From positions 948,445 through 1,012,444 of the forward strand of contig JAAOMT010000703.1 of assembly GCA_016748015.1 (NCBI GenBank): a stretch of DNA of 64,000 nucleotides, given 5' to 3'. A program made the position numbers and the translations under genes. Source of the stretch: Geosiphon pyriformis (lineage: Eukaryota > Glomeromycota > Glomeromycetes > Archaeosporales > Geosiphonaceae). The notes under the pieces are model-generated. The model was not told the origin of the DNA. It saw only the letters and a list, made by a program, of their open reading frames with translations, and ran no database searches. Positions 1-64,000 of the stretch are shown here, in pieces. Each line of letters starts with the position of its first letter. The stretch's first letter is position 1.

Positions 1-904
1 TAGCACTAGAAATCAATAAAAAAAAGATTCAGTTTCTATTTGGTCAGACCAGTTTTTAAAAACAGATGACTTTACAGAAGATAATTGTTTTGCTTTTAAA
101 ATTGGTAATAATCTGTTGAAAAACACCATATTTGGCAATACAGCCAGTGGTTGATTTTGGCTTATCTGTTTTCATTTTTTAAATCTTTGGTTTTTTTAAC
201 CATATTTTTTAAAAAGATGGTGCTAGTAACACCAAATATAGAAACTATAAAGAGAAAAACCAGCTTGTTGACTGGTCTGTTATTAAAAACTTTTGGGCTC
301 TTAGATAAAATAAAGACAACACTAGAACTAACCTAAGTGTGTTTCTTTGAAAAAACTTTGACTGATAAAAAACCAGCCAAAGATGAAAAAAATGTTTCAA
401 TAGTTACCAAAAACAGCTTTTCATAATTATTAGATAAGAAGAAAGCTTCTAAAACGTTTTGTATAGTTGCTTTTACAACAAAAAAAACTTTTCTGGTTAA
501 AATTTTATTAAAAATTTCAAGAAAAACATTAAATATAGCTTTTTTACTCTTTGCTTTAGTCATAATTATAAAATTAAAATTAATATTAATTATTAATATT
601 AATAATATTTTAAAATGGTTTTTTAACTATTTTTCTTTGAATTTGTAAATTTTTGATTAAATATTTAAAAATTTATTATAGTATTTTTTTAAATTGTATA
701 TTAATTTTTTAAATAATTTTTTAATTAAAATTATAAAATTTTTTAAATTGTAATATTTGTTATAAAAACAATTTGTTTAATGCTTTTTGCTTTTTCAATG
801 GTATTTTTATGTCTGTTATTTTAACTAATTTTGAATATTTTAAAATAATTTGGTTTTTAAAAAATTTTAATAAAATTTTTTTTTACAAGTAATACTTAAA
901 TATA
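1..904. other. AT-rich desert, no supported gene
   Basis: This stretch is A/T-dominated. The short open frames in it (for example 151-336 on + and 333-563 on -) encode only Lys/Phe/Leu-rich low-complexity peptides with no recognisable motif. I read it as decayed repeat sequence, by analogy with the neighbouring ghost elements, but I could not align this part to any readable element in the window. Confidence 0.5.
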
Positions 905-2120
905 ATTTAGTATTATATATCAAACTATTTAATTTAAATTAAGTATAAATTATGTACTTTTTATATGTAATTAGCTATCTAGACCAGTTAAAACAACACT
1001 ATATATTTATTTTAATATCAATAAAACTATTAATATCTGCAAAAAATAAACATAATTTACATAACCCAAAACAAATATTAAAAGACTTAAAAATTTTTAA
1101 AAGTTATATAATACTATTAAAAAACATTAATAAAAAACTACAAATTATCAAAAGCACAAAACCATTACAGAATATTAAATTTTTTTTTACAATTGCTTTA
1201 TATTTAAATTAAACCAATTATATTTTATCATAATAAAAATGTTTAAATTATATACAAAATTTACTATTTTGACAATAGTCAATTTGGAATTTTTAATAAC
1301 TAAAAGAGTTTTCATGTATTAATTTTTAAACACACAATTTTTTTTTAAAATAATATAAATAATATTATTAAATATATAAATTAACAATAATTATAATACA
1401 CATAATAAAAACCAGTCAAAATTAAACATAAACTTTTACAACACTATATGTAATTTTAGTAAACTTTTATGAAAATTAAAATTTATTTTATAAAAGAAAA
1501 AATAATCTAACAATTTAATTTTTTTATAATATAAACACAGAATACTAAAATATTTTCTATTATATAAATATTTATAAATAATAATAAACAAACAGTAATA
1601 CAGAAATTTTATGTAATATAAATACAAATTAATTATAATTTTATTTATATAGCCAACTGTTATATAAAAATTCAGATGTTAAATTAAAAAAAACTTAATT
1701 AAATTAATATTTTTTAACAAAGTTTTATTTATAACTATAATATTTGGCTTAGTTTTTTATTAAACATAACCAACAAACTTGAAAACATTACAAATAAAAT
1801 AATAAATATTATCAAAAACAGTTATATTATCAATTTTAATATATATTTTTTTAATACAAACAAAAAATACAAAGCTTAAATAAAAGATAACAAATTTGTT
1901 TGTTAATTATTTTATTATTTATAATATTTAAATATTTTTTATTTTAAACCATTTAATTTAAAGACTCTTTTTTTTAATTAAATTTATTATGTAATATTTT
2001 TTCAGTTAGTATTAACTGTATAAATTTGGAATTGTTAAATTCAATTTAAACAAACAAATATTTAGTATAAGTTAATTATTCAAGTAGATTACAATACAAC
2101 TAAAGACAAAAATATATCAA
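905..2120 (-). mobile_element. Ghost LINE: decayed 3' half of the LINE family
   Basis: Read against LINE copy B (20.08-21.18 kb, same orientation), this AT-rich stretch aligns almost position for position. The terminal motif begins near 905, the ORF2 C-terminal end follows at about 950-1210, and the part upstream of the C-terminal Cys/His motif matches near 1540-1690. The stretch that in copy B contains the run aacatgtttgtt aligns near 1890-1960. Differences are overwhelmingly C->T and G->A. No coding capacity is left. The alignment was by eye; the far end may extend beyond 2120. Confidence 0.7.
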
Positions 2121-2964
2121 AAAAAAATACAGTTGCTTATAGTTTAGCCAAAAAAAAACCAAATCATTAATTTTAATAATTATTAAAAAATAATTTTTAA
2201 TAAAATAAAACTTATTAAAATCTAAAATACTTAAAAACAATTTGTAATATATAACAAAAAAATTGTTAAAAAAAGTTTTATAATTTAAAAAGCCAAGCTT
2301 TTATTAAATAATTATTAAACAAAAGATGTTGTTTTAATTAAAAATTTTATTATTATTAAAAAAAACTTGATTTAAAAGAATTTGTATTTATATAATTTTT
2401 AACATTAATAAAATTTTTAGATAATAATATATTATGTATTATTATGTATATTCCAATTTTATTTATCTTTATTATAGCAAAATATATAATTTTTGTAATT
2501 TTTTAACAATATAATTAAACTTTTATAATTTTTAATAAAGTAATTTATAATATTATTTTGTTATATTTAGTATAATTATTAGTGTTTTAGCTTATTTTAA
2601 TGTTTTAGATTTAAGTATTAATATTAAGATTAATAGTATATTTTTATTAATAATAGTTAAATTATAAATTATAACTTTAATGCTTAAATGTATTTTTTTT
2701 TAATAATATAATTATTAATTTAAATAATTAAGTGGTTTTAAATACTTGTATTAATAAAATATATTTAATAATATTAAATTATAGAAGCTATTGCTAAATA
2801 AATAAAAAATATTATAAATATTATTAAAAAAAAGTTGTTGGTTATTTAATCTAAGATTAAAAATTATTTTGAAGTTTTTAGTAATAATTATGCTAATAAG
2901 AATACTAAATACATTTATATATTATTATTTTATTTAAAACATATATAAAGCTATTAAAAAACAA
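2121..2964. other. AT-rich desert before LINE copy A
   Basis: Extremely A/T-rich, with no open frame or motif that I can support. It may be a further decayed part of the ghost LINE to its left, but I did not establish an alignment. Confidence 0.4.
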
Positions 2965-3094
2965 AAAACTTCTTTCTTTCCTACATCCCAAATTCCCCAA
3001 AGAGCATGTTTTTGAAAATAGTTTCTTTGTTTTTTGTTTTTTCTACTTGCTATATTTTACTATTTCTCTTACAAATAATCCATTTATTGTGGAC

Positions 3095-4994
3095 CTGAAA
3101 GCTGCTCCCGGCGGTGGTATGTTGGATAAGAAAGCTTCTGTTGGTGCTTTTTCTAGTTCTACTGGTGGTCCTTCCTCTCAAAAGAAAAGGGTTTCCCTTC
3201 ACCATATGAATCAGTCTGGTGATAAAAAAAAAGCTGCTTTGGCCAAACCTTGTTCTAAAGAAAGTCAATACTCAGATATGGAAAGTGATTCTGGTGACAG
3301 TGTTGCTAGTGACATATTGGCTGGTGGTGGCAGTAGTTCTCTCCTTGGCTTGGCTGCAACAACTCCTAAGGCAAAGAAGGTTAAGAATAATTTGAACTGT
3401 GGTTCCCCTCTTGGTTTCTTGGATTATAACATGGATGATGATAATGGTGGTCCCCTTCCTCCTCCTCTTGGTATCTCTCTGGACAAAATTTGGTTAGACC
3501 CTAAAATTATTAAGACTCAAGTTGAAGTAACAGTTAAGAAATCATTTGCTTTGAATATTAATATATCAAATGTGGAAGGCAAATTGGTGATGGCGAAGAC
3601 TCAGCTCATAAGAAAAATTTTCTCAAAAATCAATGGTTTTGGGGGGGGCCACTACCTCCTCAAAATTTGAAGGAATCATCAGATCTACATTCACATTAGA
3701 AGAAAGCATGAAAAAAGCTGCATTATTGGTTGAAGAAAATAGGATCATCATAAACACCGATCTTAAGAGACAAGGAGTGCATTCAGATCGGGCTGTGGTA
3801 ATAAAAGAGATTCTCATGGACATGCCAAAAGAAATGATTATTGCCGCAATATTCAAGTATGGTCAGATTGTGTCTATCAAAGTTCAGTTAATTGGGCTGT
3901 AACAGAAGGCTGTAGTGGAGTTCACCGAATCTAGCCAGGCTGATCTGTTAGCATCAAAGTGGTCATTCTTAATTGAGAAGAATTCTGTGCGTGTGGCCAA
4001 GACTGTGAGAGATTGTGGGACATGGGCTTTTAGAAATCAATTCAGAGTGCTTCTGTTCACATTGCCAGTAAGAATGACAGTTTATGATCTTGGAACTCTT
4101 TTGGAAAAGGCCAGTGGGAAAACTTGTATCATCAATTGTTCATTGGAGACTGGCAATAGAACTCACTATGCTGTAGTCTGTTTTGAATCTGATGAAGCTA
4201 TGGAGTCAGCTTTTTGCACAGAGCCAATCTTTGGTAGTGTGAAACTCTCATGGGCTAGGTTGGATTTAGTTTGCTGTGAACAGTGTGGGAAATTTGGTCA
4301 TTCTGCCTTAGAATGTGATGCTGAGGTTGCGTTAGCTTTTCAGTCATCCAAGTCATTTAAAAAGCCTGCTAACTTGGATACTCATCTCCAGCTGGCCAAA
4401 TTATATGCTAAAAAGAAGGTTCCAATCTTTCGTCCTGTTGCTTTTGGAGGCAAATTCTGGATCCAAGTGGTCTCAGTTGCTTCAGTCTCTCATGGTTCTC
4501 ATGATGGCTCTGGTTCTGGTTCTCTGTCCTTTGATGCTTCAAGTCCTGGTGGTACCCCTCCCCCTTTTTCTATGGTCGATTCCCTTTTGGGTACACATTT
4601 GGCACATTTGGAACACTCTGTAGAGCTTTTATCTGATCAAATTTTGAACATTCTTCTTTGTCTTAACAATCTCAGTTTGGTGCTTTCAGCTCCTCCTTCT
4701 AGTGTGATTCTTTCTGTGGGTACTTCTCACCCATCCATCTCTGATTCTCTTATGGTTGATGACTCTGACTTGGGTTTCAACATGGTGTTAGATGTTCCTT
4801 TGATTCAGCCTATTTCTTTCTCTTCTGGCAATGACAATTCTCAATTGGGTCTGAGCAGTTCCAAGGTGCTAACTTCTAAAATTGGCATTTTAGAGTCAAA
4901 GTTGGCTGCTCTCGATGCCTCCATTGGCTTGATTTTGGCGAAGTTAGAGCAGATGTGTACTGGTTTGGGTCCTCTAGTCCTCTCTTTGTCTTAA
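3095..4994 (+). pseudogene. LINE copy A ORF1 (CCHC nucleic-acid-binding protein), broken
   Basis: The ORF1 product of LINEs binds the element RNA and acts as a chaperone during target-primed reverse transcription. The frame starts near 3095, where a GTG stands at the position of copy B's ATG. It runs through a Ser/Gly/Pro-rich N-terminal part to an eight-G run at about 3641-3648, where copy B has GGGGAGG. The extra base shifts the frame by +1 and it then continues to 4994. A TAA at 3900-3902 replaces a Trp codon of copy B. A zinc knuckle, CEQCGKFGHSALEC (CX2CX4HX4C), lies near 4279-4320 and is intact here, whereas in copy B its second Cys is Tyr. The C-terminal part is Ser/Leu-rich. Confidence 0.85.
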
Positions 4995-7900
4995 TGACCA
5001 GTTATATTTGGAAAATTGCCACATGTAATATTAGGGGAATGAACAATCCTGCAAAACAGAAGGATGTTATTTGTTGGCATAAAGAAATGAACAATATGAT
5101 TTCAATTGTTACTGAGACTAAGTTGAAAAATGGGATTTGCCCTTGGATCATGAACAAGTTTGTTGGCATTCGGGTTTTTACTTCTGGTTTGAATTTTGGT
5201 CACATGGGTTTTGGGGTTGCAATCATTATGAACAATTTCTTGGCTCGGCATGTGTGTAAGGTTTCGGACATTCCTGGCCAGTTTCTTTCTATCAAACTTC
5301 TTTTCAAAAATAAACTGTCTGTGTTAGTTTTGGGGCTGTATGCTGAATCATCTTTGGCAGTATGTTTCTCTTAAGCAAATGATATCAATTCTTTGATTGC
5401 GAAGGCAGTAAATGAGTCTTCCTTTATTATCTTGGGTGAGGATTTCAATAAAGATGGTTCTCACAAAAGTGCCAGCTTCAGAAAATGTTTTGATTTGGGT
5501 TTGGTCAACTCCTTGAGTGGAAGCTTGTTTGGAAAGGAAGCTACATGGGCCAATTCTCATGGAGTGGCTAAAATTATTGATTATGTGTTTGTGTTATCGA
5601 GTCTAGTTAATGCAATTCTGGATTGTGATGTGTCTGGTGTTAAAGAATATTTTGATACTAATCATAAAGCTGTTTCTGTTTCTATGGGTCTTGGTGGTTT
5701 GCTGGATGCGCAGTTGAACACATTGCACAAACAAGTGAATAAGAATCATTGGAAGTACAATTTTGTGGATGCTGGTGATGCTGAATAGATCAAGTTTAAA
5801 GAGGATATGTTGGCAAATGCTGCCATGTTTCATGATGAATTTTATGCTGCCAAGATGAGTCTGGACCTGGACACAATGTGGGGTCACCTTCGCCAAGTGG
5901 TGTGTTTGTCGGCTAAGAATGTTTTCAAAAAAAAGTGGTTTAAAGGTTTCAATAGTGTCTATAATAAAGTATTATCCAGATTTCACAAATTAGAACTTTT
6001 GGTGTCAAAGATTGTCAAACCCTCTCATCTGGTCTCTCATGGGGAGTTTGCTTCTCTACTTGATACATGGAAAGGGATTGATCCTGCTAATGCTTCTGTT
6101 GTGGATTCTCTCTTTCTTTCGGGTTCCCATTTTGATACTATTCATTCAGCTTTGGCCAAGATCAGGAAATCCTACTGTTCATCTAAGTTGTCAGAATCAA
6201 ACCATGCCAAAGAATCTCAGATCAAGTCGGCGATTGACAAAAGAATAGAGAGTTTTGAGTTGAACAAAGGTCATACTGTACATAGTGTTTTGGAGTGACC
6301 CTTCCGCAAGATGGTTTTGGACCATTTGGTGGTAGGAGATGAGCTGGTGTTAGATCCTGCTCCAGTAAAGTCCAAGGTGGATGAGATTATAGAAGGTTGG
6401 ACTAGAAAGCGAAGGGTGGTGCTCGATGTTAATGATGAGTGGTTTTGCCAGTATTGTTCTCTAGGTTATGTTTTCAACAAAGCTTTTTCTGGTGTGATGG
6501 GTTTGATTGACTTTGATAAACTGTTTGGGGTTGTTTCCAACCTGCTGGATGGCAAAGCTGCTGGCCTTTTAGGTATTTCAAATAAGCTTTGAAAACATTG
6601 CGATATTTTGGTCCTTAATATACTCTTGGTGCTTTTGAACTCTTGTTTATCTGAGGAATCTGTCCCTGGCCCCTGGAGGGAAGCTTGGGTTTCAATAATT
6701 TCCAAACCATATGAATGGGAGGGTGTTCTTACAAATACTCATCCTATTGCACTAATTGAGACGGCTCACAAGATTCTCTCTAAAATACTCTCAGACAGGA
6801 TTTCTTTAGCATACAGCACTTATAATGTCCTTTGTGGTGACAATTTTTTGGTTTTGAAAGGTATGACGACACAGTCTCCCATTTTTGCAGTTGGTTCGGT
6901 TGTTGAGGATGCTCTGGAAAAGAACTGAGAACTTTAGCTGGTCTTGTAGGATATGAGGAAAGTGTATGATTTGGTTGGCTGGGAGCATTTGGAAAAGTGC
7001 CTGGTCAGAATTAAAATATGCAACAGGTTCATTCAGTTTTTTGGCAGCATTCACAAAAGTCGCACTAATCAAGTCATGACAAATTTTGGTTTGACAGATG
7101 GTTATTGGGTCTATGATAGTTTAGATCAAGGAGAGGTCTTTTCTCCCCTTCTGTGGTGCATTTTTTATGATCTCCTTTTGTGCGAAGTCAAGTGTCAGAA
7201 GAGTATGTGTGAGTACAGGCTAATTTCTCATTTTGTTTCCAAGAGTGGTCATGTTGAGTCACAGGCTGAGCTTTCTTTCTGTTTTGCTGCTGGCACCTTT
7301 GTTGATGATATGATTTGGATTGGCAGTAGTCAGAGTGCTACTCAACACATTTTGGATGTTGCTAGCGAGTTTTTCCAGATTAATGACATTTCAATAAACA
7401 ATGACAAGACTGTAGCTATTCCTATCAATTGTAGGGTTGGTAATCTCGCTCTTTTCATTAGTGGTTCACCTATCTCTGTTGCCAAAAAAGGTGAATCCCA
7501 TTGGTATCTGGGCATATTTCTGTCGACTGAGGGTTTTTCCAGACCTAGTTTAGCTAAAGTGCATTTGGACGTTCGTTTCTTTACAAATTTGGTTCTAAAA
7601 AAAGCTATCTTAGATAAGCAGTTCTTATATTTGGTTTCAGTGATTCTCCAGCCTATTATTAGCTACAGGACACAATTTAGCTTTGTTCTTATCAGCATTT
7701 GCAACAAGTGAGATGCTATGATTTGTAAAGATTTGAAGCTCAAATCTGGACTTCCACTTAACTTTCCTAGTGATTCGATTCACCACTCCTCCTTTTATGG
7801 TTTGAAATCTTTTCTGCAGATTCAGTCTGAAGGCAAGGTTGCTTCTCTTATTAATTTTGCCAACTCTGATAGGATTGTGGGACGTTTGTTCTCTTATAGA

Positions 7901-9682
7901 TCTCATGATCTGCAGGTTTTGTGTTGGCACCCTATTCATTCGTTGAGTTCTCCTGTTCGCATTCGTGTTAGCGCCTCTAATAATTTTCTGGCGGGTGTGG
8001 TTCACGTGCTTTATAATTGCAAATTGTCTCTGGGTGGATCCTTTGCCAATTCCTTTCGTGTCAATAGTGGGATGCCCATGTCAACTGTTTTGGGTGAATT
8101 AGTTTTCTCCAGGTGTTTCCTCTCACTTCAGCGGTATGGTGTGGTCTTTATAGACCAAATTTGTGATTGTTATGGTACAGTTTTTGATTGGTCCACATTT
8201 AAGCAATGGAAGAAACTGGACCCCTGTGGCCTTATTCCTGAGTGGTTCAGGCTTTCTGCTGTGTTTCTTGCTGGTAAAGACTTCTCTCCTGCTTGCATCC
8301 CAGTTCTTGCTAATACGAGTCCTTTAGACATTCTGGGTTCTTTTGGCTTTGTGTCTATCTGTGATTGTCTTTCACAGGTTAATGCAAGGGTGTTGTCTGT
8401 CTATACTGATGGGTCATTGAGAAATTTGGGTACAGTTGGCTGTAAAGTGAGTGCTGCGGCTTTTTTTGAGGACATTGGTATGAGTTTGGGTGTTGGTGTG
8501 TCTGGCTTGATGTCATCTACCATGGCTGAGTTACAGGCAATTGCATTGGCTTTCGAGTGTGTTCCTGTTTTTAGTAATGTCCATTTGTTTTTGGATAATC
8601 AGTCTGCTTTGGATGCTTGCAAATCGGAATTGGGTATGATGGTTCCTGATTTCCAGAATTGATGTTGGATTGAGCGTTAGCACATTACCAATGTCATTTC
8701 CAATAAGGTCCTAAATGTTGCTTGGCACAAAGTCAAAAGTTATTCTGGGGTTTTGGAAAATAAGCATGTTGATGCAATTGCCAGTGCTGATTCTGTTTCT
8801 GACTGGTTTCTTCCTTCTTGCCTAGATGAACACTTTTTGATGGCTGATGGCAACATTGTCTCTGGCAATTCATGGCACTTTGTCCGTGACACTTTTCATG
8901 CCATGTGTCGTGCACATTGGGAAGTGGGGTCTGGTTCTAAGTTTTTGCCTGACAATTTGTGGGCTGATGTTAATTGGTCTCGCTCTTCTTTAGTGTGGCA
9001 TCCTGATTTGCATATGGCCACCAGTTTCACTAGCAGGATTTTGGCTAATGCGTGCTCTTATTTTATGAAGGCTTTGCATCATCGGTTGCCTGTGGCTGTT
9101 CAAAAATGGCTTTATAATAGACTTTATCCCAGTGTGTTGTGTCTATATTGTGGTGATATGGAGGTGTCGGATCATGTTTTTTCTTGTGAAATCGATAATT
9201 CTGCTCAGTGTCAGTTGTTGGATTCTCACATGAACATTTGGAAAACACTTTCTGGTTCTTCTGTCTCTTCTTCATGTTTGTTGCAGTTGTTGTTGTCTTG
9301 TGTTTTAGGTTCCTCAGTGTCCATGGCTCTTCATAAGAGTTTTGTTTTTGATAATTGGTTTTGTGAAGCTGTCTCTATCTTCCATAGTCCCAAGGTGGCA
9401 TGTTTGAAGGTCATTGATTTTGCACATTCTCTTGGTCTCACTTTTAGAGATGAGATATGATTGGTTCGTGCCAAACATTGTGCCTATATAGAAAAGCATG
9501 GACTGATTCCTTTAGATGGCTCGTCTCCTACTTTGGTCTTTGGTTTGACTTTGCGTCTTTTCACTGGTGTGATTGATTTGCTTGGTATTGATGAAGCTTT
9601 TGGTGTGCATTTTGGTTTTTGCAAGTTTTGTATGTTTTTCTCCGGCATTGGTAATTTAGTTTCTGTCTATATAGCTGCATAA
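4994..9682 (+). pseudogene. LINE copy A ORF2 (endonuclease-RT-RNase H), stop-ridden
   Basis: The product would nick DNA and copy the LINE RNA by target-primed reverse transcription. Its ATG at 4994 overlaps the ORF1 stop. Visible in order: APE-type endonuclease with CNIRGMNN, TETKL, GEDFN and DYVF (about 5010-5690); RT with FVDD at about 7300 and the following palm and thumb region; RNase H with YTDGS near 8400, ELQAIALAFE and LDNQSAL; and a C-terminal zinc motif, CLYCGDMEVSDHVFSC, near 9140-9187. In-frame stops at 5372, 5786, 6296, 6590 and 6926, and others downstream, mostly sit where sister copies have Trp, Gln or Arg codons, so C->T/G->A explains them. No frameshift was found in 4.7 kb. 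Confidence 0.88.
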
Positions 9683-9815
9683 TGTTGTTCTGACTGGTCT
9701 GAATGGCTAGTCACATGTAGAAAATGCATGATTTATCCCTAGTTTAGATTATTTCTTTGATGTATAGTGCTAAGTTGTGTATAGACCTCACTCATTAAAT
9801 TAATAAAAAAAAATA

Positions 9816-11830
9816 AAGCTATTTGTCAAATTTATTAAAAAAATAAGTTTAAAATTAATGTAATTATTAATATAATTACAAAAATTAATTGGTTTTATAC
9901 TATAATAATTTAATAATTTAATATTTATATAATATTTAGATTTATAAATAAGACTTTAATTAATTTATATATTTATATTATAAAAACAATATATAAAAAA
10001 TTATTTATTGCTATTAAAAAATATTTTTATAATAGATTATATTTAAAGATTTTGTGTATTTTTTATGAAAAAATTAAGTTTTTAAATCATATATTTATAT
10101 ATAATTTTGATAATAATAATTAAGTTTTACTTTTAAGTTCTTATATTAAATATTAAAAATCTTTAATTGCTAATTTTTTTTGTTTTTAGTATTGTATATT
10201 TTATTTTTTTGTTTATTAAATGTTATTATGTATTCTATTTTGGTTAAAAAATTTATTTTAAAAAACTAATATTATAAAGCTTTAAATGTTTTTAATAATA
10301 CTAAATTTATTATTTTAAAATTAATTGATTTTGTGTAAAACTTAATAATTATACATAAAAATTATATATAATTTCTTAAGACCAAGTATAAAACTGATTT
10401 AAAAAAACATGATTTGGTAGTATAAAATAGCTTATTATTAAGTTTTAATTATAATTAACCAAATAGTTATTTAAAATTAATAAAACTTATAATATTATAT
10501 TATATTAAATAGATTTTATTTATTAATAAATAAATAAAAATAAAATTTTAATTTTAATTAATATATATTTAATTATATTAAAATAATTATTAAAGTTTTT
10601 TATAAAATTTTTATTTAATATTTATTATTAAATAATTTTGTTTAAAATTATGTTATTTAAATTATATTATACTTAAAATAAATATTTTAATATAATATTT
10701 TTACAACTTTGTAATAAATATATTTAAAAACTATTATATAATTATATTTTTAAATTTTTTTGTTAATTTGTTTATTTATTTGTATTAATAGCAAAATTTA
10801 TAAAAAACAAATTTATTAAATTACTTAAATAATATTATGTATAAATTTTAATTAATAAACAAAAGTACCAAAAATTTACAAAATATGTTTTTATATTTAT
10901 AAAAAATAATTTTATTTTATTTTTTAATTAATATTTGTTTATTAATTAATTTATTATTTTAAATAATATATATTTAAAAAGTTTATTTTAAAATTTATAA
11001 TACATAAATATTTAGTTTTTTTAATATTATTTATTATATATTAAACAATTTTTATATTTTTATGTAATTTAAAAAATACAAATATATAAAAAAATATAAA
11101 TTATATTATTTTAATTAAATTAAAAAATATATGTTATTTATTTTTTCGATTTTTATAATATAAAATAAAATTTAAAATTATTAAAAATACAAGTAACAGT
11201 TCTGTTTATTTCAAATTGTATACATATAATTATCTTTATTAATAATATGTTTTTATTTAGCTTTTAATAAAACATTTAAAATTAATAATAAAATTATAAA
11301 ATATTTTAACTTATATAGATTATTTTGAATAATTTTGTTCTATTTCTAATAAGTAAATTGTAAATATAGACATAGAGTTACAAAAACAATAATTGAAAAT
11401 AATACTCTAAAAATACAATATAAATAATAAATTTAATAAAAACATAATTTTGTTGTTGTAATAATATTTATAGTATTTTATGTATATTATTTTATTAAAC
11501 TATTTATTTTTGTCTTATTAAAAACATTTTGATAATATTGCCAAAAAATTTTAATAATATTTATATTAGTAATCTTTTATTAAAACAACAAAAATAATAG
11601 TAAAATTATTAAAAAGATGCAAATATAAAAGATAAGGATAATATTTTTAACTGTTTTTTAATATTTAAAAAATCAATATATAAATATAAACATTATACTT
11701 TGTCTTTTTTTATTGATTTTTTTTCTGTAATACATTTTATTCTTAATCAAATATAAATTTTTTTTTAAATATCTAAGTTTTTTTTTGATTTATTTCTAAA
11801 TTTTTACTTTTTGAATGAAATTTATTTTAA
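9816..11830. other. AT-rich desert
   Basis: About 2 kb of A/T-dominated sequence follows the A-rich tail of LINE copy A. I see no open frame, RNA gene or recognisable repeat boundary. By analogy with the ghosts at 905-2120 and 16380-19100 it is probably decayed transposon, but I could not align it. Confidence 0.45.
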
Positions 11831-11835
11831 CGATT

Positions 11836-12624
11836 GTGATTATGAGGGCACATAATTTCAACGATAATTTTTCCAGGAACATTCGGAAATATGTCATACA
11901 GCACGTCCACTTTTGCTGTCCTTATGCAGAATACGGATGTACTTGGACGGGACGGCGAGCTAGTTTATCACAAATACATAATCCATCATGTGTTTACGAA
12001 TCTCTTTAAAATTTACCGGCGATGCACTGATACTTTAGAACATGAAAATCTTCAGCTTCGAAGCAAAGTTCAAGAACTTCAGGGCACTACAAAATCAATC
12101 TCAACATTATCCAACTGGTTAGTTGTTATGTTTCCGTCTTATTTCCCAGACTCGAAAGCTCCTGTGAACATAGACGGGAAACCTTCCACCATCCCTCAAG
12201 ATATTTTGCTCTCTGAAAATGAGCAGATTAAAAATGATTTAGGAAATTTAAACATTAAGCTCGCTGATTTAGAACTGACTGAGAGCTTATAAATGCAAGA
12301 AGAGATGCAAAGCCTAAAAGCTTTATGTCATGGAATGAGAATGCAAATACATTATTCGCTTGTAGAAGGACGAGGTGGCGAGCCTTCGATTAATTCTTTA
12401 CCGCTAAATGATGTTTGAAATACATCTGGTTCTTTGGGATCACCAGGCCTCAATAACCTCCAGTTACATCCGTCCATTCGGCGAGCGGAAATACTTTGTC
12501 CGGAAATTCTGGAGGTGGGTCCCAAGCTTCCACTTTTAAAACTAAACCTCCAGCAAACATTCCAGATATAGAAATTGACCGCTCGAATACAAATCTCAAT
12601 GTTGCTGTCGGGTATGCTAATTGA
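11836..12624 (+). pseudogene. TRAF-type zinc-finger/coiled-coil gene, 5'-truncated and broken
   Basis: The first readable part carries a TRAF-type zinc finger, HFCCPYAEYGCTWTG, followed by a His and Cys at the spacing of that fold (11890-11990). After a one-base slip near 12006 the frame continues as a coiled-coil-like stretch (HENLQLRSKVQEL onward) to a TAA at 12290-12292 that looks like a mutated Gln codon. Downstream coding (MQEEMQSLKALCHGM onward) can be joined to a Ser/Gly/Asn-rich tail by a possible intron at 12383-12461 and ends at the TGA at 12622. A RING domain, usual upstream in such E3-ligase-like proteins, is missing; the AT desert begins there. The alternative is a live gene with sequencing errors. 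It converges on SPT3. Confidence 0.5.
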
Positions 12625-13100
12625 AGAGTTGGGTCCAACTTGCCAGGTAAAATTTTAATCCAACCAAAATTCCAGATATATTGTGAACTCGATTCAAATT
12701 GGAATTCTTTTTCTAGATATTGCAGTTCGACAAGATACAAAGTTATAAATTTTATAGCAGGCTTTAAAAAAACCATGAGTGAATTGTTGAATCCCCATCT
12801 TTTCGATTTTTGTTATCTCAAAAGAAATGTACAATTCATCCGCATTAAAAGTCTTAAATAAATTTCTCCAAATTGAATATAAATCATTAATATAGCTACA
12901 TTAATGTCATACTCGATGTCAATTTTAATAATTTCCAACTTTCAATCTTCATCTTAATTTTAAGTAATTCCGATGTGTTTGATATTCAGGTCGTATAAAA
13001 TATGGTAAGTTTATATGCTTGAATAAGATATAACACCTTGATTGGATGGAACAGCTTGTCTATGTAAAGATATAGATATGAATCTCTCTCGGTCAAGTTT
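12625..13100. other. Convergent intergenic region
   Basis: This lies between the ends of the TRAF-like pseudogene (+) and SPT3 (-). Open frames on both strands here (for example 12640-12861 on +) have no recognisable domain. It is probably 3' UTR sequence. Confidence 0.4.
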
Positions 13101-14486
13101 CTAGATCAAAGACACCTTGGTTCGTGCCAGCCCTCCTCGGAAATTCTTTATAGGTTGAGGTGTCCGCTGCAATCTTCGAAATCCTTCATGAATATGTGAA
13201 GGTTGTAAAGGTGTTTGAACTGATGGAGGGGGTGCAAAAAGATAGAAATCTGGTCGGTCTTCATCATCCCGATCAACTAAAATGCGTGGTCGTTTGAGGG
13301 ATTTATGATAGATTTTATTTTCATTTTCTAAATCCTGTTTTACTCGGAGGGCTATTTCGGTCAAAGTACTGACCATCTCAAAGGTCAAAAATCCAAGGAT
13401 ATCGATTATATCGTCATTTGGTTTCATGTCAATATAAGCAGCCATGTTTGCCCATTCTCGGAAACGTTTTGCTTTTCGATACGTAAATGACGCTTGGCGG
13501 CATTCCGAGTAGTGCACGTACTCCTCGCGTGTCATTGCGCGTGTTATTTCATCAGCGTCCTAATTTATAGATATATTAGTTCAGTGTTTAATTACACTCA
13601 TGGAAAAGCCTAAATCTGCCTTACTTTTAAACGCTGTATAGAATCAAGGTATGCTTCGAGTTCTTCGTCATCTTCTTGGTCTGAATCGGCGTTCAAAAAT
13701 TCTGAGAAAGAATTCATCAGCTCCCAAGACAATTTGACTTTCATTTTACGTGCTTTGGCTAATTTATCTCGGCAGTAAGGTCATAAAATTAAACTCAAAT
13801 TCTTAAAATGTCATTCGAAAAACTTTTGTTAGAAAATCTATAAGCAATCAACCTGCATTGGGCTCTTCAAGGATTTCTTCCGCAGCATCCTGTCCACCAC
13901 TATCCTTCGAGGCCACGTTCTTCCTGACATCTTTCCAGCTAAGATAAGTGCGTAACCGATTTACTTTTGCCCGATCATGTCTAATTAAAAATATCAAATC
14001 TTCTGAACTCATATATCTTGAGCCACGCTTGGAAGCTTGAGCTGCGGCCTGTATGATCTTAGATTGTATAAAAAATGTGAGCTAACATCATATTTAGGAG
14101 AAATTACAAGTTGGTGCAAAAGAAATTAATTTCTCACAATTTCGATAACTTGAGACCTTACAATATCTTCAACGAGCATGATCGTCTCAGGGTTGGGTTC
14201 TGAAACTTCACCAAAGACAAACATCATTTGTTGAATTTCGGATGAATATCGATACTTTGACTTTTCTTTTTCCTAGACCAACTTCAGTAATTAATAAGTT
14301 GTCGAGGTATAATAAACATCTTTTAAGCAGCGGGTACCCATTAGAGATGACCAAAACCGAGGAGTTGCTCCGAAATTTGCAAGAACTTACTGCTGGAGGG
14401 GCCTTTGCTTTTTCGGGTGGGGTTTTGTGCCCACCATTGAGAGCAGGCGTTGAAGTGGGGATGGAGTTAATGCTATTATTACTCAT
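13101..14486 (-). CDS. SPT3: SPT3, SAGA-complex TBP-regulating subunit
   Basis: Spt3 is a SAGA coactivator subunit with two histone folds in one chain; it helps deliver TBP to promoters in the nucleus. Five exons read from the right: 14391-14486, 14138-14272, 13853-14057, 13625-13767 and 13101-13559, all joined by GT-AG introns of 65-118 nt with matching phases. They give 345 aa, close to the usual size (yeast about 337). The N-terminal fold contains [16 protein letters not shown] and the segment around [22 protein letters not shown] conserved linker, [14 protein letters not shown], follows. The C-terminal part has [20 protein letters not shown], then [16 protein letters not shown] and [14 protein letters not shown]. 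No stop or frameshift is needed, so the gene looks functional. Intron 1 starts with a perfect GTAAGT. Confidence 0.93.
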
Positions 14487-15049
14487 GTAGTGATTTCAGA
14501 AGGAAACTTTCTGTTTCTTGAAATGATCATCAATATGCAAAATAGTCGATTACTAGCCATGAAAGCTTTGAATAGAAAAATAAACTTTAAAATTTATTTT
14601 TACTTTTAAATACAAAAGAGCAATTTTTATTTTTCTATAGTTCTCACAGTATAACCACTTAAAAAGTTTTTTTTAACAATAAAGACAGCTAAACAGTGCT
14701 TTGCTAAAGCATTTTTCTTGAATAATATGGATACAAAGCTAAAAAAGCATCTTTTTTGGCTTTAAATAAAAGTTTTTCTTTAATTAAACTTTTTAAGCAA
14801 TTTACTAAGGCCAGTTTTAGTGTTATTGTAATTATTATAAAAAGTTTTAAGACCTTTAACCATAAACCAATAGCAAAGCTGCTGTTTTTAAATAATAAAA
14901 AGACTAAACAACAAAAAAACAATTTTTTGTCTTTTAAGACTATTATTACTAATTCTTTTAAATAATGTTTTTTTTTGTATTTATTAAAACACTTTTTAAT
15001 TTAAAACTAATTGGTATTTTTAAGTTGTTTTCTCAGTTTTTTGTATAGT
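14487..15049. other. SPT3 upstream region grading into AT desert
   Basis: The first roughly 100 bp upstream of the SPT3 ATG should hold its promoter; I see no clear element. Beyond about 14560 the base composition drops to desert level. The open frames at 14704-14965 on both strands are Lys/Phe-rich low complexity and are not credible genes. Confidence 0.4.
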
Positions 15050-15720
15050 TTGTTTTATTTTATATTAGTTAATTACAATTACTAAAATTTGGTGTTATTA
15101 TTTTTTATAAAATTATCACAAAGTTAAATTACAAAATTCATTCATAATAGTTAATTTTTTTAAGTATGTAGTTTCTAAAGAAAAAAATAAAAAAATAAAA
15201 TAAAATAAAAAAATAAAAAAAAATAAAAAAATAAAATAAAAAATAAAAAAAAATAAAATTAGTATTTTATTAATTGTTATGATCAAAAATAATTGGTTTA
15301 AATTATTAAAATTCCAAAAATATTATATAGTTTGTATTTAATTTAAAATAGAGTTAATTAATAAAAAAATAATTAAAAACAAAAAATAAGTTTTGAAAGT
15401 CATAAAATTAGTTTGTAATAATAATAATTTTTATTTGAAATTTTAAAAAAAAACATAAACATAAAAAAATTGAATATTTTTAAATTAAAAAATATTTTTT
15501 TTACTATTTATATTTATATATATTTTCTAGTTTTATGAAATTACTTTTAAAAACTTGTTATTATTAGCTATTATTAATTGTTATTTAATATTTTATATTT
15601 TATGTTATTGTAAATTATTATTAATTATTTTACGTTATTGTAAATTATTATATATTATATGTTAATTATGTTTTTTAGTAATTTTTTGATTAGTTTTTCT
15701 ATTCAAATAATAATTTATTT
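15050..15720 (+). repeat. Dispersed AT-rich repeat, copy 1
   Basis: This segment is a diverged direct copy of 28310-29060. Shared landmarks in the same order include ttagttaattacaatta, taatagttaatttttt followed by aagtatgtag, atattatatagtttgta, gataaaaaaataattaaaaac-like runs, ataaaattagtttgtaata and acttgttattattagctatt. Between the copies, simple A/T repeats differ in length. The family is unidentified, and no coding trace remains. Confidence 0.7.
15181..15258. repeat. A/T microsatellite of AAAT-like units
   Basis: Irregular tandem array of A(3-8)T units inside the dispersed repeat. It is absent from the matching position in the other copy, which shows it expanded locally. Confidence 0.75.
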
Positions 15721-16379
15721 TTTTAGAATTAAGTTTTTACAAAATTATGTAAATTTTTAAAAATATAATATTTAATTGTTGTATTAAATATTGCTTTTAT
15801 GATTTTTTAAATTGAAAATTAGTTATTTTTTTAATGTTGTTAATAGTAAATATTTTTATTATTAAATAAAATAAAATTAATAAATATTGTTTAAAAACTA
15901 AATATAATCAGTAAATTGTTTTATAATATAGTATTAAATTATTATTTTTAATAAATTATTTTACTTGTTATATAATTTTTTTGTTAAATATTTAATTATT
16001 GTAATTAATATATAATAATTATATATTTAACTTTTTTTTAATTTTATAAAACCAATATATTGGTAAAAAGCTTTTTTTTATAGGTTAAAAATTTTTAAAA
16101 TCTAAATTTTAGTTATTAATTCTATAATTAAATTATTTAAAGCTTTTTTTATCTCTTTAATTATTTTTATTTTTGTTTATAGTTTTATATTGTATTTTTG
16201 TTTTATCAATAATAATTTTTATTAAAATATTTAATTATTGTATTGCTTTAAACAATTGTTATAAAAGTTTTAAAATAGTGTCTAAAATAGTTATAATAGA
16301 AAATTTTTAAGATATTTCAATTTGGTTAAATAATATTTTATATATTTAAATTTTATGGTTTAGTTTTTTATTAAAAGAT
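15721..16379. other. AT-rich desert
   Basis: No gene, RNA or recognisable repeat can be supported here. It directly precedes the Ty3 ghost and may be its decayed 3' end region. Confidence 0.4.
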
Positions 16380-19100
16380 TGTGTTTAATAACAATAATTA
16401 ATTCTAAATCTCAAAAAATATTTTTAAATATAACTTATAAAATTTGTGTTTTTAATTATAATATTATTAATATTAATTTTTAAATTATATAAAAAAATTT
16501 TAATTAGTTTTTATGTACTGTTTTTTTTTAAAACTTTATTACCAAAAACTTTATAAATATAGAAAAATCTATATTATTTTAAATTAAATTTTTTATTTTA
16601 ATTTTAGTATAATATAATAATATTTTGTTTTTAATCTTAAATTTAACTAATTAATTAAATAAATAATTATTATGTCTTTTTTTTGTTGTTTTTATAAGTA
16701 TTTAATATTGTTAATTGTTGTTTTATAATTGTTTTTTAATGTTTTTATAAGTTGGTAAGTTTTTTTAAATAAAATAATTTTACTTTTTTTTGTTAATTGA
16801 AATTGTTAAAAATAAAAATATTTTTAGTTTAATAAACAATATTGCTTGTTTTCTATATACTAACTTAAAAAAAATAAACTAAATAGTATTTTGTTTTATT
16901 GTTTAATAGACAAATAATACAAAAAATATAAATAAATCATATTTTTGTGCATTTTTATAACTTATTTTTATTAATGTTTTATACAATGTTTAGTTAAATT
17001 GTTTAACTAATTTATTTATTTAAAAATAATAATATAATAATAATAATTATTTTATTCTAAATTATTAACTTATTTTTACAAAAATATTGTTGATAAAATA
17101 AGTTTTTTGATTTATTAATAATTTTTTTAAATATTTATATTAACAGATAAAATCTTAATATATAAATTTAGTTATAGTTTTAATATTAGTTATTTAAATA
17201 ATTTTAGTTTTTGGCTATTTAATAAGATAATTAACAACTATAATAATATATTAGTTTTTTTAGAAGTAATTAAAAGAGATTTAACCAAATTAATTCTAAT
17301 TTTATCAAATAAATTTTTAATTAAAATTGGTTAAAGTGTCTTTATTATTATTTTTTTCTTTTTTTTTAGCAAAAATTACAGTTATAAATATATTTAAAAA
17401 TATCTTTATATATTATTAGTCAATAGTATAAGTTAATTTTTTTTTAAAATAATATTTTTGTTAAAATGTTTAATAGTTAAAACAAAATACAGATTAAACA
17501 AAATTTTTTTTTAATTTTTTTAATAACTTATTATGATATAATATAATTTTAATATTTTTAATAATATAGTTTTTTATTATATATAAGATAATTTCGAATT
17601 TGCTTTTATATAGTACTTTATTTTTATTAAAATAATAATTTTTTAAATTTAAGTGTTAATAAATACTACTATAATTGTTTATAAAATTGATTATTTATTA
17701 TTAAATATTTAAAATTATATTATTTTTGACAAACTTTTAATATTGGTATTTTTTTTTCTTTTTTGTAATAAATTTTGAAAATAAATTGTTAAAAATAAGT
17801 ACTTTATTTAATATATATTTTTTAAAAATATGTTTTATTAAGTAATTAAATTAATTTTTTATAATTAGTAAAAATAAAAAGATTAATATAAATAATATTT
17901 TCAATTTTGAATAATCTAATAGATAATAAAACATTTTAGATTAGTAATACTATGTTTTTTTAGAAATATTAATGCTTTAGCTTATATAAATAATAAATAT
18001 TTATGATTTTTAAGTTTAATTTATGATAAAACAGCTTAAAACCATTTTTTAAAATGAAAACTTTAATAAATTAATATTTAAAATAATTAAAAACTTTTTG
18101 TTAATAATTAGTTTATTTATATAAAACATTTTTAGATAGTAAATAATAATAAAAATTGGTATTATCTAAGAAGCTTTGATAAATTAATAGTAGTATTTAG
18201 CAAATTTTAAGATTTTTTATAGTTTTTTAAGATTTTTTAATACAAAAAAGTTTTAATTTTTTTAATTTTTTTTAAGTTAGATTTTACTTTATTTTTTTTA
18301 ATAATATGGTCAAAAAAGTATTTGTTTAGATTAAATTTAAGTTTAATATTTTAAAAATATTTAAATATTTATTAAAAAGATAAAAAATAATTATTAAATG
18401 TTTTAAAAAACATATTAATATTATTTAAATATATTATAACAGATTTTTATAAAATTTTTATATATATAATATTTATAAGACATTAAAATATAATTAAAGT
18501 ATTATAAAATTTAAAAAACATAACATTAAACTTAAAGTTTTTATTTTAAATAATAAAAGTAGTTTTTTTTGGTTTATTGAATCTATTTTAATTTGTTAAT
18601 ATTTATTGACTAAATTTAAAATCTATTTTTTGTTTTCAAGATTATCTAAAATTTTTTGAATAAAAAGAATTAAATAGCTATCTTTATAGATAATACTATT
18701 AAATTTTTGATAATTAACATAAAATCAGATTTTTTATTTTTTTAATAACTAAAATAATAAATAAATATTATAAACTTAAAGATTTTTTAATTAAACTATT
18801 GTTTAATATTTACTATACTTTATCTTTAATAAAATTGTTTCTATTTAAAATTTTTTAATAAATTTTTTATTTAATAAATCTGATATTTTTAATATTAATT
18901 TTATATTTAATAATATTAGTTTATTTAAATTTATTTTTATTTGTAAAGATATTAATATATTAATACAATAAGATTTTAAATTGTATTTATTAAAATGTAT
19001 TTAAATTTTTGAGATTAAGCTTATTAATTTTTTTAAGTATTAATAAATAACTTTCTATTAAAAATTTTTAAATTTATAATATAATATTATAATATAAAAA
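16380..19100 (-). mobile_element. Ghost Ty3-type pol region, hypermutated to AT
   Basis: This AT desert aligns by eye to the outer Ty3-type element at about 31.7-34.4 kb, in the same orientation. About 16510-16800 matches the integrase C-terminal end; 16980-17340 matches the integrase core (gttttatacaatgtt against gttttacacaatgtt, then caaattaattctaatt against tagatcaattctaatt). About 17950-18130 matches RNase H, and 18150-18760 matches RT (aataattattaaatgtttt against ataatcattaaatgttttt). About 18900-19080 matches the linker upstream. Substitutions are almost all C->T or G->A. No reading frame survives. Edges are approximate. Confidence 0.78.
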
Positions 19101-19296
19101 ATATTAAATAGATTAAGACTTTTTAGAATTTTAAATATCTATAATTAATTGATTAATAAAAATTTTAATTGAAATTTCAAGAATATTACTTGTTAAATTA
19201 TAAATTAAAATTTTAAATGTTTATAAAACTTTAAAAATATGTATAAATTTGTTATATTTACTATTTAATATATTTTAAGTATAATTTTAAATAAAA

Positions 19297-19995
19297 AACT
19301 GTGTATAATAGATGCTATTCCAGTATAATATGTTTTTATTGTGGTGATATTGAGGTCTTCAACCATGTGTTTTTATGCCCGTCTGATGTTTCTGCCCATA
19401 CTCGGTTGGTCAGTGTTTATGCGTCTGCATGAAAAACTCATACTGGTTTATCTCGTTTCTTCTCATATATCTCACAGTTGTTGTTGATGTGTGTTTCTGA
19501 TGTTATGATTAGCATGGCTCTTTGTAAAGGTTTTGTTTTTAATGATTGGTACCATAAGTCAATTTCTGTTTTTAAGAATCCCAAGGTGGCAGCTCTGACT
19601 GTCGTAGACTTTGTGCAAAAATTTTGTCTCACTTTTCAGGAGGAGGTTTGGTTGGTTCGTGCCAAACACAGATCTTTTATGGAGAGAAATGGTTTAATTC
19701 CACGTAATAGTTCTCTACCTCTTCCAGTGATAGGCCCTCCTAAGCTACTTTCAGATAGTATGGTTAAGTTATTGGGTGTCACTGATGCTTTTGGTGTTAG
19801 TTTTGGGTTTCATAAATATTGTCAGTTCTTTTCTGGTATAGGTGATATGGTTTCTGTTTATATAGATGTATAGTGTTGTTCTGATTGGCTTGAGTGGCTG
19901 GTCACGTGTAGAAAATGCATGATTCGCACCTAGTTTAGAACATTTGTATGTTGTATAGTTCTAGGTAGTGTTTGGACTTCACTCATTAAAACATA
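19297..19995 (+). mobile_element. LINE copy C, 5'-truncated 3' end
   Basis: This fragment contains only the last ~0.6 kb of ORF2 plus the 3' UTR and A-rich tail of the LINE family. Homology becomes clear at tataatagatgctattcc, matching copy A near 9110. Five-prime truncation is the standard outcome of aborted target-primed reverse transcription. Its 3' tail lies about 85 bp from the 3' end of copy B, which runs the other way. Confidence 0.85.
19312..19873 (+). pseudogene. LINE copy C ORF2 C-terminal remnant
   Basis: Readable C-terminal part of ORF2. It holds the zinc motif CFYCGDIEVFNHVFLC (19336-19383), one internal stop near 19432 (TGA), then an open stretch ending with SGIGDMVSVYIDV. At the position where copy A has TGA and copy B has TAG this copy keeps Trp (EEVWLVRAKH), so it preserves the ancestral codon. 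Confidence 0.8.
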
Positions 19996-20192
19996 AAAAA
20001 AAAACAAAAAAAAAACTGTATTTTAAATTTTTTATTTATCTTTTATAAAATAATATATATTTTTTTTTTATTATATTTTATAAGTGAGGTCCAAACACTA
20101 TCTAGTACAATACATTAATTAACTGATCTAAACTAGGCATGAATTATGTATTTTTTATATGTAACCAGCCATTCAAGCCAATCAGGATCATA

Positions 20193-23100
20193 CTAAACAC
20201 CTATATGTACCAAAACAGAGTCTCCAATACCTAAGAAAAACAAACAAGACTTACGAAAACCAAAACCAATACCAATTGCCTCAGCAATACCCAACAACTT
20301 AACAACATTTGCAGAAAGCAATGCAAGCAGCCCTGAAACTGAAATTAAAGCTAAACTGTTATTAATTATCATCCTATCTTTTTCTATACTTGGCATAAAC
20401 CAACTAAATCTCATTCTTAAAGGCAAGACATAAGTTATGCACAAATTTTACAACCTTCTGACCAGCTATTTTGGCACTTTCAAAAACAAACACAGCTTCC
20501 TGAAACCAGTTCTTAAAAACAAAGCCCTTACAAAAAGCCATGCAAACTGTGACATTTGAAGCACAAGAAGATAAAAATTGAGAAACACTTGAAGAGAAGG
20601 TAGAAAGACTAAAAAAAAGACTCCAAGCAGTGGCATGAGCATTCAACAAATGACAACAAGCAGAATTATCTACTACACAAGAAAAAGCATGGTCAGAAAC
20701 CTCAACTTTGCCACAATACAAACACAGCACACTGGGATAACATCTGTTATACAATTGCTTCCAAACAGCAACCAGCAGCCAATAGTGTAGAGCTTTCATA
20801 AAATATGTGCAAACACCAGCTGTGAATTTATTAGTAAAGTCAACAGCCATATGCAAGTCCAGATGCCACACCAATAACAAGCTAAACTGATTAATATCCA
20901 AATACAGACTGTTATTCAAAACTTTAAAACCTGAACTGATCTCCCAGCATGCACAATGAATAGACTGAAAGACCTCACAAACAAAATGTCTAGAATTACC
21001 AGAAACAACATTCCCATCAGCTAAAATATAACATTTCTTCACATATGGAACAAGACACCAGGGAGAAAAAAACACTGTATCGGTAAGTGTATCAACATGT
21101 TTGTTGCCCATAACACCCAAATGACCTTGCACCTTGTACCAGCTAACATTTAAATTCTTTTTTCTAATAATGTTCACAATGTGTTGATGCTCAACTCAAC
21201 AGCAATTCCTAAAATCTGGAAAAACTATACCTAATTCTGATTTGCAAGCATCTAAGGCAGTCTAATTGTCTGAATAGACACCAACCAAGCTATTAGAAAA
21301 GACACACTCAAAAGCCAATACAATAGCCTACAATTTAGCCAAAGTAGAAGACATCAAACCAGAAACTCTGATCCCCAAACCCAAGCTTATATTTTCAAAA
21401 AAAACTGCAGTACCAGCTCTCATGTTAACACTTCTCAAGCTCTTCAGAGATTTATCCATATAAATGGAAAGAGTGTCAGTTTTGAGACCTAACAACTGAT
21501 TATAAATTAGTCCAAACTCACTAGATTCCAAAATATCCAAATGCTCAGCACCAACTACAGACAAAAAATAGGCAGGAGAAGAAGCTACACTATTAAAAAA
21601 GTCAATAGAAAGTCTAAACCATTTAGAAACAGGACCACATGAGTCCAGTTTTTTTCAATACTTGAATGTTCTTCAATCAAAAACAGCTCTATTCTTATAG
21701 TAAAGCTATTCAACAAAAGCAATATCATATCTTCAAAGAGATAGAAAAAATCCAAAGTAATCAGACCTGCCAAAAACAGAAGACATAAGAATACTACCAT
21801 AAAAACGGAAAAAATTGTTCACTTAACCACCCAAAGACAGACCACACCCAAGAAAAATATGAACTACACCTGCCAAAAAATTATTAGAAGCACTGACTCT
21901 GATACAAACTGGGGATGCCAAAGGGTGGAATGGGCTCTAAGACAGAACCTGCAAGTTATGAGACCTGTATAAAAACAAATGACCCAAAATTCCAACAGAG
22001 TTTGCAAAGCACACAACAGAAGCAACTTTGCTTTCAGCTTGGATTTGCTTAAAAGTTTTCAAGCCATACAAAGAGGGATGACAAAGTGCATCATTGGGAA
22101 AATTGAGAGATAGACCAGATTTCAGCTTTAAGCTCCTGCAAATCAAAGAATCACACTTATTACACATATTAATAGGAACAAAACTGAACTGTGTTCTGTA
22201 GTTAACAATAGGGTAAAAAACCACTAACACAAGATACGAAAACTGCTTATCAGAAATGGCTTTCCTTAGAACCAGATTGGTAAAAAATCTGACATCAGCA
22301 TCTGCCTTAGCCAGACTAGGCTTTGACAAACTTTCAGTCGACAAAAAAATTCCCAGGTAGTGATGAGACTTTTCTTTCTTGACAATAAAAATAGGTGAAC
22401 CACTAATAGACAAATTAGGACATATCACTTTGCAATTAATAGGAATTGCCACTGTTTTGTTATTGTTAATAGAAATGTCATTGATTCAAAAAAATTCACT
22501 AGCAATATTGAAAATGTATTGGGTTGCAGTTTGGCTGCTACCAATTCAGATTATGTCATCAACAAAAGCACCAGCAGCAAGAAAAGACATCAATCCAGCT
22601 TGAGATTCCAAATAACCAGTCCTGGCAACAAAATAAGAGTTCATCTTATATTCATATATGCTTTCCTGTCTTTTGACTTTACACAAAAGAGAATCATAAA
22701 ATATATGCCAAAGAAGTGGTAAAAACACTTCCCTTTGATCCAAATTATCATGTACTTGATATCCATCTGTCAAACCAAAATCTGTTATTACTTTATTGAC
22801 ATGACCATTGTGAATGCCACCAAAAAATCTAATGAACTTGTCACACATCTTTATTCTGACCAAACTGTTCCTAAGATGCTCCCATCTGACAAAATCATAG
22901 GTCTTTCACATGTCCTGCAAGACCAACCAGAGTTCACAGTTCTTTTCCAAAGCATTCTTAATAACAGAACCAATGGCAAAAATGGGAGATTGCGTTGTTA
23001 TACTCTTAAAAACTGAGAAATTGTCCTCATGTAAAACATTAAAAGAGCTGCATGCCAAAAAAATTCTGTCCAAGAGAATCTTGGAAAAAATTTTACAGGC

Positions 23101-24870
23101 AGTCTTGATCAAAGCAATAGGTCGAGTGTTTATAAAAACTCTTTTTTATTCATACAGTTTAGGAATCATCAAGACCCAAGCTTTTTTCCAAGCACCAGGC
23201 ACCAACTCACAAGACAAACAGGAGTTTAAAAGCATCAAAAGCATATCCAAGACTGATTTGTCACAATGCTTTCAAAGCTCATTTGACATTCCAGAAAGAC
23301 CAGTAGCTTTGTCATCAGGCAGATTAGAAACCACTCTGAGTAGCTCATCAAAATTAACCAAACACATCACATTTGAAAAAGCATTATCAAAAATGTACTC
23401 CAAAAACTAATATTGATGTGAGCAATCATCAGAAAAATCCCCCATTACATTACACTTCCTGGTCTAGTCTTCTATAATCATGTCAATCTTGGCCTTAACT
23501 AAGTCTGGTTCCAGAATCAATTCATCCTCAACCACCAAATGGTCCAAAACCATCTTTCGAAAAGGGTGCTCCAGCACAATTTTAATTGTGCTATCTTTGT
23601 TGATTGCAAAATTCTCCATTCAACTATTAACAGCTGATCTTATTCATGACTCTTCAGCTCGCAAAGACTTAACAAGCTTGGAGACATGATATGTCTTTTG
23701 CACATTGAAAAGAGCTGAGTGCACACAATCAAAATCTGCACCAGAGTTCACAATTTTCTGCACAATTAAAGCCTTAATATTGTTCAAAGAATCCCAGTGT
23801 TCCATAAGAAGAACAAACTTATTAACATCTTTCTTATGAAAGATCTTAGCAATTTTTGTGACCAAAAGCTCCAGCTTATGAAACTTAGAAGATTCCTTGG
23901 TAAAAACACCATTGTAATCCTTAGACCATTTCTTCCTGAATATTTTGTTAACTGACAGTGTCATAATTTTGCAAATTATGTTTTATATCATGTCCAAGTT
24001 CAAGAATCATGTGGAAGTAATAAAACTATCAGAGAGCATGGCAGCATTAGCTGCCATAGCTTCTTTAAACTCGTCCCACTTTGCATTATCAGCACCTTTA
24101 AAATCAAACTTCCAGTGATCCTTATTTGCTTGCCTACAAAGAAAGTTCAACTGAGTGTTCAGCAAACTACCCAGATCCACAGATACAGAAACAGCTTGAT
24201 GATTGGTGTCAAAGTAATCACAAACATCCATAACATTGCAATTAACTATTGCACTGACCAAATTTAACAAAACCAATACAAAATCAATTGTTTTTTCTAC
24301 ACCTCTTGAATTCTTTCATGTGGGACTCTTCATGACCAAACTACCCACTAAAGAATTAACCAGCCCCAAACTGACACACTTTTTAAAACTAGCACTTCTT
24401 CTCAAACTGTCTTTATTGAAGTTACTATTAAGGATGATGAAAGAAGATCCATTAGCAGCTTTTGCAATAAGAGAGTTGATTTCCCCAGCCTGTGAAAACT
24501 GAGCTGCAGACAAAGCACCAGCATACAGCCCCAAGACAGACACAGAAAGTTTATTTTTGAAAAGCAATCTAATAGATAAAAGCTGACCAGGCATCTCAAA
24601 AACTTTGCACACATGTTTTGCCAAAGAAGAGTCCATGACAGCCACAACACCAGCATCCAAATACTCAGAATTCAAACCAAAAGTAAACACATAGACATCT
24701 TCAAATTTGTCAACAATCTATGGATGAATTTTATCCTTTAATTTAGTCTCAGTAAAAATCGAAATCAAGTTGCCCATATTCTTATGCCAATGAATAATAT
24801 CTTCCTACTTGACAGGAACATTAATGCTCTGAACATTACACATAGCTATTTTCCAGATAAAACCACTCAT
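20193..24870 (-). pseudogene. LINE copy B ORF2 (endonuclease-RT-RNase H), degenerate
   Basis: The open pieces together cover endonuclease (about 24870-24000), the region between EN and RT (23964-23110), RT with FVDDII near 22550 and ISINNNKTVAIPINCKV just after, RNase H (about 21500-21080) and the C-terminal domain with CLYCGKVEVSDHAFSC (20671-20718). Stops again fall at Trp, Gln and Arg positions relative to copies A and C. The protein cannot be made intact. Confidence 0.85.
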
Positions 24871-26742
24871 TGAGATGAAGAGGATAACAAGGAATCCAAA
24901 CTGGCACACAAATAATCTAACTTTGCCAAAACTGAACTAACAGAAGTCTTAAGAGCCACCAACTTAGATTTTAAACTGCCAACCTTGGTTGTCAAAACTT
25001 TTGAACTACTCAGACCCAATGTTGAAACACTAGGAAAAGTGGAAGAAGGGAGTAAAAGTACCAACTCAGAATCATTCATGACCATATCCAAAACCAAATT
25101 CTCCTTGGTGGCAATCAAAGTAGCTGAGACTTTAAGGAGGGAGCTAAAGCTTGTGGCACTAATTTTATGTTGCTGAGTTTGTGCACAATGCCAGAAACTT
25201 GATCAGTTAGCAGCTTTAAAGATCATTCCAAAGAGGCCAAATGAGCATTCAAAAATAAATTGTTAACCAAGACAAAAGAGAGACTATCATTCAAACCTAA
25301 AGTGCCAGAAAAAGGGGAACCAAAACCAAAAACAAAATGAAAACCATCAGAAGAACCAGCAAATAAGACCACCTGGGCCCAAGATTTACTACCAAAGGCA
25401 GCAGGGCAGAATATTGGAACACTTTTTTTCTCATACAACTTAGCCAACTGAAGACAATGTTCATTAGACACAACCCTTTTAAATGTTCTTGAAGGCTTAG
25501 AGGGGGATGCAACAGGTGCATCACATTTCAGAGCAAAATGACCAAACTTCCTGTATTTTTTACACTAAACCAGATCCATCCTTGCCCAAAAAAGTTTAAT
25601 ACCACCAAGAATCAGCTCCATGCGAAAAACAGATTCCGGATTATCATCAAATTCAAAACCAACTACAGCACAACAAATTTTCTTACCAGTTTTTAGAGAT
25701 TTGTTTATGATACAAGTTTTCCCACCAGTCCTTTCTAGAAAAGTCTCAAGATCATGTACTGTTATTTTCACCAGCAAAGTAAACAAAAGTGCTCTGAACT
25801 GATCTCTTAATGCCCAAGTTTTACAATCTCCCACTGCTTTGGCTATATGCACAGAATCCTTACCAATCAGAAATAACCACTTAGAGGCTAACAAATTAGC
25901 TTGGTCTAATTCAGCAAACTTCACCACAGCTTTTTGCCACATTCCAATTAGTTGAATTTTGATCGACTTAATTTCTCCAAATTTGGATACTGCGGCGATG
26001 ATCATATCTTTAAGTGTGTCTATGAAAATTTTCTTAATCACCACAGCTCAATCTGACCTCATTCCTTGTCTCTTAAGATTGCTGTTTACATTAATCCCTT
26101 TTTTTCTGACCAATAATGTGGCCATTTCCATGCTTTTTTTGAAGTAAACATTAATTGAATGATCCCTTTAAATTTTGTGGGGGTAGTGGCCTCCCCAAAA
26201 CCATTGACTGATGAAAATTTTTTTTTAATTAACTAAGTTTTTGCCATTGCCAATTTGCCTTTTACAGCTGAGAGATTAATATTTAAAGTGAATGACTTTT
26301 TAATTAACACTTCTACAGAAGTCTTAATAATTTTTGGGTCGATTCACTTCTTGTCAAGAAAAATAGGCAAGTGAGGAGGGAACACAACTTTATTATCATT
26401 TATATGAAAGTTGGAAGAGCCAAGTGGAGAACCAAAAACAGCACCAGTGTTGACTCACTTCATCTTGGGTGTAGTAACAACTAAGCTCAAAAGAGATTCA
26501 CCATCTATACCAGACATGCTAACATTCTCATCTTTCCTAAAAAAACTTTCTACATTAGAATAAATACTAACACTAAATCCAAATCTGCCCAAGGATATAT
26601 TTCTTTTATTACCAGAGTGTTTGATATTGTCAAAAACAACTTTCTTCTTCTGAGAAAAGAAATCACCAGCAGGACCATGAAAAGTGCCCTTAAGAGCCTT
26701 CTTCTTAGATATGGTGCTACTAACAATAGCCTCCATATCCAT
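24867..26742 (-). pseudogene. LINE copy B ORF1, degenerate
   Basis: Starts with ATG at 26742 and reads through the G-run region that is frameshifted in copy A. It is broken by other stops and small shifts, including a stop just before the zinc knuckle near 25565, whose second Cys is Tyr. It ends with TGA at 24867-24869, overlapping the ORF2 ATG (24868-24870) as ATGA. Confidence 0.8.
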
Positions 26743-26874
26743 AAAAAATAGGTTATTATTAGGTAAAAAAATATTGATATAGACTAAAAAAAATAAAAAA
26801 AACTTCTTTTTATAGAAAACATGTTTTTTTGAAGATTTTTAGAGGTAAGAGAGAAAGAAGTTTTAATAATATTA

Positions 26875-28309
26875 ATAGAATAAAATAGAAATTATATAAT
26901 TAATATAAATATTTTTTATCTTATTTATTAATTTTTCTATATAATTAATTTGTATATTTTTTTTCATTAAATTTAAATCTGTAAATTTTTCTAGTAATAA
27001 AATTTAATTCTTTTTAAGTAATTACTAAAATAAGTTAAAAAATTTTAATTAAAAATAAAAAAATAACTTAAATAAATTTTTCTTGAAATTTTATAATATA
27101 AAATTTATTAAAATTGTTTTAAAGTATTATAATATTTTTAATATATTTAATATTAATTATTCTTTTCTTAATATTAATATTTTTTTAATTTTAAAGTAAT
27201 TTATATTATAATAAGCAAAATAATATTTTATTTTAATAGTTAAATTTGGTTTTTAAAATGAAATATCTTCTGATTCAAATTTTTTTATAAGTTTTTTAAG
27301 TTCAAAAAAAGTTTAGAATAATAAATTAAATATATAATTACAATTATTACAATAATTAAAATAACAAAAAATTAAACAATATTCTTAAAATTAAATATTA
27401 AAATTAATTAATTTTTGCTTTTGTTTTTTTTAATAGATATTATAATATGTTGTTTTTTTTATTAGATTTTTAAAAAAGTTAAAATAAACAGAATTGTTGT
27501 TTTTATTAAATTTAATTAATTCTAAGTTAATATAGTTTTAAAAACAATAATAATTATAAAAATTAAATTTTCAAATAATATACTAAGAATTTTGTTTACA
27601 AATTTTTATTTAAATCTTATTGGTAGATTTTTCCAAAAGTTTAAAATGTTTTTTGGCTAAATTTTAATGAATTAGTCAAACAAAATTTGATTTTTAAAAG
27701 TTTGATAATATAATAGTGTTGTTAGTAAAAAAAAATCTGAATTTTTTGCTTACTATTAATTATAGTTTTTGTTAATTGGTTTTATTTTGTGTATTGTTTT
27801 TTGATTTAAGTCTTTTTTTTGGCTAAAAATTAGTTGTTATTTGTTTAAATACAAATATTGTTTATTAGTATAGCTTTTAATTTTTTGATTAACAAAAAAA
27901 AAGTTTTTGTTAAAGTTTTTTTTGTAATTAAAGTAAATATAAAAGTAGATTTTAATAAAATTAAATTTCAATTTTCTTTGAATTGTTAATTTTTCTAAAA
28001 TAGTAATTGATTTATGTTTAGAAAAAATTATTTTAACTTCAAATGTTTTTTTAAAATTTCTAAGTTTGTTTAAAAATATTAATAAATACTTATTTAAAAA
28101 GTAAATAGTCTTTTTTAATAGTTCTAAAAATTATTATTTTATTGTTTTATTAATTTTTAAAGATTTGTTAAAGATTTTATAAATTTTGGTTAAGTTTTTA
28201 TGTTATAAGACACAAATTTAACAAAGTTTTTTAATATAATAATTAGTAAGTAGATGTTTTTATTATTGGTATTTCTCAGTTATTTTTTTAATTTTTGTGT
28301 TATTTATGT
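26875..28309. other. AT-rich desert
   Basis: No supported gene or RNA. The + strand is T/G-leaning with C almost absent in 27600-28300, the strand asymmetry expected of a decayed coding strand. I could not align it to a readable element. Confidence 0.4.
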
Positions 28310-29060
28310 AATGTGTTTTATTTTGTGTTAATTAATTACAATTATTAAAATTTGATGTTGTTTTTTTGTTTTTTTAATAAATTAATAATAATAATAATAA
28401 TAATAATATATTTAAATAAGATAAATTTTTTTTTTATCAAACTATTACAATATCAAATTTTAGAATTTACTTATAACAGTTAATTTTTTCAAGTATGTAA
28501 CTTTTAAAAAAATAAATATTTTGTTAATTATTATAATTAAAAAAAATTAATCTAAATTATTAAAGTTTTAAAAATATTATATAGTTTGTATCTGGTCTGA
28601 AATAAAGTTAATTGATAAAAAAATAATTAAAAACAAAAGATAAGTTTTAAAAATTATAAAATTAGTTTGTAATAATAATTTTTATTTGGAATTTTGAAGA
28701 GAAAAAAATATAAATATAAAAAAATTAAATATTTTTAAGTTAAAATTTAAAGTAAAAATTAAAAAATACTTTTTTTATAAGTTAAAATTATTTATATTTA
28801 TACATATTTTTTAGTTTTAGAAGATTATTTTTAAAAACTTGTTATTATTAGCTATTATTTATTATTGTTAATTATTATTTAATATTTTATGTTATAATTA
28901 ATTATTCTAAGTTATTGCTAGTTATTTTATATTATTTTGTATTATTGTAAATTATTACATATTATTACATATTATTTTTAGTTATTATGTATTATTATTT
29001 ATTGATTATGTTTTTTTGGTAATTTTTTAATCAGTTTTTTTACTTAAATAATATTGATAA
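28310..29060 (+). repeat. Dispersed AT-rich repeat, copy 2
   Basis: Direct-orientation relative of 15050-15720; the shared landmarks are listed there. It contains a (TAA)n run at about 28382-28408 that copy 1 lacks, while copy 1 contains the A/T microsatellite that copy 2 lacks. Confidence 0.7.
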
Positions 29061-30025
29061 CAAAGTTATTTTCTTATTTTCTTATTATTATTGTTATTAA
29101 AGATTTTTGGTTTCTTTTCTTAACTATTATAATATTGTTTTGTTGTTAATTTTGGATGTTGTTAGAAGTTTTTAAACCTTTAAAAATTGAATTTATTTTT
29201 AAATTATCTTCCATAATTTGAACAGCTAGACTTATAAATGGAATAGTTAATTTTATGCCAATTACTTATATAGTTACTTTGCAGTAAAAATTAACTTTTT
29301 TTAAGAATTGCTTGTTTAAAAGCTTATTAAAAATGTGTAATTACTTTGTTGTAAAAATCAACTCTTTTACAAAAATCTTGTCTATAAGCTATCTTAGTAT
29401 ATATAATAAAAAAATAAAAAAAAATAAAAGAAATATAAAAGAAAAAATTTTCATTAAAAGAATTGTCTTCTGTTTAAGTCTGAAATCACTAACAAATTAT
29501 TGAAATTAATAACTAATTAATTTCAAAATATTAATTGAAATTCGAAAAATTTTATGTAAAATAATTATAAACTTTGTTGTTTTTAATATAGTTTTTATTG
29601 AAGTAATTTGTATAGATATTAAGAAAAATATTTTTAGTAAAGATAATTTTAGTTAAGATTATGATTCCAAAATAAAATACATTTTTTTAAAAAGAAAAGC
29701 TTTTTTTTTATACAGTTTATTATAGTATTAATCTATATATTTGAACTTTTTTTTGCTATAATTTTGATAAACTAAAAATATATTTTGGCAAACTACAAGT
29801 TGTTTTTACAAATTATTAATTATTTTGGTATATTATTAAAATATTTTACAAATTTTTACAAATTTTAGTGAATTCTTAAATGTTATAGAGTTTGAAGTAT
29901 TGCATAATTTAATTATTGTATTTGGTTATATTAGTATATTATATAAATCAAATTATTAATTAATAAAAATATTGTGATGATTTAATTAAAAAATAAGTAA
30001 TAAATAAAACAATAATAATATATGT
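29061..30025. other. AT-rich desert before the outer LTR element
   Basis: The only longer frame (29312-29503) is Lys/Phe-rich and not convincing. The right end, TATGT at 30021-30025, is the probable target-site duplicate of the outer LTR element. Confidence 0.4.
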
Positions 30026-30871
30026 TGTTATAAGTGATTATTTGGGGTTTCAAGTCAAATAACAAACCTGTAACTTGGTGTTCAATTGATTTCTTGATAA
30101 TAATTTCTGATGGTTTTGGTGATCTGAAAATTTTGAGTTGGAATTCTTTGTATAATAGACAGAAATTCAATAGTTGTTTTCAGTAGTCTCTCGAAATTGC
30201 AATTCTGTCAATTTTTTTCTTAGCTTGGTGGCTGGCAATCCTCTAATAAGTAATCCATAATTCTTGTATGTGCTCTATCCACTCACAGGGGTCTTTTACC
30301 AGGCAGTTTTTGATGTTAATAATTCAGTGCTTAATCCTTAATCAATTAGTAAACACAATAAAACAAAGAAAATAAAAGAAAAATAAAAGAAAATAACAAA
30401 AAGATAAAAAAAATTAAGCCAAGGCATTTGCAAGTTAGTATTCTGTCAATAGCCATGATTAAGAGCTATTGTTCCAGTATGGTTAAGTATCAATTGTTAT
30501 CAACATGAAGTGTTGATAGTGGAGAGTGGATTGAAAATATAGAATAATTATTTATTGATATTTGTGATATGAAAGATTGCTTAGATTAAATCTAAACTGA
30601 GAGGTCTTTTTTTTCTACTTCTAACACTACCACTATATATACATAATTGAGATTCCTCAATTCCTCAATTCTTCACACCAAGAATTCTGGAATTTCTGGA
30701 ATCTTGCAATTTCTTTTAAGAAGAATCCTGCGATTCCTTTGTACAAGAATTCTGAAATTTCTGGAATCCTGCAATTTTTTTTGAAAGGAATCCTAGAATT
30801 TCACATTTACTATGGCTACTTCTGATTGGCTAATTTATATGCTAATATATTTCTATATTCTATGAGTAACA
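30026..30871 (-). repeat. 3' LTR of the outer element
   Basis: 846 nt, starting TGTTATAAGTG and ending GAGTAACA on the + strand. It is a diverged copy of 46948-47779, differing mainly by transitions. It contains short imperfect repeats of the type aattctggaatttctggaat near 30680-30790. Confidence 0.9.
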
Positions 30872-30890
30872 TTATTCTCTTCTTTTAATA
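30872..30890 (-). other. Polypurine tract of the outer element
   Basis: On the element strand the sequence next to the 3' LTR is AAAAGAAGAGAATAA, the expected primer site for plus-strand DNA synthesis. Confidence 0.7.
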
Positions 30891-31599
30891 TTAAGCTTTA
30901 TTGAGATCTCCTAATTCTAATTTTTCATCTTTGAGTATTTCTTGAACTTTTTTTTCAAGAAATACTTGAGTTATTTTGTTTTGTAATTCTTCAAATTGGA
31001 TGTTGGTTATTTTTCCCATTTGGTTAATTGTAATAGAGTTCATTTCTGTATTAAGTAAGATTTCTGGTCTGTCTTGAAATCCCGTATGTAGCTGATAAAT
31101 AGCTCTTGCTTATGTAGTTAAATTGTTTTTTTCCACAAATTGTTCCAGTTGTTATAATATTATTGTGTTGAATAATTGTTTTGTTTTATTCATGTATAAG
31201 TTCTAAATGTTCAAGTGTTGTTCCAAGTAGAAGTAACAAAAGTTCTTTGGAAATTTGTGTATCCACTATTTCCAAGTTTTTTTGGTCAACTCTTGATATG
31301 TGGTAACACTTGTTGGTTCTTTTATTGCTAATTTTATTTTCAGAACCATTTTGTCAATAGTGTTTTCTGTTTTCCTTTGACTTTTGTATTTGAGTATCTT
31401 TCTGGTATCTTGGTATCAAATGGTTTGTTGATTAATAGTAATTTCCATATTCTGTTATTGGATTAGTTTGAAAAGTTGTTGTGCTAGTAAGTAGATGTTG
31501 TCAGTGATTTCCATTTTTCTAAAGTCTTTTGTTGTATTTACCATGTCTTTATATACTCTTTTTATTGTTCAATTTTACATGTTTGGTTCAATAATTATA

Positions 31600-32950
31600 A
31601 TTGGTTTCAGATTTTATGGAATTTTATCTGGTTGGACTAATATTCCCTGTACTTCTAATTGTGGAATATTACTGGTAGATGATGACACTATATGGTAATA
31701 TGGTTTTAGTTAATTACTATGTGCTGCTTTGGCTAAGATTTTGTTGTCCTATCTTAATTTATAAGCTTTATTTCTAAGAATTTTTTCTATGTGAAATAGT
31801 CCATCCCATTTGAAGTCAAATTTTCTACTTTATTGTTTTTCCACTTTGGTATAATGTAAAAGTATTTTGTCTCCAATCTTAAATTCAATTGGTTTATCTG
31901 GTAGTTGGTTATCATGTCTTTTTTTTTGTTTCTCTTATGACTTTTGGATGTTATTAGCTGCTTTTCGCCATTTGTTTTTTAGTGTCTTCATTAAGTTATA
32001 TGTTCTTCTTAACAATGTTCTTTGGAAATTCTCTTCTGTTATTGGTTCTGTTGGATATGTTTTGATTTCTATCTTAACTGGTAATGTTGCTGTTCTACCA
32101 TATACTAATTCAAATGATGTTGCTTGTATAGTGTCTTGCTTCATTGTCCAATAAGCAAATAATACTGATGGTATAAACAAATCCCATTTATTTTGGTTTT
32201 CTTGGCTAATCTTGGCTATTGTTTTACACAATGTTCTGTTGAATCTTTTGACTAACTCATTTGTTTGTGAATGGTATGATGATAATAGTGGTCTTTTGAT
32301 TCCAAATCTTTGGCTTAATTTTGCTAATGTTCTGTTTACAAAGTGAGTTCCTTGATTAGATAATAATTCTTTTGGATATCTGTGTCGACAGATCAAGTCT
32401 TGATAAATGAATTTAGCAACGGATTCTGCATCTGCTCTTTGAATAGCTTTTGCTTTCAGCCATTTAGTAAAATAATCCATGGCTACTGCAATATATCTGT
32501 TGTCTTTGGTAATTATTGTTAATGGTCTGACTAGATCAATTCTAATTCGATCAAATAGTTGTCCCACTTTGATTGGTCTTAATGGTTTACTTGGCCTTGC
32601 TTCTCCTCTTCTCTGACAAGCATCACAATTTTAAACATATTGGATAATGTCTGGATATATTAATGACCAATAGTATCTTTTTCTGATTCTTTTCATAGTT
32701 GCTTCTCTATGGAAATGTTTTGCCATTGAATCTGAATGCATGTTGAATAATATTGTCTCTTTCTCTGGTTTTGTGATTACTCTGATTGGTTGATTTGAAT
32801 TCTTTCTATTTTTCTGGTAAAGTATATTTTGGTGGTTGATAAAATATTTTAATTGTTGTTTTATGTTGTTTTGTTCTTTTTGAGATAATTTCTCCTTAAA
32901 CAAATGAGTATTTATATAATGTTAGAGTTGTTGGTATTTTTGGATATTTA
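31600..32950 (-). pseudogene. Outer element integrase, catalytically dead
   Basis: Integrase inserts retrotransposon cDNA. The HHCC zinc domain is visible (HSDSMAKHFH, then CDAC, near 32760-32610), followed by a core readable over 31935-32567. The first catalytic Asp is at IRIDLV. The second reads SNQGTHF, where the family has SDQG, and the catalytic Glu position reads ELVKRFNRTL, where the family has E before RFN. Two of the three DDE residues are therefore gone, each explainable by G->A. The C-terminal domain continues below 31935 with stops. Confidence 0.82.
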
Positions 32951-32999
32951 TCTTTTGTTATATTTTTGGGTTAAGATATTTCAGATTTGTCTTATTCAT

Positions 33000-33429
33000 G
33001 ACAGACTGTCAGCATTTCTATTTTTTTTCTCTTTTTATAATATACTGTATAATTAAATAGTGAAAGTTCTATTTTCCATCTAACATGGTGATTGTCTCCA
33101 AATTCTTGCTTCTGAATTGAAGTCAATTTCTTGTGATCAGTGTACACATCAAATTTTTGACTCAAGTATTTCTTCCACTTGATGACAGCCCAATAGATGG
33201 CTAAGTGTTCCAGTACTGAAGTTCTATAGTTCTTTTCAGCTAGACTTAAGCTTCTATTTGTATAAGCTGCTAGATGTTCTTGTCTGTCCAGTCCTTTCTA
33301 AGATAATACTGCTTCCAATGCTTGACCAGATGCATTAATGGTGATTATAAATGGCTTGCTATGATCTGAATAAATTAGTACTGGAGCTTGAATAAACTTT
33401 TTTCTTAATGTATTAAAAGCTTTTTGCTG
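33000..33429 (-). pseudogene. Outer element RNase H domain remnant
   Basis: Frame fragments between RT and integrase show AAYTNRSLSLAEKNY and YTDHKKL, typical of Ty3 RNase H. The first catalytic Asp appears as Asn (TINASGQAL). Stops interrupt it. Confidence 0.7.
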
Positions 33430-34280
33430 AATTTCTGTTCATTCATATTTGGTGTTCTTTGTTTGAAATTGGTATAGTGGTTGAGCTATTTTGGAAAAGT
33501 TCTTGATAAAGCAGTAGTAGTATCCAGCAAATTCCAAGAATGTTTTCAATTCTGTGAGATTATTTGGTACTGGAAAGTTTTTGACAATTTCAATCTTGTC
33601 TGGATCCGTTTTGATTCTGTCTTTGCTTACAACATGTCCCAAAAACTTGAGTTCAGTTTTCTCAAAGAAATATTTGGTTGTATTTAGCTTTAATCCAGCT
33701 CTTTTTAATCTTTCAAACACTTGTTAGAGGTGATACAGATAATCATTAAATGTTTTTGAGAACATATTGGTGTTATCCAAGTATACGACTACTGATTTCC
33801 ATAGTAGCCCAGTATAAACAATTTCCATAAGTTACTGGAAAGTGGCTGGAGCATTCATCAAGCCAAATAGTATTATTTCAAATTCAAAGTTTCCTTCTTG
33901 AATTATAAAAACTGTTTTCTCTTTGTCTTCTGGTTTCATGGCTACTTGCCAGTAACCACTGTCTAAGTCTAACATTAAAAACTATCTTTTTCCTCCAAAA
34001 GCATTGAAAAGTTCTTGAATCTTTGAAGTTGGGTAGCTGTCTCCTTTTGTTACTCCATTCAGTTTTTGGTAATTCACACAAAAGCGGATTTTTCTATTCT
34101 TCTTATAAACTAGTACTATTGGTAATAACCATAGACTCATTAATGGCTGAATTAGTCCATTGTTAAGCATTTGATTGATTTCTTAATGAATGATCTTATG
34201 GCTGGCTGGTGATACTCTGTATGCTCTTTGTTTAATTAACATTGTATCTCCAGTCTTAATCTGGTGCTGGATTATATCAG
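33430..34280 (-). pseudogene. Outer element reverse transcriptase, catalytic motif altered
   Basis: RT palm and fingers are readable in pieces: IRFCVNYQKLN, DSYPTSKIQELF, MLDLDSGYWQVA, FGLMNAPATFQ, then VVVYLDNTNMF near 33765-33800. The active-site YLDD is YLDN here, so metal binding should fail. GLKLNTTKYFF, ELKFLGHVV and the connection region follow (33439-33720). Stops are scattered. Confidence 0.85.
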
Positions 34281-34464
34281 TTCTGCCAAATTCATTTTTA
34301 CTGGTGAAAATGTTATTAAAATTGTTGAGTAATATCTTGAGTTGCATCCATTAGAGTGGATCTAAGTTTCCCAAGTTCATCTGTTCTAATTGTTTTGGTT
34401 GGAACAAATAACATTCTTTTCATTCATAAATTGTTTGTGATGTAATATCTACATATCCACAAAG

Positions 34465-34803
34465 TTATGAAAAGTCTGAAATGGAGTTTGGTGGTTGGTC
34501 TTCTATTTCTGTGCTTAGATATTCAATGATAGTTCCTTCTGGTATTTCTACAACATTTTCTGTGTTGTTGTAAATAGAAATTTTGATGTAATTATAGTTC
34601 TTGGCTGGTATGTGGAGATTGACAAGTCCAATTTTTTCTGATTCACAAATGGTTAATTCGGTTTCAAAAATTTGTACTTGATTTTTTACTTTCTTATCTA
34701 TAGTGTATATGTACTGGTCATATAGTGGAATGGAAATTGCTTGATAGATTAAAATAATTTCTCTTTTGTTAACAATTTTTTTTTGCCATATTAACTGGTA
34801 CAT
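34465..34803 (-). pseudogene. Outer element linker between dUTPase-like and RT domains
   Basis: A 112-residue open stretch continues directly from the dUTPase-like domain. It is predicted to be mostly beta (for example ICESEKIGLVNLHIPAKN, EIPEGTIIEYLSTEIEDQPPN). The function is unrecognised. Its position suggests a pol spacer, possibly holding a protease-processing site. Confidence 0.55.
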
Positions 34804-34981
34804 CTACCTGTTGATCTGAATCTCTGTATCCCTCTTGCTGTTATCTCTAGTTCTTTTCTGTTTCCTACTGATACTAATTAAGCTATTTTCATCAGAGGCA
34901 GGAATATTGCTTGTGCTATCTTTTTGTTTGGCTCTATAATATAGGCTTTTTCAGAATTATTTTGTAGCATTGCAATAATAT
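34790..34981 (-). pseudogene. Outer element dUTPase-like domain, C-terminal half (motifs 4-5)
   Basis: Immediately left of the nested element the outer frame resumes: IAMLQNNSEKAYIIEPNKKI, AQAIFLPL (motif 4, KIAQAIF), then TARGIQRFRSTGR. The last matches dUTPase motif 5 (RG..GFGSTG) with two Gly positions changed to Arg. dUTPases hydrolyse dUTP to dUMP and so limit uracil in cDNA. One stop lies between the motifs (Gln to stop). Confidence 0.75.
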
Positions 34982-35670
34982 TGTTACAGGTTGGAGTAAT
35001 AAGCTAACAGATAACAAGAGAGAACAGAATTGTAGAGTGATAGAAATAATCAAAGGGAATTCAACTTCAAAGAGCAAATTGAATAAGTATGGATTCAATG
35101 TGCGAGATCAGTCTCATAAAATATCTCAGTCACTATACTTTTTAAAAGTAACTGGAGAATCTGAAGGTAGAGGGATAGTCTGTACTGTCAACAAATAATC
35201 ACACTTGGTATAATTCTATGCCTCATGTCAGCACTCTTAGAATTCAATATCAAGTATCAGATGTGCTTTTCAGTTATGTTTTATTCAATAATCTTCAAAT
35301 ATTGCAATTACACGGTTTAGGAAAAGGGTAAAAAATAACCAACAAGTAATCTTTTATCTTTAAGATATTCAGATACTTGAAAGTAGGGAAAGAGAAATTA
35401 GTAATAAGAGAAGAATTAAGATGAAATTGTTATTTTATTTCTTTATTTTTTTGATTTTTTCATGTCTTTCTACAGCTAAAAGATTCATCACTTATATAGC
35501 CATCAAAAGTGGTCAATGATCAGATCAATAGTCAGATCAATAATCAAGTCAACAGTCAGGTCATTGATCAGGTCAATGATCACTTTCTAAAAATAGAGTG
35601 GCTAATTTATATGACATCAGTGGTTAATACATGTGATAATTAATAAAAAGTATAAGTTTCAACCATAATA
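34982..35670 (-). repeat. 3' LTR of the nested element
   Basis: 689 nt. It differs from its partner almost entirely by A/G and C/T exchanges plus a 36-bp length difference caused by three fewer units of an internal 12-bp repeat. Confidence 0.92.
35511..35582. repeat. 12-bp minisatellite in nested 3' LTR, 6 units
   Basis: Six units close to ggtcaatgatca in tandem. The partner LTR has nine. Confidence 0.9.
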
Positions 35671-35682
35671 TCATCCTTTCCA
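35671..35682 (-). other. Polypurine tract of the nested element
   Basis: Element-strand sequence TGGAAAGGATGA abuts the 3' LTR, a plausible plus-strand primer site. I found no convincing primer-binding site beside the 5' LTR. Confidence 0.5.
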
Positions 35683-36392
35683 AAGAGATTAAGCTCTGGT
35701 GAAATCAAGCTATTTATGGTATAATCTATTAAAAGAGTTTTATCTAACTCAAAACTAACTAGTTTGTTGAAGTCTTTTGTGAATAAGGTATATAACACTT
35801 AAGACAAAATAAGTTTTGTATCCAAGAGACCAAATTTTTGTATTAGAGTTTTGACTCTTTTAGCAATAGTTAAAACTCTTGAGACACCTAACTGTATAAT
35901 GCCCAAAATCTCTGCCTGTATCTCTGAAGTTGTTTTTTTCATGAGTTTCATATCTTCTATGATTTCACCAAGGTGACTATAGAGTTCTAATTGCCTTCCA
36001 TATAACAAGTTTTTGTCTATGGGTAAGATTTCTTAAAGTGTTTTTCTAATTGTGTTGGAAGGTAAGAGTATAGCTGCTATTATACTTTTCAACAGATATT
36101 TATCCATTTTACTACCAATTTTTTCTCTTCTGATAATGGTTTTCTTTGGTCTAATAACAGTATGTGTTCCACTGTTATTAGTTATGGTGGTTTGTTTTTT
36201 AATGGTCAGAGTAGCATTTGAATAGTTTTTGATCCAATACTCATGAAGAGTATAGAAAACGTTTTGAATGTTTTGATCCAGAAAATAATTGTTTATGTCA
36301 ATTGAAGATATCTCTGTTTTGGGAATAATGCATTTATTTATACATGATTTTTGTTGATTATTTGAGTCGGTATTACCACAATAGGCAGCCAA
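35683..36392 (-). pseudogene. Extra open region after integrase in the nested element
   Basis: After the integrase there are two adjoining open stretches, 36033-36392 (119 aa) and 35799-36008 (69 aa), separated by a stop, then a further short readable tail. The first contains many Asn/Thr/Ile residues and a basic stretch (RPKKTIIRREKIGSKMDKY) and then a hydrophobic LLKSIIAAILLPS. The second looks helical (EIIEDMKLMKKTTSEIQAEI). I do not recognise a family. The location is where some LTR elements carry an env-like or accessory ORF, but there is no clear signal peptide or transmembrane anchor. Confidence 0.45.
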
Positions 36393-36418
36393 TCAGGTCG
36401 TTTATGATATTTCTTAAA

Positions 36419-37330
36419 TCATGTACCATAAACAGAACAATCATTGAAGATTGTTCCAGATTGATTTTGAAGAATATAAGAATCATTGTTTAAAACTTTG
36501 TTGACTATAAAGGGTTTTTTCCACTGGCTAGAGAATTTATCACCATAAACATTGTCTCTATCTGAATAGTATTTCAATACCAAGTTACCAATACTTAAAA
36601 AAAGTGTTTTATAGGTTTTTTTTTTCTTAAGCTTTTCTTGAAACTGTTTTATCTTTTCAAAAGTGATTATTCGTGCTTCTACCAAGGAGTCAAGAATGGT
36701 ATCAAGTTTTTTTTGCAAAATGTTTTTGTAATTCCCTATTGTAATCTCTTCAAAGGGTATTGTTTCAATATTAGTTTCTATTGGTAGTGTTGTCATGCGT
36801 CTATAAAACAGATAAAAAGGTTCATAACTTGTTATGTCATGATTTACAGTTTTATAAGCAAACAAAGCTGAAGGCAGTACTTTGTCTGATAAGTTTGTTT
36901 CTTTACTGGTTTTGGTTAGAGTTTCACATAATGTTCTATTGAAACATTCTACTAAGCCATTTGTTTGGAGATGATAAAAGGAGGAAAGTTTATAATGTAT
37001 TCCCATTTTCCTACAAAGTTCTTTAACCAGTGTATTGAAAAAAGCTCTTCCTTTATCAGATAAAAGTTTTTTGGGACAGCCATGATGGCAGATAATATCT
37101 TCATAAATGAAATTGGCTATTGAAACTGCTGTTTGGTCTGGAGTGGCTCTTGCTTTTACCCACTTTGTAAAATAGTTGGTAGCTGTGATAATATATCTGT
37201 TGTCATTAGGAGTGATTGTTAAAGATCCAACAACATCTATATCAATTCTGTTAAAAGGTTGACCCAGAGATTGGATGGATATTTTTTTTGCAATTGAGTT
37301 TGTTTCTTCTTTGGCAGATATTACAAGTTT
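36419..37330 (-). pseudogene. Nested element integrase
   Basis: The core is recognisable. The first catalytic Asp is at IDVVGSL (about 37225), the second at LLSDKGRAFFN (about 37060), and the Glu at QTNGLVECFNRTL (about 36930). The C-terminal part is open from 37006 to 36419 and contains a chromatin-domain-like GDKFSSQWKKPFIV. In contrast to the outer element the DDE triad is intact. Stops upstream of 37006 still break the frame. Confidence 0.8.
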
Positions 37331-37699
37331 TAATGTATTCAGTAATGTTTTTTCCCAAGGTAGATCAATAATAACAAGCTAAAGTTTTCTGAATTGTTTT
37401 TGTTTTTTCAAAGTGTCCAACTAATGGATCAGTGTACATATTATATATTATAATTTCTCTTTCTTCAAATCTGATAACTCTTTAGAGGCAGTCAGGATCT
37501 TTTCTGTTTTTTTTATATAATTGGTTCTGACAGATCAAATAGAAATTTGATTGTTTGTGCAAATGTTCTCTTTGCTATTGAGTGTATTCTGGTGAGTATT
37601 GTTCTTTACCCAAAAATTCCATTAAGGCAGAGTAGTTGTCCAAGTCCATTATCATGTTTGTTTATGAAGGAGTTACTAATAATTAAGTTGGTTTGGTTT

Positions 37700-38006
37700 G
37701 AGAGGTTGTACTGTCACTGGATGGTAAGTCTAAATAGAGCATTGGTGTTTTAATGATTTGCTCCTTTGTGGTGTTGAATATCATAGTCAAATTCATTCAA
37801 GTGAAGTATTCAACAAGTTATTCATTTGTGTTCCAGCTTCTTTTTATTGCACAGCCAAACCAAGGCTTAATGATCTGTCACCACTAAGAATTTTGCATTA
37901 AAAAGATATTGATCCCAGTAGCTAGTAGCCCAAACTACTGTTAGACATTCTTGTTCAGTAATTGAATAGTTCTTTTCTGCTGGTGTAAAGGATCTACTGG
38001 CATATG
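37700..38006 (-). pseudogene. Nested element RNase H remnant
   Basis: Readable pieces include AIAYASRSFTPAEKNYSITE, QECLTVVWATSYWDQYLF and VVTDH, matching the Ty3-type RNase H. Stops follow TDH. Confidence 0.7.
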
Positions 38007-39014
38007 CTATTGCATGTTCTCTGCCATTTTCATCTTTCTGTGAAAAGACAGCACCAAGTCCATAGCCAGATGTATCAGTGTGGAGAATAAAAGGTGATCC
38101 AGATCAAGTTGTTTGAGAATTGGTTCAATAACAAGTTTTTCCTTCAGAAATTCAAAAGCTTTTTGTTGATGAGTGCCCCAGTAATAATTGACATTTTTCC
38201 TGAGTAGCTGATTGAGAAGAAAGACGATTTTGGAGAAATCCTTAATAAATTTGTCATAGTAAGAGGCCAAACCAAGAAAAAAGCATAGTTTAGGAACATT
38301 CATTGGCTGTCTAATGTTCTGGACTTTTTCAACTTTAGCTAAGTCAGAGAAGATTCCATCTTTTGTAATAAGATGACCAAGAAACTGGGTGGATTGGCAT
38401 TTAAAGAAAGATTTGATTGGGTTGATCTTAAGGCCAGCATTTCTGAGCAGGTCAAAAACCTTCTGTAAATGTTTAAGGTGTTTATCTTAGGTTTTTGAAT
38501 ATACCATTATGTCATCCAAGTAAACCAGAACAAAGTTTTTTTTTACTGATTCAAACACTTTATCCATTAGGCATTGAAAGGTGAAAGAAGCATTAATGAG
38601 ACCAAAAAGCATAACTGTAAATTCATAGGTGCCATACTTGGTGATAAAGGCAGTTTTCTTTCTGCTTTCTGGATCCATCTCTACTTTCCAGAATTCAGCA
38701 GTTAAGTCAATAGTTGAGAAAAAAACAGCACCATTGAATTTATCTAGCATTGCATCAATTTTGGAGAGTGAATACATGTTTCTTATAGTGATGGCATTTA
38801 ATTGGCAGTAGTCAATACAGAAGCATAGAGTTCCACCTTTCTTGAATACTACTACAACTGGAAAAGCCCATTTACTCTTGGTTTCTTGTATGAATTCAAG
38901 ATCTTTCATCCAGTTTATCTCTTTCTTAATAAACTCATCATTGCATTGATTGGATTGATAAGGCTTCAAATGGATGGGACAAGTTTCTTTGGTGGTGATG
39001 GTGTATTGTATCAC
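38007..39014 (-). pseudogene. Nested element reverse transcriptase
   Basis: A long readable RT: FPVVVVFKKGGTLCFCIDY, YSLSKIDAMLDKFNGAVFFS, TIDLTAEFWKVEMDPESRKK, YGTYEFTVMLFGLINASFTF and the active site VLVYLDDIMVYSKT with YLDD intact (38490-38530). A stop follows at 38485, where the frame continues as KHLQKVFDLLRNAGLKINP and, after another stop, to 38007. It copies element RNA into cDNA in the virus-like particle. Confidence 0.88.
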
Positions 39015-39302
39015 ATAGGTTCATCTAGGGACATCACCTTCTTTTGAGATAATTGGGCTATTTCTAGCCAACAGATTTTCAATGTCCACTTTTCTTTCTT
39101 CAGGGGAAGGTTCTCTTTGTTCTATAATTAGTAACTGGATTTCAGGTGGTTTATTCTTAAAGGACTTTTGTACTTCTTTAAGTTCTTTTCGAGATATTAA
39201 ACTAATTGGTTCTCAATCTTTGTAATAGATTAGGCAGGATTTGCATTCATCACTTGATGAATACAAAGGTTTATTGCACTAGCACCATGCACAAGGGCCA
39301 TG

Positions 39303-40310
39303 CTACCAATAACTGTATTTGGCTTTCTTGCTAGGTTTTCTGTCAAAGGTTCTTCTGAGGATATCATAATAAGACCAGCAGATTAGCTTGCCATTTACTA
39401 TGATTTTTTCTTTGTCAGCTTTAACATTGTCCAGTGGCTTGCCATTGTTGGTGAAAATGGTATAAGTGAGTTCAGCAGTTTCTTTTTGTTTTTCTTGATC
39501 TTCTTTGTTATTACTTTCATTATCATCTGATTCATCTGATTGTTCTTCTTTTTGGTTCTGTTTGGTTGCTGAAGGAGTTGTCCAATGATGGCATTTAACC
39601 ACAATGAATTTTTCACCACATCTGATGATTAGCTTGCACAGTTTATAGTCAAGTAGTGCTTTGGCTTTCTTAAGCCACTCATTACCAACAATAATAGTAT
39701 ATTTTTTTGCTTTAAATACTTTCATATCTGTTTCAATGCTGATATCATTGATGTGGACAGGAATAGCTTTGGCTATGCCCAGGTCTTTCTTTTTGTTATT
39801 ATGTACATTGGTCATTGGTCTTGTGGAAGGCTCATCAATTTTTCTGCCAATTGCTTCAAGAAAGTGTTTGGCAATTACACTAACAGATAATCTACTGTCT
39901 AAAATCAGGTCAATGAAGTAACCAGCCACTTGGGCTTTACAAATCAGAGGGGTGACATTGCTGTTATTAGCAAGTCCAGCTTGGTGAGAGCGTTTGTTGG
40001 TCTTTGGTGTCTTTTTCTTTGGTATTAAAGATTTGCGAAAATTTTTTCTGAACTGTGAATGAGTCATCAGTTGGCCAAATGTAATGTGTGCTGGGGTTTC
40101 CATGAGATCTTTAACAACAGAATAGGGTCCAGATTTTTGTACAATTTCTAAAAGTTCCAACTTTGGAGGATTTTTAAAAACTTTAGTCTTTGGTAATTCA
40201 TTGTTGTCAGCAAATGATTTGGATGTTTTGTTTGGGTCCAAGACAAAGTCAACCTTGGCTTTCTTCTTCTTTCTGGTTGATTCAGAGGTGTTAATTGCTA
40301 GTTCATCCAT
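39303..40310 (-). pseudogene. Nested element protease-containing ORF
   Basis: 335 codons open. The N-terminal part is Lys-rich and charged. A retropepsin-like aspartic protease follows at about residues 115-245: the active-site region reads LILDSRLSVSVIAKHFL, where a Gly after Asp-Ser is expected, so the catalytic triplet DSG is DSR (a G->A-type change). The typical downstream IIVGNEWLKKAKALLDY is present. The C-terminal part is Glu/Asp/Asn-rich. The protease would mature Gag-Pol. Confidence 0.75.
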
Positions 40311-40509
40311 GTCATGATTATCATTAGTTAAGTTAAAAGTGTAAAAAGGGTTTTCTTCTGGTTGGCTTGCACTCTTACCCTTTGGAGGTGTGCCTATCAG
40401 TTTAAGGCTGATAAATGGTGGCTTTAACTAAGAGATCCTCTCCAAAGAAATTGATGTTGGTATGATTGGGTCTTTGGTTGGAAACATTATTGTTGGTGGT
40501 TCTGTTGTT

Positions 40510-40869
40510 TTAATTGTCATTGTTTCTAGGAGCTGGAGGGGGCAATAGAGGATTGTTGCAGTCTTTTGAGAAGTGTCCAGTTAGTCCACAGCGATAGCAC
40601 ACAGGTAGGCCACAATTTTGCTGTCTTTGATGTGGTGGTTGTTGGGACTGATTAAAGCAGGATTCAAATCTGGGTCTTTGAGGTTGTTGATTTTTTCTAA
40701 CTGCTTGGGCCAAAAGTTCTAATAGCCGGGCAAGATTTGCTGTGAGCCTATTTATTAAATATTCATTTGGGTCTTGAGTTTGGGCAGCAAAAGAGGTAGC
40801 AGCCATTTGTGGAGTAGGAGCCATAATAGAAGCAAGAGCAAAAACTGGAAGCGTGAATTCCAAGTACAT
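40510..40869 (-). pseudogene. Nested element nucleocapsid with CCHC knuckle
   Basis: The open stretch contains a Gln/Arg/Pro-rich region and the zinc knuckle CYRCGLTGHFSKDC (CX2CX4HX4C), the RNA-packaging motif of Gag. Confidence 0.85.
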
Positions 40870-41467
40870 TCTTTGGTTGTCTTCAATTTATTAGGCAAGT
40901 TTAATAGCCATGTCCATTGTTGGTTGTCTTTTAAAGCCAAGAGAGGCCAAAGAGCATATAATAGATCAATTTTTAATCTTTTTGTAAAGGAATGGATCTT
41001 TTGCTCTTCTGTCTAGTTTCTCCCAGAATCTACATGTTTAATTAGCTTTCTGATAGCTTTAGCATATTCAGTTACTACTTCTCCAAGGCCTTGGGTTCTT
41101 CTTTCCAGTTCTATGTGCCATTTTGAGATTAAAATGGGAGTTCTAAATTTAGTTTCAAACTGCGTTGTAAAAGAGGTGTTTTTTTTTCAGCATTTGTTGG
41201 TGTCCATCTAATAATTCTTTGGTGAGCACCAGCATCAGTTTTTTGTGAGAACCAAGTAGTAAAAGAGCCTTGGAAGTACCCACCAACAATTTGGAACTTG
41301 TATTCATTATTATATTGGTTGGCTGTAGCAGCTCTTTCAAAGTCATCTAACCATTCAATTGGATCTTGGGCATCACCTCTGAATAATAGTAATGGGATGT
41401 TGTTTCTTTACCCTAAAGCAGTCTGTATATCTTAGAGGGCAATCAGAATGTTTTGTTGTAAAGGGTC

Positions 41468-41944
41468 TTAAGCCATTGGTTCAGGTGTAACTGTTTGTGT
41501 GGAGTGTTCTGATTCACTTGAAAAGAGATTAAAAACAAGAGCAGTTTGATAGCTTTCTTCTTCTGTTTCAAGAGGAGTTTCTGTTGATTGATGAGCAGCA
41601 ATCCAAATGTGGATTTGATGATTCAGATATTTGAAATCAGGGGGCTGTTGTTTAAAGGTTGCAGAATATAAGAGCTGATTGATACTGTTGTTTCTTTCTT
41701 CAAAGTTGTCTTCAAAATAAGCTTGGTCAAAGTAATAGGTTGTATAAGCTGTATAGGTTTCAGTTGAATGCTCATTCAGAAACCAGTTCCAAAAGTCTTG
41801 GAATTGTCTACTGGATTGTTCTTCAATGAAGAAGCAAATTAAGCAAGAGAACAAAGGATTGAGTTCAATAAAGTCTAGATCATTTTTGTTGTGTGCTTTA
41901 AAGTGTTCTTTTGATTGTTGTGGCAGGTATGAATAATTACCCAT
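41468..41944 (-). pseudogene. Nested element Gag N-terminal region
   Basis: 158 codons open, beginning 52 nt inside the 5' LTR boundary. It is rich in aromatic residues and Glu/Gln (YYFDQAYFEDNFEERNNSIN). The Gag capsid continues in pieces below it (for example IPLLLFRGDAQDPIEWLDDF), interrupted by stops down to 40870. Confidence 0.65.
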
Positions 41945-41996
41945 ATAATAAGAAACAAAGTGGATTTTGACAACTTCACAAGAAGCACTACTTTTA

Positions 41997-42721
41997 TGTT
42001 ACAGATTGAAGTAACAAGCTAACGGATAGCAAAAAAGAACAAAATTGTAGAGTGATGGAAATAATCAAAGAGAATTCAACTTCAAAGAGTGAATTGAATA
42101 AGTATGAATTCAATGTGCAAGATCAGTCTTATAAAATATCTCAGTTGCTATACTTTTTAAAAGTAACTGGGGAATCTGAAGGTAGAGGGATAGTCCATAC
42201 TGTCAACAAATGATCACACTTGGTATAATTCTATGCCTTACATCAGCACTCTTAGAATTCAATATCAAGTATCAGATGTGCTCTTCAGTCATGTTTTATT
42301 CAATAATCTTCAAATGTTGTAATTACATGGTTCAGGAAAAAGGTAAGGAATAACCAACAAGTAATCTTTTATCTTTAAGATGTTCAGATACTTGAAAGTA
42401 GGGAAAGAGAAATTAGCAATAAGAGAAGAATTGAGATGAAGTTGTTATTTTATTTCTTTATTTTTTTGATTTTTTTATGCCTTTCTACAGCTAAAAGATT
42501 CATTGCTTATATAGTCATCAAAAGTGGTTAATGATTAGGTTAATGGTCAGGTCAATGATCAGGTCATTAATCAGATCAATGATTAGGTCAATAATCAAGT
42601 CAACAGTCAGGTCATTAATCAGGTCAATGATCACTTTCTAAAAATAGAGTGGCTAATTTATATGACATCAGTGGTTAATACATGTGATAATTAATAAGAA
42701 GTATAAGTTTTAACCATAACA
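41997..42721 (-). repeat. 5' LTR of the nested element
   Basis: 725 nt, partner of 34982-35670. It starts TGTTACAGATTG and ends TTTTAACCATAACA on the + strand. Confidence 0.92.
42526..42633. repeat. 12-bp minisatellite in nested 5' LTR, 9 units
   Basis: Nine tandem units of ggtcaatgatca-like sequence; the partner LTR has six. The 36-bp excess equals the whole length difference between the two LTRs. Confidence 0.9.
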
Positions 42722-43191
42722 ATATTTTCTACATATTCTGCATCAATTATTTCTCCTCTGATGTTGATTCTCTTTTTTGCTAAGCTACTTCTAGATACTA
42801 GTTGAACTATTGTTGTTGCTGGTATTTCTAATGCTACTTTGAGATCAATGCATGTGTGCAAATATGGTTCCAATTTAATGGCATCTTTTCCTGGATATCT
42901 CAGATAAAATTTTGCATCAGTATCATGCACACATTCTGGCATAATACTTTCATTATCATCACTGAACTATTTTAGTTCTTGCTCTTTGGTGAGGTCAGGA
43001 AGCACAATATATTGTTCAAAGTTTGAATCGGAGTTTGAATTTGAGTTAAAATTGTTGCTATATTGAGTGGAGCTGAAACTAGTGTTTTTGTCATCATTAT
43101 TGTCGGAGTTTGAATTGAAATTGAAAATCAATTCCAATTCTGATACACAGCTGTTGATTGGTTCTTTTTCTTCTAGAATTATGTAGATCAT
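42722..43191 (-). pseudogene. Outer element Asn/Ser-rich linker and dUTPase-like domain N-terminal half (motifs 1-3)
   Basis: 43191-42967 is an acidic, Asn/Ser-rich linker ending LPDLTKEQELK. From 42942 the dUTPase-like domain begins. Motif 1 is degenerate (DTDAKFYLRY, expected A.G.DL). Then CIDLKVALEIPATTIVQL, motif 2 RSSLAKKRINIRG, and motif 3 GEIIDAEYVENIV at the insertion point. A stop separates linker and domain. It continues at 34981 after the nested element. Confidence 0.75.
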
Positions 43192-43225
43192 GCATGTTAG
43201 TAGATTGTAAATAAGGTCACAATCA

Positions 43226-43860
43226 TTACAGTATTGAAATCAAACAGTGGTCACATAGTTTTGTGTTTATTTCTTCCAACCATTGCTCTTGTTCTTCTCT
43301 AGTGAGTGCTAAGTTTTGATAATGTTCATGAAATTTTTCTGAATCTGTTTCAATATCTAAGAATACTTCTGAATTGGAGATCAAAACAATGTTGACTGGT
43401 TCTGGTGGATTGTTTTTGATCTCTAAGATTTTGCTGGGCATGGCTTCTTTGACTTTGGCATTGGCCATACACTAGATCTTGTCTTTGTCATGTAAATATC
43501 CATCTAAGCGATTGATTGCTCAGTATCAGGCTGCAGTAATAGGCATTCCATGACTCACCCAGTCATTAATAAGGATTATGTATTGGCACAAAGCATCACA
43601 CATTTCTCCTTACCCAGGAATGTTATTCCACATTCTTTTGTCAAGCAACTGTTTGTCACAAGCAAGACATAGTTTGTTGTCCCACTTTTTTTGACATTTT
43701 GGGTACCCATATCATTCTCTATAACATGGTTTACAGTAATAATGTGTGCATGTCCAATAGTCTTCATCTGGTGCCACCCAAGTTCCCATGGAAGAAAGTT
43801 TCTTCTCACAGTTTTTGCATTTGAGAGGTATGTATGGAGGTTCTTTTATTAGTTTCCATA
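43226..43860 (-). pseudogene. Outer element cysteine-rich segment between protease and dUTPase-like domain
   Basis: In the frame overlapping 43576-43809, CXXC pairs cluster: KCKNCEKK, TCTHYYCKPCYRE, LCLACDKQ, then MCDALC. After a stop-containing stretch the open part 43226-43468 contains VKEAMPSKILEIKNNPPEPV and ends LCDHC, and a further NDC...CNDCDLIYN pair follows across a small frameshift near 43215. This suggests a zinc-ribbon or treble-clef-like domain. I do not recognise the family. Confidence 0.6.
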
Positions 43861-44020
43861 AGTACTTTCTTTCTCAACCACTAGTTATTTCTTTTGTGAT
43901 GGTGGTTTCTTTAGGTAGATCTTCTTCCTTCCTTTTTTCTTTTCTTTTGTTGGTTTTTTCCTATTCTCAGGTTGGCAGTTTGTCTGAACTGTTGTCAGTT
44001 TTTCAGGTTTGGTCTGCATC

Positions 44021-44584
44021 CTAAGTAAGTTTTTCCTTTTGTTTTCCTTCTTTGTTGTTGTTCCAAAAGAGTATTGGCAGTAGTTCATTGTGGTTTTTAT
44101 CAGCCCATGACACTTGATAAGCTTCCCAGATAGGTTTTTCTCTCTCTTCTTTAAAGTCAATGAGTGGCCACATTACAGTGCTGGGTCTGAAATGCCCACA
44201 TGTCACTGGCATTTGCATGTGTTGGCCATTTTGACTAATTTGCAACTTTTGGGTGGTCCAGTCTAGCATTGCATTGGTTTTAGATAGCCAGTCATTGCCA
44301 ACTAGAGCTTGGTATTGGGTGGCTTTCATTACCAGAACTTTAATAAGAGTAATGATACTGTTAATTTCAAATGGCAAGTTATCAATCTCACTAATAAGTG
44401 TTTTTATAGTGCCATCAGTGGTAACAATTCTGGTACTGGCAGCTTGGTTAATTTGGTGACTTAATTGATCCATGAATTGCTTGGTGATAATGCTGTCTGC
44501 TGAACCACTATCAAGGATGAGTTTAATAGAGTGGCCATCAATCTTGGCATTAGTATACATCGTGGTAATGGGTTTTTTTTTCAA
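44021..44584 (-). pseudogene. Outer element aspartic protease
   Basis: 187 codons open with a retropepsin-like domain: the active site LILDSGSADSIITKQFMD, a middle stretch FEINSIITLIKVLVMKATQY, and YQALVGNDWLSKTNAMLDW. The catalytic DSG is intact here. A Lys-rich tail leads towards the cysteine-rich segment. Confidence 0.8.
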
Positions 44585-44724
44585 AGCAGCTCCACTAAAT
44601 AATGGTGTGTTGATGATTTTCTCTAATTTGAAAGGAAAAATGGTGGCGAGTGATTCATTTTCAGTGACTGTTGCTGGTAGAATGTTGCTGGTAAGTGGCT
44701 GTTGTTAGCTGAATTTCGGATTGT

Positions 44725-46110
44725 TAGATGTGACATCTTCTGGAGTAATCAGGAGACTTAAATAGTATTGGGAATTCGGGTTTTAGGTGTGTCCAGTTCT
44801 TGAATTCCACTGATGAGATCCTGTTTGTTGGACTGATGAACTGGAGATCAGTTAGTAAACTACCATTGCTGATTTCTAGCTTTGCTGTGTTATTCTCGGC
44901 TTGTGGATTCCATTTTGAGATATAATTTGTGACAGTGTTTGAATTTGTTGGGGTTGATAGATTACTGATGGCTGTGATTGATAGATTACTTGTGGCTGTG
45001 GCTGATAAATTGGAGTTTAATATACTGGTAGTTGATAGATTGGCTGCTGTGTTATTGGCAGATAAGTGAGTTGATATTGATTCTGATTTAAGTAATGATT
45101 TGGTATTTGAACTCTGCAATCAGGGTTTTGATATTGATTTCCTGATTGTAGGTTACTATAAAAATGGCAATTAGCTCTAATGTGACCTTGTTTACTACAG
45201 TTGTGGCAAACTTATGTCTCTGATTGCCATGGCTGATTGAAAGATGATAATGGATGTGACTGATTTTGAAAACGATTTACATTTCCTGAATTATTGTGTT
45301 ATTGTGATGGTTGATAAATTGTGCAATTGTTAGCTAAGTATCCCTCTAATTTCTGATTAATTAAATCACTGAATTGTTTCAATTTGGAATCCAAGTCAGA
45401 TGATCTGTTTATTACTAGATTTATGGCTTGGAAGTGGTTAGCTTTAAGTTCAGCTGCCTTAAAATTTCTGGCATTTGTAACTGCAGCTTGAAGGTCTGCT
45501 AAGTACATTGAACGTATGTGCTAGGGAATATTACTGCACAGCCCTCTAATAAACTGATTTAGAATTTGTGGTGCTGTAAAATAATCAGCTTGGATTGCCT
45601 AGATTTGGCACAAGTTTCTGTGAAAACATTCTAGGTATGTGGTGACAGTTTCATCTTTTTTTTGTTTGATAGTAGTAAAGGTATTGGCTAATTGATTGAT
45701 GCTATTATTATTGCTAAAGTATCTTAAAAACTCTGTTTTGAATATGTTAAAGATGACAGGCTTGTTGATTAAGCTTTAATACCACGAGTTAGCAGTATCT
45801 TAGAAAAAGTATGAGATGGCTTGCATGGCTTTGTCATTATTTCATCTGTTGGCTGCAATGGCTTTTTCCACATCATTTAGCCACACTTGGGCATCATCTT
45901 TTTTGCTGGTAAATTTTTCAAGTTTTACAATTGGTGCATATGCCATTGGATCTAAGTTGAGTTATTGTAATAGCTGCTGCAATAGTATTTGCTGTTGTTG
46001 AATCAGTTCAACTGGTGGCTGATCAATAACGATTACTGGAGGTAAGTTTTGCTGATTAATTAACTTGGGGTTTGGATTGTTCTGATTTGGCAGTGCTTAA
46101 ATATTCAGAG
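44725..46110 (-). pseudogene. Outer element Gag capsid and nucleocapsid, broken
   Basis: Readable pieces: capsid-like KLEKFTSKKDDAQVWLNDVE and FLRYFSNNNSINQLANTF; MYLADLQAAVTNARNFKAAE (45299-45508); and a zinc knuckle CHNCSKQGHIRANC near 45172-45213. A Pro/Gln/Tyr-rich tail follows (for example PQPQVIYQSQP). At least eight stops interrupt the frame. Confidence 0.75.
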
Positions 46111-46288
46111 TTCTAATTTTCAGATTTTTCAAGTTTAGATTTTGTTGATTTTGAAGGTTCAGAGTTTTAAATTTCAGGTTTTCAGAGATCAGGTTTTTGT
46201 AAGTAAATTCTTGATCTTCAGATTTTTTTTCCAATACTGTTATTTTCCAGGGACTCATGGTTCCAAAATCTGGTTGGGGTGGTGAGGA

Positions 46289-46885
46289 TCAAAGTCCTAA
46301 TGGTGTGGGCAATCGTGACTTAAATTCTTCAAAATATGTACTGTATGGTCCTAGAAGATCTTCTTTTCTTTGTTTACTTTGAAATAGGAATTGTTCAAAT
46401 ATTAATGTTGTGATTAATGTGGACATGCCTGTTAATGTAATATTAATGGCACTTTTAGGTGTATAGTAGTATGATAGATTTGTTAGTAATTCTATTCTTG
46501 TTTTCTTCCAAGTTGGTAGTTGTATTCTTTTAAGTATTACTACTGGTGTTTGTAATTTTTCTTTGTCTTTGTCTACATAAGTAATAGAAAATTGTTGTTG
46601 GGTGTATTTTTCAATGGTTTGGTTGATTTTTTTGATAATTGGTGTGAAACTGTAGTTTCTTGGTAAGCTGGTATGTTGAAATAATTCTGTATAAAAGTTT
46701 TTTCTTGCTGATTCAATGTTAACTGTTCCTCTTAAACAGTCTGTAATTTTATTATTGACATAGAAGATGAAAACTAATTTTGCTGGAAAGTGATTATTGT
46801 TTAATTCTAATTGTTGGCTATATTGTTGAAACAGAGATTTAGCGAATCCTAAATGGTTTGCTCTTATGTTTTCTGGTTCTGCCAA
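46289..46885 (-). pseudogene. Outer element N-terminal ORF (Gag leader or separate ORF)
   Basis: 198 codons open, starting 63 nt inside the 5' LTR boundary with MAEPENIRANHLGFAKSLFQ. It is mixed and basic, with no recognised domain. It is separated from the capsid-like part by a stop and about 150 nt of Gln/Asn-rich sequence, so it may be the first Gag segment or an independent leader ORF. Confidence 0.6.
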
Positions 46886-46927
46886 TTTTGGAGGATTGTT
46901 GTTGGTGCTGGTTCTCTGTAAGATTAT

Positions 46928-46945
46928 ATCTCACAGAGAGCACCA
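46928..46945 (-). other. Candidate primer-binding site of the outer element
   Basis: Two bases inside the 5' LTR the element strand reads TGGTGCTCTCTGTGAGAT. It begins with the TGG that pairs with the CCA end of a tRNA. The tRNA identity was not determined. Confidence 0.55.
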
Positions 46946-46947
46946 AA

Positions 46948-47779
46948 TGTTACAAGTGATTATTTAAGGTCTCAAGTCAAATAACAAATCTGTAACTTGG
47001 TGTTCAATTAATTTCTTGATAATAGTTTCTGACAGTTTTGGTGATCTGAAAGTTTTGAGTTGGAGTTCTTTGTATAATAAACAGAGATTCAATAGTTGTT
47101 TTTAGTAGTTTCTCAGAATCACAATTCTGTCAATTTTTTTCTCAGCTTGGTGACCGGCAATCCTCTGGTAAGTAATCTGTAATTTTTGTACATGTTCTAC
47201 TCACTTATAGAGTCTTTTACCAGACAGTTTTTGATGTCAATAATTCAGTGCTTAATTTTTAATTAATTAGTAAACACAACAAAACAAAGAAAAAAAAAAT
47301 AAAAGAAAATAACAAGAAGATAAAGAAAATTAAGCCAAGACATTTACAAGTTAGTATTCCATCAATAACCATGATCAAGAGCTATTGTTTCAGTGTGGTT
47401 AAGTATCAATTGTTATCAACATGAAGTGTTGATAGTGGAGAATAGATTGGAGATATGGAATAATTATTTATTGATATTTATGATATAGAAGGTTGCTTAG
47501 ATTAAATCTAAACTGGGAGATCTTTTTTTTCTACTTCTAATACTACTGCTATATATACATAATTAAAATTCCTCAATTTCTCAATTCTTCACACCAGGAA
47601 TTCTTTTTGAGAAGAATCTTGGAATTTTGGAATCCTGTGATTCCTTTGTATGAGAATTCTGAAATTTCTGGAATCCTGTAATTTCTCTTAAAAAGAATTC
47701 TGGAATTCCACATTTACTATGGCTACTTCTGATTGGCTAATTTATATGCTAATATATTTTCTATATTCTATGAGTAACA
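46948..47779 (-). repeat. 5' LTR of the outer element
   Basis: 832 nt, starting TGTTACAAGTG and ending GAGTAACA on the + strand; partner of 30026-30871. AATGT follows it, against TATGT before the other LTR. Confidence 0.9.
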
Positions 47780-50020
47780 ATGTTAATTATTAATAAGAAT
47801 TATAATGGTAATTTTATGTTAATTACTAACTAAAATTCTATTGGTAACACTATTTAAATAACCAAAAAAATTAGATTAACCAAAAAACAACTTTTTTAAT
47901 CTTTGTAATATTTAATAACAATTCTTTTAAAATGCCAAAAAATAGTTTTTTTGGTATTTTTGGTGTTAATTTTAATGTTTTAAAGCCAATTTTTTTGGTA
48001 AAAAATAAAAATTTGATTTTTTAATATTTTTATTAATTTTGTATTATTTGTATTAGTTATAATATTTAATTTTTTATGATTAAAAATCAATAATTTTTTT
48101 TGCTCTAAACAATAACAATAAAAATATATTGGCTAATTTTAGTTTTAATTAATTATTATTATATTATTTGTTTTATTAATATTTAATTGATATTTACTGG
48201 TTTTAAAAATAAAACCAAACATATTTTTGCATATATTATTAACTAATCAATTTATTAGATTATTTGATTTTAAAAATTAAACTAATTAAATCAATTTTTT
48301 TATTTGTTTTTTGGTAGTATTATCTTTAATAATACTTAAAAAACTATTATTAGTTATTAAAAATTTGCTAAATAAATAACTTTTACTTTAGTGTTTAATG
48401 TTTTTTTTAAGATTAAATTAAGTTTTATTAAGACTGTTTTTTAATTTGTTTAGAATTTTATTAATATTAAATTTATATTTAAAAACAATATAAAGTTTTT
48501 TTGTGTAAAATTTGCTTTTTAAGCTTTTTTAAATAGTGTATTTTAAGTTAAACTTATTGGGTTTATTTTTTTACTTTAAAAATTGTTAAATATATAGTAA
48601 TTTTTAAATTTATATCTTTTTTTATTGTTATTATTTTGTATAATATACTTAAAAATATTTTGCTATTAATATTTAAATAGCTTTTAGTGTTTTTGGTAAA
48701 ATTTTTTAAATTATATTAAAATTTGTTAATATTTATCAATATACTATTATTTATTTTAAAATTTTTAAAATTGTTATAATTGTTTTTAATTATTAATTAG
48801 TTTTAATAAACAAAAACAATATTAGAATATTTTTAATTAAATTTATTAAATTTATTTTTAATTATATTGTTTTTTTTAAATTTGTGATTATACTTATTTT
48901 ATTTTTTATTTTTTTATATAATTGTTATTTTTAGTTTTTGTAAGAATCTAAATATTGTAATTATTAAAATTAAAAATAATAATAATAATAATAATATTAT
49001 TATAAGTATTAATTTTTTAATTATTAATTGTTTTATTAGTTTTATATAATATTATAAGCTATTTTTAAAATAGTTATACTATTTTTTATAATTATTAATA
49101 TTTATATTAAATTCTTTAAAATTTTAAATCATTAATTTAATTATATTAATAAAATTTATTGTTGAATTAATTGGCTTTTTTAGTTGGTTTAATTATTTTT
49201 TTTTGGCTATAAATAAACAAAAAAGTTTTAAAATAAAAATTAATTTGGTTATAATAAATAATAATATTAAATTTTTGTTATAATTTTAATTAATTTGTAT
49301 AAAAACTTTGTTATTTTTAAGACTAAAATAAATTTTAATTAATTAAATAATATTATAATAATTATTATTAAAATATTTTTTTTAAGTAATTTAACTTTTA
49401 AGTATTTAATAATATTATAATAAATAAGTAATTTAATATTAAAAATAGTATAAAAAATTTAATTGTTTTTAAGTAAATTTATTTTTAATAATTCAAATTT
49501 AAATAGTTATATTAATATTAGGTTTACTTTTAGTTTTTTTAATTTAACTTAATTAGTGTTTTAACTAATTTAAATAATTAATTATGTGTAAAAAATACAT
49601 AAATCATATTTAATTTAAAATATTTAGTCTGTTGTATTATATTAAATAATGATTAAATTACACTTAATTTTAACAAAAAAAAATTATGTTGTTAAATATA
49701 TTAATAAAATATAAATTGAATTAAAATAATTTTAATTTAATATTTAAATAGCTTTATTAAGTTTAATTTATTGATTAAGAAATATTTAATTTTTAAATAT
49801 ATTGTATAAAAGTTTTTTACAGAAAATTATTAATAATTATTAAAAAGTAATTTTATAATTTTAGGTATTTTAGTATATTTTGTATTAAATATAGAAAAAA
49901 AATTCAAATTATGTTTTTTTATAAAAAAAATCAAATAAAAACCAATTATTTTTAATTATATATAACTTTAAAAATTTTTTTAAACAGTTTAAGTATATTT
50001 TTTTATTATTAGGTTTAATG
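47780..50020. other. AT-rich desert
   Basis: No supported gene or RNA. It contains a short (AAT)n run near 48968-48995. Probably decayed transposon by analogy; not aligned. Confidence 0.4.
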
Positions 50021-50024
50021 AGCG

Positions 50025-50195
50025 AGGTCCAAACACTACCTAGTACAATACATCAAACTAAGTGATCTAAACTAGGTGTGAATCATGCATTTTCTACACG
50101 TGACCAGCCACTCAGGCCGATCAGGACAACACTAAGCGCCTATATGAACAGAAGCCAGATTCTCTATGCCAGAAAAAAACAAACAAGCCTTTAAG
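50025..50195 (-). mobile_element. LINE 3'-end fragment
   Basis: About 170 bp well conserved with the 3' UTR and last codons of the LINE family (gtgaccagccactcaggcc and atgcattttctac are shared with copies B and C in their orientation). Homology stops at about 50195, the typical 5'-truncation pattern of a LINE. Confidence 0.85.
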
Positions 50196-50499
50196 TATAT
50201 TATAATTTTTATTTAAAAACTTGGTTTTTAAGACATAAATTAAAGAATTTAAGTTTTTTAAATAAAACAATAAAATAGTTTTGCCAAAGATTATTGGTTT
50301 GATTTATTTAATTATAAAAGCTAAATATAAAAAAAATAATTTAATTATAAATAATAAGTTTGTGATTGTTAATATTTAATCTAAATATTAAAAAAAAAAT
50401 TGTACAAATATGGCCTAAATAAAGACCAATTGGTTTTTGGTTTTTGATTTTTTTTTTAAGAATATAAGATTTATCAAGACTGTTTTCTGTTTTATTTGT
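50196..50499. other. AT-rich spacer between two LINE scraps
   Basis: No gene or recognised repeat is visible. Confidence 0.4.
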
Positions 50500-50600
50500 G
50501 TAATGTAGTCTTAATTAGCTCGAGTGGCTGGTCACATGCATAATTTAGAGCATTTATGCTCTATTGTTTTAGATAACAGCTGAATCACAAAAAAAACAAA
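50500..50600 (+). mobile_element. LINE 3'-end scrap, decayed
   Basis: The run ctcgagtggctggtcacatg, the following gcat..tttagag and a terminal A-rich stretch match the 3' UTR of copy C, with an internal deletion of about 15 bp. It faces the fragment at 50025-50195 in opposite orientation. Confidence 0.65.
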
Positions 50601-51014
50601 TATAACTTAAATTCATATTAATTAAATGTAATAATTTATAATTAATTTCAAATAATCAATTTTTTATATTGTTTTTAAAATAAAGTTTAAATGACAATAA
50701 CAACAACAATAATATTTAAAATTAAAAGTAAAGTTTCATTTAAAAATATATAAAACATAAAATATTAAAATATTTAATTGTTATTTTAAACAACAAAATT
50801 AAGTAATGTTTAAGCTGAGGCACAAAGATTGAAATCCTCGGTAATAAGTTTATTGTTATACATTCTTCAATGATTGCTGCATTTTGAAATTCAGAGGAAA
50901 GCAAGAAACAAAACGCATATGCAAAAATACAAAACATGAATAGAAACATTAAAAGATAATGCAAAAAAAGGAATTTGATGGAACAGAACAATAAAATAAA
51001 AACTGAGCAAAAAA
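50601..51014. other. Transition from AT desert to gene island
   Basis: AT-rich. The open frame at 50740-51018 (-) is hydrophobic low complexity (Phe/Leu/Ile) and I do not accept it as a gene. Confidence 0.4.
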
Positions 51015-51377
51015 TCAATACTCTCTTGTAGCCCTTCCTACAAGTCGGCGATCAATCACACTCCTGGTCTCGTCAGTAATCACTACAACATCCTTGGTTT
51101 CTGAACATATAAATCCGGATCCTACCTTTTCATAGGAAAACACTCTATCATTCCAGCCTTAAAAACAAAACAAGCCGAAGTAAGAGCAGGTGAAACCACT
51201 CAATAAATCAGTGAATTATGGGGCCCACCAGACTAAATCACGGGCTGCGGCCCGGCTTTTCCCTAAAGTAATATCTAACAATACGTTGTTAACGGAGCAA
51301 ATAAAATCAAACACAACAAATAACAAAAAATGCTTTTTTTTTGGTTTATTGACCGAAACTTCCGAGCGATGTTTCCA
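51015..51377. other. PRP39 3' flank with possible exon remnant and a GC-rich patch
   Basis: On the minus strand, 51159-51015 can be read after an AG as an open 48-codon stretch with DVVVITDETRSVIDRRLVG, ending in TGA. It has coding-like composition but no recognised family; it might be a remnant exon or 3' UTR. At 51230-51262 the sequence becomes strikingly GC-rich with a near-palindrome, cgggctgcggcccgg, unlike anything around it. Confidence 0.35.
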
Positions 51378-54300
51378 TCAATATCCGGTTGAAGTCTGCT
51401 GAGTGTAATCCCATGTAGGTGCTGGGGTTTGTACAGATGCACTCCCGGTATTGGTCGTTGTTGTTGATTGGGTATATGAATAAGGGTATTGATATGGCTA
51501 AAAAAATTTCAACCGTTTAAATTTGACCTTTTTGACGGGATTGATCCGACCATGTATTAAAAAAAAAAGGAACATACCTGTGCCGCATTACCAGCTGCAG
51601 AATAACCCCATTGTGCCTGTGAATAATACGAAGCTGGATTCGTAGAGCTCACGGAAGCTGCTGATGACACTGCATATGTTGCAGTCCCTGAAGGACTATC
51701 AACTACAGGACTCTCAACACCATCTACCCTAAGTTGTTTGGTGGCTCTTTCCAGCTCCTCATCTTCAGGACCACGTTTTTTTGAATCAGAAACAGAACGA
51801 GCTGTAATGGGACCATTAACTTCTACATCAATCTTATTGTAGATTGCAATTGAATTTCCTCGTTCCATGAGGAAGTCAAGATAACGTTGAGAAAATTCAC
51901 GCATTGTTTCTGAATGTAAAGTTGAAGCATTACGAATTTGATCAAACAAGTTGTGAACATTCGTTTCCATTTCCACGTCTATGTTATAAAAAATGAATAA
52001 TTATAGATTGGGAAGATATTATTTTTCAAAAGGAACAAGATCTTACCGCTCTGAGCTAATTCAAAGTTAACATAATTCAACCAGAAATATTTGCTGTCCA
52101 AGTATTCTGTCGATCCTTCTTGAAAAACCTTTCGAGCTTCTTTGACAGATCCTTCCTTCTTTGTTACATGACTTGTGAGTAGACCAAAATCGATTAATGA
52201 AACACCATATCTTGATACATACATGCCAAAGTATCTTAGCAAGTTGAACACTGAGAAAAGCCTTAGCCTTGGAATCTGAAATTAATCCATCACTTTTAAT
52301 GGCTTCTCGAATAATCTTGAGGGTTATAGAATGGTCATGAATGTGCTGGCGTCTTTCGAAATGTGCATATTTCGATATCGTCTCAACGTGTCCTGGCACT
52401 GAATTAATGTGAGAATTTTTTCACTTATATTATGAATAAATCAAAACAACAACATACAGTTCTCCAATACACGTTTATAAGTGGTTCTAGCTTCATCAAT
52501 ATGTCCTTGTTCTTCTTCAAAGCAGGCAAATGCTAAATGAATGCTTGGTCGACTATTAAATAACGACAGAATAGGAAGGTGGGCATGTAAAATTAATATT
52601 TTCGATAAAATTAAAAAGTTTCAATATCGTAAAAATGCCTACTTTATTGGGATAAAGACTGCTGTGGCTCTTTGATAAATGTTTCTGACATCATCTATTC
52701 GATTTTTTGACAACATCCATCTGGCATATCTTTGCCAGAATTCATCATATAAAGCCTAATAAAAAGTGTTTTTGATGAAAATTATCAATATGATAATTAT
52801 ATGCCAATAAAAGCACTTAAAATACCGACACAAGCTACTAAACAACGTTCGAAAAGAACTTGAATTCGTATTTCGTCTCCTTCGGCTTCCTCAAAGTCCA
52901 GGTATCTACGCCAATTTATTAGCTGAACATCATCCATTGGCTTTACATGGAAATACGGTCTCTTTATCTGATAAAGAGTAAGTATTAAAACTTATTTATT
53001 TAATGAATAATTTTGAAAATTATTTCATACCTCAGATTCAAAAGGCCATCTCTTATTTGTCTCCGTTTGAGTTTTCATATAAACTTCCACATTCATATTA
53101 TATATTCGCATACGAATGTCCGCTTGTATTTGTTCTTCGGTCTTCAAATCGAGATTTAAGAGGAAAGCAATTAAAGAAACCATTTAATTGTTTCCGAGCA
53201 TTGTTGGCTTTTCAGTGAACTCGATGATAATCACCTTTTCTGCAGGGGCAGAGACCTGCTCACCTTCAGGATTTTCTGAAGGGGGAACTGGGGGTGCAGC
53301 CCTTGCTTCGGATTCAAACTGTTGATATTGTTCAGGTGTCACAAGTTCTGTCACAGGGCGGGTTGGACATAATTGAGTGTATCTAGGGTATCAAAAAGAT
53401 TAATATATATCTTACAAAAGGGTTGGTTTGAGAGAAAACGTTAACTGACTTATCAAAGAATTTGGCATATTGATGCATTGGAATTCGTATTATGCGTTCA
53501 AGAATCTTTAATACACGGTCGTAAGCCTCCTTGGATTCCTCATACTCCAAGTACTTGTCCCAGAAAATGTGGGCCAGAAAATCTAGTCCTACATAAGCAG
53601 CTCCGCGTTCGAATAACCTAAATATTAAAAGGTCAAGAAAATTAAATTTCGACACATAGCATTGATATTCAAAAAGCAGAGCTCTTGCCAAAACAACGAA
53701 TGCGACGGCACAAACACAATGCTATAACTTATTGTTTAACTGGACCCGAGCCATTAAAGTGAATGAAAATGGTAATTTTTGTGATGGGAAATTTCCGATC
53801 GTCCAAGTGAGTATATTATAAGGCGGCAGTTACATCCATCATCACCTTTGCGAAATAGCTCCTCTGTAATCCCCAGCCCTTGTTACTGGGTATGAGACCC
53901 CGCAAAACGAGAAATCGAAAGTTTTTTTTTCATGGAACACAATGCGAGAAACATCATATGACAAATAAACAACCAAAGTAAAGGTAACAGAAATATTTAT
54001 GAGCGAAAAAGTTGCCTGCTCAGTATGTTGTTCGGAATTGAACCTGATTTACGACTGCTGTACGGCTTTTTGTTTGAATAGCATGGAATCCGAGAATAAA
54101 AGCAAAAAACCACAAAAAGCAGGAGAACAAAGGCGATTTAAATTAAAACATAAAACAATGCTTACCCTCGAATTGTGTCTTCATCCTGAGCATGCTCAAT
54201 TTTGAAAGCACAATATTGGGTCCATAAATCCACAGAATTAGCAATTGCCGCTACTCCACGCTCATATATCTTTCATAAAAAAGTCAGCTTTATGATATAA

Positions 54301-55015
54301 TATCTATAATTATGAAAAGTGAAAAGACCTTTACCTTTTCAGCACCAATAGCGCCTTCTAACCCAAATTCTAAATCAGCATATTTTTTCCAGTATCCAAA
54401 GCAAAGGGGAAATTTTGACAAAAATTGATCGTAAACGCTACGCAAATTCGTTATATTCTCGGGTGGGGATTGTGGGGTTAATCCCCCTTCAGCTGTTTCT
54501 GCGAGCCGAATAAGATACTCCCAAGAGGCAAAGTCCTAGATTGGAGTAAGTACAAAATACTTAAATTCTCCTTTGTGATAAGCATAAAAAATTTGTCAAG
54601 CCAATCAGCAATTAACATACATCAGGATTTGATTTTACTATGTCCCAATATCGATCCCACTCAGATGGTTGAGGAACTGAGGATCCTTCTGAATTTTCTT
54701 CAGATTTCACAACGGTACTAGAGATAGCATCCTCCATTGCAACCGGCTGTTCCGAGACACCGTTTGTGTGAGCTAAAATGCAGGAAATTATGGGGATTTT
54801 GAGTGAAGTAGCGATTTGTAGGTCCGTCTTAAAAGATTTATGGAACGATTTCAGCGCCTTGTTTTTAGGAGTGTTCCTTTTAAGATCGCCAAACATAGGT
54901 TTCTGTCCCTAAATTAAAATTTTAGCTCAATTACAAAAAACTTACTCAGTAAAGGGTCCATTGAATACTGGGGGTAGTGTGCGGCTGAAGGATCGTCATA
55001 ACCCGAATTTTCCAT
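51378..55015 (-). CDS. PRP39: PRP39, U1 snRNP-associated HAT-repeat splicing factor
   Basis: Prp39 is a U1 snRNP-associated helical (HAT-repeat) protein that helps in 5' splice-site commitment. Fourteen exons from the right: 54946-55015, 54621-54772, 54335-54535, 54166-54269, 53450-53617, 53235-53382, 53031-53141, 52830-52967, 52643-52755, 52458-52552, 52223-52398, 52047-52158, 51578-51978, 51378-51497. Phases agree at every junction and give 702 aa with no stop. Family-like stretches include [83 protein letters not shown] and [12 protein letters not shown]. The C-terminal tail is Ser/Ala/Tyr/Gln-rich. All introns are GT-AG; one donor is a weak GTCGGT (52829). Intron 4 is unusually long. Head-to-head with REV3. 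Confidence 0.92.
53618..54165. other. PRP39 intron 4, long and partly GC-richer
   Basis: 548 nt, whereas the other introns of this gene are mostly 50-175 nt. The segment about 53700-53920 is clearly GC-richer than the surrounding introns and contains ggtatgagaccccgc, which on the + strand resembles a pol III B box (9 of 11 positions). It may be a small inserted element or an intronic RNA. The + open frame at 53999-54205 overlaps exon 4 and is a shadow. Confidence 0.45.
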
Positions 55016-55192
55016 TTGTTTCTGATTGGAGAAAGCAACTTGTTAAATTGAGAAGTGAACAAACGTAAACTAAAATTTGTAATTTCTTGAAACCTTAAAG
55101 ATTCGAAACTCGGTTATTTGAATGGCAATATCACGTGGGAGAGAATTCAATTGAAAAAGCCAGAGCACCAGAGCACCAGAGAGCAAAGTTAA
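55016..55192. promoter_or_regulatory. Shared divergent promoter region of PRP39 and REV3
   Basis: Only 177 bp separate the two start codons, so both promoters and 5' UTRs must lie here. Near the REV3 end is a tandem of agcaccagagcaccagagag. I see no TATA box that clearly belongs to either gene. Confidence 0.6.
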
Positions 55193-58100
55193 ATGCCACG
55201 TGAACCAATTTTAAAACTTAGCATCATTAACATTGACAGCTATTTAGCTTCACCAGGGCCTTGGGATTTGAAATGTTCGTTTACACTTTCCGGGAAAAGT
55301 AATCGCGTTCCTGTAGTTAGAATTTTTGGTAGAACTCAAAGTGGACAGAGGGCTTGTTTGCATGTACACCAGGTATTACTAAAAAAAAAACGATTAAAAC
55401 GGGAAAAGTCAAACATTAGGGGGAACCTTTCGATTTTAATTTCTAAAATTTATTAAATGATTCATGTAGGCATTTCCTTATCTTTATATTCCTTATACGG
55501 GTTCATTGGAGCCAATCGAAGGTATTTTTTATTGAACATGTGCTTTTTTGCTTAATGCCCATAGGAGTTTCCTATTGATCCTGATTATTCCTTTCTAGCA
55601 CAACAATATATCCATCAATTCGGCAAAAGTCTTGATCGCGCTGTATCCCTGGTCTATAATGATTCAAATGATTCAAGGTTTACTCAATATGTAGCAGCTA
55701 TCATCTTAGTTAAAGGAGTCCCATTTTACGGTTATTACGTGGGCTATCGATATTTCTTGAAAATTTATTTATATCCTTTTTTCATTGTTCAAGATTGATT
55801 GATTAATTAGTGTTCCTTTCTTTTCAGCTGCTCTCTTTGAATCGTTGCTTTATATAATCTTTATATGCAACTTTACCTTTTACATTCAATCCAGATCTAA
55901 AGAGCAGGGTAGCTGAATTACTTCAACTTGGCTCTATTATGGGATGCAAGTTTCAACCGTATGAAGCCCATATCCCTTTTCTCCTCCAGTTTATGGTTGA
56001 CTATAATTTGTTTGGAATGAATTACATTCATCTTTCGGACGTCATGTTCCGCCAATTACCCCGTAAATTTGAAAAACTTCTCTTTGACTACTGGGTTTCT
56101 CACTTTATAAAGGTTTTTTGAGTACAATCTCTACTCTCTCAACGTTCATTCTAGTAACCCCCAACCTTAGGAGCGATCATGATAATTGCAACGTGAGGTA
56201 CCACCCTTCAGAAAATATATCAAAGAAAAACATCTGGGAACCATCTTTGAAAATAAGAAAACAAAGTTTTACCGAACTGGAGCTAGATGCTAAAGCTATA
56301 AATATCCTTTAGACTAATTCATCATCGAAACACAATTCTTTTTTTTCATAATCAATTAGCCCTTAGCGTTCCAATATTTTTCACATATAATTAATCGTGA
56401 TTGGATTCAGCCACGTGATATTCATCATAATTTATGGGAAGGATCCCTTTCAATCTATTCAGATAGGTTGCTATCATCTTTGAATTCTTTATGGGAGGTA
56501 AGAAATATAGAAAACAAATTATAAACCAATAAATTACATTTCGAACTGTATTTTAACTTTATATTTCTTAGGACGAAAGTCGACGACGTAAAGCAAGGGG
56601 TTTAGAGCTACCTAACGTTGTTGCAGAGTTTTCTTCTGCGTCCGAAGACGATCGCATTCCGCAACCTCTTCGGACAGTAGAGGACGATGAACTTTTACAA
56701 AAATTAAGCAATCTAAATTTGATGTGTAATAAAGAAGAATCAATACACAAAATTCAAGATTTCTTGCACAAAACGGATTCAGCGGCACACATTCCCACAG
56801 TATACGAAGCTGTTGAAGCCTTATATTTTTCAGAGAAGGAGCCTGAAATCAAGACTTTCTATGATTCATACAAAGAGGATCAGGGCTTTAATTCTTTAAA
56901 CAATTCCAGTTTAAGAGTTATTATCAATGAAGAAATAATCAGTCGAGCTAAGGACTGCTCAGGAGAAGTGAGAGATAATATTCGCCATTTTTGATTATCA
57001 TCAAATCAGTTAGAGAAAAACTTGATTTAATTTAGTTATTTCTACTAAAAGATAGAGGAAGAAGAAAGTGAAGATGAACTGTCCGCAAATCCAATATTAA
57101 TTGAAAAGCAAGGTCTGCAGATGGATGATGCTGAAAAAAAGGATGAATTAGATGAAGCTTTGCTCGGTTTATTGCGGCGAAAGACTTTATTCGCTGAAAA
57201 TTCTGATGGAGCACCGCATCAATCAGAAATTCAGCAAGATGACACAAACTTTTTAAAAGAATCAAAGTCATATCCCAGCAAATTAGGCAAAGAGAATTTG
57301 GAGAATTGTCGGAAATTCAGTCAGCAAAGCCAACAGAATTCAAATTTAGCAAGCACCTCTCCTAAGCCTCGAATTACGTCAAATAAAATAATATCTATTG
57401 GAACCCCTGCTTCACCATCAAGCTCTGGTAATTTCTTGATTCCAACGAATTCTATTGGATCTCAAGATTCGAAAGCTCGACTCAAGAGAACTTTCTCCCA
57501 AAGTTCTTCTACACTCTCTGATATAGAACATGAAGATAAGTTAGTGAATCATAGAGAAAGGCATTGTCATTATCGAGATCAGGCCTTTCCATTGGGAGAG
57601 TTAAGCCAATCCCAAAAAACTACGTTCTTTGATCCATTACAACCAACACAGAGGATAAAAGACACAGTATCTAAAAATTCTATCACTGGAATGGTGACAA
57701 AATTTATTACACGAAATACTAAGCTGAAATTTGACTGTGTAGAAATTCCTTTCAGTGATAAAATTCACCTCGCTTCATATAAACCAGTGGGGCTGCGCAT
57801 TAAAAACAAGAATATTCATAATGAAAGTGGAGGAATAAATTGTTTTGAGAATGACTCTAACGATCCTAATACCATACTTGAAAAAGATGAAAAAAAAAGT
57901 GTAGGACAAATAAATGCGGTAGAAATGGAGAAAGTATCAGCAAAATACAAAATCCCAAAAGGTTTTTTCATCCTTGAAATTAGTATCATCTATTTTAATC
58001 TTTTGCAAACCATCCTAAAAATTTTTAATCCCTAGATAATTTAATTCACATCTGTGTACCATTGAACTCCTTCGAGTCTCCATTGCCCACTATCCCTAAT

Positions 58101-61100
58101 TTATTTATATACCGTTTCCTTCCACCGACAACTGAAACTTTGTTAGAAAGCCTTTCGGATTTTGACCTGCCCTATGTTATCTATCAAGAACCTCACTTCA
58201 CAGATATATCTGATATACCTGAAAAGCCACGAATTTACGCAGGAAAAGAATTCAAAATAAAAGCTCAACATATTAAATTTATGAATGAATTCAATACTTA
58301 TGAGAAAAATGAAGATACAAACTTCATTCAAGGATTGACTGCGATTGAAGCTGACCTTGGAATTAAAAGCATGTATGCATCATTGATCTTAACCGAAATT
58401 ACTTTGACATATAAAGCTGAAAGGTTATCCTTATTAATTTGTCCATTTACGATAACGTTAGTAACACCGAATCGACAGCTATACGCGAGTGGACTTTTTA
58501 TAAACCACCCCCAAGTCAGCCAGATATGATGAAGTTCCTAAAAGATGAAAAAGATCACTTAGGTATGCTATATGATTTTCTGCTTTTTGAGCCATTATTA
58601 TTTAACTGTTTTTCATGGTTTCCCAATATTTTATAAGACCAAAAAGTATCAATCGGACTTGATTTATCTATTCTCAATATCTCCAAGGATCACCAGACTC
58701 GGAATTATCCAATGAAAACAGGAGTGTATCAAGTACAAGAAAGTCTCGGTATTTTTAGCTTAGAAATTCATGGTAATTATTTTCCCATTTAAATACATCT
58801 AAAATTACAAAATGTAAAATCTTGATTTATGTTTATATTTTATGTATCCTTTAGTAAACACTCGTGGAAATATTTTGCCCGACCCTAGGGAGGATAGCGT
58901 GACTGTGATTTTCTGGTGTCTTCAAAGTCCGGATCATGCTGCTTTATTAACTCCTGGAAAAAATGAAGACTGGCGAAATCGGTAAATTGATGATATATTG
59001 TCTTTACTTCTCAGGTTATTATAGTGAAAAGTTTAATTTTACAATAATCCGGTTTTAAGCTATCGTCAAGGTATACTGATGTTGGAGATTGACGGATTTG
59101 ACATAGACAAAATTGGCCTACATGGTATAGAACAATCTTAAATTTTATAAAGAAAAATTTGATAATTTACTCAACAATGGTTTATTTAGGGATCAAGCCA
59201 CAAATCTTCAGGGATGAATTATCCATGTATAAGCAATTAGTAAAATTGGTGCGGGATTTCGATCCTGATATTTTAGCGGGCTACGAGATTCACAATTCTT
59301 CTTGGGGGTATATTATTAAGCGTGGATTGGTTCAACATGGTAACATTTATGTTTTTTTATTCTTTGCTTCTAATCCTAAATTTGCCATATCCTTATTTTC
59401 ATTAACAATATTTGTTTATATCAATAGAAATAAATCTTTGTCATGAATTTTCACGAATCATCATCACCACAAAACATAGAAACGATATCATGAATGATGC
59501 ATGGGGTTTACGAAAAGCATCAGCAATTCATGTCGTTGGTAGGCACGTGTTGAACATATGGAGAATAATTCGTGGCCAAATGGATTTAAATATTTATACG
59601 TATCAGAATGTAGTATGGCATCTTTTGCATGAAAGGTAATAGTATTAACAACTATTTTAGTCTCTATATGAATGCAATTCTCCACCTTGCTGAGAATGCA
59701 TAATTCCCTAGGGTTCCTCATTATTCAAACCAAACCATGACTCTTTGGTTCACTCATGGACCAACTATTTTGAAATGCCGCGTTTTCAACCATTATCTGG
59801 ACCATGTGAAAAGAAATATCGATATTCTAAACAAATCGCATTTCATCAATCGAACAAGGTAAGAGAAATCAGTATCCCTTTGATGAAATCAAAAAGTTGA
59901 AATCCTTTCCTGCCTGAACAACTAATATTATTGGGCCCTTAGTGAATTTTCTCAAATATTTGGAATCGATTTCTATTCGGTATTATCTCGCGGCTCGCAA
60001 TTTAAAGTGGAATCAATCATGTTGCGTATTGCAAAACCCGAAAGCTTTGTGTTGATTTCGCCGAGCCGTGAACAAGTGATTTTTTTATTGTTCGACTTTT
60101 TTTCAGAAATTAAATGTCGTGTATTGATATTTTTTTTATTTACATAGGTTGCTAATCAACGGGCTGCTGAATGCATACCTTTAATCATGGAACCGCAACC
60201 GGAATTTTACAACAGTCCAATTTTGGTTTTGGATTTTCAATCACTTTACCCTTCAATTATGATTGCTTATAATTATTGGTGATCTATTTTATTAGAGCAA
60301 TTTTTCTCATACTTTCTGAATTACTCACCTTATTTCTTGGCCTATTTGCAGCTATTCCACTTGCTTGGGAAAACTTGAGCTTGACGATGAAACATCCAAT
60401 GTATTTGGGGTCACAACCTATAATAGGGAAGATGCTCTTTTATTGATTTTCAAAGATTATCTTAATGGTTCAGTCTCTTTATTTCTTCAGTCCATGGGTT
60501 TTCATTGTTTGCCGATTAAATTTAACAATATTAAGGCTTTCTTTATGACAAAAAAAGTTGCTCCTAATGGCCTCATTTATGTCAAACCTCATGTTAGAAA
60601 GAGTCTATTGGCAAAGATGTTAAAAGAAATCTTAGACACACGAATCATGTTGAAAAAATCTATGGGGTTATATAAAGACGATAAGGTATATTTTGATTTT
60701 AGCTTCATTTATATTTTCGTAAATAAAATTTTCATTTTTACATCTCTGAATTGATTTCCGTTAGAACTTGTGTGATATTTTGGACGCAAGGCAACTCGGT
60801 TTAAAATATCTCGCTAATGTCACTTATGGGTACACAGGGGCTACCTTTTCAGGACGAATGCCTTGCGTTGATATTGCCGATAGCATTGTTCAGACAGGAA
60901 GAGAAACTTTAGAGAAGGTAATAAAAATTTAATGGCATTACAATCTTCTGCTTTTATTTAATGGCATCTATGTTATTAGGCCGTTGATTTGATTCACTTC
61001 ACCAAGCGTTGGGGAGCCAAAGTCGTATATGGCGATACCGATAGGTAGGGATTATTATTAAATAATTGGATTAAACTATATTTTTTAAACCAGGAAACAT

Positions 61101-62669
61101 AATATTTATTTCTTGAATCTACAGTTTATTCGTTTATTTACCAGGTCGAAGCAAAGATCAAGCATTTGAAATCGGCAACGAGATCGCGGAAGCTGTCACT
61201 CAAATGAATCCCAAACCCGTTAAATTGAAGTTTGAGAAGGTGAAGCTGCAAATAAAAACATACGATTAAAGTGCGATTTCAAAAAACATATCTGTTCCTT
61301 ATATTTTTTCTCCTTAGGTTTATCTTCCATCCATATTGCTTGCAAAGAAAAGGTATATCGGTTTCAAATTCGAGACCAAAAATGATTTGGAGGCCGAACT
61401 AGATGCTAAGGGAATGGAACTAATCCGCAGAGATGGAGTGCAAATTACACGTAAGCTGATGGAAGAATGTATTAGGTATGAATTCAAACCTTTGCCAAAC
61501 CACTTTGTTCCATTCAGGATTTTCCTTCTTTAATCCAAATTTTTATAAAAACATTTCATGTAAGACTACTTTTTCGCACCCAAAATCTTTCCGAAATTAA
61601 AATATACTTGGAAGATCAGTGGGCGAGAATTCTTTCAGGACGGGTATCAATTAAAGATTTTATATTTTCCAAAGAGGTCAAATTTGGAACCTATGCGTAT
61701 GTATGACAACAATAGTTTTCGTTTGGTAGAGATTTTCCATCTTATTTTTTTTTAATCAGTGATGGATCACATTTACCCCCTGGTGCTATCTTGAGCACCC
61801 GCCGGATGGCAGCTGACTATCGTACAGAGCCACAATATGGAGAACGAGTGCCATATGTAGTTGTACGTGGTGCTCCCGGAGAAAGATTAATAAATAGAAT
61901 TGTATCTCCAGACGAATTAGCGAGCAGCAGGTTCGTTCTAAAACTATCATTCTTCATCTTATTAAATTATAAAAAATCTTTTTCTCACTCTTATTTTGAT
62001 GTTTAAGAGTCCTACGTCTTGATGGCCATTACTATATCTCAAAACAAATTATACCTGCAATCGCAAGAATTTTCAATCTAGTAGGAGTGGGTCAGTAAAA
62101 TTGCTCATTTAATTCCACTATATCATTGAATAGGTAATGGGTTAATTAACTTATATTAGATATTGAAACTTGGTACGAGAAAATGCCGCGTACTTTAAAT
62201 TCCAACACTCGTCATTCTGCGGGAATTAACTTTTACTATTGGAGCGGGACATGCATAAATTGTGGAGCCAATGTGGATTCCGTGCGAGGTTTGTCGGTCT
62301 CAATTTCCCTCGATTAAGCATAGAATTATTTTTAATTCTGAATCTTCAACTTTGTACCTTTGGGATTATTTTTCTCCGAATGCCGCCTCGTGGAAACTAT
62401 TTAAAGTAATATGTGAGGAATGTGTTGACGCATCACGAATTACAGCTTTTCAATTGCAAAAAAAGCTTCAACATACCCAACGGCGGTTTCGATCCCTTGT
62501 TGATATCTGTGCGATGTGCTCACGCCAACCAACGGCCATCTGTGATATAGCATGTGATTCAATGGATTGTCCAGTATTTTTTGAGAGAGCAAAGGCCAAA
62601 AGTGAATTACGAATGGAGCAGCACGTTAATGAGCTAGTGGAAGATTTATTAGAATACAGTTTGGATTGA
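55193..62669 (+). CDS. REV3: REV3, catalytic subunit of DNA polymerase zeta
   Basis: Translesion B-family polymerase. 28 exons: 55193-55372, 55470-55521, 55599-55770, 55884-56062, 56155-56301, 56385-56497, 56572-56967, 57052-57982 (or 57961), 58036-58372, 58462-58562, 58638-58772, 58855-58981, 59060-59124, 59190-59339, 59428-59635, 59712-59858, 59943-60075, 60148-60278, 60352-60685, 60765-60917, 60980-61044, 61125-61239, 61318-61475, 61565-61696, 61760-61930, 62008-62090, 62160-62288, 62407-62669. All phases agree: about 1,768 aa (yeast about 1,500). The N-terminal domain has RVPVVRIFGRTQSGQ and QPYEAHIPFLLQFMVDYNLF. Motif A DFQSLYPS, motif B region LANVTYGYTGATFSGRMP, motif C YGDTDS. Exonuclease region DPDILAGYEIHNSSW, inactive in this family. 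C-terminal CINC...CEEC and CAMC...CDSMDC metal sites, the second expected to hold Fe-S. Introns 3 and 5 are AT-AC. Confidence 0.93.
55771..55883 (+). other. AT-AC (U12-type) intron 3 of REV3
   Basis: 113 nt, beginning ATATCCTTTTTTC and ending CTTTTAC. Removing it joins GGYRYFLKIYL-type coding to FNPDLKSRVAELLQ, matching the conserved Rev3 order (KIYLYNP in other species), with phase 2 kept on both sides. No GT-AG pair keeps this conserved segment. The 5' site fits the minor-spliceosome consensus ATATCCTTT exactly. The branch-point match to TTCCTTRAY is weak (best about 5 of 9). Confidence 0.85.
56302..56384 (+). other. AT-AC (U12-type) intron 5 of REV3
   Basis: 83 nt, beginning ATATCCTTTAG and ending TTTTTCAC. 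It joins ELELDAKAIN to IINRDWIQP, which parallels the conserved ELE.D...DILNR stretch of Rev3 proteins, in phase 1. Reading on without splicing meets a stop at once. A candidate branch site, GCCCTTAGC, lies about 19 nt from the 3' end (6 of 9 positions). Confidence 0.85.
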
Positions 62670-63429
62670 GTTTCTTGAGCTCTTTTATATGAAAATGGGG
62701 TCCATTCTAATCTTCATTCTTATGTTGACATCCAGTCTGGCATCTAATATACTGAAATCTTTTATCTTTTTTGGCTTATTTTACTTGAATATGTGTGGCT
62801 AATTATATCCGAGATTTACTTTGAGATCTAAATTTTTATTAGCTAAACAAATATTTTACATATTATTTAAGCTTTATTAAACTGACAAACTAAATGAATT
62901 GAAATTAATTTTAATTGATTATTTTGTATAAACCACAATTGTATTAAACTAATTCAGAATATTACATATATGAGAATTAATAAAATTCCAAAAAACTGAA
63001 AAACAAAAAATAATTTAAAATCAATTATTAATAATTATTTTTCAAGTAATCATAATTTTTTAACAAAATTTGTGCATTCTAAAATTAAAATTTCTAAGCC
63101 TTATTTTTATTAAGACTATAGTATTGATTATTACTAGATAACAGAAATACATTTTCACAAAAATGAATTCTAAACTTTTAAACTATTTGATTAGGCCTTA
63201 AGGTTTAATTTAAATATTGTTTGAAAATTTGCACTTGAAACTAAGATATGAGTTTGAAAAGGTAAAAAAGAAACGAGCATCGCTGGAGTTTGAAAAAATG
63301 GACTTTTTTTTAGAAGGGAAACTAGTGAACACCACCCACTGAAAACTATGCTCAAAGATGCCTATCTTCAAGGGTAAAATGTTTTTAAATTACCGTGATC
63401 GAATGAATACAAGTGGATCATCAGGATAT
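62670..63429. other. Convergent intergenic region, AT-rich
   Basis: REV3 3' UTR and the 3' flank of the partial gene to the right. No gene, RNA or repeat recognised. Confidence 0.45.
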
Positions 63430-63952
63430 TTAGAGTGTATCTTCAACTTGTGTATTAACAATATCTTTGTTGGTACTGGATATAGGGTTATTACCAGCGA
63501 AATTTATCGTTTGGCTTCTTAATTTTTCAACAAGTGAGAGAAGTCTTTCCGAAAAATTGGAAGAATTCTCCAATTTAGACAACCACGTTTTTATGAATTC
63601 TCCATCAAGATCCTCAAGACAGTCAAGATATGCTTTTTTAAGAGGGTCTTCGGAGGACATGAAGTCATCGGCAGTTAAAGCCATATTCAAGACTTCAAGC
63701 ACCTAATCAAAATTTACAAAAATTTGGCACCAAAATTAATCAAATTTGCATCGAGTTTTATAGGCGACCAAAATAAATAGTTCCATCACCAAAGAAAAAT
63801 GGTCATACCACTATTAATTGGGAAATTATGGAACCACTCCCATGTAGATCATTGGCTTTCAACCTTTCTTTTAACATTTTGACATGAGCCGCCAGTTGAT
63901 GAATATATCTAGATATAATCGGCTGAACAACATCGGCTTTATTTTTCTTGAC
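63430..63952 (-). CDS. Unknown gene, last two exons (partial at window edge)
   Basis: Two phase-consistent exons, 63809-63952 (48 codons) and 63430-63702 (90 codons plus TAA), joined by a GT-AG intron (donor GTATGA). The upstream boundary is an AG acceptor near 63953, so more exons lie beyond 64000. The peptide is helical and charged: QPIISRYIHQLAAHVKMLKE, then VLEVLNMALTADDFMSSEDP and EFIKTWLSKLENSSNFSERL, like the C-terminal end of an alpha-solenoid or regulatory subunit. I do not recognise the family. It converges on REV3. Confidence 0.6.
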
Positions 63953-64000
63953 CTAGACCAACATTAAGATCAATTAAGATGCCATTAATCGAAAATTCCA

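Follow-up and report, generated by a model that had tools for sequence, protein, structure and literature searches.

The REV3 gene of Geosiphon pyriformis, encoding the catalytic subunit of DNA polymerase zeta, very probably carries in its 5′ part two genuine U12-dependent AT-AC introns that are removed by a conserved minor spliceosome. We infer their splicing from features observed directly, namely intron sequence, reading frame, conservation and matches to snRNA and protein genes. The features discussed below are listed in Table 1 and lie in a 64,000-nucleotide stretch of contig JAAOMT010000703.1, referred to as the window.

Table 1. Features of the REV3 gene, its AT-AC introns and competing intron borders. 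Positions are those of the window.
Feature	Position	Strand	Basis and remarks
REV3, DNA polymerase zeta catalytic subunit, start to stop codon	55193..62669	+	ends checked
First AT-AC intron, 113 bases, phase 2	55771..55883	+	309.5 bits, shared top rank among 2913 in-frame excisions
U12-type 5′ splice site ATATCCTTT, first AT-AC intron	55771..55779	+	motif scan
Second AT-AC intron, 83 bases, phase 1	56302..56384	+	tenth of 3158 excisions, 309.5 bits
U12-type 5′ splice site ATATCCTTT, second AT-AC intron	56302..56310	+	motif scan
Weak candidate branch site GCCCTTAGC, second AT-AC intron, 6/9	56359..56367	+	no better than shuffles
Closest GT-AG rival, first intron	55787..55902	+	300.1 versus 309.5 bits; loses conserved NP
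GT-AG intron fitting the public protein, first site; removes GYYVGYRYFLKIYLFNP	55731..55894	+	252.2 bits
GT-AG intron fitting the public protein, second site; removes exon end with ELELDAKAIN	56193..56359	+	276.6 bits
Ordinary GT-AG intron	55522-55598	+	alignment with relatives and public protein
Ordinary GT-AG intron	56063-56154	+	alignment with relatives and public protein
Ordinary GT-AG intron	about 62289-62406	+	alignment with relatives and public protein

The REV3 gene of G. pyriformis

The deduced protein found its top match in the G. pyriformis protein P0001 (G9A89_014672; 93% identity over 100% of the query). A domain search revealed REV3_N and POL3_N domains in the REV3 product and placed the polymerase domain at residues 1104–1552 of P0001. 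A 117-residue N-terminal probe detected a single locus in the genome (124.7 Mb, 406 contigs). The query protein used for the best-match search and for the alignments with yeast and with eight fungi was inaccurate at 55522–55598 and 56063–56154 and ended before about 62289–62406. NCBI taxonomy places G. pyriformis, a symbiotic and early-diverging fungus, in the Glomeromycotina, Archaeosporales. Among the matches listed (120 of 662, and 32 of a second search), many of which were nameless, none besides that of Geosiphon was a REV3 named as coming from the Glomeromycotina.

A check of 15 other introns in the gene model confirmed GT-AG ends. Three apparent +1 frame breaks were considered as further unusual introns and rejected, as alignments with relatives and with the public protein resolved them into ordinary GT-AG introns. 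The public protein and our gene model also disagree at 58395–58500 and 60470–60560, where the former reads GIKS|INTEST and DYLN|VAPNG. Elsewhere in the window, reverse transcriptase and integrase domains scoring over the Pfam cut-offs marked retroelement remains at 6950–7708 (plus strand), 31938–32630 and 38490–39020 (both minus strand).

Position, frame and conservation of the AT-AC introns

Inspection of the sequence bore out the positions proposed in an earlier note on this DNA: both introns start with ATATCCTTT and end with AC. Their excision restores the reading frame in phases 2 and 1, as had also been claimed, giving FLKIYL|FNPDLKSRV at the first and ELELDAKAI|NIINRDW at the second junction. 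Each of them has an RTATCCTT 5′ splice site and, where the frame is restored, ends in AC, both hallmarks of U12-type AT-AC introns.

Across neither junction did the alignment contain a gap in any of the eight other fungal Rev3 proteins. The yeast Rev3 protein of known structure was ungapped over the first junction; the second lay outside the aligned part. A second alignment comprised 12 of the 32 rows from a second protein search plus P0016. The first junction was ungapped in 12 of these 13 public rows, Basidiobolus being the exception. At the second junction the conserved frame was kept in 11 rows, the exceptions being Basidiobolus and the Aphanomyces row P0270, which diverges past ILN.

Minor-spliceosome components in the genome

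A genome search for the minor snRNAs, as the earlier note had advised, yielded matches over the Rfam cut-offs for U11 (80.9 bits), U6atac (70.9 bits) and U12 (55.1 bits), and a U4atac match of 43.7 bits (E 1.7e-4), below its cut-off of 53. The alignments showed intact GAGUAAGGA in U12, AAGGAGAGA in U6atac and AAAAGGG in U11, which we take to be the recognition motifs of these RNAs. The window as a whole gave no Rfam match at gathering scores.

The search for minor-specific proteins covered PDCD7, CENATAC, 48K and SCNM1. The PDCD7 (59K) family scored over its cut-off (35.6 bits) and matched none of the control genomes. Three CENATAC matches over cut-off were located inside 1.7 kb of one contig. 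A 48K-type zinc finger also exceeded its cut-off, in a family that is unspecific and matched a control archaeon as well. The genome gave no match to zf-SCNM1, in a search of an uninformative kind. Together with the additional AT-AC introns described in the next section, the snRNA, PDCD7 and CENATAC matches support the proposal that this genome holds minor-class AT-AC introns alongside parts of the minor spliceosome.

Further AT-AC introns

The pattern RTATCCTTT N40–70 TTCCTTRAY occurred 13 times in the genome, compared with 14 matches of a reversed control and 11 of a swapped-order control. Since 13 does not exceed either control, the count in itself proves nothing. Ten of the 11 swapped-order places apparently belong to one dispersed repeat family, in which TTCCTTRAT and GTATCCTTT span 64–67 bases end to end and which swamps naive counts of U12-like motifs.

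It is the coding context, not the pattern count, that speaks for other AT-AC minor introns. At nine of the 13 pattern loci, with 3′ ends picked by eye beforehand, at least 100 of 120 codons were open across the junction. L010 was also open, with an ambiguous 3′ end, and L008, L011 and L018 were unconvincing. Nine peptides (L006, L007, L009, L010, L012, L013, L014, L015 and L017) were submitted to a domain search, from which L016 was omitted for being paralogous to L013, and the loci L008, L011 and L018 for want of a convincing junction. In four of the nine, a Pfam domain over cut-off spanned the AT-AC junction: a MIOS WD40 domain, a ubiquitin-conjugating fold, an NF-YB histone fold and a syntaxin-6 N-terminal domain. 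The paralogues L013 and L016 have, at the same place, a GT-AG intron with the U12-type start GTATCCTTT; L013 gave no Pfam domain match.

The NF-YB gene (L014) illustrates how gene models seem to fail at AT-AC introns. Its intron resembles those of REV3 in starting with ATATCCTTT, ending with AC and being missed by the public model, and it lies in phase 2 like the first REV3 intron. Unlike the REV3 pair with their weak branch sites, it possesses a perfect one, TTCCTTAAT, 25 bases from the 3′ end. Seven public fungal NF-YB proteins, picked by hand among the 120 matches listed, were aligned, and four of them (P0199, P0160, P0147 and P0211) break at the AT-AC junction. The proteins of Rhizophagus clarus and Gigaspora rosea contain YP directly after SE, which corresponds to translated GA|ATATCC. 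Because public proteins break at this point, two of them with a read-through YP, the NF-YB intron looks to be shared across the Glomeromycotina.

Weak branch sites

Both REV3 introns lack the TTCCTTRAY-like branch site, about 10–25 bases from the 3′ end, that the U12 type would lead one to expect. The poor branch-point matches remarked on earlier were evident here too. The best agreement with TTCCTTRAY was 6/9 in each intron, a value equalled by 88% and 80% of shuffled sequences, and the strongest pairing that either intron could form with the U12 loop lay inside the range of GT-AG introns from the same gene. Minor introns tend strongly towards TTCCTTRAY without being strictly bound to it, so this result weakens the assignment of the REV3 introns to the U12 type but does not lead us to abandon it.

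The weak sites had been taken as a possible sign of a relaxed branch-site consensus in the Geosiphon lineage. Neither REV3 intron has a good branch site, as such a relaxation would predict. However, U12 retains GAGUAAGGA unchanged, and perfect branch sites are found in AT-AC introns elsewhere in the genome, a set that was picked for the perfect motif and from which the frequency of weak sites therefore cannot be read. Given the unchanged U12 loop and the perfect sites elsewhere, lineage-wide relaxation is unsupported, and we regard it as unlikely.

AT-AC versus GT-AG borders

Intron borders were compared with a Rev3 profile built from eight of ten aligned rows, our own gene model and the public Geosiphon protein being excluded. 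All in-frame, stop-free excisions within a limited border range were scored, whatever their end dinucleotides. For the first intron, the AT-AC excision tied with two slides that yield an identical protein, and the best GT-AG excision fell 9.4 bits below it. For the second, the nine excisions ranking above AT-AC all shift an 83-base intron along the sequence, gain no more than 2.2 bits by it and in no case have GT-AG ends; the best GC-AG excision reached 301.3 bits (8.2 below AT-AC) and the best GT-AG excision 288.7 bits. Borders fitting the public REV3 protein scored 57 bits (first site) and 33 bits (second site) below AT-AC. The POL3_N domain scored 87.9 bits in the AT-AC model, 82.0 bits with the 55787–55902 intron and 53.0 bits in the public protein. 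The public gene model thus appears to miss both AT-AC introns and to delete conserved residues.

These scores bear on the alternative that both introns are ordinary GT-AG introns spliced by the major spliceosome, with the public-protein borders or those at 55787–55902, and that the ATATCCTTT stretches are coincidental. The earlier statement that no GT-AG alternative exists was too strong, as in-frame GT-AG introns can be drawn at 55787–55902, 55731–55894 and 56193–56359. The frame stays open with such introns, two of them fit the public protein, and the first of the three costs just 9.4 bits. Against this, residues conserved in eight of eight aligned relatives would be lost, the profile score would be lower, by 9.4 or 57 bits for the first intron and by 21 or 33 bits for the second, and two exact U12-type 5′ splice sites at the required junctions would have to be due to chance.

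How much chance this would demand was calculated. The bare U12 5′ motif is not special in the window (RTATCCTTT: three seen, 2.46 expected); its position in REV3 is. On the plus strand of the REV3 span 0.12 occurrences of ATATCCTTT were expected and two were seen, both at required junctions. Under a first-order Markov background, the expected number of junctions at most 5 bits from the best that start with ATATCCTTT and end with AC was approx. 8e-6 for the first and 1.4e-5 for the second intron. These values are uncorrected for the number of places that might have been inspected, but leave ample room for such a correction. Altogether, we consider ordinary GT-AG introns very unlikely. Even less probable is removal of the AT-AC introns by the major spliceosome, which is reported for a few AT-AC introns in human cells (PMC8280824) and would agree with the poor branch sites, but is opposed by the full U12-type ATATCCTTT 5′ sites and the minor-spliceosome parts in the genome.

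REV3 of Basidiobolus and published minor introns

In the exceptional Basidiobolus meristosporus protein (P0241), the first junction has the sequence FLKIYL-YPY-VNPN. The three-residue insert YPY is absent from the other 12 public rows and from the eight earlier fungal relatives, and TT|ATATCC would read L-Y-P. Basidiobolus therefore probably has the first AT-AC intron at the same place. At the second junction the P0241 sequence is VVGNILYLMLLLTL, with loss of the INR...HH motif; A|ATATCCTTTAY would read N-I-L-Y. This sign is weak because P0258, a further row, natively has NIL there and five of the 12 have IL, and the second intron is possibly present at the same place as well.

Larue and Roy (2023, PMC10639083) counted 205 minor introns in Rhizophagus irregularis and 249 in B. 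meristosporus, and cite approx. 4 for Rhizopus and 20 for Phycomyces. Their survey assigns B. meristosporus to the Zoopagomycota; NCBI taxonomy now has Basidiobolomycota. The REV3 introns agree with that survey in their occurrence in an early-diverging fungus and in their phases, 1 and 2 being favoured over 0. Four minor snRNAs are reported for R. irregularis, compared with three over cut-off and U4atac below it in Geosiphon. Geosiphon differs in belonging to another genus and order, and the parts of the survey consulted make no mention of REV3. Among open-licence full texts, we found no report of minor introns in REV3/REV3L or in Geosiphon. Since this survey (PMC10639083) has already documented minor introns from Glomeromycota, the Geosiphon REV3 pair is a solid but modest extension, the surprise being that Basidiobolus probably shares the position.

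Implications for REV3 expression

According to the proposed mechanism, U11 and U12 would bind the 5′ splice site and the poor branch site of the REV3 introns. The U4atac.U6atac complex would join and act in catalysis, and both introns would be removed, perhaps slowly. In human cells, CENATAC promotes mainly AT-AN (A-type) minor introns (PMC8280824). The REV3 introns share the AT-AC ends, and the Geosiphon genome contains a CENATAC-family match; the dependence itself was demonstrated in human cells. Because the REV3 introns are A-type, CENATAC would be expected to aid their removal.

Translation of the unspliced sequences showed that retention of the first intron leads to a stop after residue 143 and retention of the second to a stop after residue 246, both before the polymerase domain. 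Since retaining either intron ends the frame before this domain, Rev3 output should require the minor spliceosome, and such a dependence can fairly be inferred. A more far-reaching scenario, which we offer as speculation with little likelihood of being correct, would give the two introns a long shared history, with position and phase unchanged between Basidiobolus and Geosiphon. Their poor branch sites would make them a double bottleneck, slow and dependent on CENATAC; minor-spliceosome capacity would thereby determine translesion synthesis by polymerase zeta and, through it, the mutation rate of these fungi.

The public REV3 gene model seems to be wrong precisely where the AT-AC introns sit. 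Short read-through peptides in public proteins, such as EYP and LYP, which would represent a translated U12 5′ site, may offer a cheap route to AT-AC introns elsewhere. For Geosiphon itself, the results would extend minor introns and minor-spliceosome parts to this fungus and point to a DNA-repair polymerase gene with two A-type introns.
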